Assembly: GCA_013003715.1 (NCBI GenBank)
Contig: JABDIN010000048.1
Location: forward strand, 1 to 64,000
Reading direction: 5' to 3'
Source: Desulfobacteraceae bacterium
Lineage (GTDB): Bacteria > Desulfobacterota > Desulfobacteria > Desulfobacterales > Desulfosarcinaceae
DNA: 64,000 bases
A program made the position numbers and the translations under genes. Under the pieces are notes generated by a model, which saw nothing but the letters and a program-made list of their open reading frames with translations, did not search any database and was not told the DNA's origin. Below are positions 1 through 64,000 of the stretch, one piece after another (position 1 is the first letter of the stretch; every line of letters begins with the position of its first letter).

Positions 1-142
1 ATCAAAGGATGGGGATCTTTGCTACCATTATTTAAGTTGGCGCTTTTTGACGGTTTAAACCCAACATCACCAGTCATTTGTTCATGCGGGCCAGGGGTCG
101 TTGATTTGCGCCAGACCATCATTTTTCCAGCGAGTGTTACTA

Positions 143-1186
143 ATGAAATTTTTACTGATACAATTCAGGCAGATCGGCGATGTGATACTCACGACGCCGA
201 TGATCCGGTTGCTTAAAGAACAGGTTGAAAATGCCAGGATAGATTTTTTGACGAACCAGGCCAATGTCTCTCTTTTGAATCAAAACCCGTTTCTGGACAA
301 TATTATAATTTATTCCAAAATAAAGGGGAATGTTGAATTCCTGAAGCTGTTGCGAAGCATCCGAAGCAATGGATATGATGCCGTCCTCGATTTTCAGGAC
401 ACCCCGCGTTCAACCTATTGTGCCGTATTTTGCGGTGCGAGGTATAAGGTGACCTACGATACCTCGTCCCGGCGGTTTTTCTACAATACCCTTGTGACTC
501 GAAAGGTCGGTTATGCCACCACCATCAGGTCCAGCCTGTTGACACCGTTTATTCCGGATATCGACACCAAAACAGATCCGCCGTTGCATCCTGAAATTTA
601 TTTTTCACAGGCGGATCAACGAAAAATTGAAGATCTTCTTCGAAGATATCAGATCCGACCGGATGATTTCATCGTCACCGTTTCACCCACTCATCGCCGG
701 CGTACCCGGCGATGGCCCCTTGACTTTTTTTATCAGGCCATCGAGCACCTCATCCGGACTTACAACGCCAAGGTAATTGTGACCTGGGGCCCGGGTGAAG
801 ATGAGTATATCAGGCAGCACCCGGAATTTTCCAATAATAACGATGCCAATCTGATCGTGGATGCGGAATTGAACCTGCTGGGTCTGACCGTATTGACGAG
901 TATGGTGAAACTACACATCGGGAATTGTTCGGCGCCGCATCATATAGCCACATCGCAGCATACGCCGACATATATTATTTTCGGCTCCACCAGCATGGGA
1001 TGGTGCTATCCGTCGGCAAATCATCATGGGATAAACCGGAATCTGGATTGCCAGCCATGCAATAAGAACGTGTGCATCTATGGTGATGCTATTCCGTGTT
1101 TGAAGGAGTTCCCTTTCAACGCAATCAAGGCTGACCTTGATCAATTTATCATTAGCAGGGTGTTGCCCGAATCGCTTCGACAATAA
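143..1186 (+). CDS. Glycosyltransferase family 9 (heptosyltransferase-like)
   Basis: A 347-residue protein of the GT9/heptosyltransferase family, which adds ADP-heptose (or related sugars) to the LPS inner core at the cytoplasmic face of the inner membrane. It opens with LLIQFRQIGDVILTTP, the usual N-terminal signature, has HIGNCSAPHHIATSQ near residue 257 in the nucleotide-sugar-binding half, and ends with a Cys cluster (DCQPC, VCIYG, PCLKEF) typical of many GT9 proteins. I chose ATG 143 because the sequence conserved in the family begins there; a longer reading frame from 101 adds 14 unlikely residues. The 142 bases before it show no recognisable gene. HldE and HldD in the same cluster would supply its donor. 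The exact acceptor cannot be told. Confidence 0.85.
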   Translation: MKFLLIQFRQIGDVILTTPMIRLLKEQVENARIDFLTNQANVSLLNQNPFLDNIIIYSKIKGNVEFLKLLRSIRSNGYDAVLDFQDTPRSTYCAVFCGARYKVTYDTSSRRFFYNTLVTRKVGYATTIRSSLLTPFIPDIDTKTDPPLHPEIYFSQADQRKIEDLLRRYQIRPDDFIVTVSPTHRRRTRRWPLDFFYQAIEHLIRTYNAKVIVTWGPGEDEYIRQHPEFSNNNDANLIVDAELNLLGLTVLTSMVKLHIGNCSAPHHIATSQHTPTYIIFGSTSMGWCYPSANHHGINRNLDCQPCNKNVCIYGDAIPCLKEFPFNAIKADLDQFIISRVLPESLRQ

Positions 1187-1364
1187 TAGCAGTACCCAGT
1201 ACGGTATATCTTCTAATCCGCAAGTGGTCTTATCAATTCGATTATGACATTCTTTCCCTTGGCCCGCCTGTAAAAAAATAGGCTTGCAAAAAGCGGTGGT
1301 TGCTGAAAATATACTGGATTTTAATTATAGTCTTCCCCCCTGAATTTTGCTCTTGGAGGCGTTA

Positions 1365-2402
1365 ATGAAAACCTTACTCATCATCGGCGGTGCCGGTTTC
1401 ACCGGAACCAATTTCGCAGACCACTATCTGAAGCAGGGCCACAAAGTTGTTGTTGTGGACAATTTATCCCGGAAGGGTTGCCTTGAAAACATCTCTTATC
1501 TTCAACAGCACACGAATTCCGCGGATCTGGACATTGTTATTTCCGATATCCTGAAACCGAATACCGCATTCGTGGCGGCCATCGAACAAGCCGATGCGGT
1601 GTTCCATTTTGCCGGTCAGGTGGCGGTGACCACCTCCGTTGCCAATCCCCGGGAAGATTTTGAAATAAATGCGTTGGGAACCTTTAACGTATTGGAAATG
1701 ATACGAAATTCCAAGGGAAACAAGCCCCCGTTGTTTTTTTCTTCCACCAACAAGGTGTACGGGGGCATGGAAGACATCAAGGTGGTTGAGCAGGCAGATC
1801 GATATGCCTATAAGGATTATCCGTTGGGTATCGCAGAAGACCGGCTTCTTGATTTTCATTCGCCATATGGGTGCTCCAAAGGGGCCGCGGATCAATACGT
1901 TCGGGATTATGCCCGGGTATACGGGTTGAAAACGGTCGTGTTCAGACAAAGCTGTATTTACGGATACCGGCAATTCGGGATCGAAGACCAGGGATGGGTG
2001 GCGTGGTTCACCATTGCCGCATTTCTCGGAAAACCGATCACGATTTATGGCGACGGCAAACAGGTCCGCGATGTGCTCTTTATTTCCGATCTGGTGAACG
2101 CCTATGACCTGGCGTTGCAAAACATCGATTCAATTTCGGGTGATATATTCAATATCGGCGGGGGACCGGCGAATACCATCTCACTGCTCAACCTGATCGA
2201 TTTTTTGAGCACCGAATTGCAGATCACTTTTGATATCTCTTACGACGATTGGCGCACCGGTGATCAACCCGTATATATCTCCGATATTCGGAAAGCAGGA
2301 CACCGGCTCGGCTGGACACCCAAAACCTCCTGGAACGAGGGGGTTCGAAAACTGGCACATTGGGTTGAATCCAATAAGGCAATGCTGGCCAAAATCTTTT
2401 AG
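1365..2402 (+). CDS. NAD-dependent nucleotide-sugar epimerase (CDP-paratose 2-epimerase-like)
   Basis: A 345-residue extended short-chain dehydrogenase/epimerase acting in the cytoplasm. The NAD-binding GGAGFTGTNF motif is at the N terminus, FSSTNKVYGG carries the catalytic Ser/Thr region, and SPYGCSKGAADQY holds the YxxxK pair. The STNKVYG string is typical of CDP-paratose 2-epimerase (tyvelose) relatives, but no CDP-sugar pathway partner is present in the window, so the substrate is uncertain. A good GGAGG ribosome-binding site at 1355-1359 sets the start at ATG 1365. It lies downstream of the family 9 transferase on the same strand and probably makes a sugar donor for the LPS or O-antigen region. 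Confidence 0.8.
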   Translation: MKTLLIIGGAGFTGTNFADHYLKQGHKVVVVDNLSRKGCLENISYLQQHTNSADLDIVISDILKPNTAFVAAIEQADAVFHFAGQVAVTTSVANPREDFEINALGTFNVLEMIRNSKGNKPPLFFSSTNKVYGGMEDIKVVEQADRYAYKDYPLGIAEDRLLDFHSPYGCSKGAADQYVRDYARVYGLKTVVFRQSCIYGYRQFGIEDQGWVAWFTIAAFLGKPITIYGDGKQVRDVLFISDLVNAYDLALQNIDSISGDIFNIGGGPANTISLLNLIDFLSTELQITFDISYDDWRTGDQPVYISDIRKAGHRLGWTPKTSWNEGVRKLAHWVESNKAMLAKIF

Positions 2403-2478
2403 ATACCTGTTCAGGTGGTGAGTGGTGGACCATGGGGACCATTATACTATTTCGGTCCCTTCGGCATTCCCAATGGTT

Positions 2479-3624
2479 TTAAGCCCGGCCGGAAATCCGG
2501 CGATATACCTTCATAGTGCCGGCCGCCATATTTTCGGGTGAAAACCGGGCGGCGTGTTCATATCCGCGTTCGATGCATTGCGCCCGCAATGCTTCATCCG
2601 TCACCAGTTTTTTTATGCCCGATGCGATCTCGTCCGTGGACGCCGGATCCACAAGCACGGCAGCATCACCACCGGCCTCCGGAAGGGACGAAATATTGGA
2701 TGTCAACACCGGTGTCCCCACTCTCAGGGATTCCAGCACCGGATATCCAAAACCTTCGAACAATGAGGGGTATGCCGTCATCCGGGCCAGTTGGTAGATA
2801 CCGGCCAGATCCCTGCCGAAAACCGGCCCGGCGAGACGTATTTTATCACTGTGCTTCAATTTTTGTATGCCGGAGATGATGTCATCATAGAACCAGCCCT
2901 TTGATCCGACGATAAGAAATTGGTAGTTATCCGGTATTTCTCCGGCGGACAGAAGTCTGTCAAAGGCCGTTGCCGTCTTGAGGATGTTTTTTCGCGGTTC
3001 AATCGTACCCACATAAAGTATGTATTCTTCCGGGAGCGTGTGGTGGTTCTTTAACGTGATCAGTTCTTTTTCCGGCAATGGTCGGAAATCTTCATCAAAT
3101 CCTGGATAGACAACGGTTATTTTATTGTCGTCGATGTTGAAATAATTCACGAGATCTGCTTTTGTGGCCATGGAAAAGCTGATGATATGATCCGCCCGCT
3201 CGGCGGATTTTCTGAAGGCGAACTGATAGTAGGCTCTATCCCATTTTTTGAAATATTGCGGATATCTCAGAAAAATCAAATCGAACATGGTGACGACCAT
3301 GGGTGTTTTGGCCGATACCGGCAGGACGTGGCTCGGACCATGAAAGAGGCTGAATTGTCCGCGATCGACAATTTTTGGCAGTTTACGAAATCGCCACAGA
3401 CCATTGCCAAGGTCACCGGGTAACCGGTATGCCGCCGTCTCTATATGCAATCCGGCGTGATCAGGTGCGTCAAACCGGACCTTCCCTTTGGGCCGGAACA
3501 GGGTGATCCGGATCTGCTCCCCATACCGGTCATCCATAAGGCCTTTAATCAGTGTGCGGCTGTATCGACCCAAGCCGGAGGTATTCATGAAGAAGCGTTT
3601 TCCGTCGATGGCGACATGTATCAT
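2479..3624 (-). CDS. Glycosyltransferase family 4 (GT-B)
   Basis: A 381-residue retaining GT-B glycosyltransferase, cytoplasmic and probably peripheral to the inner membrane. The N terminus MIHVAIDGKRFF followed by TSGLGRYSRTL is typical of mannosyltransferase-like GT4 enzymes, YVGTIEPRKN is the start of the C-terminal Rossmann domain, and EGFGYPVLESLRVGTPVL contains the E-x7-E nucleotide-sugar motif. The start is taken at 3624 rather than further upstream because the family similarity begins there. It faces the LPS-kinase-like gene across a 42-bp divergent spacer. Sugar specificity is not readable from the sequence. Confidence 0.85.
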   Translation of the reverse strand: MIHVAIDGKRFFMNTSGLGRYSRTLIKGLMDDRYGEQIRITLFRPKGKVRFDAPDHAGLHIETAAYRLPGDLGNGLWRFRKLPKIVDRGQFSLFHGPSHVLPVSAKTPMVVTMFDLIFLRYPQYFKKWDRAYYQFAFRKSAERADHIISFSMATKADLVNYFNIDDNKITVVYPGFDEDFRPLPEKELITLKNHHTLPEEYILYVGTIEPRKNILKTATAFDRLLSAGEIPDNYQFLIVGSKGWFYDDIISGIQKLKHSDKIRLAGPVFGRDLAGIYQLARMTAYPSLFEGFGYPVLESLRVGTPVLTSNISSLPEAGGDAAVLVDPASTDEIASGIKKLVTDEALRAQCIERGYEHAARFSPENMAAGTMKVYRRISGRA

Positions 3625-3666
3625 ACAAAAACCGTGTAATTGAAGTTCATATACCTGCAGGATTGA

Positions 3667-4557
3667 ATGATAAAAAATGACAAGTGTAATACACGGATAG
3701 CACCTTATATGCAACCGTGCCGGCATCAGCCGTTAAAAAGGACGCGGATTTGCGTGGGGGAGTATTCCGGATGGCAGTTCCACGGCGTTGACGACGAGGC
3801 GTTTTTTGAAGCATTAAAGGCGTTTATTGATAGTGGATTTGACCGGTCGGCGGCGGTTTCCCTGAGAACGACACGATCTGTTTTTCGTTTTCTGATCGGT
3901 AATAAAGAGATCTATGTCAAGCGCTATTTCATGAATACGATGAAACATCGCATTCAAACACTTTTCGGTTGCAATAAAGCGCAAAGATCGTGTCAAACCG
4001 CGAGCATACTCTTGGCAAAGGACGTTGCAACACCGCGTCCCATCTGTCTGTTGTGGCGCGGAGCCCAATATTTTTCAACCGAATATGTCCTGGTGTCCCA
4101 AGGCATTGCCGATAGTATATCGCTGCGCCGTTTTGTTCACGATCATCTTTTGTGCGAACATCCGGACCCCCGGATCAAAAGAAACCTGATCCATCGATTT
4201 GCCGCCTTCATGGCTCACATGCACCAGAGTGGGATCTACCATGGTGATTTCACCGCCAATAATATCCTGCTTTCCCCTGCATCAAATCCACTGGATTTTA
4301 AAATTTACCTGATTGACCTTGACGCCATCAGATCGGTTCACAGGATTTCGACCCGCCGGCGCGTGAAAAACCTGGACGAGATCGGACGAAACTTCATGGA
4401 TCTGGATAAACTCACCCTGCACGACCGCATGATATTTCTCAAGTATTACCTGCACCACTTTTGTGGTAAAAAGGCGGGGGTGCGCGGCCTGTTTCATACC
4501 GTCAGGAAAAGAACCCGCCATCGATTACAAAAGAATCGGAAAAACAGCGTAGGGTAG
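3667..4557 (+). CDS. LPS kinase-like protein (WaaP/KdkA/InaA fold)
   Basis: A 296-residue protein with the small-kinase fold used by LPS core heptose and Kdo kinases, which phosphorylate the inner core in the cytoplasm before export. The catalytic loop is visible as HGDFTANNILL near residue 192 (HxD-x4-N) and the metal-binding segment as YLIDLDAIRS near residue 217. VKRYF near residue 75 is a candidate for the ATP-binding lysine. A GCAGGA site upstream supports the start at 3667; ATG 3709 is an alternative. Its place among core glycosyltransferases supports a role in core phosphorylation, but the sugar acceptor is unknown. Confidence 0.7.
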   Translation: MIKNDKCNTRIAPYMQPCRHQPLKRTRICVGEYSGWQFHGVDDEAFFEALKAFIDSGFDRSAAVSLRTTRSVFRFLIGNKEIYVKRYFMNTMKHRIQTLFGCNKAQRSCQTASILLAKDVATPRPICLLWRGAQYFSTEYVLVSQGIADSISLRRFVHDHLLCEHPDPRIKRNLIHRFAAFMAHMHQSGIYHGDFTANNILLSPASNPLDFKIYLIDLDAIRSVHRISTRRRVKNLDEIGRNFMDLDKLTLHDRMIFLKYYLHHFCGKKAGVRGLFHTVRKRTRHRLQKNRKNSVG

Positions 4558-4594
4558 GGTGGTGAATTGACGGATCCCCGGTGGAAAATGTCCG

Positions 4595-5731
4595 TCATCC
4601 GTCATCATTGGGCACCACCGAATCGAAAACCGCCATATACTGCTGATAAAAAACAGGTTCCGAGTAGAGTTGGTTGTACAATTGTTTTGCCTTTCGGCCA
4701 TAAGCTGCAATGCGATCCGGAGATTCCACAAGATCGATGATTTTTGCCGCCAGTTCTGCCGCATCCCCGGGTGCGATCAACTCTCCGCATTCACCCGGTC
4801 TGATAATTTCCCCGATGGCATTGACACTTGTACCGATAACCGGCTTCCCCAGGAACATGAACTCCAACAACACCCGGCTGATGGTTTCCGACTCGATGGA
4901 TGTTATAATTCCGATATCCAACGCATTCATCAGATCGGCAACATCTTCGACCACCGGAAATAGTTTGAAATGTGATGCCAATCCCAATTCCTGAATCCTG
5001 TCGTGCAAGTCGTTGGTGGTAATATCTATTTCTTTTCCGGCCAGGACAAATTGAACATTTTCATGTTTTTCGAGAATGATGGAAGCGGCTTTGATGAGCG
5101 TAAACTGATCTTTCACCGCGCTGAAGCGGCCAACGAGTCCGATACGTATTTTTTGTGCATCAAGGCCATACTTGACCACGGTTTGCGCCGTGGATCTGCT
5201 CAGGGAAAAATGATTTTCATCCACACAGCCATAGATCACCCGGTTTTTATGTCCGGGTGATGAGAATATCGGTTTGTTTTGCTCAACTATATTCCGACAG
5301 GTCAGGATGGCCGCATCACAGACCCGGTATCGGAAGGCTGACCAAAAGTTCGCGGATATCGGTCGCTGATCACCCCGGGTGATCACTGTTTTGACGCCGG
5401 TGATCATTTTTGCCAATAAAGCGAAGGAATGGTCTTCAGACCGGTGAGAATTAATGATGTCTATTTTTTCATTTTTTATCAGTCCCAGCATTCTGAAAAA
5501 ACTCGGACCCAATGAGAATGGGTTCATTCCGTAGAATTGCAAGGGAACCACTTTCAGACCAAAGGCGCGGGCGATGCGGTACGCCGGATAGGTACGATTG
5601 CATCCGACCCAGACCAGATGCCCGTTCTTTTTAAGAATACGGGCGATGTTGACGGCATAAAATGCGGTGGCGTTCCACCACCGTACATTGATTAAAATCA
5701 ACACTCGAAATGCCGGGGATGCTGGTGTCAT
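4595..5731 (-). CDS. Glycosyltransferase family 4 (GT-B)
   Basis: A 378-residue GT4 glycosyltransferase. The N-terminal VLILINVRWWNATAFYAVNIA, cut here into a typical acceptor-domain opening, is followed by RIGLVGRFSAVKDQ at the start of the donor-binding domain. The E-x7-E region reads ETISRVLLEFMFLGKPVIGT, where the first Glu is shifted compared with the consensus. ATG 5731 has an AGGG site at suitable distance; in-frame ATGs at 5752 and 5803 are alternatives. It is divergent from the next GT4 gene at 5969, and the roughly 240-bp spacer presumably holds both promoters. The sugar and linkage are unknown. Confidence 0.8.
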   Translation of the reverse strand: MTPASPAFRVLILINVRWWNATAFYAVNIARILKKNGHLVWVGCNRTYPAYRIARAFGLKVVPLQFYGMNPFSLGPSFFRMLGLIKNEKIDIINSHRSEDHSFALLAKMITGVKTVITRGDQRPISANFWSAFRYRVCDAAILTCRNIVEQNKPIFSSPGHKNRVIYGCVDENHFSLSRSTAQTVVKYGLDAQKIRIGLVGRFSAVKDQFTLIKAASIILEKHENVQFVLAGKEIDITTNDLHDRIQELGLASHFKLFPVVEDVADLMNALDIGIITSIESETISRVLLEFMFLGKPVIGTSVNAIGEIIRPGECGELIAPGDAAELAAKIIDLVESPDRIAAYGRKAKQLYNQLYSEPVFYQQYMAVFDSVVPNDDG

Positions 5732-5968
5732 GTGATTGCCCTGATTTCTCATGGATGGCTTGCCATTGACTTTTTCTCTTCCCATGTTAGAACTGTTCCA
5801 CAATATATAGACCTTTCAAAAAGGTTTTTAGCTTATAGCTTATTTGTTGGACAGGAATTCATCTCTTGCTCCAAGTGACTGGAAATATGTAAATTAAGTT
5901 GCCGTATAGCGCAACTGAATTCTGGTGTTCCATAAACCCGATCGTTGATAGATTAATGCACCATCGTT

Positions 5969-7075
5969 ATGAATGACAAAAAAGTTCGCGTATTGCATAT
6001 TGATTCCGAGTACGGCTGGCGCGGCGGGCAGCAACAGGTCGTCTACCTGCTGGAGGCCATGTATAAAAACGGGTATTCCACCCGGCTTGTCTGCCAGCCC
6101 GGTTCGGAGTTGGCCGCCTATTGTTCAACGCAAACGCTTCCGCATGCAACGGTGAGGATGCGGGGTGAGATTGATATCTTTGCCGGTTACCGGATTGCCA
6201 GGCTATGCCGGAATCTCTCCATCAACGTGATTCATACCCATGCCGCCCATGCTCATGCCATAGGATTATGGGTCAAGTTGTTTTACCGGAACGCAAAATT
6301 AATTGTGACCCGGCGGGTTGATTTTTCCATCCGGAACAGTTTCTTCAGCCTCAGAAAATATACCATCCCATGGGTTGACCATATACTTTGCGTGTCGGCG
6401 AATATCAGAACGGTGCTGATAGCGGACGGGGTGGCGATGGATAAGCTTGATACCATTCATAGCGGAATTGATACCGGAAAATTCGATAACACTATTCTGC
6501 CGGTGGATTACAGAAGTTCAATGCGTATCGCCGCTGATCATTGTGTAATCGGCACCGTTGCGGCGATGGCGGATCATAAAGATTATCCGAGCTTGCTCAA
6601 GGCAGCGAAAATAGTGCTCGACAAAACAGAAGATACGACCTTTTGCGCGGTGGGAGACGGGCCTTTAATGGGGGAGGTCCGGCAATTGGCCGAAGAACTG
6701 AACCTGGGTTCGCGGTTCATTTTCACCGGGTATCGAAGTGATGTGGGCCACTTTTTCAAGTTGTTTGATATTTTCGTTCTGTCCTCCCATCTGGAAGGGT
6801 TGGGGACGTCCATCCTCGATGCCCAAGCCGCCGGATTGCCGGTGGTTGCCTGCCGTTCTGGTGGCATACCCGAGATCGTTGAAAATGAAACAAGCGGGCT
6901 TCTGGTGCCCAAAAAGGATCCCACTGCGTTGGCAGACGCAATATTGTCCCTGGTGCGCGATGAGAGCCGGCGCCGGGCACTGGGGAGTTCAGCTAAGAAA
7001 GCGGTTCAACGCTTTTCCATCCACAGGACGGTTAACAAGTATATGAAGGTGTATGACCGATTGTTAAATACCTGA
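5969..7075 (+). CDS. Glycosyltransferase family 4 (GT-B)
   Basis: A 368-residue GT4 enzyme of the LPS core type. The N terminus has YGWRGGQQQVVYLLEAM, the glycine-rich acceptor-side loop often seen in core glycosyltransferases. VGDGPLMGEVRQLAEEL and FTGYRSDV mark the donor domain, and SSHLEGLGTSILDAQAAGLP includes the E-x7-D/E nucleotide-sugar site. It converges on the family 2 transferase at 7094 with only 18 bp between their 3' ends. It probably extends the LPS core or outer core. Confidence 0.85.
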   Translation: MNDKKVRVLHIDSEYGWRGGQQQVVYLLEAMYKNGYSTRLVCQPGSELAAYCSTQTLPHATVRMRGEIDIFAGYRIARLCRNLSINVIHTHAAHAHAIGLWVKLFYRNAKLIVTRRVDFSIRNSFFSLRKYTIPWVDHILCVSANIRTVLIADGVAMDKLDTIHSGIDTGKFDNTILPVDYRSSMRIAADHCVIGTVAAMADHKDYPSLLKAAKIVLDKTEDTTFCAVGDGPLMGEVRQLAEELNLGSRFIFTGYRSDVGHFFKLFDIFVLSSHLEGLGTSILDAQAAGLPVVACRSGGIPEIVENETSGLLVPKKDPTALADAILSLVRDESRRRALGSSAKKAVQRFSIHRTVNKYMKVYDRLLNT

Positions 7076-7093
7076 TTCCGCCAACCGTAACGG

Positions 7094-7867
7094 TCAATCA
7101 TCTTCACTGATGATCTTTTCATTTTGAAGCCGCCGTAATTTGGCATACTTCAAAAAATTGGAAAACGCATTGACGGCGCTGATCACCATGCCATGAAATC
7201 CGTCCATGAAGCCCAACTTCAGCACATATGACCGGATAAATTTAAAAGGCGGGTGAAAAACCATGTGGTACCAGCGGCATTTTTTCCCGGCGGCATAGGC
7301 GAGGCGGGCCTTGATATCCGAATAGCGGTTGGCCAGCAGAATATGCTCGGAAATGCTGTTGAAGGCGTAGTGATGCAAATCACCTTTCAGTTGTCTTTTT
7401 GTAGCACCCGGCGCCGGTATGAAGCGATCGTGGGGATTGGTGCCGCCGAATTGTCCTTTACGGCGATCAAACAGCCGTAGTTTCCTGTCCGGGTACCAAT
7501 CCGTATGGGTGATCCATTTCCCACAATACCGCGTGCACCGGTTGAAATAGTAGGCATCGCGGTCCCAGTCATGTTTTACATTTAATATCGATTGTTTAAG
7601 TGGGTCGGAAATGGCCTCGTCGCCCTCGATGGATAAAATGTGATCATGGGCGGCTTGCGCCGTTGCCCAGTTTTTCTGTTCGATGAAACCGGTAAAGGCA
7701 TGCTGGCGGAAGTTAACCTTATACTTTCTGCAAATTGATTCCGTGTCATCCTTGGAGAACGAATCGACCACAACGATTTCATCGGCGACATCCCGGACGG
7801 ATTGCAGGCATCTTTCAATATTGTCCTCTTCATCGAGGGTGAGTATCACTGCCGAAATTTTAATCAT
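7094..7867 (-). CDS. Glycosyltransferase family 2 (WaaE/KdtX-like)
   Basis: A 257-residue inverting GT-A glycosyltransferase close in layout to WaaE/KdtX, which adds glucose to the first core heptose. The N terminus ISAVILTLDEEDNIERCL binds the nucleotide, VVVDSFSKDDT is the usual second motif, and LSIEGDEAIS replaces the more common DxDE metal-binding string. A C-terminal HPPFKFIRSYVLKLGFMDG block is also common in WaaE-type proteins. ATG 7867 overlaps the end of galE by 8 bp, and a GTG at 7876 is an alternative start. The two genes are probably translated together as the tail of the hldD-hldE-galE transcript. Confidence 0.8.
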   Translation of the reverse strand: MIKISAVILTLDEEDNIERCLQSVRDVADEIVVVDSFSKDDTESICRKYKVNFRQHAFTGFIEQKNWATAQAAHDHILSIEGDEAISDPLKQSILNVKHDWDRDAYYFNRCTRYCGKWITHTDWYPDRKLRLFDRRKGQFGGTNPHDRFIPAPGATKRQLKGDLHHYAFNSISEHILLANRYSDIKARLAYAAGKKCRWYHMVFHPPFKFIRSYVLKLGFMDGFHGMVISAVNAFSNFLKYAKLRRLQNEKIISEDD

Positions 7868-8870
7868 CGTCCGCACTGTTCCTATATGGTTTTAACCGCT
7901 GCTCCCACCGCCAGGCCGTGGAGATGATGGTGTTCAGATCACTGAATTTCGGTTCCCAGTTCAGCATCTGCTTTGCGCGATCCGCCGATGCGACCAGCAC
8001 CGGTGCATCACCTGGCCTGCGATTCCCGATAGACCTTGCAACGGGCCTGTTGCTGATGGATTCCGACATCCGGACAACTTCATTGACCGTGTACCCGTTG
8101 CCGGTTCCCAGATTGACGGTGATCGCGTCCTTGCGGTCCCGGATATAATCAAGGGCTTTTACATGCCCCGAAGCCAGATCCGTTACATGTACGAAATCCC
8201 TTATGCACGTGCCGTCCCCGGTGTCATAATCATCCCCGTGTATTTCCAATGCGGCGTTTTCCCCTGTGGCCACTTTGAGAATGGTGGGTATCAGATGCGT
8301 TTCCGGGTCATGGCATTCTCCGGTTTCCAGTTGCGGATCTGCACCGGCGGCATTGAAATAACGCAGAACGGCTGTGTGAAATTGGCCGGCGGCGTGGTAA
8401 TCCCGGAGAATGCGTTCCACCATCAGCTTGGACTCACCATATGGATTGATCGGTCGTAGGGGATGATTTTCCGTGATGGGGATTTGCTCGGGATCTCCGT
8501 AGGTCGCACAAGAGCTGGAAAAAATAAAATAGCGGATATCGTGCCGCCGAACGGTTTCGATCAGATTGATGCTGCCGGAAACATTGTTGTCATAATACAG
8601 ACCTGGTTTTTCCGTGGATTCGCCCACGTAGGCAAATGCGGCAAAGTGCATGACGGCGATGGGATGGTAGGTCCTGATGACCTCATCCAGACGATCCTTG
8701 TCCCGGATATCACCGACTTCCAACGGTCCCCATTTTACCGACCAATCGTGTCCCCGGGACAGATTGTCATAGGTAACCGGCAGGTAACCGGCTTCGGAAA
8801 CCGCTTTGCAGGTATGTGACCCCACATATCCGGCACCACCGGTGATCAATATGGTTTTTTCATGGTTCAC
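7860..8870 (-). CDS. galE: UDP-glucose 4-epimerase
   Basis: A 336-residue UDP-glucose/UDP-galactose 4-epimerase, the usual length. It has TGGAGYVGSHTC for NAD binding, VMHFAAFAYVGES, FSSSCATYGDP with the catalytic Ser, and NPYGESKLMVER with the YxxxK pair near residue 143. It makes UDP-galactose in the cytoplasm for LPS or capsule sugars. It sits between hldE and the family 2 transferase on the minus strand and overlaps the latter, so it is very likely in one operon with them. Confidence 0.93.
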   Translation of the reverse strand: MNHEKTILITGGAGYVGSHTCKAVSEAGYLPVTYDNLSRGHDWSVKWGPLEVGDIRDKDRLDEVIRTYHPIAVMHFAAFAYVGESTEKPGLYYDNNVSGSINLIETVRRHDIRYFIFSSSCATYGDPEQIPITENHPLRPINPYGESKLMVERILRDYHAAGQFHTAVLRYFNAAGADPQLETGECHDPETHLIPTILKVATGENAALEIHGDDYDTGDGTCIRDFVHVTDLASGHVKALDYIRDRKDAITVNLGTGNGYTVNEVVRMSESISNRPVARSIGNRRPGDAPVLVASADRAKQMLNWEPKFSDLNTIISTAWRWEQRLKPYRNSADDD

Positions 8871-8928
8871 GTCATGCTGCTCCGCCGCTTCATGGTCGTA
8901 AGCGGTGAGAATGGGATTTTCTTATCGA

Positions 8929-10386
8929 CTATTCGGGCATGTTTTTGATTTTGTCGATCATTCCGGTGGTGCTTCTGTTCTCCAGTGTCGGGAAAACAAT
9001 GACTTTTCCGCCCCGGGCCTCGACAATATCGCCACCCACGATGTCCTCCGGCGCCCAGTCACCGCCCTTTACCAGGATATCGGGTTGTAAGAGTTCAATG
9101 ATCTGATACGGCGTATCTTCATCGAACAGCACCACCATGTCCACTGTTTCAATGCCGGATAATACACAGGACCGGTCGGTCTCGGAGTTTAATGGGCGTT
9201 GTCGGCCTTTGATCCGGCGTATGGAGTCGTCAGAATTGAGTCCGACAATCAATTTGTCCCCATAACTTGCCGCCGCCTTCAAAAGGTTTATGTGCCCGGT
9301 GTGTAAAAGATCGAAACATCCGTTGGTGAATACGATGCGGTTGCCGTTGTTGCGCCAGGTATCGACGATGGGTTTCGCCTGATCCCGGTGCGTCAGTTCC
9401 GGTTTTTTTGTTGTGCGGCGGCCGGATGCGGCGCCCGTGATACCCTTTTCAAGATCGGTTTTTTTGATGGGCGTGGTGCCGATTTTACCTATCACCACGC
9501 CGGCGGCCGTGTTGGCCAATGCCGCCGCATCAGGCAGTTTCATCCCGGCCCCGACGGCTGCCGCCACTGTGGCGATGACCGTATCCCCGGCACCTGACAC
9601 ATCAAAGACCTCCCTGGCGAGGGTCGGGATATGGATGGGTTCATCATCTCTGCCGAAAACCGACATCCCGCGGGATCCGCGGGTGACGATGAGATGTTTC
9701 AAATTATAGGTTTGCATGACTTGTACGGCCCGGGCTGCTAAAGCGTCGGTGTCACCCCTGCTGAACGGCGCCACAAGGCTCAATTCGGCCTCGTTGGGCG
9801 TGATACAATGGGCACTTGTATATCTTTCCCAGGTATTGCCCTTTGGATCGACAAACACCGGAATCCGCCGACGGCGGCAGCGGCTGATGATATTTTCCGT
9901 CACATCACCACGTAAGACCCCCTTGCCATAGTCCGACAATATGACCGCATGGGCATCGATAATGGCTTTATCCACCATCCTGAGAAGTGATTCATACACA
10001 CTGCTGCTGAAAGGTTCGGTAACCTCCTCGTCAAGCCTGACGATTTGCTGACCCTGTCCGATGATCCTCGTTTTGGTGGGTGTCGGCCGGTGAGGAATAA
10101 TAATCAAATTGTTGTCAATCCGTTCCTGTGCAAGAATCTCCATCAGGAATTCACCGGGAGAGTCATCTCCGCGAATGCCAATGAGCTCCGATCGGCAATT
10201 CAAACCGCTCAGATTCAGCGCTACATTCCCGGCACCACCCAATGTGCCGGTTTTTCTTTCAATTCTGACCACCGGCACCGGTGCTTCCGGCGAGATCCGC
10301 TCCACATGGCCCCATACATATCGATCCAATAGTACATCACCGACCACAACGACTTTAACACGGTTAAAATCGGGAAATGTAATCAT
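8929..10386 (-). CDS. hldE: Bifunctional heptose-7-phosphate kinase / heptose-1-phosphate adenylyltransferase
   Basis: A 485-residue fused enzyme of ADP-L-glycero-D-manno-heptose synthesis. The N-terminal ribokinase-fold domain carries DVSGAGDTVIA near residue 265 (anion hole and catalytic Asp) and phosphorylates heptose 7-phosphate at C1. The C-terminal nucleotidyltransferase domain begins near residue 350 with FTNGCFDLLHTGHINLL (HxGH) and adds AMP. Both domains look complete, as in the E. coli fusion. hldD lies just upstream on the same strand, so the two last committed steps of heptose donor synthesis are linked here. A separate phosphatase (GmhB) is not in the window. Confidence 0.95.
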   Translation of the reverse strand: MITFPDFNRVKVVVVGDVLLDRYVWGHVERISPEAPVPVVRIERKTGTLGGAGNVALNLSGLNCRSELIGIRGDDSPGEFLMEILAQERIDNNLIIIPHRPTPTKTRIIGQGQQIVRLDEEVTEPFSSSVYESLLRMVDKAIIDAHAVILSDYGKGVLRGDVTENIISRCRRRRIPVFVDPKGNTWERYTSAHCITPNEAELSLVAPFSRGDTDALAARAVQVMQTYNLKHLIVTRGSRGMSVFGRDDEPIHIPTLAREVFDVSGAGDTVIATVAAAVGAGMKLPDAAALANTAAGVVIGKIGTTPIKKTDLEKGITGAASGRRTTKKPELTHRDQAKPIVDTWRNNGNRIVFTNGCFDLLHTGHINLLKAAASYGDKLIVGLNSDDSIRRIKGRQRPLNSETDRSCVLSGIETVDMVVLFDEDTPYQIIELLQPDILVKGGDWAPEDIVGGDIVEARGGKVIVFPTLENRSTTGMIDKIKNMPE

Positions 10387-10467
10387 CTGTCAATGCCTTC
10401 CGGAATTAGTTGAAAAAGGGAGTAGTTGCATATTTCGATAAGGAGAATTGGTAGTTGCGGCCGTTGA

Positions 10468-11436
10468 CTATAAATAGATATCTTCCGCCATCAGGTAATG
10501 TTGAACATAGTCCGCCACGGCTTTTTCCAAAGACCTGCAGGCTATTGTGCATCCGGCTTCTGCCAATTTGTCCGTTTTCGCCCTGGTGTAATACTGGTAC
10601 CGGTCCTTCAATTGTTCAGGCATGTCGATATATTCAATATTTTCTTCTACATTCATTGCAGAAAATACCGAAGAGGCCAGCGCGTTCCAGGATCTGTCGA
10701 TTCCGGTCCCCACATTGAAAATGCCGTTTATATCCGGATGTTCCAACAACCATTGGATAACCGATACACAATCTTTCACATAGACAAAGTCCCGGCGCTG
10801 TCCCCCATGGGGATAAATTTCACGGTAGGATTTGAACAATTGAACCCTGCCGGTTTTTTTAATCTGATGGTACGCCTTCAATATGACACTGCACTGATCT
10901 TTTTTATGGTATTCATTCGGACCGAACACATTGAAGAATTTCAAGCTGGCGAGCCGATTCAGGACCTTGTTGCGGTCAGCCCATAAATCAAACAAGTGTT
11001 TGGAATAGCCGTACATATTCATGGGCTTCAGGGAATTCAAGGCATCATCGGAATCTTCAAATCCGTTTTTTCCGTCTCCATAGGTGGCCGCACTGGATGC
11101 ATTGATGAACCGGATATGGTTCTGCACGGCAAATGAAGCCAATCGAACGGAATAATGAAAATTGTTGTCAGCGAGAAAATCAGCATCACGCTCCGTGGTT
11201 GAAGAACAGGCACCCATGTGGATGATCGCCTCGATATTGTTGAAAACGCCTGACTCCAAACGGTCCAGAAATTCTGATCGATGGATATAGTCCGTATACT
11301 TTCGGTTGACCAGATTCTTCCACTTTTCCGACCGGCCCAGATTGTCCACGACAATGATATCATCCTCCCCCTGATCGTTCAGGGACCAGACAACCGCACT
11401 GCCGATAAAACCCGCACCGCCTGTGACGATGTACAT
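10468..11436 (-). CDS. hldD: ADP-L-glycero-D-manno-heptose 6-epimerase
   Basis: A 322-residue epimerase that converts ADP-D-glycero- to ADP-L-glycero-D-manno-heptose, the sugar donor for the inner core. It has YIVTGGAGFIGSAVV for NADP binding, NASSAATYGDG with the active-site Ser, and MNMYGYSKHLFDLW with YxxxK. The region RRDFVYVKDCV is also typical of HldD. ATG 11436 is preferred, while GTG 11445 is closer to an AAAGGA site; the difference is three residues. It is the first gene of the hldD-hldE-galE-GT2 series on the minus strand. Confidence 0.93.
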   Translation of the reverse strand: MYIVTGGAGFIGSAVVWSLNDQGEDDIIVVDNLGRSEKWKNLVNRKYTDYIHRSEFLDRLESGVFNNIEAIIHMGACSSTTERDADFLADNNFHYSVRLASFAVQNHIRFINASSAATYGDGKNGFEDSDDALNSLKPMNMYGYSKHLFDLWADRNKVLNRLASLKFFNVFGPNEYHKKDQCSVILKAYHQIKKTGRVQLFKSYREIYPHGGQRRDFVYVKDCVSVIQWLLEHPDINGIFNVGTGIDRSWNALASSVFSAMNVEENIEYIDMPEQLKDRYQYYTRAKTDKLAEAGCTIACRSLEKAVADYVQHYLMAEDIYL

Positions 11437-11623
11437 CCGAATCACCCATCCTTTAATTTCCCGGTGTGGTGGCGCCCGGTATTATTCACACGGATAACAA
11501 CTATTTTTGCCGATGTTATGTCATAATTAATCGCATTTTGCAATTATCGCGGATGAAAATAACTCCCGGATTTAAGACCCTGAATCAACATCGACGCAAC
11601 ACCGGTATATGCTGTTTAATCGT

Positions 11624-11650
11624 TAATGATTACGGAATTTCCGTCGATAA
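11624..11650 (+). promoter_or_regulatory. Candidate sigma-28 (FliA) promoter
   Basis: TAAT at 11624-11627 and GTCGATAA at 11643-11650 are separated by exactly 15 bases. The flagellar sigma-28 consensus is TAAA-N15-GCCGATAA, so there are two mismatches in the twelve defined positions. The site lies about 110 bases before the chemoreceptor start, which fits a motility regulon gene. The rest of the 325-bp gap between hldD and this receptor shows nothing else I recognise. Confidence 0.5.
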
Positions 11651-11761
11651 CACCATTGAACAATTCATATCATCAATTGAAGTGTCCGGCATACAGATTA
11701 CAGCATCGCTCGAGTCCGGTAGTCTCCGGACACAGAAAATATGTTTTTGAAAGGGGTTTTG

Positions 11762-14131
11762 ATGTTTCGACAATTATCACTCGGCGTGAAGTTTTTTGCC
11801 GGTTTCGCTCTTGTCCTGATTATGCTGATCGCACTGGCATATGTGGGGTATAACGGGATTAACCTTGTGGTAAGGGGAATCCGTATCACGGACGGCATGA
11901 GCGAGCTTTCCAGTCTCATCGCCAAGGTGCGTCAACACGAAAAAGAATTCGTACTTTCCGGAAAACCCGAAGTGAGCGAGAATCTCTCGTCCGTATTGGT
12001 GCAACTCAGAGAAAAGGCCAATTCGATTATGGACGCTACGGACCGGTCCGATATCCGCAATCAGTGCGCCGAGATAATCGAAAGGGCCGATGCCTATCAC
12101 GATGAGTTTAAGGCATATGTTGCCCTGGCAGGGCAAAAGGAGTTGTCCCTGGCTCAAATGGGCGAAAAAGCCCGAAACGCCCTCGATATTACCTCCACTA
12201 TCCGGGATTACCACCGAAATCTGCTCACCAACATCAGGGTGGACAGCGAATCCCGGATCAAGGCGAAAATGACCCAGGCGGAGCAGATAAACGCCATATA
12301 CGTGGCCGCCATAGAAGGAAAAGCGAGCAGGGCGACGCTGATTCAGGATACCAACGATGTCACCTTGGAACACTGGCGGGGGACCAATAAACAATTTGTC
12401 GATCTCGTGACGCAACTCAAGTCCGGATTATCTGAAGAAAACGATCTCCTGAACATCGATAAAATATTAAAAAATCACGAGACCACCGTGAACCAGGTGG
12501 AAACCTATCTTGAATCAGAAAACACGTCGAGCCTGAATCGTTTGAACTATTATATCAAACGCCTCATGCTGGCGATCTCATCGCTTCAACTCAGCACCAA
12601 TGATCAGGTCGAGGCCTTACGGGCGGACATCGATACCTTGATCGATGAGAAACTCGCCATAGCTGAACATACCAGCCAGATCACCAATTTGTTTCTAGAT
12701 TCACGGATGAACGAGAAGCAATATATTATCAGTAAAGATGCCATCTATTACGATACCGCCAAAAAAAACATCGGGGAGATACTTTCCATTTCCAGTGAAT
12801 TAAAAAAGCAGCTTGAGAATGATACGGATAACACTCAAATCGACACGGTGGTGGCCTCCGTGAAAGATTTCAGCACCTCATTTTCAACTGTGGTTGAGCT
12901 AAACCGCCATCAGGAAGATGCTGAAGGCAGGATGACGGCAAGCGCCGGTGCCGTACAGGACTTGTGCAATGATGCCAAAGATGTGCAGCAAAAAAAAATG
13001 GCCGGTCAGATTAAAAGGGCCAATTCACTGATGCTCATCGGAACGGTGGCCGCCATTTTGATCGGCTTGTTTACCGCTTTCCTGAGTACGGTATCGACAA
13101 CCCGGCCCATTCGCGGTGTTGTGAACATGATCAGGGAAATATCCCAGGGAGATGGTGACCTTAGCCGCCGTCTTTCAGTCCAGAGCCACGATGAGATGGG
13201 CGACCTGGCAAAATGGTTTAATGTCTTTGTGGAAAAACTGCAAAGCATTATCGTGGATATCGCAGAAAATGCAAATTTGTTAACATCGTCTTCGCACCAG
13301 ATGTCTGAATTGTCAAACCGGATGTCGGATAAAACCGATCAAATGGCGGTCAAGTCAAGTTCTGCGACCGGTTCATCAATGGAGATGAGCGACGAGATCA
13401 AAACAGTCAATGCCACCATGGAGCAGGCTGCGGATAATGTCGTCCTGGTTTCCCATTCCATTAAACAAATGGCGGACACCGTGCGCGAGATTGCCGAGAA
13501 TACCGAAAAAGCAAGGGGTGTTACCGAACGAGGGGTAAGTCGCGCACAAACGGCCTCCCAACAGATCTCCGACCTTGGCAGGGCCGCTGAAGATATTGGT
13601 AAGGTGACGGAAACCATCACCGAGATTTCCGAACAGACCAATTTACTGGCGTTGAATGCCACCATCGAGGCCGCCAGAGCCGGTGAGGCCGGAAAAGGAT
13701 TCGCGGTGGTGGCCAATGAAATCAAAGAGTTGGCCGCAGAAACCGCTGCCGCCACAAAAGAGATAAAAACCAAAATAAGCGGTATTCAGGATTCCACCGA
13801 GGGAACCGTGGGACAGGTGGCTGATATCACGAAAATAATCCACGAAATGAATGAGATCGCCGCGGTAATTGCAGCGGCTGTCAGCGAACAGACCGCGGCT
13901 GTACAGGAGATTTCCGTCAATGCGAATCAGGCATCTTCGGGCATCCAGGACGTCTCAAAACGTATTACCCATAGTTCCAAAGGTGCATTGAAGATTTCAA
14001 ATGAAATTTCTGAAATAAATTCAATTGCCTCAGAAGTATCCGGCAGTTTTTCAACCATAAATATCAGTGCCGGTGAGCTTTCCGGACTTGCGAACAAACT
14101 GGATAAACTCGTCGGCAGGTTTAAGATTTAG
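11762..14131 (+). CDS. Methyl-accepting chemotaxis protein
   Basis: A 789-residue transmembrane chemoreceptor. A first membrane segment lies near residues 10-32, followed by a long, all-helical periplasmic region of about 380 residues, a second membrane segment ([15 protein letters not shown]) near 421-440, a HAMP domain to about 495, and a cytoplasmic signalling domain. The hairpin tip [18 protein letters not shown] near residue 624 binds CheA/CheW. The periplasmic size would fit a helical bimodular (HBM-like) sensor, but this is inference and the ligand is unknown. GAAAGGGG ahead of ATG 11762 decides the start. No CheR-binding pentapeptide is seen at the C terminus. No che genes are nearby. 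Confidence 0.93.
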
Positions 14132-14137
14132 GTGCCC

Positions 14138-14326
14138 TTAAGATTTGAATCGGCGCTCTTTTTTCTGAAATTGCAAGCATTGTGTCCCTGAATTTCGGAA
14201 CACCACCATACTCGGCAGCTTGGCACTCTTGAAACCGATGGCCCGGCATCCATGCGGAGAATTCCTATCCCAGGTAACAAAGTAATGTTTACATTTCCGG
14301 CAGGTTATTGCATACTTTTTACCCAT
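14138..14326 (-). CDS. Small four-cysteine protein, possibly metal-binding
   Basis: A 62-residue protein with Cys9, Cys12, Cys27 and Cys50, the first pair as CRKC, suggesting a small zinc-binding fold. The middle (HYFVTWDRNSPHGCRAIGFK) looks like a short family I recall from Desulfobacterota-type genomes that databases sometimes label as uracil-DNA glycosylase; I see no glycosylase motif, so I do not use that name. AGGG seven bases before ATG 14326 supports this start. It converges on the chemoreceptor with a 6-bp gap. Confidence 0.6.
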   Translation of the reverse strand: MGKKYAITCRKCKHYFVTWDRNSPHGCRAIGFKSAKLPSMVVFRNSGTQCLQFQKKERRFKS

Positions 14327-14482
14327 GTCGATCCCTGTTCTCATGTTGATTGAAACCGTTGGTTCATCTGCCCAGTATCAAATATCATCATTGCACGACA
14401 AGTATTGTTTATAACAAGGATTCATTCAGCCATCAACGATTACGGGTACTCCCGCGGTCAATCAACCATCCATGGGGAAAAC

Positions 14483-15346
14483 GTGCGCATAAAAGGTTAC
14501 CTTCTGATCATGTGTGCCGCCTTGCTTTGGGGTATTATCGGTCCGATCTCGAAGCTGATTTTCAGTGAAGGTGTCCAACCCCTGGAGGTCGCTTTCTGGC
14601 GGGCGGCATTGGCCTGGCTGTTCTTCGGCACCCATGCCGCTTTCAAACGGCAATTGGTCATCCGGAAGCAGGACCTTCCATTGGTTACCGTATTTTCTTT
14701 TTTCGGTGTGGCCGTCTTTTTCGGTTCGTATCAATTAGCGGTTGAATCCGGCGGGGCTGCCCTGGCCGCCGTGCTTCTTTACACAGCTCCGGCATGGGTG
14801 GGTCTCATGTCACGCATCTTTTTCAAGGAAAGGCTGACGTGGTCCAAACTCGCCGCCCTGGTCCTCACCATTGCCGGTATCGTGCTGATCTCCACCGGAC
14901 ATGGAACCAGCGGGCAGCCGTCCGTCAACATATCGTCCGAGGCGGTGCTTTTCGGCCTGTTGGCCGGCTTTTCCTATTCCCTGTATTATATTTTTGGGAA
15001 GCATTTTTCCAACAGATACAGTTCACCCACACTCTTCACCTACATGTTGCCGGTTGGCGCCTTGTGCATATTGCCCTGGGTTCAGTTCAGTCGTTTTTCA
15101 CCCACGGTGTGGCTGGCCATGATGTGTATCGCTTTTTTTTGTACCTACGGCGCCTATTATTGCTATTATGCCGGCCTTAAATACCTGGAAGCCACCCGGG
15201 CAGCGATTACGGCCACCCTGGAACCGGTTATTGCCTCTGTCGTCGCTTTTTTATGGTGGGGGGAAAGTTTTACATCTTATGGGTATATCGGCAGTTCCTT
15301 CATCCTGTTCAGTGTCCTTCTGATTATCATCGAGAGCAGGCAATAG
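14483..15346 (+). CDS. DMT-family transporter (EamA domains)
   Basis: A 287-residue integral membrane protein with about ten hydrophobic helices in two EamA repeats, the layout of drug/metabolite exporters. LLWGIIGPISKLIF in the first repeat and YCYYAGLKYLEATRAAITA near the end of the second are typical EamA strings, the latter with the conserved ATLEPV that follows. GTG 14483 is preferred because GGGG lies five bases before it and the first helix begins directly after; a longer frame from 14405 adds a polar 26-residue extension. Substrate unknown; many relatives export amino acids or nucleosides. Confidence 0.8.
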   Translation: MRIKGYLLIMCAALLWGIIGPISKLIFSEGVQPLEVAFWRAALAWLFFGTHAAFKRQLVIRKQDLPLVTVFSFFGVAVFFGSYQLAVESGGAALAAVLLYTAPAWVGLMSRIFFKERLTWSKLAALVLTIAGIVLISTGHGTSGQPSVNISSEAVLFGLLAGFSYSLYYIFGKHFSNRYSSPTLFTYMLPVGALCILPWVQFSRFSPTVWLAMMCIAFFCTYGAYYCYYAGLKYLEATRAAITATLEPVIASVVAFLWWGESFTSYGYIGSSFILFSVLLIIIESRQ

Positions 15347-15526
15347 TGCGGATGCCGGGCACGTCAGTCAACCGGATTTTCAGGAATTATCGGATACCGG
15401 GAGCGGCCCATGGGGGCCGGTGTCGGGGTCAGGGGACGATGAATTACGGTCGTTGTGTTTCGCCGTATCCGCCATGGTAACGGTTTTGGCGGATAGTTTC
15501 GGGGGTGGGCATTTATCTTATGCCGG

Positions 15527-16111
15527 TCATTTCTGGGCCGTCTTTTCAAATAGTCGCTTAATGGTTTGTCCACGCCACTTCCCTTTGCCTGACAGGGTAG
15601 GGTAGCCGGCTGTCTCCATTTGTTTGGCGATTTTTTCGTAGCTCATGCCGTCTTCGCGGAGCCTGATGATGATATTCGTAACCTTCTCGCGCTCACCACC
15701 CACCAGTTTGTTGTTCCGCCCGGATGTCGATTCTACCACAGGCGCTGAAGCCATTTCTTCCGCCGTATCCATCGGGGCTTCCACAGGGGCTTCCGTGGCA
15801 AATGCCTGGGGTGGGACCATACTTTTGATACTTTGCGCAATTTTTTCCAGCGCACCGGCTTTGCGGACTTCCGCGTCGGAGCGTTGTTGAAGGGCTACCG
15901 CCATCTGTTTTTGATTTTCAACAATATTTTCCAGTGCTTCCTTAAATGCAGTTATGTTCTCCGCGGTTAGCGGGGACTCGCTTTCCCGTTTTCTGCGGTC
16001 TTGAACATTCCTTCGCTGGGAATTTTTATATTGCGAATCATTGTATTGCCGCCGGTTTTGATCCGGTTGCTTCAGTTTTCCGCTTCTCAGATTATGTAAA
16101 AAATCGTCCAT
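15527..16111 (-). CDS. Coiled-coil protein with C-terminal recombinase-type HTH
   Basis: A 194-residue protein of unknown role. Residues 1-50 are polar, basic and Gln/Asn/Arg-rich. Residues about 50-110 (TAENITAFKEALENIVENQK and on) look like an amphipathic, probably coiled-coil helix. A Pro/Ala-rich linker follows, and residues 140-194 form a helix-turn-helix block (IIIRLREDGMSYEKIAKQM, then LSGKGKWRGQTIKRLFEK) that resembles the DNA-binding end of serine recombinases, with no catalytic domain. An AGGAG site precedes ATG 16111. It may be a DNA-binding structural or regulatory protein; the function is not known. Confidence 0.7.
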   Translation of the reverse strand: MDDFLHNLRSGKLKQPDQNRRQYNDSQYKNSQRRNVQDRRKRESESPLTAENITAFKEALENIVENQKQMAVALQQRSDAEVRKAGALEKIAQSIKSMVPPQAFATEAPVEAPMDTAEEMASAPVVESTSGRNNKLVGGEREKVTNIIIRLREDGMSYEKIAKQMETAGYPTLSGKGKWRGQTIKRLFEKTAQK

Positions 16112-16625
16112 ACTTAACTCCTATGCATTTGATAATACCACCATTGCACGTGACATGGGATTTCACGGAAAGGTCGGATCCTTGTTTGGGTTGGCAAAAG
16201 GTATTCAAAAAATAATATAACGACACCATTTCTTATGGTGAACCGGTTTTTAAAATTGTGGAATGATAGCGAGGTCGGCTATGCTGTCCGTTTGAATCGC
16301 GTATTTAAGATATCGGTAGCCTAATTGGAAACTTTAATCGATTTTACCTTGAAGATTTGAAGGGGTTGTGAAACGTCTGCCATGTTGCAATCCCTATCCC
16401 GCTTGGTCTATCTTTGATCTTCGCAACCTATCGTATACTGATTCATGACTCAGCTATAGCAGAATGTTGGTGCAGCGGTCAACCACCATTAACTTCCGGC
16501 AACAGGGTAAATGAAAATCCATTTTCGGGGGGTTCCTTATCGTGGGCCACGGATTGGATTTCGTTGTGGTATGAAAATCATAGGGGCAGCCCCGAAATAC
16601 AGGCAGCGGTCAGGGACGAGCCGGT
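16112..16625. other. 514-bp gap without a recognised gene
   Basis: The stretch between the coiled-coil/HTH gene and lysA holds no convincing reading frame. A short hairpin CACCAT-TTCTT-ATGGTG at 16224-16240 is followed by a T-rich run, and GGGGCAGCCCC lies at about 16583-16593, downstream of lysA. Neither is a strong terminator. No tRNA or riboswitch pattern was recognised. Confidence 0.5.
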
Positions 16626-17912
16626 TCAGTTGGCCAGGGAACACCGGTCCGCATCTGTCAACAGCACATCTGGTGTATACCGGAGTGTCGAAAAATAATC
16701 TTCGGCGGTTTCTTCCCGACGTATGAGTTCCACCGATCCATCCACACCAAGAAGCAGCTCTTTGGGACGCAGCCGGCCGTTATAGGTGAAACCCATGGCA
16801 TGCCCATGGGCGCCGGTATCGTGTATGTATATGAGGTCGTTCTCATTGAGAACCGGCAAGGTACGCTGCACCGCAAATTTGTCGTTGTTTTCGCACAGCG
16901 AGCCGACCACATCCACGATTTGCGTCGCGGTATCCATATCCTCCCCCTGTTTGGTGATATGGTGGTACGCACCATAAATGCCCGGCCGCATGAGCGCCGA
17001 CATACTGGCATCGACGCCGATATGTGTGCGATAGATTTCTTTTCGATTGATTACCCGCGTCACCAGTACCCCGTGGGGACCGGTCATATAGCGGCCGCTT
17101 TCCATTGCCAGGGTGGGGATATAGTCGTTTTGTTCACGAAATGATGCAAACCGCCCGATCATTTCCGTGGCCATGGTCTCCAGATCAAGGGGTTGATCAT
17201 CCGGCGTATATGGGATGCCGAAGCCGCCACCGATATTGATGCTTTCAAACCGGATTTTCAATGCATTTCCAATCCGCGCGGCCGCATTCAGAAGCATCTG
17301 GGCGGTGTCCACCATATAGGAATGAGCCAGCTCGTTGGAAGCCATCATCGCATGGATGCCGAACCGTTTCGCCCCCCGTTCCATAGCCTTTGCGTAGGCC
17401 GGTATCAGTTGATCGTGCGCCACCCCATACTTCGCCTCTGCCGGAATGCCGATGATCGTGTTGCCCGTGCGCTTTTCTCCCGGATTGTAACGGAAACTGA
17501 TCATCTCCGGGAAATCGGGTACCTTGGGGACAAGGCTGATGTCGTCCAGATTCAGGATGCATCCCCCATCCGCAAGTGCAGCGGAGAATTCCGCTGGGGT
17601 CGTGTTATTTGAACTGAAGAGGATGTCTTCACCCCGGGCACCAATGTGCCGGCATAGCTGCAGTTCCGGGATTGAACTGCAGTCGAAGCCGAATCCCATT
17701 TTTTGTATGATTTTTAATATCGAAGGGTTTGGCAGCGCTTTCACCGCAAAATACTCCCGGAAATTGTCAATCCCGGAAAAAGCCCTTTTCAGCCGTTCAC
17801 CGGTGTCGAAGATCCCGGCTTCGTCATAAATATGGAATGGTGTACCGAAATGATCCGCGATTTCCGGGAGCATCGGGTCCAATCGTTTCTTAAACTGGTC
17901 TGACATGGGCAT
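16626..17912 (-). CDS. lysA: Diaminopimelate decarboxylase
   Basis: A 428-residue PLP enzyme of the alanine-racemase-fold decarboxylase group that makes L-lysine from meso-diaminopimelate. The PLP lysine is in REYFAVKALPNP near residue 57, the phosphate-binding glycines in SINIGGGFGIPYT, and the C-terminal substrate/PLP region in YIHDTGAHGHAMGFTYNG. An ornithine or carboxynorspermidine decarboxylase is the main alternative, but the adjacent dapL makes lysA the better call. Starts at 17912 and 17906 are both possible. dapL ends 58 bp upstream on the same strand, so the two steps are probably co-transcribed. Confidence 0.85.
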   Translation of the reverse strand: MPMSDQFKKRLDPMLPEIADHFGTPFHIYDEAGIFDTGERLKRAFSGIDNFREYFAVKALPNPSILKIIQKMGFGFDCSSIPELQLCRHIGARGEDILFSSNNTTPAEFSAALADGGCILNLDDISLVPKVPDFPEMISFRYNPGEKRTGNTIIGIPAEAKYGVAHDQLIPAYAKAMERGAKRFGIHAMMASNELAHSYMVDTAQMLLNAAARIGNALKIRFESINIGGGFGIPYTPDDQPLDLETMATEMIGRFASFREQNDYIPTLAMESGRYMTGPHGVLVTRVINRKEIYRTHIGVDASMSALMRPGIYGAYHHITKQGEDMDTATQIVDVVGSLCENNDKFAVQRTLPVLNENDLIYIHDTGAHGHAMGFTYNGRLRPKELLLGVDGSVELIRREETAEDYFSTLRYTPDVLLTDADRCSLAN

Positions 17913-17969
17913 GATCTTCTAATTCCTTGAAAATACTATCCGCCATAGATGCTTGCCAGGAGATCACCT

Positions 17970-19193
17970 TTAACCCAAGGCAGCTCTTATTTTTTCCATG
18001 GCAAGCTGTACTTTGGTGTAATTGTTAAAGGCACTGATACGGATAAAGCCGTCGCCGCACTTTCCGAATCCGGCACCCGGTGTACAGACCACCCCTGAGT
18101 TCTCGAGAAGACGATCAAAAAAGGCCCATGAATCCTCTCGCCCGTTGATCCAGATATACGGCGAATTGATCCCGCCGACACAATCATAGCCCAGGGACGC
18201 AATTTCATTGCGGATGGTACGCGCATTTCGTAAATAATAGTCGATGAGTTCCCGTACCTGTTTCCGGCCCTCCGGTGAGTAGGTGGCTGCCGCCGCTTTC
18301 TGGACGGGATAGGACACACCATTGAATTTTGTTGAATGCCGGCGATGCCACATATCATGGAGCGATTGAGCCTTTCCATCGGCCCTGTACCCCAAACAGG
18401 TTTTCGGTACGACCGTATACGCGCAACGTGTGCCGGTAAATCCGGCGGTCTTTGAAAAGCTCCTGAATTCAATGGCCACTTCCCGGGCGCCTTCAACCTC
18501 ATAAATGGAATGCGGGATCCCGGGGTCGGTAATGAAGGCTTCGTAGGCGGCATCGAAAAGGATCAATGCTTTTTGATCCTTGGCAAAGTCGACCCATTTC
18601 CGGAGTTGGTCTCCGGTAATGGTCGCCCCGGTCGGGTTGTTCGGGTAGCAGAGGTAGATGAGGTCCACCGGTACGTTAGGCAATTCGGGGATAAACCCAT
18701 TGTCGGCCGTGCAATCCATATATACAAGGCCATCGTAACGTTGGTCCCTGCAAGAACCGGTTCTGCCGGCCATTACGTTGGTGTCTACATAGACGGGATA
18801 AACCGGATCCGGTACAGCGATGCGAATTTCCGGACCGAACAGCTCCTGAATGTTGCCGGTGTCACACTTTGCGCCGTCGCTGACGAAGATTTCCTCAGCC
18901 GAGATATCCGCTCCCCGGGCTTGATAATCATTGGCGGCGATGGCCTCCCTTAAAAAAAGGTAGCCCTGCTCCGGGCCATATCCTCTGAATGTCGCCTCAT
19001 TCGACATCTCGTCCACTGCTGCATGAAATGCCTGCACCGATACCGGCGGCAACGGCAGGGTGACGTCACCAATCCCCAGTTTGATGATCTCCTTGTCCGG
19101 GTTGGTGCTTTGATATGCGGACACCCGTTTTGCAATGTTCGAGAATAAATAGGAGGCTTCTAGTTTCAAGTAGTGCTCGTTAATCGTGATCAT
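17970..19193 (-). CDS. dapL: LL-diaminopimelate aminotransferase
   Basis: A 407-residue class I/II aminotransferase that converts tetrahydrodipicolinate straight to LL-diaminopimelate, bypassing DapC/D/E. It starts with [20 protein letters not shown], which is characteristic of DapL, and has [35 protein letters not shown] and the PLP-lysine site [14 protein letters not shown]. Length matches the plant/chlamydial type. A GAGGAA site precedes the ATG. Together with lysA it marks the short diaminopimelate route used by Desulfobacterota and others. Confidence 0.93.
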
Positions 19194-19244
19194 GGCGGTT
19201 CCTCGATGTCAGTTAATCCATGGATGTGTTCTGAGGTTACGGCA

Positions 19245-19718
19245 TTACATTCCGTCGGTATCCGATATCTCGATGGGTATTTGTGCCGACTCTTTGAAGG
19301 TGGACAGCACAATGGCTGTTTGTGTGGATTCAACGGCACCGGCGGGGAGGATTTTCTCGTGAATAAACGCAGCCAGCGCTGCCGGGTGTTGAACCCTGAC
19401 CTTTAATAAATACCCATCTGCTCCGGAAATATAATGGATTTCCTGTACTTCCGGGAGTGACGTCAGGGTGGCGACAAATCCGGGGCCGTCGTTTTCGGAG
19501 TGGGTTTTTATGGTGATGAAAGCGACCAGGCTTCGCGAAAACCGTTCGGGATTCAATCGGACCTCATAACCGTCGATGAAGCCTTGTTTTTCCAGTTTGC
19601 GGATCCGCTCAAGGACCGCGGAGGGCGCCATTCCCACCTGCCTGGCAACTTCAACATTGGGTATTCTCGCTTTTTTTTGCAGTATTTTTAGAATTTTCAA
19701 GCTTATATCATCGAGCAT
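19245..19718 (-). CDS. Lrp/AsnC-family transcriptional regulator
   Basis: A 157-residue regulator. Residues 1-60 form the Lrp winged helix-turn-helix (ISLKILKILQKKARIPNVEV, then VGMAPSAVLERIRKLEKQG), and residues about 70-150 the RAM ligand-binding domain, with the TYYISGADGYLLKV-type string seen here as IHYISGADGYLLKVRV. It lies directly upstream of dapL on the same strand with a 51-bp gap, so an amino acid such as lysine is a plausible effector. An Lrp-box-like site sits about 58 bases before its start, suggesting autoregulation. AGGG eight bases ahead supports ATG 19718. Confidence 0.9.
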   Translation of the reverse strand: MLDDISLKILKILQKKARIPNVEVARQVGMAPSAVLERIRKLEKQGFIDGYEVRLNPERFSRSLVAFITIKTHSENDGPGFVATLTSLPEVQEIHYISGADGYLLKVRVQHPAALAAFIHEKILPAGAVESTQTAIVLSTFKESAQIPIEISDTDGM

Positions 19719-19775
19719 CGTCTTATCCCTCTTGATCGGTTTTTACGCATTATTCGCATAAAAAAGGTAAAAGTC

Positions 19776-19790
19776 AAGAATAATATTCTG
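19776..19790 (-). promoter_or_regulatory. Lrp-box-like operator
   Basis: The 15-mer AAGAATAATATTCTG fits 13 of 15 positions of the E. coli Lrp consensus YAGHAWATTWTDCTR and contains the exact inverted repeat AGAAT-AAT-ATTCT. It lies upstream of the Lrp-family gene in an AT-rich stretch, so it could serve autoregulation and control of dapL-lysA. The link is inference, since the E. coli consensus may not apply to this protein. Confidence 0.4.
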
Positions 19791-19970
19791 TATATAGTAC
19801 GATATTCGAAAATATATATGTAGTTATCATAGTTTTTGAGAATGAATTGAATTGTAACGATTTGACGTGTATTACCGCCGCATGAATTATGCCCACGTAC
19901 AAGCTGTTCTTTTTTCCATAAAATGTTATAGCTGAAGAGACGCGATAATGGTTATTCTCTCGGTTTTTTC

Positions 19971-19999
19971 TTGACACATCCTTTTTTTTTATTTAATAG
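19971..19999 (+). promoter_or_regulatory. Candidate sigma-70 promoter of rplM-rpsI
   Basis: A perfect -35 TTGACA at 19971-19976 is followed after 17 bases, including a T-rich run, by TAATAG; TTTAAT two bases earlier is an alternative -10. The predicted transcript starts about 25 bases before the rplM start codon and includes the AGGAG at 20019-20023. Confidence 0.55.
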
Positions 20000-20031
20000 T
20001 CCCAGATTCTATAACAACAGGAGTGAAGACA

Positions 20032-20469
20032 GTGAAGAAATATACACCCAGTGCTAAAGATTCTGATAATCAGGATAAATGGTTTATTGTTGATGCAGAA
20101 GGCGCCGTGTTGGGACGGCTCGCCAGTGTAGTCGCCGCCCGCTTGCGCGGAAAACATAACCCTATGTATACTCCCCATGCGGACACCGGGGACTCCGTCG
20201 TTGTCATCAATGCTGATAAAATCGTTCTCACCGGACGAAAAATCGAACAAAAGATGTACCATCGCCACAGCGGTTTTATCGGGGGGTTGAAATCCATATC
20301 AGCCGGGAAGCTCCTCGAAAAACGCCCGGAAGACCTGATACGTTTTGCCGTTAAGGGCATGTTGCCGAAGAACCGCCTGGGTCGGAAACTGAACAAAAAG
20401 CTCAAGGTTTACGCTGGTAATGCACATCCGCATGATGCACAACGACCGGAAGAATTGAAAATAGCATAA
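20032..20469 (+). CDS. rplM: 50S ribosomal protein L13
   Basis: A 145-residue L13, close to the usual 142-145. [45 protein letters not shown] and [12 protein letters not shown] followed by [11 protein letters not shown] are all standard L13 blocks. I take GTG 20032 as the start: AGGAG at 20019-20023 lies eight bases before it, while the in-frame GTG at 20023 overlaps the ribosome-binding site itself. It is the first gene of the conserved L13-S9 pair. Confidence 0.97.
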
Positions 20470-20498
20470 ATTAATTAACGCAATTATTGGGGATTTTC

Positions 20499-20894
20499 AT
20501 GGCTCAAGAAACGATTTATTACGCTACGGGAAAACGGAAAAACGCCATTGCCCGAACCTGGATGATGCCGGGGAAGGGCGATATTACGGTGAATGATCGT
20601 CCCTTGGATGATTATTTTAAGGTACCGACCGCAATTACCATTCTCAAACAACCCCTGGTGTTGACCAATAACGAAGAATCCTTCGATATCAAAGTGAAGG
20701 TCAAGGGAGGCGGGGTATCCGGACAAGCCGGTGCCGTTCGACACGGTATCACCAAAGCGCTGATCGAATTCGATCTGTCCCTGCGGGCGCCACTCAAAAA
20801 GGCCGGTTTTGTGACCCGGGATCCCCGGAAAAAAGAAAGAAAGAAATACGGCCAAAAGGGTGCGCGGGCAAGGTTCCAGTTCTCCAAGCGGTAA
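20499..20894 (+). CDS. rpsI: 30S ribosomal protein S9
   Basis: A 131-residue S9. [20 protein letters not shown] opens it, [19 protein letters not shown] is the core signature, and the basic tail ends in ARFQFSKR, as in all S9 proteins, whose terminal Lys/Arg contacts P-site tRNA. ATG 20499 is chosen over 20487 because S9 similarity begins at AQETIYY. It lies 29 bp after rplM and is followed by a strong terminator. Confidence 0.97.
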
Positions 20895-20915
20895 TCCATA
20901 CCCATCTGATTTTTC

Positions 20916-20953
20916 GAGGGAATGGGGATATATCCCATTCCCTCTATTTTTTT
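20916..20953 (+). terminator. Rho-independent terminator after rpsI
   Basis: A perfect 11-bp stem GAGGGAATGGG / CCCATTCCCTC with a 7-base loop is followed by TATTTTTTT. It ends the rplM-rpsI transcript, and the convergent peptidase gene ends 11 bp further on. Confidence 0.9.
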
Positions 20954-20963
20954 CACCCCGCCA

Positions 20964-22169
20964 TCAGCTCGAACATAGGTTCACCGTATCGGGATGTTTT
21001 GTCAGCCGTTCCAGACCGGCTCCGGTGACCACGTGCGTATTTTCAATGCCCACCACCCCTTTACCCGGAAAAATCAGTTTCGGCTCAAGAGCGAGAACCA
21101 TCCCTTCAGCTAATTCTAATTGTTGGCCCATGGCCAAAAAAGGAAATTCGTCCAGCTCCAGGCCGATCCCGTGCCCGATAAACTTGATCCGTTGTGCATC
21201 GGCTCCCATGAAATAGTCCTCATAGCCGAACTCCCTGGTCCTGGTGACGGCCAGATTGTACAAGGTCTCGCAACTCACACCCGGCCGGGCAGCCCCCATG
21301 ATTTCAGCTTGTAAGTCCAGCATGCGCTCGTGCGCATCCCTCAACCCGCTATCCAGCCGTCCGATCGAGAATATACGGGCATGGTCCGCCAGATAGCCAT
21401 CCAGAGCAAATACATAGTCCACCAAAATGGGTTCATGCGGTTTTATTTTTTTATGGCTCGGACCCTGGCCAACCGCCGGTGACAGGGCGCGGCCTCCCGT
21501 GGGTGAAGCCAAATAGCTGGGAACGGCTGCGGCAGGGCCTGTCATGAGGTGTCCGTAGAACAACTCGCTTCCCCACAACCGCATGCGGATAATGCCCTGG
21601 TGACCGAGTTTTCTGGCCGCCGCCTCGATTTTACCGGCCAGTTCGATTTCGGTCATTCCGGCGGCGACCAATTGCGGCACACATCCGGATACAATGTCCG
21701 CACACGCGGCCGCCTTGCGAAGAAGCGATAATTCATATGGGGACTTAATGGAACGAATCATTCGAATCATCGTGGAGATGTCCGTTATCCGGCTGCTGCC
21801 GAACAATTTTTGAAAACCGAACAACTGGTTGGCCGGTAATACATCCAGCTCCATGCCGATGGCCGATGGCGTCCCATGCCCGAAATCCTTCAACAATTCG
21901 GGAATATCCCTGCTGGATTGCAAGAACACCATATGCTCTGTTTTTGACTCCGCCAATGCGCGTTCGACATTTTTCCTTACCATGAAAAGTACCTTGCCGG
22001 AGGCGGGGATATACAGCACGCCCTGCTGAATGGTGCCGGCGAAATAAAACAGATCGGAGTTCTGAATGATAAATGCCCCGTCAATTCCTTCTTTATCCAG
22101 ACGCGTCTGGAATTTTGCGATCCGTGCAGTGAGTTCGGTGACTGGTGTCGTGCGATCCGTATCAAACAT
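20964..22169 (-). CDS. M24-family metallopeptidase (Xaa-Pro dipeptidase-like)
   Basis: A 401-residue pita-bread-fold peptidase with an N-terminal creatinase-like domain (about residues 1-150) and a C-terminal catalytic domain. The metal ligands are visible: Asp in ILVDYVFALDGYLADHARIF (both Asp ligands), His in IGHGIGLELDEFPF, and the two Glu in LALEPKLIFPGKGVVGIENT. It probably cleaves Xaa-Pro dipeptides or trims N-terminal residues in the cytoplasm. It is transcribed alone, convergent with rpsI, and may recycle peptides, which would fit the peptide importer that follows on the other strand. Confidence 0.88.
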   Translation of the reverse strand: MFDTDRTTPVTELTARIAKFQTRLDKEGIDGAFIIQNSDLFYFAGTIQQGVLYIPASGKVLFMVRKNVERALAESKTEHMVFLQSSRDIPELLKDFGHGTPSAIGMELDVLPANQLFGFQKLFGSSRITDISTMIRMIRSIKSPYELSLLRKAAACADIVSGCVPQLVAAGMTEIELAGKIEAAARKLGHQGIIRMRLWGSELFYGHLMTGPAAAVPSYLASPTGGRALSPAVGQGPSHKKIKPHEPILVDYVFALDGYLADHARIFSIGRLDSGLRDAHERMLDLQAEIMGAARPGVSCETLYNLAVTRTREFGYEDYFMGADAQRIKFIGHGIGLELDEFPFLAMGQQLELAEGMVLALEPKLIFPGKGVVGIENTHVVTGAGLERLTKHPDTVNLCSS

Positions 22170-22300
22170 GTTTTGTATCCTTTCGAATTGGCCGTGATCA
22201 TGGGGATCCCCCTTGTTATTAAATATCTTCTTTATAAGTCAAGATGTTAAATGCTCTCTAATGATGGACTTCCTTGTAATATGGGAATAGTTGATGTATT

Positions 22301-22448
22301 ATTGCTCCGGCGGATAAATATGCAAGACCCGTATGTCTGGTTTATGGGAGGCGGTGGCTGCAAGAAGGCTTGTCCCCAGTACGTTCCGCCGGAAACTCAT
22401 TACGCGAATCAACGATACATCACTTTACCTATTTAGTTGCCGGATTAA
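22301..22448 (+). repeat. MITE-like dispersed element, copy 1 (148 bp)
   Basis: It starts ATTGCTCCGGCGGATAAA and ends TTGCCGGATTAA. The left end and the reverse complement of the right end (ATTAATCCGGCAACTAAA) match at 13 of 18 positions, an imperfect terminal inverted repeat. An internal palindrome TTCCGCCGGAA is at about 22385. A related element is at 31297-31474 on the other strand, and a shortened one at 36412-36464. It lies about 130 bp before the yejB-like gene. No transposase is encoded. Boundaries are by eye. Confidence 0.6.
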
Positions 22449-22577
22449 TAATATAGATACTTTTATCATTTACCTTGGCGATTCGAAGAAGGTGAATTCA
22501 GGAGCCGCCCTTTTTTTGTGAGGGCATCCCGTTCCTACCACGGCACGTCCGGCTTGGGCGTCAGCCGGAGATCACAA

Positions 22578-23603
22578 ATGACAGCATATTTTATTCGACG
22601 ATTGATCCTGGTTCTGCCGACTTTTCTGGGTATTACCATCCTCGTGTTTACCGTCACGCGGTTTGTTCCCGGTGGTCCCATCGAACGAATGATATCCCAG
22701 GCGCAGCAGATGAAGATGGCCGGCGGCTTGGGGGAGTCATCGCCCGGAGAGCAAAACCAACCCCTGTCAGCAGAGCAAATTGAGTCTTTAAAAAAATATT
22801 ACGGTTTCGATAAACCTGTTGTGTTAAGCTATTTCAGCTGGTTGGGAAAAGTACTTACGGGCGACCTCGGCACTTCCACGCGATACTACGATCCGGTCTG
22901 GGATCTGATCAAGGAACGCATCCCCATATCCTTGTATTTCGGCATCATATCCCTGGCCCTGGTGTATGGTATCTGCATTCCCCTGGGTATCGCCAAGGCC
23001 ATCCGCCATAAGTCGACATTTGATAATGTCTCTTCCATCGTGGTTTTTGTCGGTTATGCGGTCCCCGGCTGGGTGATCGGGGTATTGCTGTTGATGTTGT
23101 TTGCCTCACAATACGAGATTTTCCCGTTGGGCGGTCTGGTGGGGGATGATTTCGAGGATTTGAACCTGGTGCGCAAATTGATCGATATTCTCTGGCATAC
23201 GGCGTTGCCGCTCGTCGCCTATGTTCTCGGGTCTTTCACGGTCATGACGTTTCTCATGAAAAACACGCTTATGGATAACCTGGCGTCGGATTTCGTGCGA
23301 ACCGCCATTGCCAAGGGATTGTCTTTTAAATCCGCGGTTTTCCGGCATGCGTTTCGAAACAGCCTGATTCCCCTGGCCACCAGTTTCGGGAACAATATTT
23401 CGATCATCCTGTCGGGCTCGTTTCTCATTGAAAAGGTTTTCAATATCAACGGGATGGGATTGTTGGGATACGAATCGGTGGTCGAGCGCGATTACCCGGT
23501 GGTTTTGGGCATCCTGGTGGTATCTTCCCTGCTGTTTCTGATCGGCAATATTTTATCCGATATTTGTGTCGCCCTGGTGGACCCCCGCGTGAAGTTCGAA
23601 TAA
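22578..23603 (+). CDS. yejB: Peptide ABC transporter permease, YejB/DppB type
   Basis: A 341-residue inner-membrane permease, slightly shorter than E. coli YejB. It starts MTAYFIRRLILVLPTFLGIT, has the periplasmic insert with YYGFDKPVVLSYFSWLG, and the EAA loop as RTAIAKGLSFKSAVFRHAFR near residue 255. About six membrane segments are visible. CGGAG before ATG 22578 decides the start; the reading frame is open 60 bases further upstream. It is the first gene of a five-gene importer for oligopeptides, and Yej systems are known to take up peptides such as microcin C. Confidence 0.88.
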   Translation: MTAYFIRRLILVLPTFLGITILVFTVTRFVPGGPIERMISQAQQMKMAGGLGESSPGEQNQPLSAEQIESLKKYYGFDKPVVLSYFSWLGKVLTGDLGTSTRYYDPVWDLIKERIPISLYFGIISLALVYGICIPLGIAKAIRHKSTFDNVSSIVVFVGYAVPGWVIGVLLLMLFASQYEIFPLGGLVGDDFEDLNLVRKLIDILWHTALPLVAYVLGSFTVMTFLMKNTLMDNLASDFVRTAIAKGLSFKSAVFRHAFRNSLIPLATSFGNNISIILSGSFLIEKVFNINGMGLLGYESVVERDYPVVLGILVVSSLLFLIGNILSDICVALVDPRVKFE

Positions 23604-23608
23604 AGGAC

Positions 23609-24667
23609 ATGCAGACGATTATCATGGTCATTAATCCGTTAACCATAAAGAAATTCAAAAGATTTAAATCCATTAAAAGGGGTTTTTATTCTTTCCTTGT
23701 CATTTTGACGATGATCCTGGCGTCTTTTTTCGCGGAACTTCTCGTCAACAATCGGGCCATCGCCGTCCGATATGACGGAAAGTTGTTCTTTCCGACATAC
23801 GGGCATATGCTGCCCGGAAAGACTTTCGGGCTGTCGTATGATTACGAAACCAACTACCGGCAACTAAAACAGAAGTTTGATGCCGAGGAGAACGGTAATT
23901 GGGTATTGTTGCCTCTCATTCCCTACGATCCGTTTGAAAATGACCTGCCTGAAGATCTTTATCCGCCGCATCCACCCTCACTGGAAAGACAGCATTATCT
24001 GGGAACGGACACCTCGGGCCGGGATATCGCCGCACGCCTCATTTACGGTTTCCGTATCGCCATCCTGTTTTCCCTGGGTCTGTTGGGGGTGACCTATGTG
24101 GTCGGTGTTTCCATCGGCAGCGCCATGGGGTACTGGGGAGGCAAATTCGATCTTTTTTTTCAGCGGATTATTGAGATCTGGTCCAACGTGCCGCTGATCT
24201 ACATCATCATTATTATCTCTTCAATTGTGGTGCCGTCCTTCTGGTGGCTGATCGCCATAATGGCGCTCTTCGGCTGGATGGGGATGACGTGGACCATGAG
24301 AACCATCACTTACAAAGAAAAAACCCGGGATTACGTGTTGTCCGCACGGGCATTGGGCGCATCAAATTTCAGAATCATATTCCGCCATATCCTGCCCAAT
24401 ACCGTTTCCATCATTGTTACCTTTATCCCGTTTTCGGTATCCGGTGGCATTACGGCGTTGACCGCCCTTGACTATCTGGGGTTCGGACTTCCGCCCCCGA
24501 CGCCGAGCTGGGGCGAATTGCTGCAGCAGGGATGGGCCAACCTCGATGCCTACTGGATCGTCGGGGCTGTCATTCTGGCCATGACCATTACACTCATAAC
24601 CGTTACCTTTGTGGGAGAGGCTGTCCGGGAGGCGTTTGACCCTAAAATGCATACGATATACGAATAG
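23609..24667 (+). CDS. yejE: Peptide ABC transporter permease, YejE type
   Basis: A 352-residue partner permease. A first membrane helix (about residues 26-46) is followed by a long extracytoplasmic loop with VRYDGKLFFPTYGHMLPG, which aligns with the YejE-specific segment, then YLGTDTSGRDIAARLIYGFR and the EAA loop YVLSARALGASNFRIIFRHI. Start is uncertain: ATG 23609 lies one base after AAAGGA, while ATG 23624 fits YejE better but has a long spacer. It begins 5 bp after yejB. Confidence 0.88.
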   Translation: MQTIIMVINPLTIKKFKRFKSIKRGFYSFLVILTMILASFFAELLVNNRAIAVRYDGKLFFPTYGHMLPGKTFGLSYDYETNYRQLKQKFDAEENGNWVLLPLIPYDPFENDLPEDLYPPHPPSLERQHYLGTDTSGRDIAARLIYGFRIAILFSLGLLGVTYVVGVSIGSAMGYWGGKFDLFFQRIIEIWSNVPLIYIIIIISSIVVPSFWWLIAIMALFGWMGMTWTMRTITYKEKTRDYVLSARALGASNFRIIFRHILPNTVSIIVTFIPFSVSGGITALTALDYLGFGLPPPTPSWGELLQQGWANLDAYWIVGAVILAMTITLITVTFVGEAVREAFDPKMHTIYE

Positions 24668-24755
24668 GACGAACGGCCTCAATTTGTGCAGCAACCCAAA
24701 CAGCCACAAGGCAAAACCAAAATATACGTCACTTGCATTGGAAAGGAATCGTATT

Positions 24756-26579
24756 ATGGATATCGAGAAAGGATTTTCAATATTCGGTTGCAGTATGCTG
24801 TTGACCATACTGTTGCTTTTAGCACCGGTGATCCCGGCGGAAGATAATCCCCGCCTGCCGTCCGGTCTGGAATGGTTGACCAATGATTCGGACCCGGTTT
24901 ATGCATCGCCCCAAGCGGTCAAAGGCGGTACATTCAACGCTGCAATCTTTCATTTCCCGTTGACCTTCCGGGTGGTGGGACCGGATTCCAACTCCTCGCT
25001 TCGCGGACTGATACAGGGAAACATGTTCGGGCTGGTGGGAGTCCATCCGAACACCGACAATATAATCCCGGAACTGGCCACTCACTGGGCCTATGACAAG
25101 AACGGCCGGACCATGTATTTCAAGCTGAACCCGGATGCCAGGTGGTCGGATGGGAAACCGGTCACGGCTGAAGATTTTGCCTATACCATAGACTTCATGA
25201 GATCCCCCCATATCGTGGCGCCGTGGTACAATGATTACTACACCAGAGACATCGAGGGGGTCGTCATTTACGATGACCACACGCTTTCCGTCAGCACCAC
25301 AAAGGCGCTGCCGGACCTATATTCGAGGGTCGGAATCAGCCCCACACCCAAGCATTTTTACGGGGACCTGGACAAGGATTTTGTCCGGAAGCACAACTGG
25401 TCCATTGTCCCCACTACCGGTCCATACGTCATTTCCGATTATAAAAAAGGCAAAAGCATCACCTTCAAGCGGAAAAAGGATTGGTGGGCCAGGGATTTGA
25501 AGTATTTCAAGAACCGGTTCAATGTGAACAAGGTGATTTTCACCGTGGTCCGGGACTACAATATCCAGTGGGAGTACTTTAAGAAACGCAAAATAGACGC
25601 TTTCGGCATCACCCTGCCCAAGTACTGGCACGTGAAATCGGACATGGATCTGGTGGATAATGGATATGTGCATAAAATCTGGTTTTTCAACGATACGCCA
25701 CAGCCCTCTTCCGGTATGTATCTGAATCAGGACAAGCCGATCTTCAAGGACCGGAATGTCCGATACGCGTTTGCCCACGGCATGAACATTCAGAAGGTCA
25801 TCGATACGGTGCTCCGGAACGATTATTTCCGTCTGGAGCATGGCGCCGTGGGTTATGGGGAATATACGAATACCGATATCAGGGCCCGCCGGTACGATCT
25901 GGAAAAAGTGGATCAGTACATGAAAGCCTCCCGGTGGGAACGCGGACCCGATGGTATCTGGGCAAAGAGTGACCTGCGGTTCTCCGCCGAAGTGACCTAT
26001 AGCTATGACGAGCACACACCACGGCTGGTGGTTTTAAAGGAAGAGGCCAAGAAAGCCGGCATCGAATTGAAATTGTCGCGCCTGGACGCGTCAGCGGACT
26101 ATAAAAAGGTCCTTGAAAAAAAGCACGATGTCGCATGGATGGGATGGAGTACCTCCCTGCGTCCGCGATTCTGGGAGCATTATCATTCCGTGAATGCCCA
26201 TAAACCGCAGACCAATAATATCACCAATACCGATGATCCGGAGATAGATGTACTGATCGATACCTATCGGGATACGCTGGATGTGGAGGAACGAAAACGC
26301 CTGGCCAAGCTGCTCCAGGAAAAGATCCATGAGCAGGGTTCTTACGTGCCGACCTTCATGGTGCCCTATGTCCGCCATGCTTACTGGCGGTGGTGGCGGC
26401 TGCCCGATGTGCCGGGCACCAAACAATCCGAAAGCCTTTTCTCCTTATTCGACAGTGCCACCGGCGGCCTGTTCTGGTATGACGAAACGGTGTATGCGGA
26501 AACGCGAAAAGCGATGAAGGACAAGAAGTCTTTTTCACCGGTGATACAAATCAATCAAACGTATAAGTTGAAGCAGTGA
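24756..26579 (+). CDS. yejA: Peptide-binding protein, extracellular solute-binding family 5 (YejA type)
   Basis: A 607-residue periplasmic binding protein, close to YejA's usual length. A signal peptide is visible (basic MDIEKG, then FGCSMLLTILLLLAPVIPAE). YASPQAVKGGTFNAAIFHFP and PDSNSSLRGLIQGNMFGLVG are typical YejA-type openings, and FKLNPDARWSDGKPVTAEDF is the family 5 signature. ELATHWAYDKNG precedes it. GAAAGGA at 24741-24747 fixes ATG 24756. It presents peptides to the two membrane permeases encoded upstream. Confidence 0.9.
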   Translation: MDIEKGFSIFGCSMLLTILLLLAPVIPAEDNPRLPSGLEWLTNDSDPVYASPQAVKGGTFNAAIFHFPLTFRVVGPDSNSSLRGLIQGNMFGLVGVHPNTDNIIPELATHWAYDKNGRTMYFKLNPDARWSDGKPVTAEDFAYTIDFMRSPHIVAPWYNDYYTRDIEGVVIYDDHTLSVSTTKALPDLYSRVGISPTPKHFYGDLDKDFVRKHNWSIVPTTGPYVISDYKKGKSITFKRKKDWWARDLKYFKNRFNVNKVIFTVVRDYNIQWEYFKKRKIDAFGITLPKYWHVKSDMDLVDNGYVHKIWFFNDTPQPSSGMYLNQDKPIFKDRNVRYAFAHGMNIQKVIDTVLRNDYFRLEHGAVGYGEYTNTDIRARRYDLEKVDQYMKASRWERGPDGIWAKSDLRFSAEVTYSYDEHTPRLVVLKEEAKKAGIELKLSRLDASADYKKVLEKKHDVAWMGWSTSLRPRFWEHYHSVNAHKPQTNNITNTDDPEIDVLIDTYRDTLDVEERKRLAKLLQEKIHEQGSYVPTFMVPYVRHAYWRWWRLPDVPGTKQSESLFSLFDSATGGLFWYDETVYAETRKAMKDKKSFSPVIQINQTYKLKQ

Positions 26580-26594
26580 GTAAACAATAATCCC

Positions 26595-27635
26595 ATGACA
26601 ACGGATATTCATACAGGGCCGGGTTCATCCGGCCGCAACGCACCGCTGATTGAAGTCAGGGATCTGGTGACTTCTTTCAGTACCGAAGCCGGACGCATAA
26701 AAGCCATCGAAGGCGTCGGCTTTATTGTGAGGAAAGGGCGGATACTCGGGATTGTCGGAGAATCCGGATGCGGAAAAAGTGTCACCGCCCTTTCCATCAT
26801 GCGGCTGCTTCCCAAACCCTCCGGTGTGATCGAGCGTGGGGAAATACGGCTCAGGGGCCAGGATATCGCCCAACTGCCCGTCGAAGGGATGAATCACATC
26901 CGGGGAAGACAAATCTCCATGATATTTCAGGAACCCATGACAGCGCTCAATCCGGTCCATAAAATCGGCAGACAACTCCGCGAGGTTTTTGATATTCATC
27001 GTTCTGACTTGAGTAAAGCCCAGGCACGGACCGCATGCATCGAACTGCTTCAGAAGGTGGGGATTCCGGATCCGGAATCCCGGATGGACGAATATGTGCA
27101 CCAGATCTCCGGCGGCATGCGCCAGCGAGTGATGATCGCCATGGCCCTTGCCGGGAAACCGGACATATTGATTGCCGACGAACCCACCACTGCGCTGGAT
27201 GTCACCATACAGGCACAGATTCTCCAGTTGATACTGGACCTCCAGGCCGAGACCGGAATGGCCGTCATCTTCATCACCCACGACCTGGGGGTCATCGCTG
27301 AAATGTGCGACGATGTTCTGGTCATGTATGCGGGAAAGGTCGCCGAATCGGCATCTGTGAAGGACCTCTTCAGCACGCCGAAACATCCGTATACACAGGG
27401 GCTGCTCCGTTCGATCCCCACTCTTGACAGCCGCCGAAAAACCATATTGCCGGTCATTGATGGCATGGTGCCGAGTCTTTTTGATTTACCCGCGGGCTGC
27501 CGATTCCAGAACCGGTGCCCCCGTGCGATGCCCATTTGTGAAACTGAGCCGCCGCCGTTGTACCGCGTCGGATCGGGACACGCGGTGAGCTGTTACCTTT
27601 ACGATAATATCAAAGATGAATCAGCAGGCGGCTGA
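26595..27635 (+). CDS. Peptide ABC transporter ATP-binding protein, OppD/DppD type
   Basis: A 346-residue ATPase. Walker A is [15 protein letters not shown] near residue 55, the Q-loop is [14 protein letters not shown], the signature is [17 protein letters not shown], Walker B is [13 protein letters not shown], and the switch His is in [10 protein letters not shown]. The C-terminal [15 protein letters not shown] carries the four-Cys pattern (C-x5-C-x5-C plus a later CY) that in some OppD/DppD proteins binds an iron-sulfur cluster. It lies 15 bp after the binding-protein gene. Confidence 0.92.
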
Positions 27636-27679
27636 TACGTATTTTCAGCTGACAAACGATCCATTGGACTCTGAAATTT

Positions 27680-28684
27680 ATGAAAGTGGAAAACAAGGCA
27701 TTGTCCCCTCTATTGACCGTTAAAAACCTGAAAATGCATTTTCCGGTTCGAGGCGGGGTGTTCAGGCGGCTCCGGGCCAAAGTGTTCGCAGTGGACGATG
27801 TAAGCTTTAGCGTGCCCCATGGCAAGACCCTTGGATTGGTCGGCGAATCCGGCTGCGGCAAGACCACCGTCGGGCGGTGCATATTGAAGTTGTATAAACC
27901 CACCGCGGGCAAGGTCGTATTCAATGACCGCAACGTGCTTTCGCTTCAGCATGAAGCCTTGCGTGAGAGTAGAAAAGATATGCAAATCATCTTCCAGGAT
28001 CCGTTTGAATCCCTGAATGCCCGGCATACCATCCAGGAGATATTGGAAGAGCCGTTCATCATCCATAAAATCGGAAACAAAAACCAGCGTGTGGCCAGGG
28101 TCAGAGAACTTTTGGACCGGGTCGGATTACCCCGGAATTCACTCATGAGATTTCCCCATGAATTTTCAGGCGGTCAACGGCAGCGTATCGGCATCGCCCG
28201 CGCCATTGCATTGCATCCCAAATTGATAATCTGTGATGAACCAGTTTCCGCCCTGGATGTTTCCATTCAATCACAGGTGTTGAACCTGATGCTTGAACTC
28301 CAGGAGACGCTTGGATTGACTTACCTGTTTATTGCCCATGACCTGGCGGTGGTGAAGCATATATCGGATAGAATCGCCGTGATGTATTTGGGAAAAATAG
28401 TGGAGATGAGTGATGCCGACAGCATCTATGAGAAACCGTTCCATCCCTACACCCGTGCATTGATTTCCGCGATTCCGATTCCCGATCCATTCCGAAAGGC
28501 AGATAAAATCGTATTGAGAGGGGATGTCCCGTCACCGATAAATCCACCACCGGGTTGTCATTTCCATACCCGCTGCCCGTATGCCCTTGATCGATGCCGT
28601 GTCGAACCGCCCGGATTAAAAGATGCGCCCGGCACATCCGGAGAACAGCATCTGGTTGCCTGTATCCGCGCCGGGGAGATATAA
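27680..28684 (+). CDS. Peptide ABC transporter ATP-binding protein, OppF/DppF type
   Basis: A 334-residue second ATPase of the importer. It has [20 protein letters not shown] (Walker A), IIFQDPFESLNARHTI, FSGGQRQRIGIARAIALHP (signature), LIICDEPVSALDVSIQSQVL (Walker B) and YLFIAHDLAVVKHI, plus a C-terminal CHFHTRCPYALDRC cluster. In E. coli the two ATPase halves are fused as YejF; here they are separate genes, as in Opp and Dpp. It is the last gene of the operon. Confidence 0.92.
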   Translation: MKVENKALSPLLTVKNLKMHFPVRGGVFRRLRAKVFAVDDVSFSVPHGKTLGLVGESGCGKTTVGRCILKLYKPTAGKVVFNDRNVLSLQHEALRESRKDMQIIFQDPFESLNARHTIQEILEEPFIIHKIGNKNQRVARVRELLDRVGLPRNSLMRFPHEFSGGQRQRIGIARAIALHPKLIICDEPVSALDVSIQSQVLNLMLELQETLGLTYLFIAHDLAVVKHISDRIAVMYLGKIVEMSDADSIYEKPFHPYTRALISAIPIPDPFRKADKIVLRGDVPSPINPPPGCHFHTRCPYALDRCRVEPPGLKDAPGTSGEQHLVACIRAGEI

Positions 28685-28720
28685 AGGAATGCCGTATTGG
28701 TGATAATGCACCAAGACAAA

Positions 28721-28745
28721 GGGCCGGCCATTCGATGGCCGGCCC
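28721..28745 (-). terminator. Hairpin between convergent genes, probable terminator
   Basis: A perfect 11-bp stem GGGCCGGCCAT / ATGGCCGGCCC with a TCG loop lies between the importer operon and the minus-strand gene ending at 28772. Only the minus-strand side has a following T-rich run (TTTGTCTT), so it more likely ends that gene; it may also slow plus-strand transcription. Confidence 0.6.
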
Positions 28746-28771
28746 CGGGTTATCGTGTCGCTTATCGAAAA

Positions 28772-29980
28772 CTAATCAGTCGGCGCCTGTTCCGGTTGCT
28801 CGGTGGCCTCTTCGGCTTGGCCTTTTTTAGATTCTTCAACTGCGGCTTCAGCCGCCGCGGTTTCATCGGCTTCTTTTCTCAGCGCAGTGAGACGTTCCTT
28901 GCCCGCGGCAATTTTACTGTTGATCAGTGACACCTGGGCTTTGTCGGTTGTGAGCTTTTTAGCTTTTTCAAGATGCTGCAATCCATTTTCGAGATCATCA
29001 ATGGTATTGCGGCTGAAAGCCACATCGGCTTTATACATGAGTATCAGCTGGTCGATGGTATTTGATCGAATGGTTGCCGCAGCCCTGAGTTCTGTCGTGA
29101 TAGCATAGGTTATTGCCGTTTCGAGGTATCGCTTTATCCCTTCAAAGTCAGGCATGCCGGGTATATTGAGCAAGGTGTCCGCTTTATCCACGTAATGATT
29201 GAAAATGAGTGGAAAGACCTCCTTTTTCGTGTAGACATCCTGTTGATTTTCCGATGCATCCACACCGGGCAGGGAGATGAGAAGCTCTTCGCCCAATGGA
29301 GAGAATCTTCCCTGAAGAATCTCGATCCCGCCGTCTTTTTCGTGAATATAGAATTTTCTGGTATTTGAAATACTGGCGCCAATGATGAGAAGAAACAAAA
29401 AAACCACCACCGCGATGGCCGCCAACATGGATTTCTCCACAGAATCCAACTCCCTGCGCCGGGTTTTCGGTGGGGTGACATTGATAGCCGCTGGTTTTTC
29501 TTCCCTGTATTTTTTATCGGCAGCGGTTTTATCGGTAACGGTTTTTTCAGCAGCGGCCCTGACATCAGCCATACTATAGTTGTTGAATAACAGGGCCCGA
29601 ACGCGTTTTGTGTCGGCTTCGTCCCGTCCTGTATAAAAGGGGGGGGCGGGGGTAACCGGGACCGCGGAGGGTTTCGGGGGTGTATAGCGTTTTGCCGGGG
29701 CTTGTTTGTCAAATTTTTTGAAAATCAACTCCTTGCGGGAAGGCATTGTTTTCTTCGGGGCGTCTGATGCTGATTTCTGCGGTTGCTTTTTCGGGCGCTT
29801 TGCTGACTGTGCTTTAGGGGTGGTTTTTACGGCAGCAGGTTTTTTCGTATTTTTTGCCGTCGGCTTTTTAGCTGTCGTTGCTTTTTTGGGTTTGGTATTT
29901 TTTTGTTTTTTATCCGCAACCTTTTTGGTGCCGGTTGATTTTTTTTTGGAGGTGGATTTGGTCAGACTGTCTTTTCCCAT
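28772..29980 (-). CDS. Membrane protein with histone H1-like N-terminal tail
   Basis: A 402-residue protein of unknown function. Residues 1-80 are almost only Lys, Ala, Thr, Pro and Ser in H1-like repeats (KKATTAKK, KNTKKPAA, AKRPKKQP). A Pro-rich stretch with TPPKPSAVPVTPAPP follows. A single membrane helix lies near 185-206 (MLAAIAVVVFLFLLIIGASI) and is preceded by basic RRRELDS, which favours a cytoplasmic N terminus. The C-terminal 190 residues are helical and acidic and end in an Ala/Glu-rich tail. AAAGGGG before ATG 29980 supports the start. The basic tail could bind DNA, RNA or polyphosphate at the membrane; this is a guess from composition. Confidence 0.75.
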   Translation of the reverse strand: MGKDSLTKSTSKKKSTGTKKVADKKQKNTKPKKATTAKKPTAKNTKKPAAVKTTPKAQSAKRPKKQPQKSASDAPKKTMPSRKELIFKKFDKQAPAKRYTPPKPSAVPVTPAPPFYTGRDEADTKRVRALLFNNYSMADVRAAAEKTVTDKTAADKKYREEKPAAINVTPPKTRRRELDSVEKSMLAAIAVVVFLFLLIIGASISNTRKFYIHEKDGGIEILQGRFSPLGEELLISLPGVDASENQQDVYTKKEVFPLIFNHYVDKADTLLNIPGMPDFEGIKRYLETAITYAITTELRAAATIRSNTIDQLILMYKADVAFSRNTIDDLENGLQHLEKAKKLTTDKAQVSLINSKIAAGKERLTALRKEADETAAAEAAVEESKKGQAEEATEQPEQAPTD

Positions 29981-29991
29981 AAAAAACCCCT

Positions 29992-30019
29992 TTGAATTTG
30001 GATTTTGTTCGCCTATAAT
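29992..30019 (+). promoter_or_regulatory. Candidate sigma-70 promoter of larE
   Basis: TTGAAT at 29992-29997, a 16-base spacer and a perfect TATAAT at 30014-30019. It lies about 80 bases before the larE start, in the spacer to the divergent membrane-protein gene. Confidence 0.5.
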
Positions 30020-30098
30020 CGGTTCATTTATAACCGGTTTAAATAAAAAATACTAATGGTTTTGTAAACATTTTTTTCCTGAGCCCGCACGGATATCC

Positions 30099-30938
30099 AT
30101 GGAAAAGACCACAATGATCAATAAAAAAAGAGAAAAATTGATCGATATAATAAAATCGTTTGAAACCCTGATGATCGCCTTTTCCGGTGGTGTAGACAGC
30201 ACACTTTTACTCCACATGGCCTGTAAAATCCTCGGAAACAGGGTGGTCGCAATTACAGCGGACTGGCCTGTACATCCCAGGCGGGAAACCCGCCAGGCCA
30301 TATCCATTGCCCGGGCAATGAATGTCCGGCATATTGTCCTGCATTCTGAGGAAATCGGGGCTGATTCATTTGTATTAAATCCAATCGAAAGATGCTATAT
30401 CTGTAAAACGCATCTCTTTGTCCAGTTAAAAGAACATGCGGATAGGCTTGGTATCGGCGATATCGCGCATGGGGCCAATGTTGATGATTTTAAAGAATAT
30501 CGACCCGGGCATAAAGCGGCGGATGAGTTCAATATTGTTGCACCCCTCGTGTCAGCCGGATTCACAAAGGCGGATGTCAGGCTATTGGCCAAAGACCAGG
30601 GCCTTGACTTATGGCATAAACCGGCCATGGCCTGTCTGGCCACCCGCATCCCTTACGGAGAACCGATTACGCGGGAGAAACTGGCGATGGTTGAATCCGC
30701 CGAAAATACGATAATGGATGCCGGTTTTACCACCTGCCGTGTCCGCCATTACGGCCCTGTTGCCAGGATTGAGGTATTGCCCTCGGAATTCGATAAAATG
30801 ATGGTTGCCGCTGTGCGCCGGCATATTGTGGAACGGCTGCATGACATCGGTTATCAGTATGTAACGATGGATTTGGACGGATATGTCTCCGGAAGCATGG
30901 ATCGCCTGTTGCCCCAAGTGGAAGATCGTGAAGGCTGA
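30099..30938 (+). CDS. larE: LarE-type ATP-dependent sulfur insertase
   Basis: A 279-residue PP-loop enzyme of the LarE family, which adenylates and then sulfurates the pyridinium dicarboxylate precursor of the nickel-pincer nucleotide used by lactate racemase-type enzymes. The PP-loop is SGGVDS at residues 29-34. Cys99 and Cys102 form RCYICK, and Cys179 lies in MACLATRIPYG, the position of the sacrificial Cys in single-Cys LarE. Proteins with all three Cys are known to hold a [4Fe-4S] cluster and can act catalytically, so this one probably does too. larA, larB and larC are not in the window. ATG 30114 is an alternative start. Confidence 0.85.
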   Translation: MEKTTMINKKREKLIDIIKSFETLMIAFSGGVDSTLLLHMACKILGNRVVAITADWPVHPRRETRQAISIARAMNVRHIVLHSEEIGADSFVLNPIERCYICKTHLFVQLKEHADRLGIGDIAHGANVDDFKEYRPGHKAADEFNIVAPLVSAGFTKADVRLLAKDQGLDLWHKPAMACLATRIPYGEPITREKLAMVESAENTIMDAGFTTCRVRHYGPVARIEVLPSEFDKMMVAAVRRHIVERLHDIGYQYVTMDLDGYVSGSMDRLLPQVEDREG

Positions 30939-30996
30939 AAGGTTATGCAATCAAGTCCACACGTTTTTATGAAGAGCCATATCAGCGATGGGTTCG

Positions 30997-31209
30997 TTAT
31001 TTTTTCCGTAAATCGGCAAGGGACAGAATGGCGCGTTCAATAACCGCTGAATTGCTTTCACCGGTCTGTTTTTTTTCCCGGTTCAATATGATCTGGGCTT
31101 TTAACGAAATCATCGCCGAAATCATTTTTTTACCTTTGTTTTTTTGGTTTTCTTTCCAGCGCTTCTGACGGATACGGTCTGATTCGCGTCTTTCTTTAAG
31201 CGTTGCCAT
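30997..31209 (-). CDS. Small ribbon-helix-helix-like protein
   Basis: A 70-residue protein. The first 25 residues are very basic and polar (LKERRESDRIRQKRWKENQK). The rest, MISAMISLKAQIILNREKK followed by SNSAVIERAILSLADL, fits a beta strand and two helices of the ribbon-helix-helix fold of small DNA-binding repressors. No toxin partner is next to it, and it is not an obvious antitoxin pair. The ribosome-binding site is weak. It lies convergent with larE. Confidence 0.55.
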   Translation of the reverse strand: MATLKERRESDRIRQKRWKENQKNKGKKMISAMISLKAQIILNREKKQTGESNSAVIERAILSLADLRKK

Positions 31210-31296
31210 GACTTCATCATCCGTTAGTGGTGACGTTATTAATTACAACAGATAAAAGAGTTATGGTTTTTTTCCACCACTGTCAATAGATTAATA

Positions 31297-31474
31297 TGAA
31301 TCCGGCAACCATACAGTGTCCATCCAGAGATGGACACTGTATGGTTAACGTGACGTATGTCTGAATTACGTAAGGCGTTTCCGGCGGAATGTACCGGGGA
31401 CACACTTCTTTCAGCCGCCGTCCGCCATAAACCAGAAACACGAATTTTGCGTATATATCCGCCGGAGCAATAAT
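31297..31474 (-). repeat. MITE-like dispersed element, copy 2 (about 178 bp)
   Basis: Read on the minus strand it begins ATTGCTCCGGCGGATATATA and ends GTTGCCGGATTCAT, matching copy 1 across most of its length, including TCTGGTTTATGG and the internal GTACATTCCGCCGGAAAC. It is longer than copy 1 because a perfect hairpin (31307-31346) replaces a short segment near the right end. Its left end runs into the ATG of the lolE-like gene and supplies GGAG at 31464-31467 as that gene's ribosome-binding site. Confidence 0.6.
31307..31346. repeat. Perfect 18-bp hairpin within repeat copy 2
   Basis: AACCATACAGTGTCCATC at 31307-31324 is the exact reverse complement of 31329-31346, with the 4-base loop CAGA. 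No T-run follows on either strand, so it is not a classic terminator. Copy 1 of the element has a short unrelated stretch in the same place. Confidence 0.85.
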
Positions 31475-32705
31475 GATGAAATTTGAATATTTTATTGGTC
31501 GCCGGTACCTGAAATCCACCACCCGGGACGGATTTGTCTCTTTCACCACCACAAGCCTGTCAACTCTCGGCGTTGCACTGGGGGTGATGGTGCTCATCGT
31601 CGTCATTGCGGTGATGACCGGATTCGAAGAGGAGCTGAAATCCAGAATACTAGGTGTGGAGCCCCATGTCCTGGTCATGCGTTATGGTGAGCCCATGTCG
31701 GATTATGAACCCATTGTCGAGCGGATCAAAAAACTTGATAATATTAAAACCGTCAGCACTTTCATCTATGCCCAGGCCATGTTTCGATCCGCAAAAGGTG
31801 TTTCCGGTGTAATGCTCCGGGGAATCGTGCCGGATGAGTTCGGATGCGGTATGAAAACCACAGGGGATGATTGCTTTTCAAAGATGTTAACCACACCGTC
31901 ATCCACACCGGTTCCTCCCAGAGTTATATTAGGCAAGGCGCTGGCCGAGGATCTCAATGTCCGGCCTGGTGACATCGTCCATATGATCACGGCGCAAACC
32001 GGGGACGGGGGGACACTAAGCATGCCGGCTGTGAAACGGCTGAAGGTGGCGGCATTGTTTGAAACCGGCATGCTGGATTATGACGGCAACATTGCCTTTA
32101 TCCATCAAAATGACGCCCAATCCCTTTTTCATATGGCCGGGCAGGTATCGGGAATAGGCGTACGTGTCGATGATATATACGCTGCCGGTGAAATTTCCGG
32201 ACAGATTGTATCGTTCCTGGATTTTCCGTATTGGGCGCGGGACTGGATGCAGATGAACAAAAATTTGTTTTCCATGTTAAGGCTCCAGAAAACCGTGATG
32301 TTTATCATTTTGACGCTCATCGTACTGGTGGCTGCGTCCAATATCGCCAGTGCCTTGATTATGATGGTCATGGAAAAAACAAAAGAGATTGCAATTTTGA
32401 AAACCATGGGGGCCGGGAATTTCAGTATCCGGAAAATATTTGTTTTCAAAGGTATGGTGATCGGCACCATCGGAACGGTTTCCGGATTGATCCTCGGATT
32501 TATATTGTGCCTCATTCTGCAGCGCTATCAATTTATCGATCTGCCGGGTGATGTCTATTTTCTGACCACCTTGCCGGTCAGACTCGATATTGTGGATGCG
32601 ATCATAACGATTTCAGCCACCCTTGTGATTTGCTTCGTCGCTACCCTTTATCCCGCCGGATACGCGGCTAAATTCGACCCTGTGGAAGGCATACGGTATG
32701 GCTGA
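31473..32705 (+). CDS. LolC/LolE-type lipoprotein-releasing permease
   Basis: A 410-residue inner-membrane protein of the LolC/E/MacB permease family, which together with the LolD ATPase pulls mature lipoproteins out of the inner membrane. FEYFIGRRYLKSTTRDGF and TTTSLSTLGVALGVMVLIVV form the N terminus and first helix; a large periplasmic domain follows, then three helices, including IVLVAASNIASALIMMVMEK and KEIAILKTMGA, a family hallmark. ATG 31473 and 31476 are both possible. No LolD-type ATPase gene is adjacent. Its last 8 bases overlap the hydrolase gene. Confidence 0.85.
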   Translation: MMKFEYFIGRRYLKSTTRDGFVSFTTTSLSTLGVALGVMVLIVVIAVMTGFEEELKSRILGVEPHVLVMRYGEPMSDYEPIVERIKKLDNIKTVSTFIYAQAMFRSAKGVSGVMLRGIVPDEFGCGMKTTGDDCFSKMLTTPSSTPVPPRVILGKALAEDLNVRPGDIVHMITAQTGDGGTLSMPAVKRLKVAALFETGMLDYDGNIAFIHQNDAQSLFHMAGQVSGIGVRVDDIYAAGEISGQIVSFLDFPYWARDWMQMNKNLFSMLRLQKTVMFIILTLIVLVAASNIASALIMMVMEKTKEIAILKTMGAGNFSIRKIFVFKGMVIGTIGTVSGLILGFILCLILQRYQFIDLPGDVYFLTTLPVRLDIVDAIITISATLVICFVATLYPAGYAAKFDPVEGIRYG

Positions 32706-33453
32706 AAAAATATATTTCACCAACCATGAAGGACATACCTTGTCCGGTATGCTTGAAATGCCCGGCGATGGAAAGCCGGAGGCGTATTGCATCTTTGCGC
32801 ACTGTTTCACCTGTACAAAAAATATCAAGGCCGCCGTCAATATCAGCCGGGCGCTGGCGGCAACGGGAATTGCCGTATTGCGTTTTGATTTTACCGGTTT
32901 GGGCGAAAGCGAAGGGGATTTCACCGATACCAATTTTTCATCGAATGTGGATGATCTGATGGCGGCGGCGGCATACCTGGCGAAAGCGCACGAACCGCCG
33001 CAAATAATGATCGGCCATTCCCTGGGAGGTGCAGCGGTCCTCATGGCCGCTGGAAAGGTGGATCGGGTAAAGGCGGTGGTAACCATCGGCGCTCCTGGCG
33101 ATCCGAATCATTTAAAACACCTGCTGACCGGAAAAGAGGCGGAAATCAAAGTCCGGGGTGTGGCCGAGGTTATGCTCGCCGGCCGGACATTCACTATTAA
33201 AAAACAATTTCTGGATGATTTGGATCAACCCACATTTAAGCCTGTCGTCCGCCGTCTGGACAAAGCACTGCTGGTTTTGCATTCTCCACTGGACGAAGTG
33301 GTGAGCATTGAAAATGCAGCCGAGATATTCCGGATCGCCCGCCATCCCAAAAGCTTCATCTCCCTTGATACTGCTGATCATCTATTGTCGGATGCGGAGG
33401 ATTCCCGATACGCCGGCTCAATTATTGCCGCCTGGGCCAACAGGTACATATAA
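32698..33453 (+). CDS. Alpha/beta-fold hydrolase
   Basis: A 251-residue serine hydrolase. The nucleophile elbow is GHSLGGAAVLMAAG near residue 105, the acid is probably Asp in HSPLDEVVSIENA, and the His lies in DTADHLLSD. FDFTGLGESEGDF is typical of a group related to hydrolases found fused or next to OsmC proteins. It lacks a signal peptide and is probably cytoplasmic. The 8-bp overlap with the lolE-like gene suggests translational coupling; the substrate is unknown. Confidence 0.82.
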   Translation: MAEKIYFTNHEGHTLSGMLEMPGDGKPEAYCIFAHCFTCTKNIKAAVNISRALAATGIAVLRFDFTGLGESEGDFTDTNFSSNVDDLMAAAAYLAKAHEPPQIMIGHSLGGAAVLMAAGKVDRVKAVVTIGAPGDPNHLKHLLTGKEAEIKVRGVAEVMLAGRTFTIKKQFLDDLDQPTFKPVVRRLDKALLVLHSPLDEVVSIENAAEIFRIARHPKSFISLDTADHLLSDAEDSRYAGSIIAAWANRYI

Positions 33454-33574
33454 TAGGGTTTGCCGCCATTTGGTATTTAAATCGTGCACTGCAAACAAAC
33501 GCGACCAAAACCGAAACGTATGTAATTCCATAACAGATCTCCATTTGATCAGGCACTGTGACTGAACAATAAGG

Positions 33575-33603
33575 TTGCATTTAAAATAACATATCGGTAT
33601 GAT
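33575..33603 (+). promoter_or_regulatory. Candidate promoter of the DEAD-box helicase gene
   Basis: TTGCAT at 33575-33580 and TATGAT at 33598-33603 are 17 bases apart. The predicted start site is about 30 bases ahead of the helicase start codon, with AAAGGAG at 33621-33627 within the leader. Confidence 0.45.
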
Positions 33604-33640
33604 TACATTTTTATTGGTATAAAGGAGATAATAACACAAT

Positions 33641-35236
33641 TTGAAGAAGTTTATTGTAAACCTGTGGAAAAAACTGAAGCGTGAAACCGAGTCAGAACAG
33701 GTAGAAAAACAACGCATTACCAGGAAACGGGAAGACGGAGGGGCCGGTTCGGCCATAGTAAGCGGAACCACTTCCAAACGCTCATCCCATAAACACAAAT
33801 CCAAGCCATCGACGAAAACACCCCGTTCCGAAACCGGACCATCACGGCACTCGTCGACCCGACAGCCGCCCAGAAAAAAATGGTCCATCGGCGATTTTGA
33901 GGTTCCGGTTCAAGAAGGCCTGACACGATTTCATGATCTTGATCTGCCCTCTCCGGTGATGCACGCCATTGCCGATGCCGGTTTTCAATATTGTACGCCG
34001 ATTCAGGCGGAGATTTTCCCCAGTATTCTGTCCGGAAAGGATGCATTTGGCCGGGCTCAGACCGGGACCGGGAAGACCGCTGCTTTCCTCATCACCATTC
34101 TGACCCAATTTCACAAAAATCCATTGACTTCCAAACCGGAAACCGGAACACCGAGGGCCTTGATACTGGCACCGACCCGGGAACTGGTGATCCAGATAGC
34201 CGAAGAGGCTCAGGCCCTGGCCAGGTACCGTCACGTGAACATCGCCAGTGTCTTCGGGGGCATGGATTATGAGAAACAGAAACGTCGTCTTCACAAAGGG
34301 AGGACCGATATCATCATTGCCACCCCTGGCCGACTGCTTGATTTTCATCGTCATAAGGATACGAACCTGGCCAAGGTGGAAACATTGATCATCGATGAGG
34401 CGGACCGCATGCTGGACATGGGATTTATTCCGGATGTTCGCCGCATCATTCACAGCACACCCCATAAAAATAAACGGCAGACCATGTTGTTTTCCGCTAC
34501 GCTGACCCCTGAAGTGATGCGTCTGGCCGAACAATGGACGCGAGATCCCGTCACCGTGGAAATCGAGCCGGAGCAGGTGGCCGTCGATACGGTGGAACAG
34601 GTGGTCTATATTACGACCACGGAAGAAAAGTTCGCTTTGCTGTTCAATTATATCAAGCATCAAGATCTGGACCGGGTTCTGATTTTCTGTAATCGCAAAG
34701 ATGAAACGCGGCGGCTTTCCGAAAAAATGGAACGTTATCGGCTGAGTTGCAGTATCCTTTCCGGAGATGTGCCACAGAAAAAAAGGATCCGAACGCTCGA
34801 GGATTTCAAATCGGGAAAAATTCGATTCCTGGTGGCCACGGATGTCGCCGGGCGCGGTATTCACATTGACGGCATGAACCATGTCATCAATTACTCCCTT
34901 CCCCATGACGCCGAGGACTATGTACATCGCATCGGCCGCACCGGACGTGCCGGCACCAGCGGCACCTCCGTAAGTTTTGCGTGTGAAGCAGACTCCTTTT
35001 ATCTGCCGGCCATCGAAGAATACATCGGCCGCAAGTTGGAATGCACCCAGCCCCCGGAAGAGTGGTTGACCTTACCCGCACCTCCCCGGCAGCCGAAACG
35101 GAAAAGGACGGGGGAGAAAAGACCACCATCCAGACGCGGCAAACCCTTTTCAAAGCCGTCAAATCGGCGCACGGCAACTAAGCGGCCCTATAAATCCAAC
35201 CCCCGGCATGCCAGCCAGAAATCCGCCGGGAAGTAA
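33641..35236 (+). CDS. DEAD-box ATP-dependent RNA helicase
   Basis: A 531-residue RNA helicase. All motifs are present in order: Q motif [22 protein letters not shown], Ia PTRELVIQ, Ib [53 protein letters not shown] and [12 protein letters not shown]. Basic, low-complexity tails flank the core: about 85 residues at the N terminus and about 60 at the C terminus, both Lys/Arg/Pro/Ser-rich, as in RhlB and RhlE relatives. The start is a TTG with AAAGGAG 13 bases ahead. It could remodel rRNA or support decay with RNase G. Confidence 0.93.
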
Positions 35237-35310
35237 GTAAAAGTTGCGTAACAGTAACTGGTGCCAATCCTGATACCGGGGGGAGCCGCCCTTCCCCCTG
35301 TTTCAATATG

Positions 35311-35336
35311 AAAAACACCCCGCCGGATTAACCGGC
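35311..35336 (-). terminator. Terminator overlapping the thiL stop codon
   Basis: On the minus strand GCCGG-TTAAT-CCGGC is followed by GGGGTGTTTTT. The loop contains the TAA stop codon of thiL, so the hairpin covers the end of the gene. Confidence 0.6.
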
Positions 35337-36317
35337 AACAGGCGTGAAATGATTATAGCCCCCGAGTAACGGTGTTCTGCGGCCATTTTTTTGTTCCAGC
35401 AGGACACCTTCTTTTGTTTCTGTCAATTTTCCCACCACATGATGTTCGATGCCTGATTGTCTCAGTTCGTCCATATTTTTCTCCGGAATCGAGAACAGCA
35501 GTTCCAGGTCTTCACCCCCGGTGAGCGCAATTCCTTCAGGTGATAAACCCAGAATACCGGCCGCTGAAAACAATTCCGGATGCAGGGGAAGGTGATCCTC
35601 GAATACAATAGCACCGGTCCGGCTTTGGGAGCAGATGTGATTGACCTCGGCCGCCAATCCATCACTGATATCGATCATGGCGTTGGCCAATCGGGAAACC
35701 ATCGGCACGATATCCATACGGCACCTGGGCGTCAGGTGTTTTTTCAATAAATAGGGCGGTACAGGGGTGTTTTTCATCAACAGTTCATAGCCTGCGGCGG
35801 CGGCACCCAATGTGCCGCTGACCACCAGCAGATCACCGGGGCGGCCATGTGATCGAAGACATAGGGCGGTGGTTCGGACATAGCCCAATAAACTCATTCC
35901 GATGATAATGTTTTGCCCCCTTGTGGTATCGCCCCCGCCGATCACCACCGCGTATCGCTTGCAAGCAGCTGATATGCCCTTGTAAAGGCCGTTGATCCAC
36001 TCCACATGAATATCCTTCGGGACAACAAGGGAAATAAACAATAGTGTCGGGCTGCCCCCCATGGCGGCAATATCGCTCACATTGCACTCGACCGCTTTTT
36101 CCCCTATCTGTTCCGGTGTGGACCAATTGGTTTTAAAATGGTTTCCTTCCACCAGCGTGTCCGCTGTTACCAGAAGATATCTCCGGGTGTCATGATCCTG
36201 GCGAATGACGGCCGTATCATCTCCAATTCCGGCCACGAGATTTTTATGGTCATGGGGAATAAGTGCCGCCAGTTGCCGGATGAGCGAAAACTCTCCGCCG
36301 ATCTCCTCTATACGCAT
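35328..36317 (-). CDS. thiL: Thiamine-monophosphate kinase
   Basis: A 329-residue ThiL that phosphorylates thiamine monophosphate to the active diphosphate. GIGDDTAVI, TADTLVEGNHF, KAVECNVSDIAAMGG and VIGGGDTTRG are the standard metal- and ATP-binding blocks of the PurM/ThiL fold, and MIDISDGLAAEVNHI is near residue 210. GGAG seven bases ahead supports ATG 36317 over GTG 36323. It is a single-gene unit ending in its own terminator; a copy of the dispersed element lies about 95 bp upstream. Confidence 0.93.
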   Translation of the reverse strand: MRIEEIGGEFSLIRQLAALIPHDHKNLVAGIGDDTAVIRQDHDTRRYLLVTADTLVEGNHFKTNWSTPEQIGEKAVECNVSDIAAMGGSPTLLFISLVVPKDIHVEWINGLYKGISAACKRYAVVIGGGDTTRGQNIIIGMSLLGYVRTTALCLRSHGRPGDLLVVSGTLGAAAAGYELLMKNTPVPPYLLKKHLTPRCRMDIVPMVSRLANAMIDISDGLAAEVNHICSQSRTGAIVFEDHLPLHPELFSAAGILGLSPEGIALTGGEDLELLFSIPEKNMDELRQSGIEHHVVGKLTETKEGVLLEQKNGRRTPLLGGYNHFTPVAG

Positions 36318-36411
36318 GGACACGCTCCGTTATCTGAGTCCTTATGGTTTCTTTATAGTCCCTGAACAATGACATGTTTTCAGGTGTACCTCCGGCCGTT
36401 ATCCGGAAGGT

Positions 36412-36464
36412 TATCGCTCCGGCGGATAAATACGCCACTCTACCTGTTGAGTTGCCGGATTAAT
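36412..36464 (+). repeat. Dispersed element, copy 3 (internally deleted, about 53 bp)
   Basis: It joins the left end CGCTCCGGCGGATAAATACG directly to the right end ACTCTACCTGTTGAGTTGCC and GGATTAAT. Both ends match copy 1, and everything between is missing. This supports the end positions of the element and suggests that only the ends matter for whatever moves or keeps it. Confidence 0.6.
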
Positions 36465-36507
36465 CTCTATCACGATCGACACAGATGATACAATACCTGC
36501 CGGGAAA

Positions 36508-36553
36508 CCAGGCAGGGTTACCGCCTGTAACCAGGCAGGGTTACCGCCTGTAA
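36508..36553. repeat. Exact tandem duplication of a 23-bp unit
   Basis: Positions 36508-36530 and 36531-36553 are identical 23-mers starting CCAGGCAGGG and ending CCGCCTGTAA. Each unit has internal dyad symmetry (CAGGC ... GCCTG), and CCTGCC just upstream at 36496 can pair with GGCAGG of the first unit. Confidence 0.85.
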
Positions 36554-36590
36554 AATGATAGGGTTGGAATCGTGTCCGATGAAAACAGGT

Positions 36591-36721
36591 AAAGTCAAAT
36601 GACAAAGCTCAAACTTCAAATGGCGGCATGCTATCCATTTTATAGGATCGCTTTGACGATAAAGTGAAGATAAAACCGCAGCATTCCTTCATTTGGCATT
36701 TGGATTTTGTCATTTGACATT
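36591..36721. repeat. 131-bp segment bounded by a 32-bp imperfect inverted repeat
   Basis: 36591-36622 and the reverse complement of 36690-36721 match at 25 of 32 positions, sharing GTCAAATGACAAA and CAAATG. The 67-bp interior contains no reading frame of note. It looks like another small non-autonomous repeat or a large cruciform and is distinct from the element at 36412. Confidence 0.6.
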
Positions 36722-36917
36722 ATAAGCGTAGCTTGTATCAACGCATACCAAAATTCTAAAATATCTGATTCCCTGTCAAGTTTACATGCGATCACTCTGG
36801 GAATCCGGCCGGACAACCAGCAAAGTTATTCGTTGTCTTTGGGCATTGCAGCCGGTATTATCCTTGAACTTGAATTAAACCGCCAGGGATACGCCGCAAC
36901 AGATAAGGAGCGTTTAC

Positions 36918-37460
36918 GTGATTATCAGCTTTAAAGACAACACCCCGATCATCGGCAAGCACGTGTATATCGCACCTACGGCTGTCGTTATTGGCAACGT
37001 GACCATTGAAGATGGGGCCAGCGTCTGGTTTAACGCCGTCATACGGGGGGATCTGGCGCCGGTGACCATCGGAAAGAATACCAACGTCCAGGATAATTGT
37101 ACCATTCATACCGACGCCGGGATGCCCGCACGGTTGTATGATTCGGTTACCGTGGGCCATAACGCAGTGATTCACGGCTGCACCATCGAGTCCAATTGCC
37201 TGATCGGCATCAATGCGGTGGTGTTGAACGGTGCCTGCGTCAAAACAGGATCCATTGTCGCCGCCGGATCGGTTGTAAAAACCAACCAGATCATCGGTCC
37301 CAACGCACTTGCGGCCGGAATACCGGCGCAAGTGAAACGCCGTCTCGCAGCGAATGCCCATGAGCGTTTCAACCAGCCGGTCAACAATTACAGAATGTTA
37401 TCCCGTGAATATTTAGGCGATGCGTCTGATGACGCGGATGGGGTGCAAACTACAGGGTAA
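36918..37460 (+). CDS. Gamma-class carbonic anhydrase-like protein (YrdA/PaaY type)
   Basis: A 180-residue left-handed beta-helix protein of hexapeptide repeats. The three zinc-binding His are visible in CTIHTDAG and GHNAVIHGC, and SVWFNAVIRGDLAPVTIG holds the conserved Arg/Asp pair. Such proteins form trimers; some are active carbonic anhydrases, others not. The start is GTG with AAGGAG ahead. Its last 11 bases overlap the convergent flavin split-barrel gene. The 600-bp gap before it is unusually rich in repeats. Confidence 0.88.
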   Translation: MIISFKDNTPIIGKHVYIAPTAVVIGNVTIEDGASVWFNAVIRGDLAPVTIGKNTNVQDNCTIHTDAGMPARLYDSVTVGHNAVIHGCTIESNCLIGINAVVLNGACVKTGSIVAAGSVVKTNQIIGPNALAAGIPAQVKRRLAANAHERFNQPVNNYRMLSREYLGDASDDADGVQTTG

Positions 37461-37956
37461 TCTCCTTCCGGAAACCAAATTTGATGCTGTTGTCCTGATA
37501 TAACACCGTGTCCGGTTTGAAACCGAACAATTGGACGCGAAAATTAGCGGTGAATGAATCCAGGTCAATGGTTTTTTCGTTCGGCAGCAGGTTCTTTGTC
37601 AGCGGAAATTTGGACATATACGCCTTCAGGATCATTAACGCATTGACACCCGCGGCGATCCGCTCAATCCTGCCCGCCATTTGAATACCCCTGATGGCCT
37701 GCCAGGTGGCGGCATCAGCATATATGGCGGCTGAAGCCTTGTCGATAAAAGAGGTGTCACGGATGTGCCGCGATTCCGGCGATGAGAAAAAAAAGAACGC
37801 ACCTTTCCTGAAAATGTAATATACCGGGGCGGCCCATGGCGATTCCGCGTTGCAGGTTGCCAGGGTCATGGTTCGCTGCGCATCGATAAGGGATTGCGCC
37901 ATCTGTGTCAATGTGGATCGATTCGGTATGGCAGAATCGGTAACACCATCATTCAT
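37450..37956 (-). CDS. Pyridoxamine 5'-phosphate oxidase-like flavin split-barrel protein
   Basis: A 168-residue protein with the FMN-binding split-barrel fold. RTMTLATCNAESPWAAPVYY is the usual first strand pair, and FFFFSSPESRHIRD the second. Such proteins bind FMN, F420 or haem; substrate unknown. It lies 23 bp downstream of the ADP-ribosylglycohydrolase-like gene on the same strand and is probably co-transcribed with it. Its 3' end overlaps the carbonic-anhydrase-like gene. Confidence 0.75.
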   Translation of the reverse strand: MNDGVTDSAIPNRSTLTQMAQSLIDAQRTMTLATCNAESPWAAPVYYIFRKGAFFFFSSPESRHIRDTSFIDKASAAIYADAATWQAIRGIQMAGRIERIAAGVNALMILKAYMSKFPLTKNLLPNEKTIDLDSFTANFRVQLFGFKPDTVLYQDNSIKFGFRKEITL

Positions 37957-37979
37957 GTGCCTATGGCCCTCTGTTCGCT

Positions 37980-38894
37980 TCAGGGTTGGATATTGATTTT
38001 TCCGGTCAGCGTCCGGATTGTCGATAGATGTGACATCTCCGATAACCAGTGCGCCGGTAGCGCGTCATCACCATGGTGGGCACCGAGCACCATCCCCGCC
38101 AGCATCCCGCGTGCCGCGGAATCGCCACCGGCCATGACGTTTTCCACGAGAGCGGTTTTCAGATCCATTTCGAATTTGAAGATCAAATGCATTACCGATG
38201 GAAACGCAGCGGGTATACCGCAGGACTGGCCGAATCTGCCGATGGTGTCGATGGTATTGTCCGGTACACTCGACAGGGCTTTTTCAATGCCTTTGATTAG
38301 GGCCGCCGGTTGTCCCATATCCGAAACCGCTTTATCAGCAGCATTTTTCGGGGCTTCCCCGTGCAATACCAAATACACCAGTCGCGCGAAAAATTCAGCG
38401 GCCTCCACAACCATCGGATCATTATGGGTCATTGCGGACTGCTGTCTGGACGACCCGACCAATTCGTTTAAGCTGTTGCAATAGAGATACGCCAGGGGGG
38501 CGATTCTGGATGCGCCGCCTAGATCAGTGGAGGCGGAGCCTGCCGTTTCAGCCGAGGCGCCATCGCTCAAATTGGATAAAGTGGTTTTGGTGGCGTGATC
38601 TTTGTAACCGGTGTAGTCCGCCATACGGCTCCGCCACATCCGTGAGAAACGATCCAATTCAAACGACGATGTTTCGGATAGGGCTTCGAGCAGCAGCAGC
38701 GTCTGGTCGCCGTAATGGGTGAAATCGCCTTTGACCTTCGTCTGGTGGTAAGATTCCGGCAATGGTTGAAAATAGCCGTCCACACGATTGAATTTTTCCT
38801 TGATTTCATTTGTATCGTAAATCCAATGTGCGCCCAGCGATAACGCATCCGCTGCAAACGAAGCCATGAGCATGGCATTGGCGTGTTGTTTCAT
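37980..38894 (-). CDS. Divergent ADP-ribosylglycohydrolase (DraG)-like protein
   Basis: A 304-residue protein with the all-helical ADP-ribosylglycohydrolase fold. In active enzymes two metal ions are held by a T-D-D-T motif and a C-terminal G-D-x-D motif. Here the first reads HYGDQTLLLLE (residues 60-70), and the second reads AGGDSAARGMLAG near residue 253, so the second Asp is replaced by Ala. SFAADALSLGAHW near residue 12 is the usual N-terminal block. It may be a non-hydrolytic or altered-activity member. AAAGG eight bases ahead favours ATG 38894 over 38900. It is followed closely by the flavin gene and preceded by the dynamin-like GTPase. Confidence 0.75.
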   Translation of the reverse strand: MKQHANAMLMASFAADALSLGAHWIYDTNEIKEKFNRVDGYFQPLPESYHQTKVKGDFTHYGDQTLLLLEALSETSSFELDRFSRMWRSRMADYTGYKDHATKTTLSNLSDGASAETAGSASTDLGGASRIAPLAYLYCNSLNELVGSSRQQSAMTHNDPMVVEAAEFFARLVYLVLHGEAPKNAADKAVSDMGQPAALIKGIEKALSSVPDNTIDTIGRFGQSCGIPAAFPSVMHLIFKFEMDLKTALVENVMAGGDSAARGMLAGMVLGAHHGDDALPAHWLSEMSHLSTIRTLTGKINIQP

Positions 38895-38972
38895 TTCCAT
38901 CACCTTTTTCCCGGGTATCCGACAGGATTTTTATGTGTCCGTGACCACGGTCTGTCCACATGTGCGACAGTC

Positions 38973-40448
38973 TCAGACCGGTTCTTCGCCATCATAAACA
39001 TTTTCCGCATCAAAAAAGCCCATGGGTGAGGACGGTCCCGTTGCCGACCCGATTTCATCGGGGCTCAATGTGGCCAACTCTTTCAATGCCTCGCGTATCT
39101 CTTTTGATCCGCGGTCATGTATTTCGCGCATTCTGGTGTACTCAGTTTTAACATCCCCCAGGCTGAAACGGGCGTTTGTACTTTTAAGGTTCACATAAAC
39201 CAGATCCCTTATGGAATCCCAAACATCCCTACGCGTCTGATTATTCAATGGGGTGAGATCGTCAATTTTTTTCAAGCATTTTCGATGGAATCGCTTGAAC
39301 AGATATTTTCTGATGCCGAACAGCCAGAGGAACATCACCGCCAGGGCGATGGTGCCTGCAGCGCTGATGTGTACAACCGGGTCAGCAGCTAAAAAGGGCA
39401 ATCCGGAAGGTATAAACAGAAAACCGGCGCCGCCGGCCATAAGGCTGACCATGAAACCTGAAAAGAAGGATTTCAATCGAAAGGTGCGCGCCTTCTTGCG
39501 ATAGCTGATCAATGCCTCCAGAAAATGGGACAGGCGTTCACCGTGCGTTTCCACAAAGCTGGCCAGGTTGTCCAGCCGGTGACACGGCGCTTGCAGAATC
39601 GCCTTTTTGAGCTCTTCGCGCTGATTGTCCAGATGTTGCAGGTAATTGTGAAAAACGCCCTCTTCATTTGATACCTTGCCGGCTGCGTGGGAGGAGTAGG
39701 TGAGGTGAATCATCGGGATGTCCTTGCGTCCGGTGATTTGCGACAGGTTCCAGCACAGGGTCCCGTATACGCGCAGCAAATCCATCATGGAGGCACACTC
39801 GTCGATCCGGTTCAGAACAAACAACACGCGATCCTCGAAGGTGCGGGACGGCAGGGTATCCCTCAGGCTGGTATGCGCTTCCCGAACCGTACCAGCCTTG
39901 TGCGGGTCAAAGAGGACCAGTACCAAGTCCGCGATTTGTGCAAAATCACCGATAACTTCCTGGTAGTTATATCCCCGGTCACGTTCCGTGATGCTATCCA
40001 GCATCCCCGGTGTATCTATAATGGCGAGATTTTTCAGGAAGGGGGAATTGACTTTTTTAAGTTTGAAGTGAGATGCAAAACGCTGACCATGCTTTTTCAA
40101 TGATTCGAACGGGTATTCCGCGTCATTCAACAGAAATTTGCCATCGCGTTCTTCACCGATTCGAATGGTGTCCGGATTCGTCTCATTGTCATCAAAGGTG
40201 ATGATGGTAAATGAATCGTCTGTCGGCGCCTGGCCAGTGGATTGGACATTGCCGCCTAAAAATTCATTGATCAGGGTGGATTTGCCCGACGAATAATTCC
40301 CCAGAACAAGCACCAGCGGCCGCCATTTGATGTTCGTTTCCATGGGAACTTCGCTATAGCCGTATTTCAGCGCGACCGGGGTAATCTGATCGGCGACCAT
40401 CTCGAGTAACTCGTTGCGCAGGGAATTGATATAATTTTCACGATACAT
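38973..40448 (-). CDS. Dynamin/EHD-like GTPase
   Basis: A 491-residue dynamin-superfamily GTPase. The P-loop is GNYSSGKS at residues 50-57, the G2 Thr is in QAPTDDSFT, G3 is DTPGM near 145-149, and G4 is NRID at 213-216. A long N-terminal helix precedes the G domain. Two hydrophobic helices near residues 320-385 (GFMVSLMAGGAGFLFIPSG and ISAAGTIALAVMFLWLFGI) would anchor it in the membrane. The best relatives by motif are EHD-like bacterial dynamins, which shape or repair membranes. GGAG seven bases ahead fixes ATG 40448. Confidence 0.8.
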   Translation of the reverse strand: MYRENYINSLRNELLEMVADQITPVALKYGYSEVPMETNIKWRPLVLVLGNYSSGKSTLINEFLGGNVQSTGQAPTDDSFTIITFDDNETNPDTIRIGEERDGKFLLNDAEYPFESLKKHGQRFASHFKLKKVNSPFLKNLAIIDTPGMLDSITERDRGYNYQEVIGDFAQIADLVLVLFDPHKAGTVREAHTSLRDTLPSRTFEDRVLFVLNRIDECASMMDLLRVYGTLCWNLSQITGRKDIPMIHLTYSSHAAGKVSNEEGVFHNYLQHLDNQREELKKAILQAPCHRLDNLASFVETHGERLSHFLEALISYRKKARTFRLKSFFSGFMVSLMAGGAGFLFIPSGLPFLAADPVVHISAAGTIALAVMFLWLFGIRKYLFKRFHRKCLKKIDDLTPLNNQTRRDVWDSIRDLVYVNLKSTNARFSLGDVKTEYTRMREIHDRGSKEIREALKELATLSPDEIGSATGPSSPMGFFDAENVYDGEEPV

Positions 40449-40751
40449 GAATAGCTCCAAAACACAGATGTGAATAACAGCGACAAATCCCTAAACCGTC
40501 TGAAAATCGACTTAAGATCATAACCATGGCAATATCCGCTGATTAACATAAGCTATGATTTACAAGATGTTATATGCACTCATCAAGGTGAAATCAACAA
40601 TATTAATCATTTTGATATCACCGGATCTCGATCCCGCTTCATTGTTTTGTCCATGCGGATAAAATACGATAAGAATGAAACAGCTCTTGTTCATGTCCTG
40701 GAAAAATGGCATGAGTGAAGTATACCACTTGAAAATTCGGAGAAGAACGCT

Positions 40752-41321
40752 TTGACGACACTCATTCCCAACTCATTGAAAGGCCAATTTCTAATTGCCA
40801 TGCCGGGCTTGAAGGACCCCAATTTTTACCGTTCGGTATCCTTTATCTTTGAACATACCCACGAAGGCGCCATCGGAATCGTCATCAACAATGTGCACAC
40901 CTCCATCACCAGCAGGCTTATTTTTCAAGAGCTTTCAATAGACTACCGGGATGAAACTGCCGGCATACCCATTCACATCGGCGGTCCGGTTCACATGAAT
41001 GAAATATTTGTGTTGCACGGCCCCCCCCTTGACTATGAACAGAGTATCATAGTGAATCCGGGAATAGCCATAACCAATTCAAAATCGATACTCGAGGCCA
41101 TTGCCAAAGCCGAAGGGCCAAACGGCTATATCATATCTTTGGGGTGCGCGGGATGGGGATCGGGTCAGCTCGAATTCGAGATCAAGGAAAATGTATGGCT
41201 GAACGGCCCATACGCCCATGATATCATGTTTGAACTGGACACCGATCGGCGATGGGAAGAGGCGATCACGCGAATGGGAATCGATCCGGCGTTACTTTCG
41301 GATGCGGCAGGACATGCCTGA
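40752..41321 (+). CDS. YqgE/AlgH family protein
   Basis: A 189-residue protein matching the usual YqgE/AlgH length. SLKGQFLIAMPGLKDPNFYR at the N terminus, EGAIGIVINN, IHIGGPVHMNEIFVLHG and GCAGWGSGQLEFEIKENVWL are all family hallmarks. The biochemical role is not established; in pseudomonads the gene is linked to alginate regulation. The start is a TTG at 40752 with GGAGAAG ahead. It is transcribed alone. Confidence 0.9.
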   Translation: MTTLIPNSLKGQFLIAMPGLKDPNFYRSVSFIFEHTHEGAIGIVINNVHTSITSRLIFQELSIDYRDETAGIPIHIGGPVHMNEIFVLHGPPLDYEQSIIVNPGIAITNSKSILEAIAKAEGPNGYIISLGCAGWGSGQLEFEIKENVWLNGPYAHDIMFELDTDRRWEEAITRMGIDPALLSDAAGHA

Positions 41322-41382
41322 TATTGTCTCCTGTCCAGTCCGGTGCTGCTGAAATTTAGTCCAATGAATCGATAGTTGCCAC

Positions 41383-41405
41383 AAAAAAGGGGGCTTTCGC
41401 CCCCT
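41383..41405 (-). terminator. Rho-independent terminator of the 46-residue protein gene
   Basis: On the minus strand GGGGGC-GAAA-GCCCCC is followed by TTTTTT. It begins about ten bases after the stop codon of the small gene, which supports that gene being real. Confidence 0.85.
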
Positions 41406-41414
41406 GAAGTCATC

Positions 41415-41555
41415 TTATTTTTTAGCTTTCTGTTTTGGCTTCTTTTTTTTTAAACAGACCTTGTCCTTACGGACAAACGCGCAGAGCTTGGGGTTGTAGT
41501 ACTCTTTACAATTCAGCGGATTATATAGTGGACATTCGGGATTTTTTTCTGACAT
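41415..41555 (-). CDS. 46-residue Cys-rich basic protein
   Basis: This small frame reads MSEKNPECPLYNPLNCKEYY and ends in a Lys-rich tail (KKKKPKQKAKK). Four cysteines at residues 8, 16, 25 and 34 are spaced C-x7-C-x8-C-x8-C, a regular pattern that suggests a metal site or disulfides. AGGGG lies about ten bases before the ATG, and a perfect terminator follows the stop, so it has all signs of a separately expressed gene. The basic tail would allow nucleic acid binding. I do not recognise the family. Confidence 0.65.
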   Translation of the reverse strand: MSEKNPECPLYNPLNCKEYYNPKLCAFVRKDKVCLKKKKPKQKAKK

Positions 41556-41655
41556 GAATCTTTGTTCCCCTTTCGAATGAGCCGCCTGACGCCCATCGGC
41601 GACGACCCCATGACTTTAAGCAGAATGCCCCTTCCATAGCATATATTATATAGAT

Positions 41656-42024
41656 TTACAACCCACTGTTATTATTGCCCAGTATGCTATCGTACATCTT
41701 TCGGTCATCAAATTCAGCGCGCTTGGCATCGTTCCATTGCGTCACCGGTCTCAGGTATCCCACCACCCGGCTGTAGACTTCGCAGGATTGATAATTGGTG
41801 AGGACAGGATCCTTTTCATGGCAATGGTCGCATTTTACCAGAAACCGGTCCGCCGCCGGTTCGTAGACGCTGCCGCCATTGATTTGAAGCTCATCACCCT
41901 TGCGTATAGCGTTGACCTTGACTTCGGTTTCACAGTCATGACACTTGCCTTCCCAGGTGATATTATCCTTGATGGTGCTGTTGTCTATGAGTTCCCAGAC
42001 CCTTTCTATGCTCATTCCGGCCAT
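41656..42024 (-). CDS. Stand-alone protein resembling the C-terminal zinc/glycyl-radical domain of class III ribonucleotide reductase
   Basis: A 122-residue protein. Cys28/Cys31 (CHDC) and Cys65/Cys68 (CDHC) form a four-Cys site like the zinc finger near the end of NrdD. It is followed by VYSRVVGYLRPVTQWNDAKR, where RVVGYL matches the glycyl-radical motif with Gly89 as the candidate radical residue, and WNxxKxxEFxxR matches the segment after it in NrdD. The catalytic barrel is absent. AAGGAG eight bases ahead supports ATG 42024. It could be a spare radical domain, as GrcA/YfiD is for pyruvate formate-lyase, or a protein that keeps only the zinc fold. No nrdD or nrdG is in the window. Confidence 0.7.
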   Translation of the reverse strand: MAGMSIERVWELIDNSTIKDNITWEGKCHDCETEVKVNAIRKGDELQINGGSVYEPAADRFLVKCDHCHEKDPVLTNYQSCEVYSRVVGYLRPVTQWNDAKRAEFDDRKMYDSILGNNNSGL

Positions 42025-42213
42025 GTAACTTCTCCTTTTTATCCGATTCGGGTTGATGTGGACTTTCAACGTTGTGTTACTCACCCTAATACCCCATATA
42101 TGGCGTGTCAAGAGAGCAATGTGGCTATATATTGTGCTTTTGGGAATGGGAGGTGGGGCTCAAAGGGCGCCGGCCGGTGTGAATGACGCCGGGGCCGGTC
42201 ATTCAACCGTATG

Positions 42214-43050
42214 TCAGGGCTTAACCCAGGTTCCTTCCTTCCGGTAATCAATGACGATATCCTTCAGTTTTTGTTTATCACGGATGAATCGATCTTTCAT
42301 GCCCATTAACCATTTTTTGTGGGCCAGGGCGTCCGCCTTGCTTAAAATGAGTTCATGATCGCCCCGGGATATGGTCAGAATGGTCTTATCCCCTTCCATG
42401 GAAAAGGCGCCCGTATTGCTGCAGAGCATACACCGAACCGTTCTGTGGTCCAGAAAGCGGAAGGTGTCCCCGCCGCACAAATTGCAATGGGGGGTTGATT
42501 TTTGTTTCGCGGGTTCAAACAAGGATCGTCCCAATTCACATGCAATGGCTTTGTTGTCATCGTTGAGGAATACTTCACCCGGCAGGGCACCGTATATCAC
42601 TCGGCTTTCCTTGAGATCCGCCATGACCATTTTTGCGAAATTCTGGACACCCAGCAAGGCGTGTCCTTCCCTGCCGTCAATACCTGCCACTGCAACACCC
42701 ACGGCGGGCTTGCCCCAAAGCTGATCGATATACGCATAGAAGGAGAGGCCCCGGTCGATGAACCGCTTCAACAGGGAGTGGGGGGCCAAAAAATAGGCCG
42801 GAGCCGCAACGATCAGGGCATCCGCGGCAGCGATTTGTTCCACCACCGCGTAAAGCCCGTCTGTTAAAGGGCAAGGTACATCGTTAAACAGGCATTGATA
42901 GCAGGCCCGGCATGATGCTATCTGGAAATCCGATAATCGTATCAGATTCAATTGATGTGCCGGGCGTATGTTCCGGGAAATTTCTTTGACGCAAAGCTCA
43001 CTGTTGCCGAGTTTACGCGGGGATCCGATGATACCGAGTATATTTTTCAC
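42214..43050 (-). CDS. NAD(P)H-dependent FMN reductase / flavodoxin-fold protein with C-terminal zinc ribbon
   Basis: A 278-residue protein. The flavodoxin-like fold starts IIGSPRKLGNSELCV, the FMN phosphate loop, followed by a Cys block CRACYQCLFNDVPCPLTDG that is common in anaerobe iron-sulfur flavoproteins. ALIVAAPAYFLAPHSLLKRF is the second flavin-binding region. A C-terminal CNLCGG ... CMLC pair looks like a zinc ribbon. The start is GTG 43050 with GGAAGG ahead. It probably passes electrons to an unknown acceptor. Confidence 0.8.
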   Translation of the reverse strand: MKNILGIIGSPRKLGNSELCVKEISRNIRPAHQLNLIRLSDFQIASCRACYQCLFNDVPCPLTDGLYAVVEQIAAADALIVAAPAYFLAPHSLLKRFIDRGLSFYAYIDQLWGKPAVGVAVAGIDGREGHALLGVQNFAKMVMADLKESRVIYGALPGEVFLNDDNKAIACELGRSLFEPAKQKSTPHCNLCGGDTFRFLDHRTVRCMLCSNTGAFSMEGDKTILTISRGDHELILSKADALAHKKWLMGMKDRFIRDKQKLKDIVIDYRKEGTWVKP

Positions 43051-43387
43051 CTGGAGCCTTCCTGTTCGCTTGTTGAGCGGTTATCGGCAAGCCGTTGCTT
43101 TCCTTGACGGGAATGCCGCCGGTTGCTCTAAATCACTGAAGAATCAAATGCCGGGTCCGGTTTCGACCGGGGAGGGAAGGGGCCCGATTGGCAATCCCGC
43201 ACCTGACCAAGCCAAAGCGGTCGGCCGGTATGGTATGGGCAGGCCGCTTATTTGTCAATTTTTATCCAGCGTGTATTTTTGAAAGGGCATGGGATGGAAA
43301 GATCTCCCGGGTATCTTGATTAAAATGAGCAGCTCATCTATATTACAACCGTCCGTTGGGCACACAGGATCAAAGCGGAGATTAACC

Positions 43388-43441
43388 GTGGACATTCACA
43401 CTCATCAAAGGAAAACAGACACCGATGGCCAATCACCCTAA
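43388..43441 (+). CDS. Possible 17-residue upstream open reading frame overlapping pyrD
   Basis: GTG 43388 has a well-placed GGAG seven bases ahead (43377-43380) and opens a 17-codon frame, VDIHTHQRKTDTDGQSP, that ends at TAA 43439-43441, 17 bases inside pyrD in another frame. pyrD's own site, AAAGGA, is 12 bases from its ATG, a poor spacing. This could be a leader controlling pyrD translation or a chance frame. Confidence 0.3.
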   Translation: MDIHTHQRKTDTDGQSP

Positions 43442-44345
43442 AACCGCGGTCAGTATTGGCCCGGCCGACTTGAAAAATTGTGTGATGACCGCCTCCGGAA
43501 CCTTCGGATACGCCGGGGAATTCGCCGGGTTCATGGATCTGAATCGGTTGGGCGGCATCATCGTAAAAGGACTGTCGCTGAAACCGTCCGGAGGCAATCC
43601 ACCGCCACGTATCGTTGAGACCGCCTGTGGCATGCTCAATGCCATCGGGCTTGAAAACGTGGGACTTGATGCGTTTATCGAGAAGAAACTGCCATTTTTG
43701 AAAACACTGTCCACGCCGGTTTTCGTCAATATCTATGGTACCACCATTGCCGAATACGCCGAGTTGGCCCAACGGTTGGAGGAAATTCCCGAGATCGCCG
43801 GCCTTGAAGTCAATATCTCCTGCCCGAATGTGAAAAAAGGAGGTATCGCTTTTGGTGCGGATCCGGCTACCGCCCATGACGTCGTCACCGCCGTGCGCCG
43901 GAAGACCACGAAATCCCTGATGGTAAAGCTCTCCCCGAACGTCACGGATATTACCCATATTGCATGCAGTGTCGTGGACGCGGGTGCGGATGCGCTCTCC
44001 CTGATAAACACCATCACCGGCATGGCCATAGATGTGGAGACCCGGCGTCCCATACTGGCGAATATCACCGGTGGTCTTTCCGGACCGGCCATTAAACCGG
44101 TTGCCCTGCGGATGGTCTGGCAGGTTGCGCAAAAGGTCGACATACCCATCGTCGGTGTCGGCGGTATTATGGGTACCGGGGATGCCCTGGAATTCTTGAT
44201 AGCGGGTGCCAGTGCCGTCCAGATCGGGACGGCCAATTTTGTGAATCCGAAAACAGCCGTCGAGGTGGTGGACGGCATCGAAGCCTGGATGAAGGCCAAT
44301 GAAATCGAGAATATCCATGAGATCATCGGATCGATTCGGGTTTAA
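43425..44345 (+). CDS. pyrD: Dihydroorotate dehydrogenase, class 1B catalytic subunit
   Basis: A 306-residue FMN enzyme of pyrimidine synthesis that oxidises dihydroorotate to orotate. VMTASGTFGYAGEF is the N-terminal substrate/FMN block, LEVNISCPNVKKGGIAFG holds the catalytic Cys of class 1 enzymes, SLINTITGMAIDVETRRP and VGVGGIMGTGDALEFLIAGA are FMN-phosphate motifs. Class 1B enzymes usually pair with PyrK, an iron-sulfur/FAD subunit; no pyrK is adjacent. The 374-bp gap upstream holds only a possible small leader frame. Confidence 0.93.
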   Translation: MANHPKTAVSIGPADLKNCVMTASGTFGYAGEFAGFMDLNRLGGIIVKGLSLKPSGGNPPPRIVETACGMLNAIGLENVGLDAFIEKKLPFLKTLSTPVFVNIYGTTIAEYAELAQRLEEIPEIAGLEVNISCPNVKKGGIAFGADPATAHDVVTAVRRKTTKSLMVKLSPNVTDITHIACSVVDAGADALSLINTITGMAIDVETRRPILANITGGLSGPAIKPVALRMVWQVAQKVDIPIVGVGGIMGTGDALEFLIAGASAVQIGTANFVNPKTAVEVVDGIEAWMKANEIENIHEIIGSIRV

Positions 44346-44773
44346 ACCGAATCCGCTCCCGGATCGATGAAAATTCCGTGGCCACCCCTTGCCGTTCTTT
44401 AGGCTTCATCACATCGGTTAAGTAATTTTTCTCCTAGTTTATGCAGTTCTCTAACCTTTTTTCCATAGTTGGGTGGGTATTCAACTGCCGATCTACCTCT
44501 TCAGGTCCGCGTTTATTTCATTTTGTAGTGATATATTATTAATTATATAGAATTGTTATGTTTTTGGTAAAGCCTTGGAGCCGATGCCCTGGCCGTCCGG
44601 CATTATATTTGCTTTAAACAATACTTCAGATAGCGCAATGGTTCACTCCGATTGGTGACCATTTGTATAGCAGGACAAAAAGAAACAGATGAGATAGCGA
44701 GATAGCGGGATATGCCCACGCCGGGCAAATCAGGAGAAAAAACAATAGCATGTTAACCCTCTCCTGAACCACT
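44346..44773. other. 428-bp gap with possible gene fragment
   Basis: The stretch between pyrD and the leuA terminator has no full gene. On the minus strand, 44399 to about 44500 encodes an open stretch reading AVEYPPNYGKKVRELHKLGE and a few more residues before TAA. It has a protein-like composition but no start codon or ribosome-binding site, so it may be the tail of a decayed gene. The middle is AT-rich. I recognise no RNA gene here. Confidence 0.4.
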
Positions 44774-44808
44774 AAAAAGGCAGAGACCAAAAGTCTCTGC
44801 CTTTTTTT
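44774..44808. terminator. Bidirectional terminator at the end of the branched-chain operon
   Basis: AAAAAGGCAGAGAC and GTCTCTGCCTTTTT form a perfect 14-bp stem around CAAAA, giving a T-run on both strands. It lies 32 bp after the leuA stop on the minus strand. Confidence 0.9.
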
Positions 44809-44840
44809 GGTTGAAAGCGGTGACTCGGCTATGAATGGGG

Positions 44841-46379
44841 TCAGAGACCCTGGGCGGCTTTAACCGGGTGGTTTTTCAGGTATTCCAATCGATTCAGGCC
44901 ATTGATAAACGCATTGGCGCTGGCGGTGATGATATCCGCATCAGAACCGCGTCCCAAGGCCACCAGGCCGTTTTCCTTCAATCTCACGGTAACTTCCCCC
45001 TGGGCATCCGTACCGCCGGTTAAAGCGCTGACGGTAAATCGCACCAGTTCGCAGGTGGAGCCGGTGAGCTCCAGAATAGTGTTGAATGCAGCATCGATGG
45101 GACCGTTGCCATAGGCGGCGCCTTTCACGGAATCTCCGCGGGCGTCGAGTTGGACACTGGCCATGGGCAGGACCGTATTGCCGCTGGTGACATGGATATA
45201 GTTGAGTTTGAATATATCGGGCGTACGGAGAATGCCTTCGGTCACCAGTGCTTCGAGATCCTCATCCATGACGTGCTTTTTCTTGTCCGCCAAATCCTTG
45301 AACTTTTTGAATACAATATTGAGTTCTTCATCGGACAGATCGTAGCCCAGGTCTTTGAGATGCGTACGCATTGCATGACGGCCTGAATGTTTGCCCAGGA
45401 CCAGTTTGTTTTTATTCAGTCCAATGGTCTCAGGCTCCATTATCTCATATGTCATGGGGTTTTTCAGCATACCGTCCTGATGTATGCCGGCTTCGTGAGC
45501 AAACGCATTGGCACCGACCACGGCCTTATTGGGTTGTACCATGATGCCGGTGATCATGCTCACCAGCCGGCTTACCGGATATATTTTCCGGGTATTGATA
45601 TTGGTGGTGACCGGCAGATAATTGGCGCGGGTGTGCAAGGCCATGACCACCTCTTCCAGGGAGGTGTTACCGGCGCGTTCCCCGATACCGTTTATGGTGA
45701 CCTCTGCCTGGCGGGCACCGCAATTGATGGCGGAGATGGTGTTGGCCGTGGCCAGTCCCAGATCATTGTGGCAGTGGATGCTGAGAATCGCCTTATCGAT
45801 GTCAGGGGTGTGGGCCTTGATATATTTTACCAGCTCCGCGAACTCTTCGGGTATGGCATATCCTACGGTATCCGGGAGATTGATGGTGGTTGCCCCCGCT
45901 TCAATGACCGCCCCGAATACCGTGCACAAATATTCCCAGTCCGATCGGGATCCGTCCTCGGCGGAGAATTCCACGTTATCCGTAAGGGATTTCGCATAGC
46001 GCACGGCCTGGACGGCGGTATCGATTACCTGTTCGCGATTCATTTTAAGCTTGTATTTCAAATGAATGTCGGAGGTGGCGATAAAAGTATGTATCCTCGG
46101 TTTTTTAGCATGCTGTATCGCCGCCCACGCCCGGTCGATATCCTCCTTGCTCGTCCGTGCCAGTGCGGCTACCTGGGTTTTTTCGAGTTTTGCGGCGATC
46201 TTTGAAACCGCTTCGAAATCGCCGTCCGATGCAGCGGGAAACCCGGCTTCGATCACATCGACCCCCAGGTCTTCCAATTGCGTGGCCAGTCGCAGTTTTT
46301 CCGCGGTATTCATACTGGCACCGGGCGATTGCTCACCATCCCTTAAGGTCGTATCAAATATGATCACACGTTCCGTCAT
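44841..46379 (-). CDS. leuA: 2-isopropylmalate synthase
   Basis: A 512-residue DRE-TIM metallolyase that condenses acetyl-CoA with 2-oxoisovalerate in the first step of leucine synthesis. FDTTLRDGEQSPGASMN carries the DRE motif, SIHCHNDLGLATANTI the metal-binding His pair, and EVTINGIGERAGNTSLEEVV the conserved GERAG block. The C-terminal 120 residues form the leucine-sensing regulatory domain. AIN CGARQ and the 512-residue size fit the short bacterial LeuA. It is the last gene of the operon, separated from cimA by a 204-bp spacer with a GC-rich hairpin. Confidence 0.94.
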   Translation of the reverse strand: MTERVIIFDTTLRDGEQSPGASMNTAEKLRLATQLEDLGVDVIEAGFPAASDGDFEAVSKIAAKLEKTQVAALARTSKEDIDRAWAAIQHAKKPRIHTFIATSDIHLKYKLKMNREQVIDTAVQAVRYAKSLTDNVEFSAEDGSRSDWEYLCTVFGAVIEAGATTINLPDTVGYAIPEEFAELVKYIKAHTPDIDKAILSIHCHNDLGLATANTISAINCGARQAEVTINGIGERAGNTSLEEVVMALHTRANYLPVTTNINTRKIYPVSRLVSMITGIMVQPNKAVVGANAFAHEAGIHQDGMLKNPMTYEIMEPETIGLNKNKLVLGKHSGRHAMRTHLKDLGYDLSDEELNIVFKKFKDLADKKKHVMDEDLEALVTEGILRTPDIFKLNYIHVTSGNTVLPMASVQLDARGDSVKGAAYGNGPIDAAFNTILELTGSTCELVRFTVSALTGGTDAQGEVTVRLKENGLVALGRGSDADIITASANAFINGLNRLEYLKNHPVKAAQGL

Positions 46380-46466
46380 TGCTTTACTCCCTCACTTTTA
46401 TAAATTCAATATGAGTTAAAAATATATTTCAGCGTCATCACCGGTAAAGCAATGATCAAAGCAAAT

Positions 46467-46500
46467 GCCGCAAGGTGCCAGTGATATCACACCCTGCGGC
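46467..46500 (-). promoter_or_regulatory. Hairpin between cimA and leuA
   Basis: On the minus strand GCCGCAGGGTG pairs with CACCTTGCGGC over 11 bp with one G-U pair, around a 12-base loop that holds TGATATCA. ATTTGCTTT follows, a poor terminator run. It may weaken transcription into leuA or protect the upstream mRNA end. No Leu-rich leader peptide is seen after it. Confidence 0.4.
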
Positions 46501-46583
46501 GATAATCTCCACATCTAAACTATTTTTTATGTATATTATCAAAACTATAAATCCTCTTGATCATGTTTTTCATGCGTCCGGGT

Positions 46584-48215
46584 TTACACCGCCCGGCATT
46601 TTTTCTCACCATGTTTCTGCCGGGATTCTTTTGCCAGTTTGTATTGAAAACTGTCGGCCAACGCCTGCCAGCTTGCTTCAATGATATCTTCGGAAACACC
46701 GATGGTAGACCAGATTTCATCCTGATCCCTGGATTCGATGAGCACCCGCACCAGGGCTTCGGTGCCTTTACGGCCGTCGATCACACGTACTTTGAAATCC
46801 ACCAGTCGCATGGTATCCAGATCCGGGAAAAAACTTCCAAGGGCTTTTCTCAAAGCGTTATCGAGGGCACTCACCGGCCCCTGACCTTCAGCAGCGGTTA
46901 TTTCATGGTTGTCGCCCACCGCGATTTTCATGGTGGCATGCGCGGTACAGGGCCGGTCTTTGTCTTTTTCAATGGTCACGCGAAAGGCTTCCAATTCAAA
47001 CAACGGCTTGAATTGTTCGGTGAATTTTTCCAATAATATTTTCAACGATCCGTCCGCTGCATCGAATTGATATCCTTTTTCTTCAAGAGTCTTGATTTCA
47101 TCCACGATTTTCCGGCTGTCATAGCCATTGGCGCCCAGAACCACCCCCAGCTCCCTTGCCTTGTACTCCACATTGCTTTTTCCGGACAGGTCCGACACCA
47201 GCACCCGCCGAATATTTCCGACGGTTTCAGGGCGTATGTGTTCATAGGCCACCGGCATTTTCATGATGGCATTCACGTGGATCCCGCCTTTGTGGGCAAA
47301 AGCGCTACGGCCGACGAAAGGCCGCGAGTTCATGGGGGTCATATTGGCGGTCTCGCTTACGAATCTTGACAGGTTCTTTAATTTGGCGAGGTTAGCACTG
47401 GTGATGCAAGCGCTGCTCATTTTGGTGCACAGGATCGGAATAATCGATGTCAAATCCGCATTACCACAACGTTCACCATAGCCGTTTACAGTGCCCTGTA
47501 CCAATACCGCACCGGCGCGAACGGCTGAGACGGCGTTTGCAACGGCCAGGCCGCAATCATTGTGGGTATGTATGCCGAATTTCAGGCTAAGATCATCCGG
47601 AGCCACACCCTGGTGTTCCGCCAGCCTGTTGCGAACCGATTGCATGATGGATTCAATTTCAAACGGCAGTGAACCGCCGTTCGTATCACAAAGTACCAGA
47701 TATTCCGCCTTTCCCTCGATGGCGGCTTCAAGCGTCCGGACCGCATAGTCCGGGTCATCCTTGAACCCGTCAAAGAAATGCTCGGCGTCATAAATCACCT
47801 CACGCCCCTTGGCGTTCAAGTATTGGACACTCTCCCTTATCATGGCCAGGTTTTCCTCGGGCGAATTCTCCATTATTTCTTCAACATGAAGCATCCAGCT
47901 TTTTCCAAAAATGGCCACTGCTGGTGTTTCCGCCTCCAGAAGGGCTATCAGATTCTTATCCTCATGGCATTGTGAGTTTGGTTTGCGCGTGGCACCGAAT
48001 GCGGTCAACTTGCCGTTTTCAAATGATTCCCCACGGGCCATATCAAAGAAGGCCATGTCCCGGGGATTGGAGCCCGGCCACCCGCCTTCAATGTACTGGA
48101 TACCCAACTCATCCAACCGTTTGGCGATTTTCAACTTCTCAGCAGCGCTGAAATTGATGTTTTCTCCCTGTGTGCCGTCCCGCAAGGTGGTGTCGTATAT
48201 AAGCGTGGGTTCCAT
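46584..48215 (-). CDS. cimA: (R)-citramalate synthase
   Basis: A 543-residue DRE-TIM enzyme that condenses pyruvate with acetyl-CoA to citramalate, giving 2-oxobutyrate without threonine deaminase. The opening YDTTLRDGTQGENINFSAAE and GIQYIEGGWPGSNPRD (GGWPG in place of the GFP of LeuA) are typical of CimA, GIHTHNDCGLAVANAV carries the metal ligands, and VQGTVNGYGERCGNADL the conserved loop. A C-terminal LeuA-type regulatory domain follows. CAGGAG precedes the ATG. With ilvBNCD it makes isoleucine from pyruvate. Confidence 0.93.
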   Translation of the reverse strand: MEPTLIYDTTLRDGTQGENINFSAAEKLKIAKRLDELGIQYIEGGWPGSNPRDMAFFDMARGESFENGKLTAFGATRKPNSQCHEDKNLIALLEAETPAVAIFGKSWMLHVEEIMENSPEENLAMIRESVQYLNAKGREVIYDAEHFFDGFKDDPDYAVRTLEAAIEGKAEYLVLCDTNGGSLPFEIESIMQSVRNRLAEHQGVAPDDLSLKFGIHTHNDCGLAVANAVSAVRAGAVLVQGTVNGYGERCGNADLTSIIPILCTKMSSACITSANLAKLKNLSRFVSETANMTPMNSRPFVGRSAFAHKGGIHVNAIMKMPVAYEHIRPETVGNIRRVLVSDLSGKSNVEYKARELGVVLGANGYDSRKIVDEIKTLEEKGYQFDAADGSLKILLEKFTEQFKPLFELEAFRVTIEKDKDRPCTAHATMKIAVGDNHEITAAEGQGPVSALDNALRKALGSFFPDLDTMRLVDFKVRVIDGRKGTEALVRVLIESRDQDEIWSTIGVSEDIIEASWQALADSFQYKLAKESRQKHGEKKCRAV

Positions 48216-48332
48216 TTATTTCTCCTGAATACCGCTTGTCCATCGAGGGAGACAACACGGGACATAGCCGGTGGATGCTGTGGGCTTCGCTCGTGCGGCC
48301 TCGAAACGACAGGACAAACGGCACAATTTGAT

Positions 48333-49382
48333 TTATTTTCTGTTCTCCGGTCTGAGGGACCTGACCGAAGTTCCGGTTTTCCACATTTCGGAATTGTGAA
48401 TTTCATCCAGTTCTTTTTTCAATTGTTCCCGGTAATCCGGAGCACTGTTACTGTCAAGCGTCCGTTTCGTCTCTTTTCCGGAGATGACACTCTCATACAA
48501 TTCATCGAATACCGGTGCGACGGCATCCCTGAATCTGGGAGACCAGTCCAGCGCTCCCCGTTGCGCCGTCGTGCTGCAATTGGCGAACATCCAGTCCATA
48601 CCATTCTCGGCCACCAGGCGGATCAGGCTCTGCGTCAGTTCTTCCACGGTCTCATTGAAAGCCTCGGAGGGGCTGTGCCCATGCTTGCGCAACAGTTTAT
48701 ACTGGGCTTCCATCACACCCGCCAGGCACCCCATCAAAACACCGCGTTCCCCGGTGAGATCACTGTAGACTTCATTTTCAAAGGTGGTTTGAAACAGATA
48801 ACCGGAACCTATGGCGATGCCCATCGCCAGTGTCCGGTCCTTGGCACGGCCGGTATGATCCTGATGTACGGCGAAGCTTGAATTGATACCGCTGCCGTCA
48901 AGGAAATTGCGCCGGACAGTCGTGCCCGATCCTTTGGGCGCCACTAGAATCACATCCACATCATCAGGGGGGATGATGCCGGTCTGATCCTTGTAAACGA
49001 TCGAAAAACCGTGTGAGAAATACAACGCATCACCCAGGTTCAGGCACTCTTTTACCTTCGGCCACATGGCCACTTGTCCTGCATCGGACAACAGGTATTG
49101 AATGGTGGTGCCGCGTTTGGCGGCTTCTTCGATGGAAAACAATGTCTTTCCGGGAATAAAACCGTCGGCAACGGCCCGGTCCCAAGATACGCCGCCTTCA
49201 CGCTGGCCGATGATAACATCGACCCCGTTATCGCGCATATTCAATGCCTGTCCCGGTCCCTGAACACCATATCCCAGTATGGCAACGGTTTCTTTTTTCA
49301 GGACGTCTCTGGCTTTTTCCAGAGTGAACTCCTCGGATGTGATCACTTCTTCAGTGGTGCCGCCAAAATCGATTTGAGCCAT
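48333..49382 (-). CDS. ilvC: Ketol-acid reductoisomerase
   Basis: A 349-residue class I KARI that isomerises and reduces acetolactate or acetohydroxybutyrate with NADPH. GYGVQGPGQALNMRDNGVD is the dinucleotide-binding loop, VILVAPKGSGTTVRRNF the next block, and DLTGERGVLMGCLAGVMEA holds the metal-binding Asp/Glu. AAAGGAG precedes the ATG. It lies between ilvN and cimA on the minus strand. Confidence 0.94.
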   Translation of the reverse strand: MAQIDFGGTTEEVITSEEFTLEKARDVLKKETVAILGYGVQGPGQALNMRDNGVDVIIGQREGGVSWDRAVADGFIPGKTLFSIEEAAKRGTTIQYLLSDAGQVAMWPKVKECLNLGDALYFSHGFSIVYKDQTGIIPPDDVDVILVAPKGSGTTVRRNFLDGSGINSSFAVHQDHTGRAKDRTLAMGIAIGSGYLFQTTFENEVYSDLTGERGVLMGCLAGVMEAQYKLLRKHGHSPSEAFNETVEELTQSLIRLVAENGMDWMFANCSTTAQRGALDWSPRFRDAVAPVFDELYESVISGKETKRTLDSNSAPDYREQLKKELDEIHNSEMWKTGTSVRSLRPENRK

Positions 49383-49515
49383 TATTTTCTCCTTTGATGT
49401 GTTTTCCCGGTTTATGTGCCCGGATAACCGTTCTCCGGCATCCGGGTATTCCGGAAAGATATAATATTGTGTGATTTCTGATTTTTATGCGTATCGATCC
49501 TCAGCATTGATTATC

Positions 49516-50076
49516 CTATTTTACCGGCGGCTCACGAAATAACGCAATGGCGCCGGTTCTTGCTATTTTTTTTATGCCCATGGGTTTGAGCAGATTGATG
49601 AGAGCCGTCATTTTTTCCTCATTCCCCGTGGCTTCAATGGTGTAATATTCGGGGCCCACATCAACGACCTTGCATCTGAAAATATCAACGATGCGGAGTA
49701 TTTCATCCCGGTCTCTGGGTTGGGCCCGCACGCAAATCAAGGCCATCTCCCGCTGCACCGCGCGGGTATCCGACAGATCCCTCAATTTGATGACGTTGAT
49801 CAGTTTTCGAAGTTGCTTCTCAATCTGTTCCATCAGCGGCGGGTCCGCCATGGTGACGATGGTAATCCGCGATACCATCGGATCGATGGTGGGCGCCACA
49901 CATAAACTCTCAATATTGAACCCGCGGCCGCTGAACAACCCAACCACCCGTGACAAAACACCGGGTTTATTATCCACCAGCATGGTAATCGTATGCTTTT
50001 CAATATCCACGATACGTTTCCTTTCCACCGCTTGCTCACTGGACCCCGTTGCCATTGGCGTGGTGATCCGATTCAA
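49516..50076 (-). CDS. ilvN: Acetolactate synthase small (regulatory) subunit
   Basis: A 186-residue regulatory subunit. The ACT domain starts HTITMLVDNKPGVLSRVVGL and includes FSGRGFNIESLCV and MVSRITIVTM, the valine-binding region, and the C-terminal half is the usual IlvH extension. The annotated start is TTG 50076, 24 bases after ilvB, with a poor ribosome-binding site, so translation is probably coupled to ilvB; ATG 50055 is an alternative. Confidence 0.9.
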   Translation of the reverse strand: MNRITTPMATGSSEQAVERKRIVDIEKHTITMLVDNKPGVLSRVVGLFSGRGFNIESLCVAPTIDPMVSRITIVTMADPPLMEQIEKQLRKLINVIKLRDLSDTRAVQREMALICVRAQPRDRDEILRIVDIFRCKVVDVGPEYYTIEATGNEEKMTALINLLKPMGIKKIARTGAIALFREPPVK

Positions 50077-50099
50077 TTCATCAGGTGTCTGTTCCGTTC

Positions 50100-51785
50100 C
50101 TATACCAACAGCATTTCAGTGATCGGTTCCCCCGCCGGTACCATGGGATAAACACATTCTTCCTTTTCAACCACAAAATCCATAATTACCGGGCCATTGT
50201 ATGCGAGGCCTTCCTTCAATACCGAGTCCACCTCATCAGGTTTCACGGCACGCAGTCCCTTTGCCCCATAGGCTTCCGCCAGTTTGACAAAATCCGGCGC
50301 ACAGTCCATACAGGTTGCTGCATAACGTTTTTGATAAAACAATTCCTGCCATTGGCGGACCATGCCCAGGTAGCCGTTGTTCAGGATGACAATTTTTACC
50401 GGGAGCTTGTGCTGAACCGCCGTGGCCATCTCCTGAATATTCATCTGGATGCTGCCGTCCCCGGCGATATCCACAACCAGACTGTCCGGAAATGCGGTTT
50501 GAGCGCCAATGGCCGCAGGCAGGCCAAACCCCATGGTCCCTAATCCGCCGGAAGTCAGAAACTGCTGAGGACGGTCGTAGTGGAAATACTGGGCCGCCCA
50601 CATCTGATTTTGTCCCACTTCTGTTGTGATGATGGCTTCCCCGGCAGTCAGGTCAAACAATCTTTCGATCACATATTGGGGTTTTATGGTTTTCTTTTGA
50701 ACATAGGCCAGCTTATGGGCGCGTTTCCATTCTTCGACCTGGTCCAGCCAGGGTTGCCGGATACCTGTAAGATCACCTAAGTCGGCTTTATCAATGAGCG
50801 AATTCAATTTTTTGAGACTCGTCTTGCAATCGCCCACAACAGGTACCGCCACCGAAATATTTTTGCGGATGGACGTGGGATCGATGTCGATATGAACGAT
50901 TTTGGCCTGTTCTGCGAAACAATCGGTTTTGCCGGTAACGCGGTCATCAAACCTCACCCCCACGGCGATCATCAGGTCGCAATGTCCGGTGGACATGTTG
51001 GCCCGATACGTTCCATGCATGCCGATCATCCCCAGGCTCAGCGGGTCGGACCCGGGGAATCCCCCCAACCCCATGAGGGACATGGTCACCGGTATTTTTG
51101 TTTTTCGCGCAAAGCGGCTGAGTTCCCCGGCCGCTTTCGACAGGATAATACCACCACCGGCAAAAATCATCGGCCGTTGTGCGGTTTTGATCAGATCAAC
51201 CACTTTTCGCAGTTGTTTGGCATTGGGTTCATATTTCGGATTGTAGGACTTGATTTTAACCGGTCCGAGTTTCTCATATTCTGCCGTACCGCTGGACACA
51301 TTCTTGGGAATATCGATCAGCACCGGACCCGGACGGCCGGATCGGGCGATGTGAAATGCTTCCTTGACGGTTTGCGCCAAATCGTCGGTACTGGCCACCA
51401 GATAATTATGTTTGGTGCAGGGACGGCTTATGCCGACGATATCAACCTCCTGAAAAGCGTCATTGCCGATCAGATGTGTCGGCACTTGTCCGGTGAGGAT
51501 CACCAACGGTATTGAATCCATGTATGCGGTCGCAATCCCGGTAACGGCGTTTGTGGCACCGGGACCTGATGTGACGAGGCACACACCGACCTTGCCGGAT
51601 GCCCTGGCATATCCATCGGCCGCATGAACGGCGCCTTGCTCATGACGAACAAGGACATGATGGATATCCGTATCCATCAGGGCATCATAAATGTCGATCA
51701 CCGTACCGCCGGGAAATCCGAAAATAGTGCCCACGCCTTCTTCTTTTAGCGCCTCTATTAAAATTTGCGATCCACTCAGTTTCAT
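50100..51785 (-). CDS. ilvB: Acetolactate synthase large (catalytic) subunit
   Basis: A 561-residue thiamine-diphosphate enzyme that makes 2-acetolactate and 2-aceto-2-hydroxybutyrate. FGFPGGTVIDIYDALMD opens it, HEQGAVHAADGYARASGKVG holds the catalytic Glu, and DIAGDGSIQMNIQEMATA is the ThDP-metal motif GDGS-x-N. VILTGQVPTHLIGNDAFQE is also typical. The start is ATG 51785, with a GGTGG site ahead, rather than the earlier 51818. ilvD lies 105 bp upstream on the same strand and ilvN follows directly. Confidence 0.94.
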   Translation of the reverse strand: MKLSGSQILIEALKEEGVGTIFGFPGGTVIDIYDALMDTDIHHVLVRHEQGAVHAADGYARASGKVGVCLVTSGPGATNAVTGIATAYMDSIPLVILTGQVPTHLIGNDAFQEVDIVGISRPCTKHNYLVASTDDLAQTVKEAFHIARSGRPGPVLIDIPKNVSSGTAEYEKLGPVKIKSYNPKYEPNAKQLRKVVDLIKTAQRPMIFAGGGIILSKAAGELSRFARKTKIPVTMSLMGLGGFPGSDPLSLGMIGMHGTYRANMSTGHCDLMIAVGVRFDDRVTGKTDCFAEQAKIVHIDIDPTSIRKNISVAVPVVGDCKTSLKKLNSLIDKADLGDLTGIRQPWLDQVEEWKRAHKLAYVQKKTIKPQYVIERLFDLTAGEAIITTEVGQNQMWAAQYFHYDRPQQFLTSGGLGTMGFGLPAAIGAQTAFPDSLVVDIAGDGSIQMNIQEMATAVQHKLPVKIVILNNGYLGMVRQWQELFYQKRYAATCMDCAPDFVKLAEAYGAKGLRAVKPDEVDSVLKEGLAYNGPVIMDFVVEKEECVYPMVPAGEPITEMLLV

Positions 51786-51889
51786 AATTCCACCTCGTTC
51801 CTCTAAGGTCGTATTCATTCAGTTCATTTCCCAATTTTTACGTTGTCCCTTTATACCGATATACCGAATGATGTTGTGGTGATTAATGT

Positions 51890-53572
51890 TTATCCGGGAC
51901 TACTCCGGACGATGGCGCCCAGGTGTGCGGAAGACACCATGCTGGCGTATCTCGCCATGTATCCGGATTTGATTTTGGGTTCCGGCGGTGTCCAGTCCGC
52001 CAGGCGTTGTTTGATGATATCCGGTGTCAACGAAACCGATATGGATTTGCCCGGAATATCGATCACAATTTCATCGCCATCTTCAACCATCGCCAACGGG
52101 CCACCGGTGGCGGCTTCCGGAGAAATATGGCCGATTGCCGCGCCTCTTGTGCCCCCGGAAAACCGTCCGTCCGTCAACAGCGCCACATGAGCATCCAGGT
52201 CCATGCCGGCGATGGCCGATGTCGGTGTGAGCATTTCCCGCATGCCCGGACCGCCCTTGGGGCCTTCGTATCGAATGACGATCACGTCTTTTTTCTGGAT
52301 GTCGCCTTCCATGATGGCACGGGTGGCGGCTTCTTCCGAGTCGAAAACCCGCGCCGGACCGCTATGGCGAAGCATGTCGTTGCATACGGCGGACTGTTTG
52401 ACCACGCATCCTTCCGGCGCCAGATTCCCGAACAGGACAGCCAGGCCGCCTTGCTCGTGGTAGGGGTGATCCACCGGCCGGATGACTTCCGGATCCGTTA
52501 TCTTCGCTGTTTTCAGTGTCTCTTTAAGCGGAGTACCGGAAACGGTCATGCATTCTTCATGAATGAGGCCCATACCATGGAGTGCTTTCATAACAGCCCC
52601 GATACCTCCCGCCCGGTTCAGATCTTCAATCCGGTGCGATCCGCCCGGGCTCAGGGCACATAGATGAGGTGTTTTCAGGCTGATCTCATTAATCTTATTC
52701 AATTCAATGGCCAAACCGGCCTCCCGGGCAATGGCGGTCAGATGCAGGACGGTGTTGGTGGAGCAGCCCAACGCCATATCGACAACCAGTGCATTTTCAA
52801 TGGCCTGGGGTGTCAGGATTTTCCGGGGGGTGATGTTGTTTTCCAGCAGATGAAGAATTTTCATACCGGTCTCTTTGGCCAATCGGATTCTGGCGGACAT
52901 CACCGCCGGAATGGTGCCGTTTCCGGGGAGGGCCATACCGATGGCTTCGGTCAGGCAATTCATGGAATTGGCCGTGAACATGCCGGCACATGAACCGCAA
53001 GTGGGGCAGGCGGCATTTTCAACCTCCTCCAATTGCGCCTCGGACATCCGTCCGGTTTTCACCGCGCCCACCGATTCAAATACGGTGATCAGATCGATTT
53101 TGCGCCGCCCGTTTTCAGTTGATATTTCACCGGCCAGCATGGGGCCGCCACTGATGAAAATGGCCGGCAGGTCCAACCGTGCAGCCGCCATTAGCATACC
53201 GGGAACGATTTTGTCGCAATTGGGGATGAACACCACGGCGTCCAGGGCATGTGCATTGACCATGACTTCCACGGAATCCGCTATCAACTCGCGGCTGGCC
53301 AGTGAATATTTCATGCCGTCATGATTCATGGAGATACCGTCGCAAACACCGATGGTACTGAATTCAATGGGGGTGCCGCCGGCCATGTAAATGCCGGCCT
53401 TGACCGCATCGGCTATTGTGTCCAGATGAATATGACCGGGTATGATGGTGTTCGATGCGTTGGCCACCCCGATCAACGGGCGTTCGATCTCTGTCCGGGT
53501 ATAGCCCATGGCTTTAAACAAAGATCGGTGGGGAGCTCGCTCAATTCCTTTTTTAACATTATCACTTCGCAT
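51890..53572 (-). CDS. ilvD: Dihydroxy-acid dehydratase
   Basis: A 560-residue iron-sulfur dehydratase acting after IlvC in valine and isoleucine synthesis. The cluster cysteines are visible in [16 protein letters not shown] and [19 protein letters not shown], and the conserved [15 protein letters not shown] and [20 protein letters not shown] are present. AGGA eight bases ahead supports ATG 53572. It is the first structural gene of ilvDBNC-cimA-leuA and follows the leader/attenuator. Confidence 0.95.
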
Positions 53573-53593
53573 GGACGGATTCCTTTTTTGCCC

Positions 53594-53633
53594 AAAAAAA
53601 ATCCGTTACCAGCCTTGGGGCTGATAACGGATT
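53594..53633 (-). terminator. Attenuator terminator ahead of ilvD
   Basis: On the minus strand AAATCCGTTATCAGCC pairs with GGCTGGTAACGGATTT over 16 bp with one G-U pair and a CCAA loop, followed by TTTTTTTT (the run overlaps the stem end). It begins 26 bases after the stop codon of the leader peptide and ends about 22 bases before ilvD, the layout of a ribosome-mediated attenuator. Confidence 0.85.
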
Positions 53634-53658
53634 TTGTGTTTTTCTGGGTGGTCTTTAG

Positions 53659-53757
53659 CTAAGCCATTATCATCCCCGGTGCCCCGTAGTCGCTAATAAG
53701 GACGACCACGAGGACAAGAATAAGAATAAGGGTGACAAGGACGAGCCGTGTATTCAT
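53659..53757 (-). CDS. Branched-chain operon leader peptide
   Basis: A 32-residue peptide, MNTRLVLVTLILILVLVVVL then ISDYGAPGMIMA. Twenty of its residues 5-21 region and nearby are Leu, Ile or Val in an almost unbroken run, the hallmark of an ilv leader whose translation senses charged Leu, Ile and Val tRNAs. The E. coli ilvGMEDA leader has the same length and a similar glycine/alanine end. A strong terminator follows. GAGGAG lies 14 bases ahead of the ATG, a long spacing. If ribosomes stall in the run, the terminator should not form and ilvD is transcribed. Confidence 0.85.
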   Translation of the reverse strand: MNTRLVLVTLILILVLVVVLISDYGAPGMIMA

Positions 53758-53787
53758 GATAATTTAAAAATCTCCTCAATTACGGGA

Positions 53788-53816
53788 GCGATAACAAAGG
53801 CGGGGTAGGATGTCAA
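53788..53816 (-). promoter_or_regulatory. Candidate promoter of the ilv leader transcript
   Basis: On the minus strand a perfect TTGACA (53816-53811) is followed after 17 bases by TATCGC, or after 16 by TTATCG, a weak -10. The predicted RNA would start some 20-25 bases before the leader peptide ATG. Confidence 0.45.
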
Positions 53817-53992
53817 GTGAATTAATACATTTAATTGTAAGCGCGCATATAATAGGCAGCCTTGAACTGACTATCGGTATTATCCATGACTTGACGCCGA
53901 AGATGGACGTCGAATTGGCCTTGTCGGAGGATTTGACCCGTACCGTACCGGATTTCAACGTCCAGGTGAGGTTCACCTACGCATTTGAATAG
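53810..53992 (+). pseudogene. Possible 3' remnant of an outer-membrane beta-barrel gene
   Basis: The frame ends in MDVELALSEDLTRTVPDFNV and QVRFTYAFE, which looks like the last strands of a DUF3187-type outer-membrane barrel protein (alternating residues, SEDL...PDF...). An in-frame stop is only six codons upstream of the ATG, so at most 60 residues remain, and the frame overlaps the ilv promoter on the other strand. The similarity is from memory of such C termini and is weak. Confidence 0.25.
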
Positions 53993-54030
53993 TGCGTGGG
54001 GCAGGGTGCAATGATAAACTGCCGGATCGA

Positions 54031-56304
54031 TCAGAGAGGTTCCCTGTGACCGCATTCCTTGTTAATGCAGATGAGAAAAGTTCCATTTTTTTTGGTGGTT
54101 TTTTCGGTCATTATCTCAGCATCGCAGGCCGGGCACCGTTTGTTCACGGGCATATCCCAGGTGGCGAAATCGCAGTCGGGATATTTATTGCAGCCATAAA
54201 ATATCTTTCCCCGCCGGGAGCTCTTCTCAACAACATCTCCCTCACACCCCTTCTGGGGACATTTGACACCAATTGATTTCCCGTTCGCGGTTGAAGTCAA
54301 AGAACGCGTATTTTTACAATCCGGATATCCCGAGCAGGCCAGGAATTCACCATATTTGCCTCTTTTGACGACCATATTATTGCCGCACTGGCTGCATTTT
54401 TCATCGGTAACGGTCACTTCGGCGGGTTCCACGGTTTGAATACGGCCTTTTTCATCCCGTACATAATCTCTGGAGTAGGTACATTCCGGATAACCGCTGC
54501 ATGCCAGGAAATGACCATTTTTCCCGATTTTAATGCTTAACTTGTTCTTGTTGCATTGCGGGCAAATTTTATCTGTTGGGAGCCCGACGCCTTTTACACT
54601 GACCATTTCCCGGGAAGCGTTGTCCAGACTGTCCTTGAACGGGCCATAGAATTGGTTCAGCACGTTAAGGGCTTCAATTTCCGCACCCTCGACACGGTCC
54701 AGATCGTTTTCCAACTGGGCGGTAAAGGCCACATCTAAAATGCCGGGGAAATTATCGACCAGCAACTCATTGACGATGTATCCGAGTTCGCTGGGACGAA
54801 AATAACCACTTATCAGATCCACATACCCCTTGTCCCGGATCGTGGATAAGATACTGGCATAGGTGCTGGGCCTGCCGATACCGTTCTCTTCGAGTTCCTT
54901 GACCAGTGATGCCTCCGAGAAGCGTGGCGGTGGCTGGGTGAAATGCTGCTTGGGGTCGATTTTTTCCGGCCTTAGTGTCTGGCCCTCCGAGAATTCCGGT
55001 AATTCCTGTTTCTTTTTCCCTTTTTCGTCTTCCTGATCGGCGGATAGGTAAACTTTCATGAAACCCTGAAACTTGGTGGTGGAACCGCTGACGGTGAAGG
55101 TATAATCGCCCGCTTTTATCGACACCATTTTCTGGTCGACCAACGCTTGTGTCATCTGGGAAGCGACAAATCGCTGCCATATCAATTTGTACAATGACAA
55201 TTGATCACGATTCAGATGTGGTGCCACTTTTTCCGGTGTATTCCAGACTGATGTCGGCCGTATGGCCTCATGCGCATCTTGCGCTTTTTTCTTATTTTTA
55301 AAATACCGGGGTTTCTCCAAGGCATAGTTATCCCCGAATTTATCCCGGATCAGAGATTGCGCTTCCAACGCGGCTTCCTCTGCGATCCGGATGGAATCGG
55401 TTCTCATATAAGTGATCAATCCGACAGGTTCAGCCGGTCCCAAATCAATGCCCTCATACAATTGTTGGGCAACCACCATGGTTTTTTTAGCGGAATATCT
55501 AAGTTTGCGGATTGCATCCTGCTGCAATTTGCTGGTGATAAACGGGGGAAGCGGGTTCTTGCGTATGGTTCTGTTAACGATTTTATCAACGACAAACTGG
55601 GCAGCGTTCAGATCATCGAGTATTTGATCGGCCGCCTCCTTGTTCGGGATATGAATTTTTTTACCGTCTTTTTTCACCAATTTGGCGTCAAAGGCGGGTG
55701 GCAGTTCACCATTGAGCAGGGCGGTGATTGACCAATATTCTTCCGGTTCGAATGCCTGAATGGCCCGTTCACGATCGCAAATGATTCGAACCGCTACGGA
55801 TTGTACACGACCTGCGCTTAACCCTCCCTTTACCTTTCGCCATAACAGGGGTGAAATCTGGTATCCCACAAGCCTGTCCAGGATGCGCCGGGCCTTTTGC
55901 GCCTCGTATTTATCCTTGTTCAAGGTTTCCGGCGACGCCATGGCCTTGTGAATTGCGTTTTTCGTGAGTTCATGGAACAAGACGCGATGAAAAGTACGGT
56001 CTTTCTTTTTCAGTACCTCCGCTGTGTGCCAGGCAATGGCTTCTCCTTCCCGGTCCGGGTCGGGGGCGAGGTATATGTCCTTGCAGTCACCTGCAGCGGT
56101 CTTCAATGACGAGATCACCTTCTGCTTGCCTTTTATGGCCCGGTATTTCGGTTTGAATCCATCTTCGATATCAATACCGATCTCTTTTTCGGGCAGATCG
56201 CGGATATGTCCCACTGTGGCAGCCACATTATATTCACCGCCCAGATATTTTTTTATTGTTCGCACCTTCGTTGGTGACTCAACAACGACTAATGGTTTTG
56301 CCAC
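54031..56304 (-). CDS. topA: DNA topoisomerase I
   Basis: A 757-residue type IA topoisomerase that relaxes negative supercoils. The Toprim domain starts LVVVESPTKVRTIKKYLG, with DPDREGEAIAWHT as its acidic motif, and the catalytic Tyr is in GLITYMRTDS near residue 300. The C-terminal part has three complete four-Cys zinc ribbons (starting CPQCNKNK, CSQCGNNM, CPQKGCEG) and a fourth (CPACDAEI ... CINKEC). The start is GTG with GAGG seven bases ahead. It follows dprA, a common pairing. Confidence 0.95.
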   Translation of the reverse strand: MAKPLVVVESPTKVRTIKKYLGGEYNVAATVGHIRDLPEKEIGIDIEDGFKPKYRAIKGKQKVISSLKTAAGDCKDIYLAPDPDREGEAIAWHTAEVLKKKDRTFHRVLFHELTKNAIHKAMASPETLNKDKYEAQKARRILDRLVGYQISPLLWRKVKGGLSAGRVQSVAVRIICDRERAIQAFEPEEYWSITALLNGELPPAFDAKLVKKDGKKIHIPNKEAADQILDDLNAAQFVVDKIVNRTIRKNPLPPFITSKLQQDAIRKLRYSAKKTMVVAQQLYEGIDLGPAEPVGLITYMRTDSIRIAEEAALEAQSLIRDKFGDNYALEKPRYFKNKKKAQDAHEAIRPTSVWNTPEKVAPHLNRDQLSLYKLIWQRFVASQMTQALVDQKMVSIKAGDYTFTVSGSTTKFQGFMKVYLSADQEDEKGKKKQELPEFSEGQTLRPEKIDPKQHFTQPPPRFSEASLVKELEENGIGRPSTYASILSTIRDKGYVDLISGYFRPSELGYIVNELLVDNFPGILDVAFTAQLENDLDRVEGAEIEALNVLNQFYGPFKDSLDNASREMVSVKGVGLPTDKICPQCNKNKLSIKIGKNGHFLACSGYPECTYSRDYVRDEKGRIQTVEPAEVTVTDEKCSQCGNNMVVKRGKYGEFLACSGYPDCKNTRSLTSTANGKSIGVKCPQKGCEGDVVEKSSRRGKIFYGCNKYPDCDFATWDMPVNKRCPACDAEIMTEKTTKKNGTFLICINKECGHREPL

Positions 56305-56495
56305 GTAATTACCTCATTGTTCATTGATTCAGTTGCACTGGTTAAGACCGAAAATACGAAGTTGGCCCCATGCCCGGTGTACCGGTCTCCACATACCGGT
56401 TGATATTGTAATCGCAGATTTCCAAAATTCAACCCTGTGAACGAATTTCCGGTGTAAAAATCTGGTTTCCCTTACGAACGATGACTCGTCCTTTT

Positions 56496-57611
56496 TCAGG
56501 TACCGGCGTCTTTCACAATGCTGAAAAGCTTACCCTGAGATTGTTGGACAATCCCTTTGATTTCGAGTTGTAACAAAACGCTTGAGAGCAATCCGGGTGC
56601 CATCTCACTTTTCCGGATAATATCATCGATATGCATCGGATAGGGTTCCAGCAGGTGCACGACCCTGTCTTCATCCGTCGTCAGACCATTCATTTTGTCG
56701 CTGTGACCACTGGTTTGTCCGTCATCATTCTGAATTGAAATATTGATGAACGGTAACTCCTCCAGAATGTCTTGTACATGTTCCACCAGTTTGGCGCCTT
56801 GCTTAATCAGGGTATGGGTGCCGGTACTTTTATAAGAATTTATGCTGCCCGGCACGGCAAATACTTCTCGATTCTGTTCCGCAGCAAGCCGGGCCGTGAT
56901 CAGCGAACCACTTTTACGGGCGGCCTCCACAACCACCGTGCCGTAGGTCATGCCGCTGATAATGCGGTTTCGAATTGGGAAATGATGCGGTTCCGGACCA
57001 CTGTTCAATGGAAACTCGGAGATTACGGCACCATTTTCGGCAATTCGATGAAATAGTTTAGTATTTTCCGCCGGGTAAATTTTCTTCAACCCGCTGCCGA
57101 GTACCGCGATGGTTTTCCCTTTTCCCGCCAGTGCGCCCTGGTGCGCCGCCGTATCGATACCGCGCGCCATCCCACTCACCACCGTAACACCGTTGCCGGC
57201 CAGGCTTGATCCCAGGTGTTCAGCCGCTTGTATTCCATAGGAGGTGGCGTTTCTCGATCCGACCACCGCGACCGGAGGTCCAAGACTATCGATGCGCCCG
57301 TAAACATAAAGGAAAGGCGGGGGATCCGGAATTTCGCTTAACAGTGTTGGATACCGATCGTCTGTTTGAAGAATAATGTGATATCCGGATTTGAAAACCG
57401 TCTCAATCTCTTCGGCTGCCCAATCCGGTACCGCATGCCGCCGGATAGCTGTTGCCTGAGGACTGGATATGCCCTGGACCTGGGTCAACTCACCGTGAGA
57501 AGCTGATAATACCTGATCCGGTGATTGGAAATGACGGAGTAAACGGTTGAAGAGCAGGTTACCGATTCCCGGTACACTTTTTAAGGTTAGCCACGGAAGC
57601 AGATTTTCCAT
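56496..57611 (-). CDS. dprA: DNA-processing protein DprA/Smf
   Basis: A 371-residue protein that loads RecA on incoming single-stranded DNA. An N-terminal helix-hairpin-helix region (LKSVPGIGNLLFNRLLRHF) is followed by the DprA Rossmann domain with VAVVGSRNATSYG, VSGMARGIDTAAHQGAL and IAVLGSGLKKIYPAEN, and GLVVEA-type GTVVVEAARKSGSLITARLA. The C-terminal residues from about 310 form a winged helix (VVHLLEPYPMHIDDIIRKS). topA follows on the same strand. Confidence 0.93.
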   Translation of the reverse strand: MENLLPWLTLKSVPGIGNLLFNRLLRHFQSPDQVLSASHGELTQVQGISSPQATAIRRHAVPDWAAEEIETVFKSGYHIILQTDDRYPTLLSEIPDPPPFLYVYGRIDSLGPPVAVVGSRNATSYGIQAAEHLGSSLAGNGVTVVSGMARGIDTAAHQGALAGKGKTIAVLGSGLKKIYPAENTKLFHRIAENGAVISEFPLNSGPEPHHFPIRNRIISGMTYGTVVVEAARKSGSLITARLAAEQNREVFAVPGSINSYKSTGTHTLIKQGAKLVEHVQDILEELPFINISIQNDDGQTSGHSDKMNGLTTDEDRVVHLLEPYPMHIDDIIRKSEMAPGLLSSVLLQLEIKGIVQQSQGKLFSIVKDAGT

Positions 57612-57644
57612 GATTTTCGAATTATATTGGCTGTTTCTCCCCGG

Positions 57645-58679
57645 TTATCTCGCTTTTTTTTGCCATGCCAACAAGATTGGGCTCGCAACGTATATGCTTG
57701 AATAGGTACCGACCATTACACCGACAATCAGGGCAAATGCAAAATCATGAATTATCCCGCCCCCGAGCACAAACAAGGACATCACCACGGCCAGTGTCGT
57801 CAGAGAGGTCAGGATCGTACGGCTGAGGGTTTCATTCACACTTCTGTTGATTATAAATGATAACGGCTGTTTCGGAAGCTTCCGATTGTTTTCACGGATA
57901 CGGTCATAGACAATGATGGTGTCATTCAATGAATAGCCGATAATGGTGAGAAGCGCAGCGATTATCGGAAGGGTGAACTCCTTATCGAACAAGGAGAATA
58001 TGCCGACTGTAATCGTCACGTCATGTATCAGCGCGACGATGGCACCCATGGCGAACTTCAATTCGAGGGTCCAGAAAATGATCAGGCTGACAATCAGGGC
58101 GGCAAGCATTAAGAAGGGGATGCTCACATCAAATATATTGAGAACGTATACCGCAGTCGCCAGTGCGGCTGCAACGATTCCGCTGAGCATCCATTTCAAT
58201 TCAAACCGGCCGGAAATATAGATGGTGATGAGCAGCAAGGCATAAAACATGGCAAAGAGGGCTTTCTCTCTCAAGTCCCTGCCCACCTGGGGGCCGACCA
58301 TTTCAACCCGCTGAATCTCCACTTCCGCGCCTGTCGAAGCCGATAGCGCGGTGGTGAGTTGACCGTTGAAATCATCCATTGTCGTAATGGACGAGTCCGT
58401 ACGGATTAAATACTCATTCTTTGTGGAAGCGCCGAATTGCTGAACGGAAGAGTTGCCCAGGGCTGCGGCATCAAGACCCGCTGCGATACTCTTTAGATCG
58501 GTGGCTGTGCTGAATTTTATCTGAACAAGTGTCCCCCCGGCAAAGTCGATGCCTTGTCTAGGACCGCCGTGCCATAATAATGAGACAACACATATGGAAA
58601 TCATGGCAACGGAAAATATAAAGGCGATCTTTCGTTTTCCAATAAAATCCAAATTAATGTCGGATTTAATGAATTGCAT
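57645..58679 (-). CDS. secF: Protein translocase subunit SecF
   Basis: A 344-residue inner-membrane protein with six membrane helices. GIDFAGGTLVQIKF opens the periplasmic domain, VGPQVGRDLREKALFAMFYA marks the second helix, and GYSLNDTIIVYDRIRENNRK is the conserved RND-type motif after helix 4. With SecD it uses the proton gradient to help pull proteins out of SecYEG. It follows secD by 92 bp. Confidence 0.95.
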   Translation of the reverse strand: MQFIKSDINLDFIGKRKIAFIFSVAMISICVVSLLWHGGPRQGIDFAGGTLVQIKFSTATDLKSIAAGLDAAALGNSSVQQFGASTKNEYLIRTDSSITTMDDFNGQLTTALSASTGAEVEIQRVEMVGPQVGRDLREKALFAMFYALLLITIYISGRFELKWMLSGIVAAALATAVYVLNIFDVSIPFLMLAALIVSLIIFWTLELKFAMGAIVALIHDVTITVGIFSLFDKEFTLPIIAALLTIIGYSLNDTIIVYDRIRENNRKLPKQPLSFIINRSVNETLSRTILTSLTTLAVVMSLFVLGGGIIHDFAFALIVGVMVGTYSSIYVASPILLAWQKKAR

Positions 58680-58771
58680 CTACTCTTTCCCTTTCAGCAA
58701 CTATGCTCAAATGCGTTCCAAACATGCGCAAATTCGCGGCTGTGTAATAATTAAAAAAAATCAACCGTTGA

Positions 58772-60349
58772 CTAAATACTTATCCTGCGCAGTTTCATCT
58801 TGATCAAGAGATAATCGAAAATGGAACGTGTGAGAATCAATGACGTAAATAAACTGGCAACAACACCCAAGCTCAATGTCACGGCAAATCCCTTGACGGC
58901 TCCGGTACCGAACTGGAACAAGACCAGAGCGGCAATCAGGGTCGTGACGTTGGCATCCAGTATGGTCAGGGTCGCCCTGTCATAACCCGCATCAACGGAA
59001 GCCCTGGGCGTCTTGCCAAGGTTCATCTCTTCCCGTATGCGCTCGAAGATCAGCACATTGGCGTCCACCGCCATACCTATTGTGAGGATGATCCCCGCAA
59101 TTCCGGGCAGGGTCAATGTCGCCTGGAACGCCGCCAGACCGCTGGCGATCAGCAGGATGTTCAGAATCAGTGCAAAATCGGCAATCAGCCCGGAGAATTT
59201 ATAATAGACTATCATGAAAAAGATGACAAAGATGCCGCCGACGCACATGGAGATCAATCCCATGCGAATGGAGTCCAAGCCCAGCGACGGTCCCACGGTC
59301 CGTTCTTCAATTATCTCAACCGGGGCCGGAAGGGCCCCGGCCCGGAGCACAATGGCCAGATCCCTGGCATCGTTCATGGTGAACGATCCGGTAATCCGTG
59401 CCTGACCGCCGGGGATCTTTTCCGTAATCGTGGGGGCGGAATATATTTTATTGTCCAGAACGATCGCCAGACGTTTATTGACGTTTTCTTCGGTGACACG
59501 GGCAAAAAGACGGGAGCCTTTTTTATCCAAGGTAATCGAGACGTACGGGTCATTGTACTGGCTGTCGATTTCCACCCGCGCATCGGTGAGGTAAGCGCCG
59601 GTGAGGGAAGCTCTTTTATTGACTAAAAACGGGGTTTTATCGACGCGTTTAAGCTCCGTATTTTCTTCATCCTGGTACAACACCTCCAGGCCCGGCGGCA
59701 CCTGCCCGCTGATCGCGGCATTGATATCCTTGCTTTCATCCACCAGCTTGAATTCAAGGAGAGCGGTTTTACCAATAAGCTCTTTTGCACGTTGGGTATC
59801 TTTGATCCCGGGCAGTTGAATCTGTATCCGGCGTTCGCCCTGGATACGTATATCCGGTTCACTTACACCGAATTGGTCCACCCGGTTGCGGATGGTTTCC
59901 AGTGCTTGCTCCACGGCGAGGGTCTGGATTCGTTCGCTCTCCACATCGGGCAGATCCAGTTGAAGGGAGAGTGTCCCGTCTTCAATGGTACGCTCCAATT
60001 CCCGCAACTCGGAAAAATCATCGTCCAGTACTTTTCGGAAATTACCGATGTTGTCGTCGCCCGATACCGATACGGCAATCGCCTTGCCGTTGATCAGATC
60101 CAGACCGGAATACCGGACGCGGCTTTTGCGCAATTGTTCCCGAAGCTCCTGAACAATGCGTTCCATGGTGTTTTCCACAGCCTTTTGGGTTTGCACTTCA
60201 AGAATCATGTGCATACCTCCCTGCAGGTCCAGGCCGAGATTGATTTTCTTGTAGGGCCATAAACTCGGCTTGAAGCTCGGCATGATGTATATAATAGCGG
60301 CGATCACCACTATAATCACGACAACGGTTCTCCACGAAAAATTCTTCAA
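58772..60349 (-). CDS. secD: Protein translocase subunit SecD
   Basis: A 525-residue inner-membrane protein. INLGLDLQGGMHMILEV is the D1 motif, the periplasmic P1 domain follows (RRIQIQLPGIKDTQRAKELI), and the membrane part has VGPSLGLDSIRMGLISM and AVDANVLIFERIREEMNLGK. The start is TTG 60349 with GAGG nine bases ahead. It is between yajC and secF in the usual order. Confidence 0.95.
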   Translation of the reverse strand: MKNFSWRTVVVIIVVIAAIIYIMPSFKPSLWPYKKINLGLDLQGGMHMILEVQTQKAVENTMERIVQELREQLRKSRVRYSGLDLINGKAIAVSVSGDDNIGNFRKVLDDDFSELRELERTIEDGTLSLQLDLPDVESERIQTLAVEQALETIRNRVDQFGVSEPDIRIQGERRIQIQLPGIKDTQRAKELIGKTALLEFKLVDESKDINAAISGQVPPGLEVLYQDEENTELKRVDKTPFLVNKRASLTGAYLTDARVEIDSQYNDPYVSITLDKKGSRLFARVTEENVNKRLAIVLDNKIYSAPTITEKIPGGQARITGSFTMNDARDLAIVLRAGALPAPVEIIEERTVGPSLGLDSIRMGLISMCVGGIFVIFFMIVYYKFSGLIADFALILNILLIASGLAAFQATLTLPGIAGIILTIGMAVDANVLIFERIREEMNLGKTPRASVDAGYDRATLTILDANVTTLIAALVLFQFGTGAVKGFAVTLSLGVVASLFTSLILTRSIFDYLLIKMKLRRISI

Positions 60350-60432
60350 AGGTGTTTACCTCATCTCATATATTTTAAACGGATACCGGCGGTGCTGTTG
60401 CTGACATTCGGATTTCAGCGGCACCGCTTGTC

Positions 60433-60768
60433 CTACTTTGCCGCAGGTGTCTGTGCAGGCTGGGCCAGCGCACTGACATTCGCGCGACTGATTTTGACAC
60501 GGACTTTTTCCGCAATCTCCACGGTCAGGGTGTTGTCACTCACACCCGTGATCCGTCCATGCAAGCCGCCGCTGGTTACCACACGGTCGCCTTTTTTCAG
60601 CGCGCTTACCATCTCCCGGTGTTCTTTGGCCTTTTTTTGCTGGGGCCTGATCAGCAGAAAATAAAAGATAACAAACATTAAGATAATGGGGATGAATGAT
60701 GCAAATCCCCCGGCGCCGCCCTGGCCTCCGGCGCCGCTCTGCCCCATTGCATAAGCTATTCCAGTCAA
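60433..60768 (-). CDS. yajC: Preprotein translocase subunit YajC
   Basis: A 111-residue protein with one membrane helix (IPIILMFVIFYFLLI) followed by RPQQKKAKEHREMVSALKKG and a small soluble domain with GDRVVTSGGLHGRITGV. I place the start at TTG 60768 because AAGGAGG lies seven bases ahead and the preceding frame to 60894 has no family similarity. The Gly-rich stretch before the helix (GQSGAGGQGGAGG) is typical in this group. It heads the yajC-secD-secF transcript. Confidence 0.92.
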   Translation of the reverse strand: MTGIAYAMGQSGAGGQGGAGGFASFIPIILMFVIFYFLLIRPQQKKAKEHREMVSALKKGDRVVTSGGLHGRITGVSDNTLTVEIAEKVRVKISRANVSALAQPAQTPAAK

Positions 60769-61077
60769 AACGAGTCCTCCTTGGCAAATATGTATTTTTA
60801 AACAACCGCAACCGGCGATACCGTTGTTGAACCGGCGGTATCCCCTATCAGAAAAGCGCACAGATTCCAAAGGTATTTGGGAAAAAGTGTGCAAGAATTC
60901 ATATTTTTAATGAAAAAGGTAATGTAGCCGATGGTGTCATCAAAACGGCGGAACATTACCTGTGATTGATCATGAATCGAGTGGCGATGATATACTGCAA
61001 AAGCCGGACAAGGTCAAATGGTTCTTTCAGACTTCGGTATCAGGAAAAAATAAGACTCTAACACTTTAATTTCAAGG
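60769..61077. other. 309-bp gap with no recognised feature
   Basis: The stretch between yajC and the LysM-like gene contains no convincing gene or RNA. A promoter for yajC-secDF is expected here, but I see no clear -35/-10 pair. Confidence 0.5.
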
Positions 61078-61866
61078 CTAATCCTGTTCGGCTGGGATCC
61101 AAATATTCTCCCCGTCGAATTCAAGACGATTCACCACGCTGTAATCGATTTGATCCAGCAGTGCGAATACATCCGTCATATTATAGACCACTAGTTTGCT
61201 GTTGGGAACGATGATATCGAGATCGACATCCAGCTTACGCTCACGGATACTATAGATGTGAACCATTTTTTCGGAAAACTTCAGTAATTTACCGACGCCG
61301 GAGCTGAAGCCTCTTTTATTAGGTTCATCGGCTATCGGCGATATGTCGATATCCCGATGTGTTAAATAGTTTTGAAGAAACTTAAAATGTATGTTCCAGA
61401 TGTTATCGCCCCTCTGCACGACATAAATACCGTAGCTGCCGGGGGAACCGGTGGATGATTCACCAAGATCGGATTCAATGAGCTCTTCTTTTTGAAGTTT
61501 GATTTGTTCCAGTATATCCGTCATGGAAACTTCAAACCGGCCGACTTTAATGGATTCTCCCGGCTCGGCGATTAAATCGACGCCATCGCCAATCCCGTAT
61601 TCCTGTTTCCGCTGATCGATTAAAGCGCTGGTGGCATTGTCCGCTCCCAGCTCATTATAGTCGAGCACGGCTTGAGGTTTTATCGGCATCGTCAATGTGG
61701 TGGTGTGTGCTTCTACCTGGTCCGGTGCGCCGGCTTCGGATGGCGGCTCCGGTGCCCGAGGTGAATCAGGCGGATCAATGACACTGAACAGAACAGCCCC
61801 TAAAATAGCGACTCCGATAATTCCGATGACAATCAGTGGTTTTCGTGAACGCTTTATTTCAGACAT
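61078..61866 (-). CDS. Membrane-anchored protein with LysM-like domain
   Basis: A 262-residue protein of unknown function. Residues 1-10 are basic, 10-30 form one membrane helix (PLIVIGIIGVAILGAVLFSV), and 31-60 are Pro/Ala-rich. Residues from about 146 (GIYVVQRGDNIWNIHFKFL) look like the start of a LysM fold, which binds peptidoglycan, and the C-terminal part ends DGENIWIPAEQD. The orientation suggests that most of the protein is in the periplasm. GGAGG precedes the ATG. It lies just downstream of rng. Confidence 0.65.
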   Translation of the reverse strand: MSEIKRSRKPLIVIGIIGVAILGAVLFSVIDPPDSPRAPEPPSEAGAPDQVEAHTTTLTMPIKPQAVLDYNELGADNATSALIDQRKQEYGIGDGVDLIAEPGESIKVGRFEVSMTDILEQIKLQKEELIESDLGESSTGSPGSYGIYVVQRGDNIWNIHFKFLQNYLTHRDIDISPIADEPNKRGFSSGVGKLLKFSEKMVHIYSIRERKLDVDLDIIVPNSKLVVYNMTDVFALLDQIDYSVVNRLEFDGENIWIPAEQD

Positions 61867-61985
61867 GCAGCCTCCATTGCGTTAATCGCTTCCAGCCCGG
61901 CATGGACGTCCATTTTGAATTCAAGGTTATTATGGTCGCTCGTTCGGTACGATGAGCCTTTTTTCGATTTACCGACTCCCCGGTC

Positions 61986-63467
61986 TTATTCAATTTCGCA
62001 GGCGTCCGGTTGGCATTCGAACCGGCTCTCGCCGGGCCTCATTGAACCATCACTTTCTATGATAATGGATAATTTCCGCCGATTTTCCAATTCCAGGATC
62101 TCTTTTCTTTTCTTGTTCAATAGATAGGAGGCTACAGTGTCCGGAACAATACCCTTAACGATTTTTAAATTATCCTTCAGTGTTTCCAGTTTTAATTTTC
62201 TCAAAAAACTGAGACCGAGCATTTCGCTGGACGGCACCTGACCTTTACCCCTGCAGATGGCGCAATTCTCGAAACTACCGAAATCAATGGACGGTCGCAA
62301 CCGCTGCCTGGACATCTCCAGTAGCCCGAATTTGGATATTCTGCCCACTTTGGTTCGCGCTTTGTCTATTCTCAGTTGATCCTTGATGACTTTTTCAACC
62401 TGGTACCGGTGTTTGGCATCTTTCATATCGATAAAGTCAACGACCACCAGCCCTCCCAGGTCCCGCAATTTCAATTGCCGGGCGATTTCTTCGGCGGCTT
62501 CCAGGTTTGTCATCAAGGCGGTTTCTTCTATATTTTTTTTTCGGGTACCCCTTCCGGAGTTTACGTCAATGGATACCAGGGCTTCGGTTTGTTCGATGAC
62601 GATGGATCCACCGGACTTGAGAGAAACCCGGTTTTCGAAGATACTGGAAATCTGGTCCTCCAGTTGGAACTTGGTGAAAATCGGCTTGTCGGACTTGTAG
62701 AGCTTAACAATTTTCTTGTTTTTCGGGGAAATGATGTGGACGAAGTTTTTTATTTCATTGTAAACCGCGTCGTCGTCGATCAATATTTCCGAGATATCCT
62801 GCGTATAATAATCCCGGATCGCCCGTACGCTCAGATTTCTTTCTTTAAACAGTGTTGCCGGGGCTTTTGCCTTAATGCCCTTTTGATTTATATTTCGCCA
62901 TACACGCATCAGATAACGGATGTCTTTGGACAGCATTGTTTTACTGCAGCCTTCACCGGCCGTCCGGATGATGATACCGAAGTCTTCGGGAAGATTCGTC
63001 TTGGAAACAATTTCCTTCAGGCGTTTACGTTCCTCTTCATCCTCTATTTTCCGGGAGATGCCATGATTTTTGCTGCCCGGCATTAAAACGACATACCTTC
63101 CCGGCAGCGAAATGAAGGTCGTCAGCATCGCGCCTTTGCTCATGATGGGATCCTTGGTGACCTGGATGAGCAACTCCTGTCCCCGTTTGACTACCTTGTC
63201 GATATGGATTTCACCGGATTTGGTTTCCTGGTAATAATCGCTATGAATCTCCTGTATCTGGAGAAATCCATGCCGTTCAGAACCAAAATCCACAAACACC
63301 GCCTGGAGGCTGGGTTCAACTCTGGTTATGATTCCTTTATATATATTACCATGAAGGATTTCTCTGGAAGCGCTTTCGATGTGAAAATCGGCAAGCTTGC
63401 TGTCTATGACTTTCGCAATTCTACATTCTTCAGGATCAATGGCATTGATCAATATTTTTTCGTTCAT
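61986..63467 (-). CDS. rng: Ribonuclease G
   Basis: A 493-residue RNase E/G family endonuclease that matures 16S rRNA and starts mRNA decay. An S1 domain at about residues 35-120 (GNIYKGIITRVEPSLQAVFV) is followed by the catalytic core, with the two metal-binding Asp in VSIDVNSGRG near 297 and VVDFIDMKDAK near 340, and a CAICRGKG zinc-link motif near 401. The long C-terminal scaffold of RNase E is absent, which fits RNase G. AAGGA before ATG 63467 supports the start; 63497 is an alternative. Confidence 0.93.
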   Translation of the reverse strand: MNEKILINAIDPEECRIAKVIDSKLADFHIESASREILHGNIYKGIITRVEPSLQAVFVDFGSERHGFLQIQEIHSDYYQETKSGEIHIDKVVKRGQELLIQVTKDPIMSKGAMLTTFISLPGRYVVLMPGSKNHGISRKIEDEEERKRLKEIVSKTNLPEDFGIIIRTAGEGCSKTMLSKDIRYLMRVWRNINQKGIKAKAPATLFKERNLSVRAIRDYYTQDISEILIDDDAVYNEIKNFVHIISPKNKKIVKLYKSDKPIFTKFQLEDQISSIFENRVSLKSGGSIVIEQTEALVSIDVNSGRGTRKKNIEETALMTNLEAAEEIARQLKLRDLGGLVVVDFIDMKDAKHRYQVEKVIKDQLRIDKARTKVGRISKFGLLEMSRQRLRPSIDFGSFENCAICRGKGQVPSSEMLGLSFLRKLKLETLKDNLKIVKGIVPDTVASYLLNKKRKEILELENRRKLSIIIESDGSMRPGESRFECQPDACEIE

Positions 63468-63763
63468 ATAAGACGTGTCCTTATGTTCCTCCTGCATTGT
63501 CCGTGGATAAAGGAATATGGTGATGGTTGGCGGCAGGTAATTCTGGAGTCTGAATAGGTAATTATTGCTATGAAGTCAAACCTAAAATCCTGATGAGACA
63601 TCAGGAGAGGCAACGGTTGCCATTGAAATATACCTTTTCCGGATCGGTATATGAGACAATAAAAGATTTAACTATATGATAATATAGCTAAAATTGAATC
63701 GGGCCATGGACATGCCTTATCCCGTAGACGCCGTTGTGGATGAAATCAGCATAATCCCAAATA

Positions 63764-63798
63764 GGTATCCCCTGATACCAGGGGCGCCACCATGGCGC
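63764..63798. repeat. Cluster of overlapping palindromes upstream of leuS
   Basis: Three perfect hairpins overlap: GGTATC-CCCT-GATACC (63764-63779), CCCCTG-ATAC-CAGGGG (63769-63784) and GCGCCA-CCA-TGGCGC (63784-63798). The first two cannot form at once. The rest of the 455-bp gap between rng and leuS is mostly AT-rich and shows no other feature I can name. Confidence 0.7.
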
Positions 63799-63922
63799 AT
63801 TCTCGCTGTGTTTAACCGGAATGATCGATGACATGGATCTTGAAATTAAGGCTATACTATGACATGGATAAGCTCCAAACAACACTGAAAAGCAACTTAA
63901 ATACAGATAAGGTATGCAAACC

Positions 63923-64000
63923 ATGGACGAGAAATACAACCCTGAACCCATTGAAGAGAAATGGCAGGCCCGCTGGGCTGAAACAAATATGTTTAAAGTG
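63923..64000 (+). CDS. leuS: Leucine-tRNA ligase, N-terminal fragment (runs off the window)
   Basis: The first 26 codons read MDEKYNPEPIEEKWQARWAE followed by TNMFKV, the usual N terminus of leucyl-tRNA synthetase. The gene continues past the window edge. ValS has a related opening, so leuS is the better but not certain call. Confidence 0.75.
   Translation, partial: MDEKYNPEPIEEKWQARWAETNMFKV

Follow-up and report, generated by a model that had tools for sequence, protein, structure and literature searches.

Results

Genes and leader parts at the locus

The window, i.e. the whole 64,000-nucleotide stretch of DNA that we analysed, belongs to a 5.5 Mb genome assembled in 115 contigs, from the same family as Desulfatitalea alkaliphila (G001). 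On its minus strand lie six genes of branched-chain amino acid (BCAA) biosynthesis, ilvD-ilvB-ilvN-ilvC-cimA-leuA, all identified with NCBIfam models (Table 1). The earlier note had described them as a complete BCAA operon; the six genes stand, but "complete" was an overstatement, as leuB, leuC, leuD and ilvE are absent from the operon. The same six-gene order follows the leader in 16 of 20 relatives, in each of which 10 kb were read. In two of the other four, the sole ilvC-like match is a distant one behind leuA; one has an insertion behind ilvD, and in one not every gene was found within the stretch. In two loci from family f18 of the order (L257 and L264) the operon reads ilvD-ilvB-ilvN-cimA-leuA, and the only ilvC-like match, at 27-29% identity, is distant and lies behind leuA; this suggests that ilvC was replaced in this family. 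A second attenuator before leuA was sought at 46360-46610, a region holding neither an ORF rich in Leu, Ile and Val (LIV) nor a strong terminator.

Three parts previously placed ahead of ilvD on this strand, a TTGACA promoter, a 32-residue LIV peptide and the ilvD ribosome-binding site, all lie where they had been located, and the terminator hairpin with its T-run is likewise present, with 17 pairs instead of the 16 claimed. We aligned the ilvD upstream regions of the host family together with 100 loci of the order; the family relatives keep the promoter as TTGAC-N-TG-n-TA, with TTGAC and TGnTA at the same distance, and a transcript start is predicted near 53781. Given the long distance of the Shine-Dalgarno-like GAGGAG from the leader ATG, initiation of the leader ORF could be weak; an in-frame ATT occurs at 8 nt spacing from this motif (53777-53755), and start-codon use is uncertain. 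The terminator is nearly palindromic and carries A-runs on its 5' side (53571-53641, plus strand), and therefore the covariance model of the element, R1, gives a match on the opposite strand as well (E = 0.004). The hairpin could work in both directions.

Table 1. Positions of the leader elements and neighbouring genes within the window.
Feature	Position	Strand	Description	Evidence
topA	54031..56304	-	upstream gene	
Promoter	53788..53816	-	TTGACA 53816-53811, 17-nt spacer, extended -10 TGT+TATCGC 53796-53788 (-10 box TATCGC 53793-53788)	sequence; kept in relatives
Shine-Dalgarno-like GAGGAG of leader ORF	53772..53777	-	14 nt to ATG, long spacing	sequence
Leader ORF	53659..53757	-	MNTRLVLVTLILILVLVVVLISDYGAPGMIMA, 32 codons + TAG	sequence; equivalent LIV-rich ORFs in relatives; chance test
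Regulatory codon run	53695..53745	-	17 codons, 16 of them Leu/Ile/Val	sequence; stall-zone calculation
Region 1 (approximate)	53728..53742	-	leader-ORF stretch, predicted partner of region 2 until region 3 is transcribed	fold
Region 2	53664..53677	-	GGGGATGATAATGG, antiterminator 5' arm, overlaps ORF end	pairing and covariation
Region 3	53617..53630	-	CCGTTATCAGCCCC, common to antiterminator and terminator	pairing and covariation
Intrinsic terminator hairpin (regions 3 and 4)	53598..53635	-	AAAATCCGTTATCAGCC-CCAA-GGCTGGTAACGGATTTT, 17 bp, loop CCAA	sequence, fold, covariation
Terminator T-run T8	53594..53601	-		sequence
ilvD ribosome-binding site	53581..53585	-	AAGGA, 8 nt 5' of ATG at 53572	
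ilvD, dihydroxy-acid dehydratase	51890..53572	-	first structural gene	NCBIfam TIGR00110 above cut-off
ilvB, acetolactate synthase large subunit	50100..51818	-		NCBIfam TIGR00118 above cut-off
ilvN, acetolactate synthase small subunit	49516..50076	-		NCBIfam TIGR00119 above cut-off
ilvC, ketol-acid reductoisomerase	48333..49382	-		NCBIfam TIGR00465 above cut-off
cimA, citramalate synthase	46584..48215	-		NCBIfam TIGR00977, 690 bits (cut-off 450)
leuA, 2-isopropylmalate synthase	44841..46379	-		NCBIfam TIGR00973, 725 bits (cut-off 599)

Conservation of the leader peptide

When sought separately, the LIV ORF and the terminator were both present in 121 of 128 loci of the family and order. The hydrophobic peptide, whose absence from relatives the earlier note had named as refuting its reading, is thus kept in type (MKNxxxIINLISLIIVLVVGIL...EExG), and the few loci without the element lack either the terminator or the LIV ORF at this place before ilvD. 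The leader ORF of the window reaches 12 LIV in 12 residues, whereas the best ORF had 9 in 12 when the upstream 300 nt were shuffled 1000 times with dinucleotides preserved. An ORF with at least 9 in 12 is present in 93% of 121 relatives, compared with 0.5% for shuffled sequences and 3% for reverse strands. For the leader, the folding energy gave a z-score of -4.65, with none of 200 shuffles equally good.

The rarity by chance of LIV ORFs of such quality bears on a reading in which the hairpin would be the terminator of topA and the leader ORF a coincidence. topA does end on the same strand, some 270 nt ahead of the leader ATG; however, a conserved promoter stands between topA and the leader ORF, and topA was found upstream of ilvD in none of 25 family relatives (with mostly about 1.5 kb examined), nearly all of which keep the whole element. 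As topA is missing from the stretches examined upstream of ilvD in these relatives, this very improbable reading was rejected.

Codon usage in the regulatory run of the window is uneven: its seven Leu codons are all CTT or CTC, five of its six Val codons are GTC and its three Ile codons are all ATT. Across 20 family loci, leader Leu codons were 52% CTT and 43% CTC (95% together) with 1% CTG, compared with 57% CTG and 26% CTT/CTC in the ilvD genes of the same loci, and relative to ilvD the leader is shifted to ATT for Ile and away from GTG for Val. Strong codon bias is known from attenuator leaders and has been explained by selective charging of isoacceptors (PMC1183508); an alternative account, not separated from this one here, holds that codons poor in G prevent folding of the leader. 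The codon content is consistent with an element that would sense all three of Leu, Ile and Val.

At the 3' end of the leader, region 2 is read in two main frames, mostly with a stop inside (TGA of TTGATAATGG, or TGG TAA) in 80 loci and read through as ..LIMA before the stop in 38, the other three loci being read otherwise. Despite this change of frame, the leader stop codon is almost always within the ribosome's reach of region 2. The use of two reading frames over a retained region 2 indicates that selection there acts on the RNA, the peptide not being conserved. This bears in turn on the idea that the product of the ORF is a small hydrophobic membrane peptide with a function of its own, the hairpin being a terminator that is either unregulated or under independent regulation. 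A hydrophobic peptide of about 30 residues that is widespread is what such a reading would predict, but L, I and V interchange freely among the leader peptides, their length varies, their C-terminal frame changes over a conserved RNA, their Leu codons are restricted to CTT/CTC, and the genes inspected behind the ORF are BCAA genes. We consider it hardly credible, if a shade more so than the topA reading. In addition to attenuation, the leader peptide may have a role in trans, by analogy with the trp leader peptide, for which PMC7298713 gives a precedent (peTrpL).

Covariation of the alternative helices

The consensus sequence of region 3 (CCGTTATCAGCCC) can pair either with region 2 (GGGTTGATAATGG) or with region 4 (GGGCTGATAACGG). 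The resulting antiterminator (2:3) is mutually exclusive with the terminator (3:4), whose 5' arm it overlaps, and in the window their energies are -15.3 and -25.0 kcal/mol, respectively. An antiterminator pairing had been suggested earlier as something to look for, and the 2:3 helix is found and covaries: in 64 sequences, 92.2% of its cells are paired and seven pairs show two-sided changes, with a covariation score of 0.131 against 0.096 in shuffles that was reached by none of 500, bearing in mind that related sequences inflate covariation and that relatedness is left in by both the shuffle and the permutation controls. Sliding the partner by one to three columns left only 21-59% pairing. The 3:4 helix covaries likewise in 64 relatives, the count of its further pair types being unexceptional (32 of 500 shuffles). 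For both helices, own partners beat all 5000 permutations in 115 distinct triples anchored on the consensus sequence. The core of regions 2, 3 and 4 is mostly near-invariant, and the covariation comes from a minority of positions. Matched changes can be followed in individual loci, namely L138 (region 2 GGTGATGG, region 3 CCGTTACC) and L101 (GGTAATGG, CCGTTACC, GGTAACGG), and the core of genome G415 is compensated (CCCGCTATCAGG with CCTGATAGCGGG). Furthermore, thermodynamic calculation over 121 loci gave a mean pairing of region 2 with the upstream leader of 0.84, versus 0.57 with shuffled upstream sequence; this pairing with the leader ORF before region 3 is made would supply the 1:2 helix of the classic scheme.

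A terminator preceded by conserved sequence, ahead of a BCAA operon, could also belong to a metabolite-binding riboswitch or a T-box, and ppGpp riboswitches have been reported for ilv genes of other bacteria (PMC10272879, PMC8632094), which we counted in favour of this reading. Against it, the leader carries LIV codons, the conserved sequence in the alignment is limited to the 2:3 and 3:4 pairing regions with no further aptamer-like region, and Rfam 15 gave no gathering-level match in the window and none in the leader even with E allowed up to 1. For want of any Rfam match the riboswitch or T-box reading was rejected, and we hold it to be about as improbable as a topA terminator.

Stall geometry and proposed mechanism

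For each codon, we took away the RNA as far as 13 nt beyond the A site (an assumed ribosome footprint) and computed the pairing of the remainder up to the end of region 3. The mean probability of the 2:3 helix was 0.86-0.89 with the ribosome stalled at any codon from the start to the end of the LIV run; closer to region 2 it dropped, to 0.69 at a distance of four codons, 0.17 at three and 0.03 at two, and it was about 0.2-0.3 with the ribosome at the stop codons. The end of the LIV run thus coincides with the end of the permissive zone. With region 4 left out, the antiterminator in the window is favoured even when no ribosome is present (0.88), and behaviour without translation would therefore depend on kinetics.

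What the sequence shows, from the parts and their ability to pair to covariation, conservation and the fit of the stall positions, supports the classic ilv attenuator layout recognized by the earlier note: the parts stand in the expected order, the antiterminator covaries and the stall geometry fits. We consider it highly probable (about 0.93) that the element acts as a ribosome-mediated transcription attenuator with the classic three hairpins. The course of events is inferred as regards the start of the transcript, in vivo termination, the response to starvation and the dominant amino acid: RNA polymerase would start near 53781 and a ribosome would begin the 32-codon leader ORF. With charged Leu, Ile and Val tRNAs plentiful, the ribosome would reach the stop codon and cover region 2, so that region 3 would pair with region 4 and transcription would end at about 53594. 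If any of the three were short, the ribosome would stall in the regulatory codon run and cover region 1; region 2 would then pair with region 3, no terminator would form, and ilvD-ilvB-ilvN-ilvC-cimA-leuA would be transcribed.

Distribution of the element

The covariance model R1 was built from 64 loci, and the counts obtained with it are thus partly training data: the element was detected in 27 of the 30 genomes of the family and, at the level of the order, in 212 of 242 genomes sampled (good genomes: 139 of 147). It also occurs in a few families outside the order. Nearly every clear match with an inspected downstream gene heads BCAA genes. Outside the order, the element stands before cimA (L221, L222, L224, L229, L231-L233, L235, L236), leuA (L227, L234) or ilvB (L239, L240), each copy with a leader ORF of 8-11 LIV in 12 residues. 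That cimA shares this control had been proposed from the window alone; the element directly before cimA in other families of the phylum bears this out, and control of cimA is therefore no accident of the window operon.

Two copies were found where the pathway is split, one before cimA and one before ilvB-ilvC-ilvD in G437, one before ilvB and one before cimA in G293. G504 likewise has two copies (before leuA-ilvB-ilvN-ilvC and before cimA), the leader of the second being weaker (7 in 12). Within the order, G047 has no element before ilvD and carries copies before ilvB and before cimA instead. In the window's own genome, the sole R1 match besides the element and its reverse strand is a plain terminator with no LIV leader (E = 0.6), and no copy turned up in viral contigs. 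One family genome has a second copy (L324, G014:C1:5551494-5551578) whose core (GGGGCTCTTAGTGG) resembles that of Desulfobacula; it has a LIV leader and is followed by a gene that by eye appears to be a relative of 2-isopropylmalate synthase; this element was possibly transferred along with its gene.

Discussion

The attenuators of the E. coli ilvGMEDA (ilvL) and ilvBN operons resemble the element in their Leu/Ile/Val-rich leader, their alternative antiterminator and terminator hairpins and the BCAA genes that they precede. The E. coli ilvL peptide also has 32 residues, with its run ending at about residue 20. In contrast to E. coli, the gene set in the window is ilvD-ilvB-ilvN-ilvC-cimA-leuA, with isoleucine made by way of citramalate, the leader and stem sequences are apparently unrelated, and the 2/3/4 core of the window type is conserved in sequence over the order. 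Comparative predictions of BCAA attenuators in proteobacteria, of the same class, were reportedly made by Vitreschak et al. in 2004 and Lopatovskaya et al. in 2010. The literature covered, with these two studies outside its scope, gave no description of attenuation with cimA or in this delta-proteobacterial group; a few delta-proteobacterial ilv leaders may have been predicted in the two studies.

Among other phyla, the Corynebacterium ilvBNC leader, known as the ilvB-II motif (PMC10272879) and given a three-hairpin model (PMC11857589), shares a uORF with BCAA codons and an antiterminator/terminator pair before BCAA genes. It differs in sequence as well as in phylum, and its uORF has 15-17 codons with BCAA mainly at four positions, whereas leaders of the window type are some 30 codons long with a run of 16. 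The ilvB-OMG motif and the ilvB motif of Leptospira, which PMC10272879 reinterprets as uORF attenuators, are alike in their BCAA-rich uORF before ilvB; no Rfam family matches the window element, which sets it apart from these motifs if Rfam 15 includes them. Multiply pairing attenuator patterns conserved over large distances have been described in proteobacteria (PMC1262725), and such a long-range conserved pattern is seen in the window family too.

LIV leaders also occur elsewhere. In Veillonella (L076, Veillonella sp. R32, and L283-L288), six of seven genomes have a leader of 49-50 codons (MLGLVVVIISLLIIIDII...) with a good ribosome-binding site, about 290 to 405 nt upstream of ilvD and in several cases followed by a terminator (GACGATTCTTYGGAATCGTC-T7). 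A Veillonella-only "ilvD motif" has been listed as a weak riboswitch candidate (PMC8632094); assuming that the published motif coordinates overlap these leaders, it is probably a BCAA leader-peptide attenuator. Short LIV-rich ORFs were further observed before ilvD in Calditrichia (L072, L073), Neomarinimicrobiota (L075, L077; L075 with a clear terminator after the ORF) and CSSED10-310 (L081). These lack the CCGTTATCAG core and may therefore have arisen independently.

The mechanism is known, and the family is likely to be new. With due reserve, we favour the view that it is an undescribed Desulfobacterota attenuator family, nearly universal in one order, whose core (GATAATGG / CCGTTATCAG / CTGATAACGG) was kept while the element was moved or copied to the head of the BCAA unit of each lineage (ilvD, ilvB, cimA or leuA), and which would couple the citramalate route to the charging of the few isoacceptors reading CUY, AUU and GUC. 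A covariance model is now at hand for this family, which is absent from Rfam. Its occurrence in more than 200 genomes with different operon heads offers material on how attenuators are inherited, and copied when operons split, and the family also allows one to ask why leader Leu codons avoid the common CTG. The near-universal rule points to probable control of BCAA synthesis in a large order of anaerobic, largely sulfate-reducing bacteria, a control that takes in the citramalate route to isoleucine, which enterics lack.
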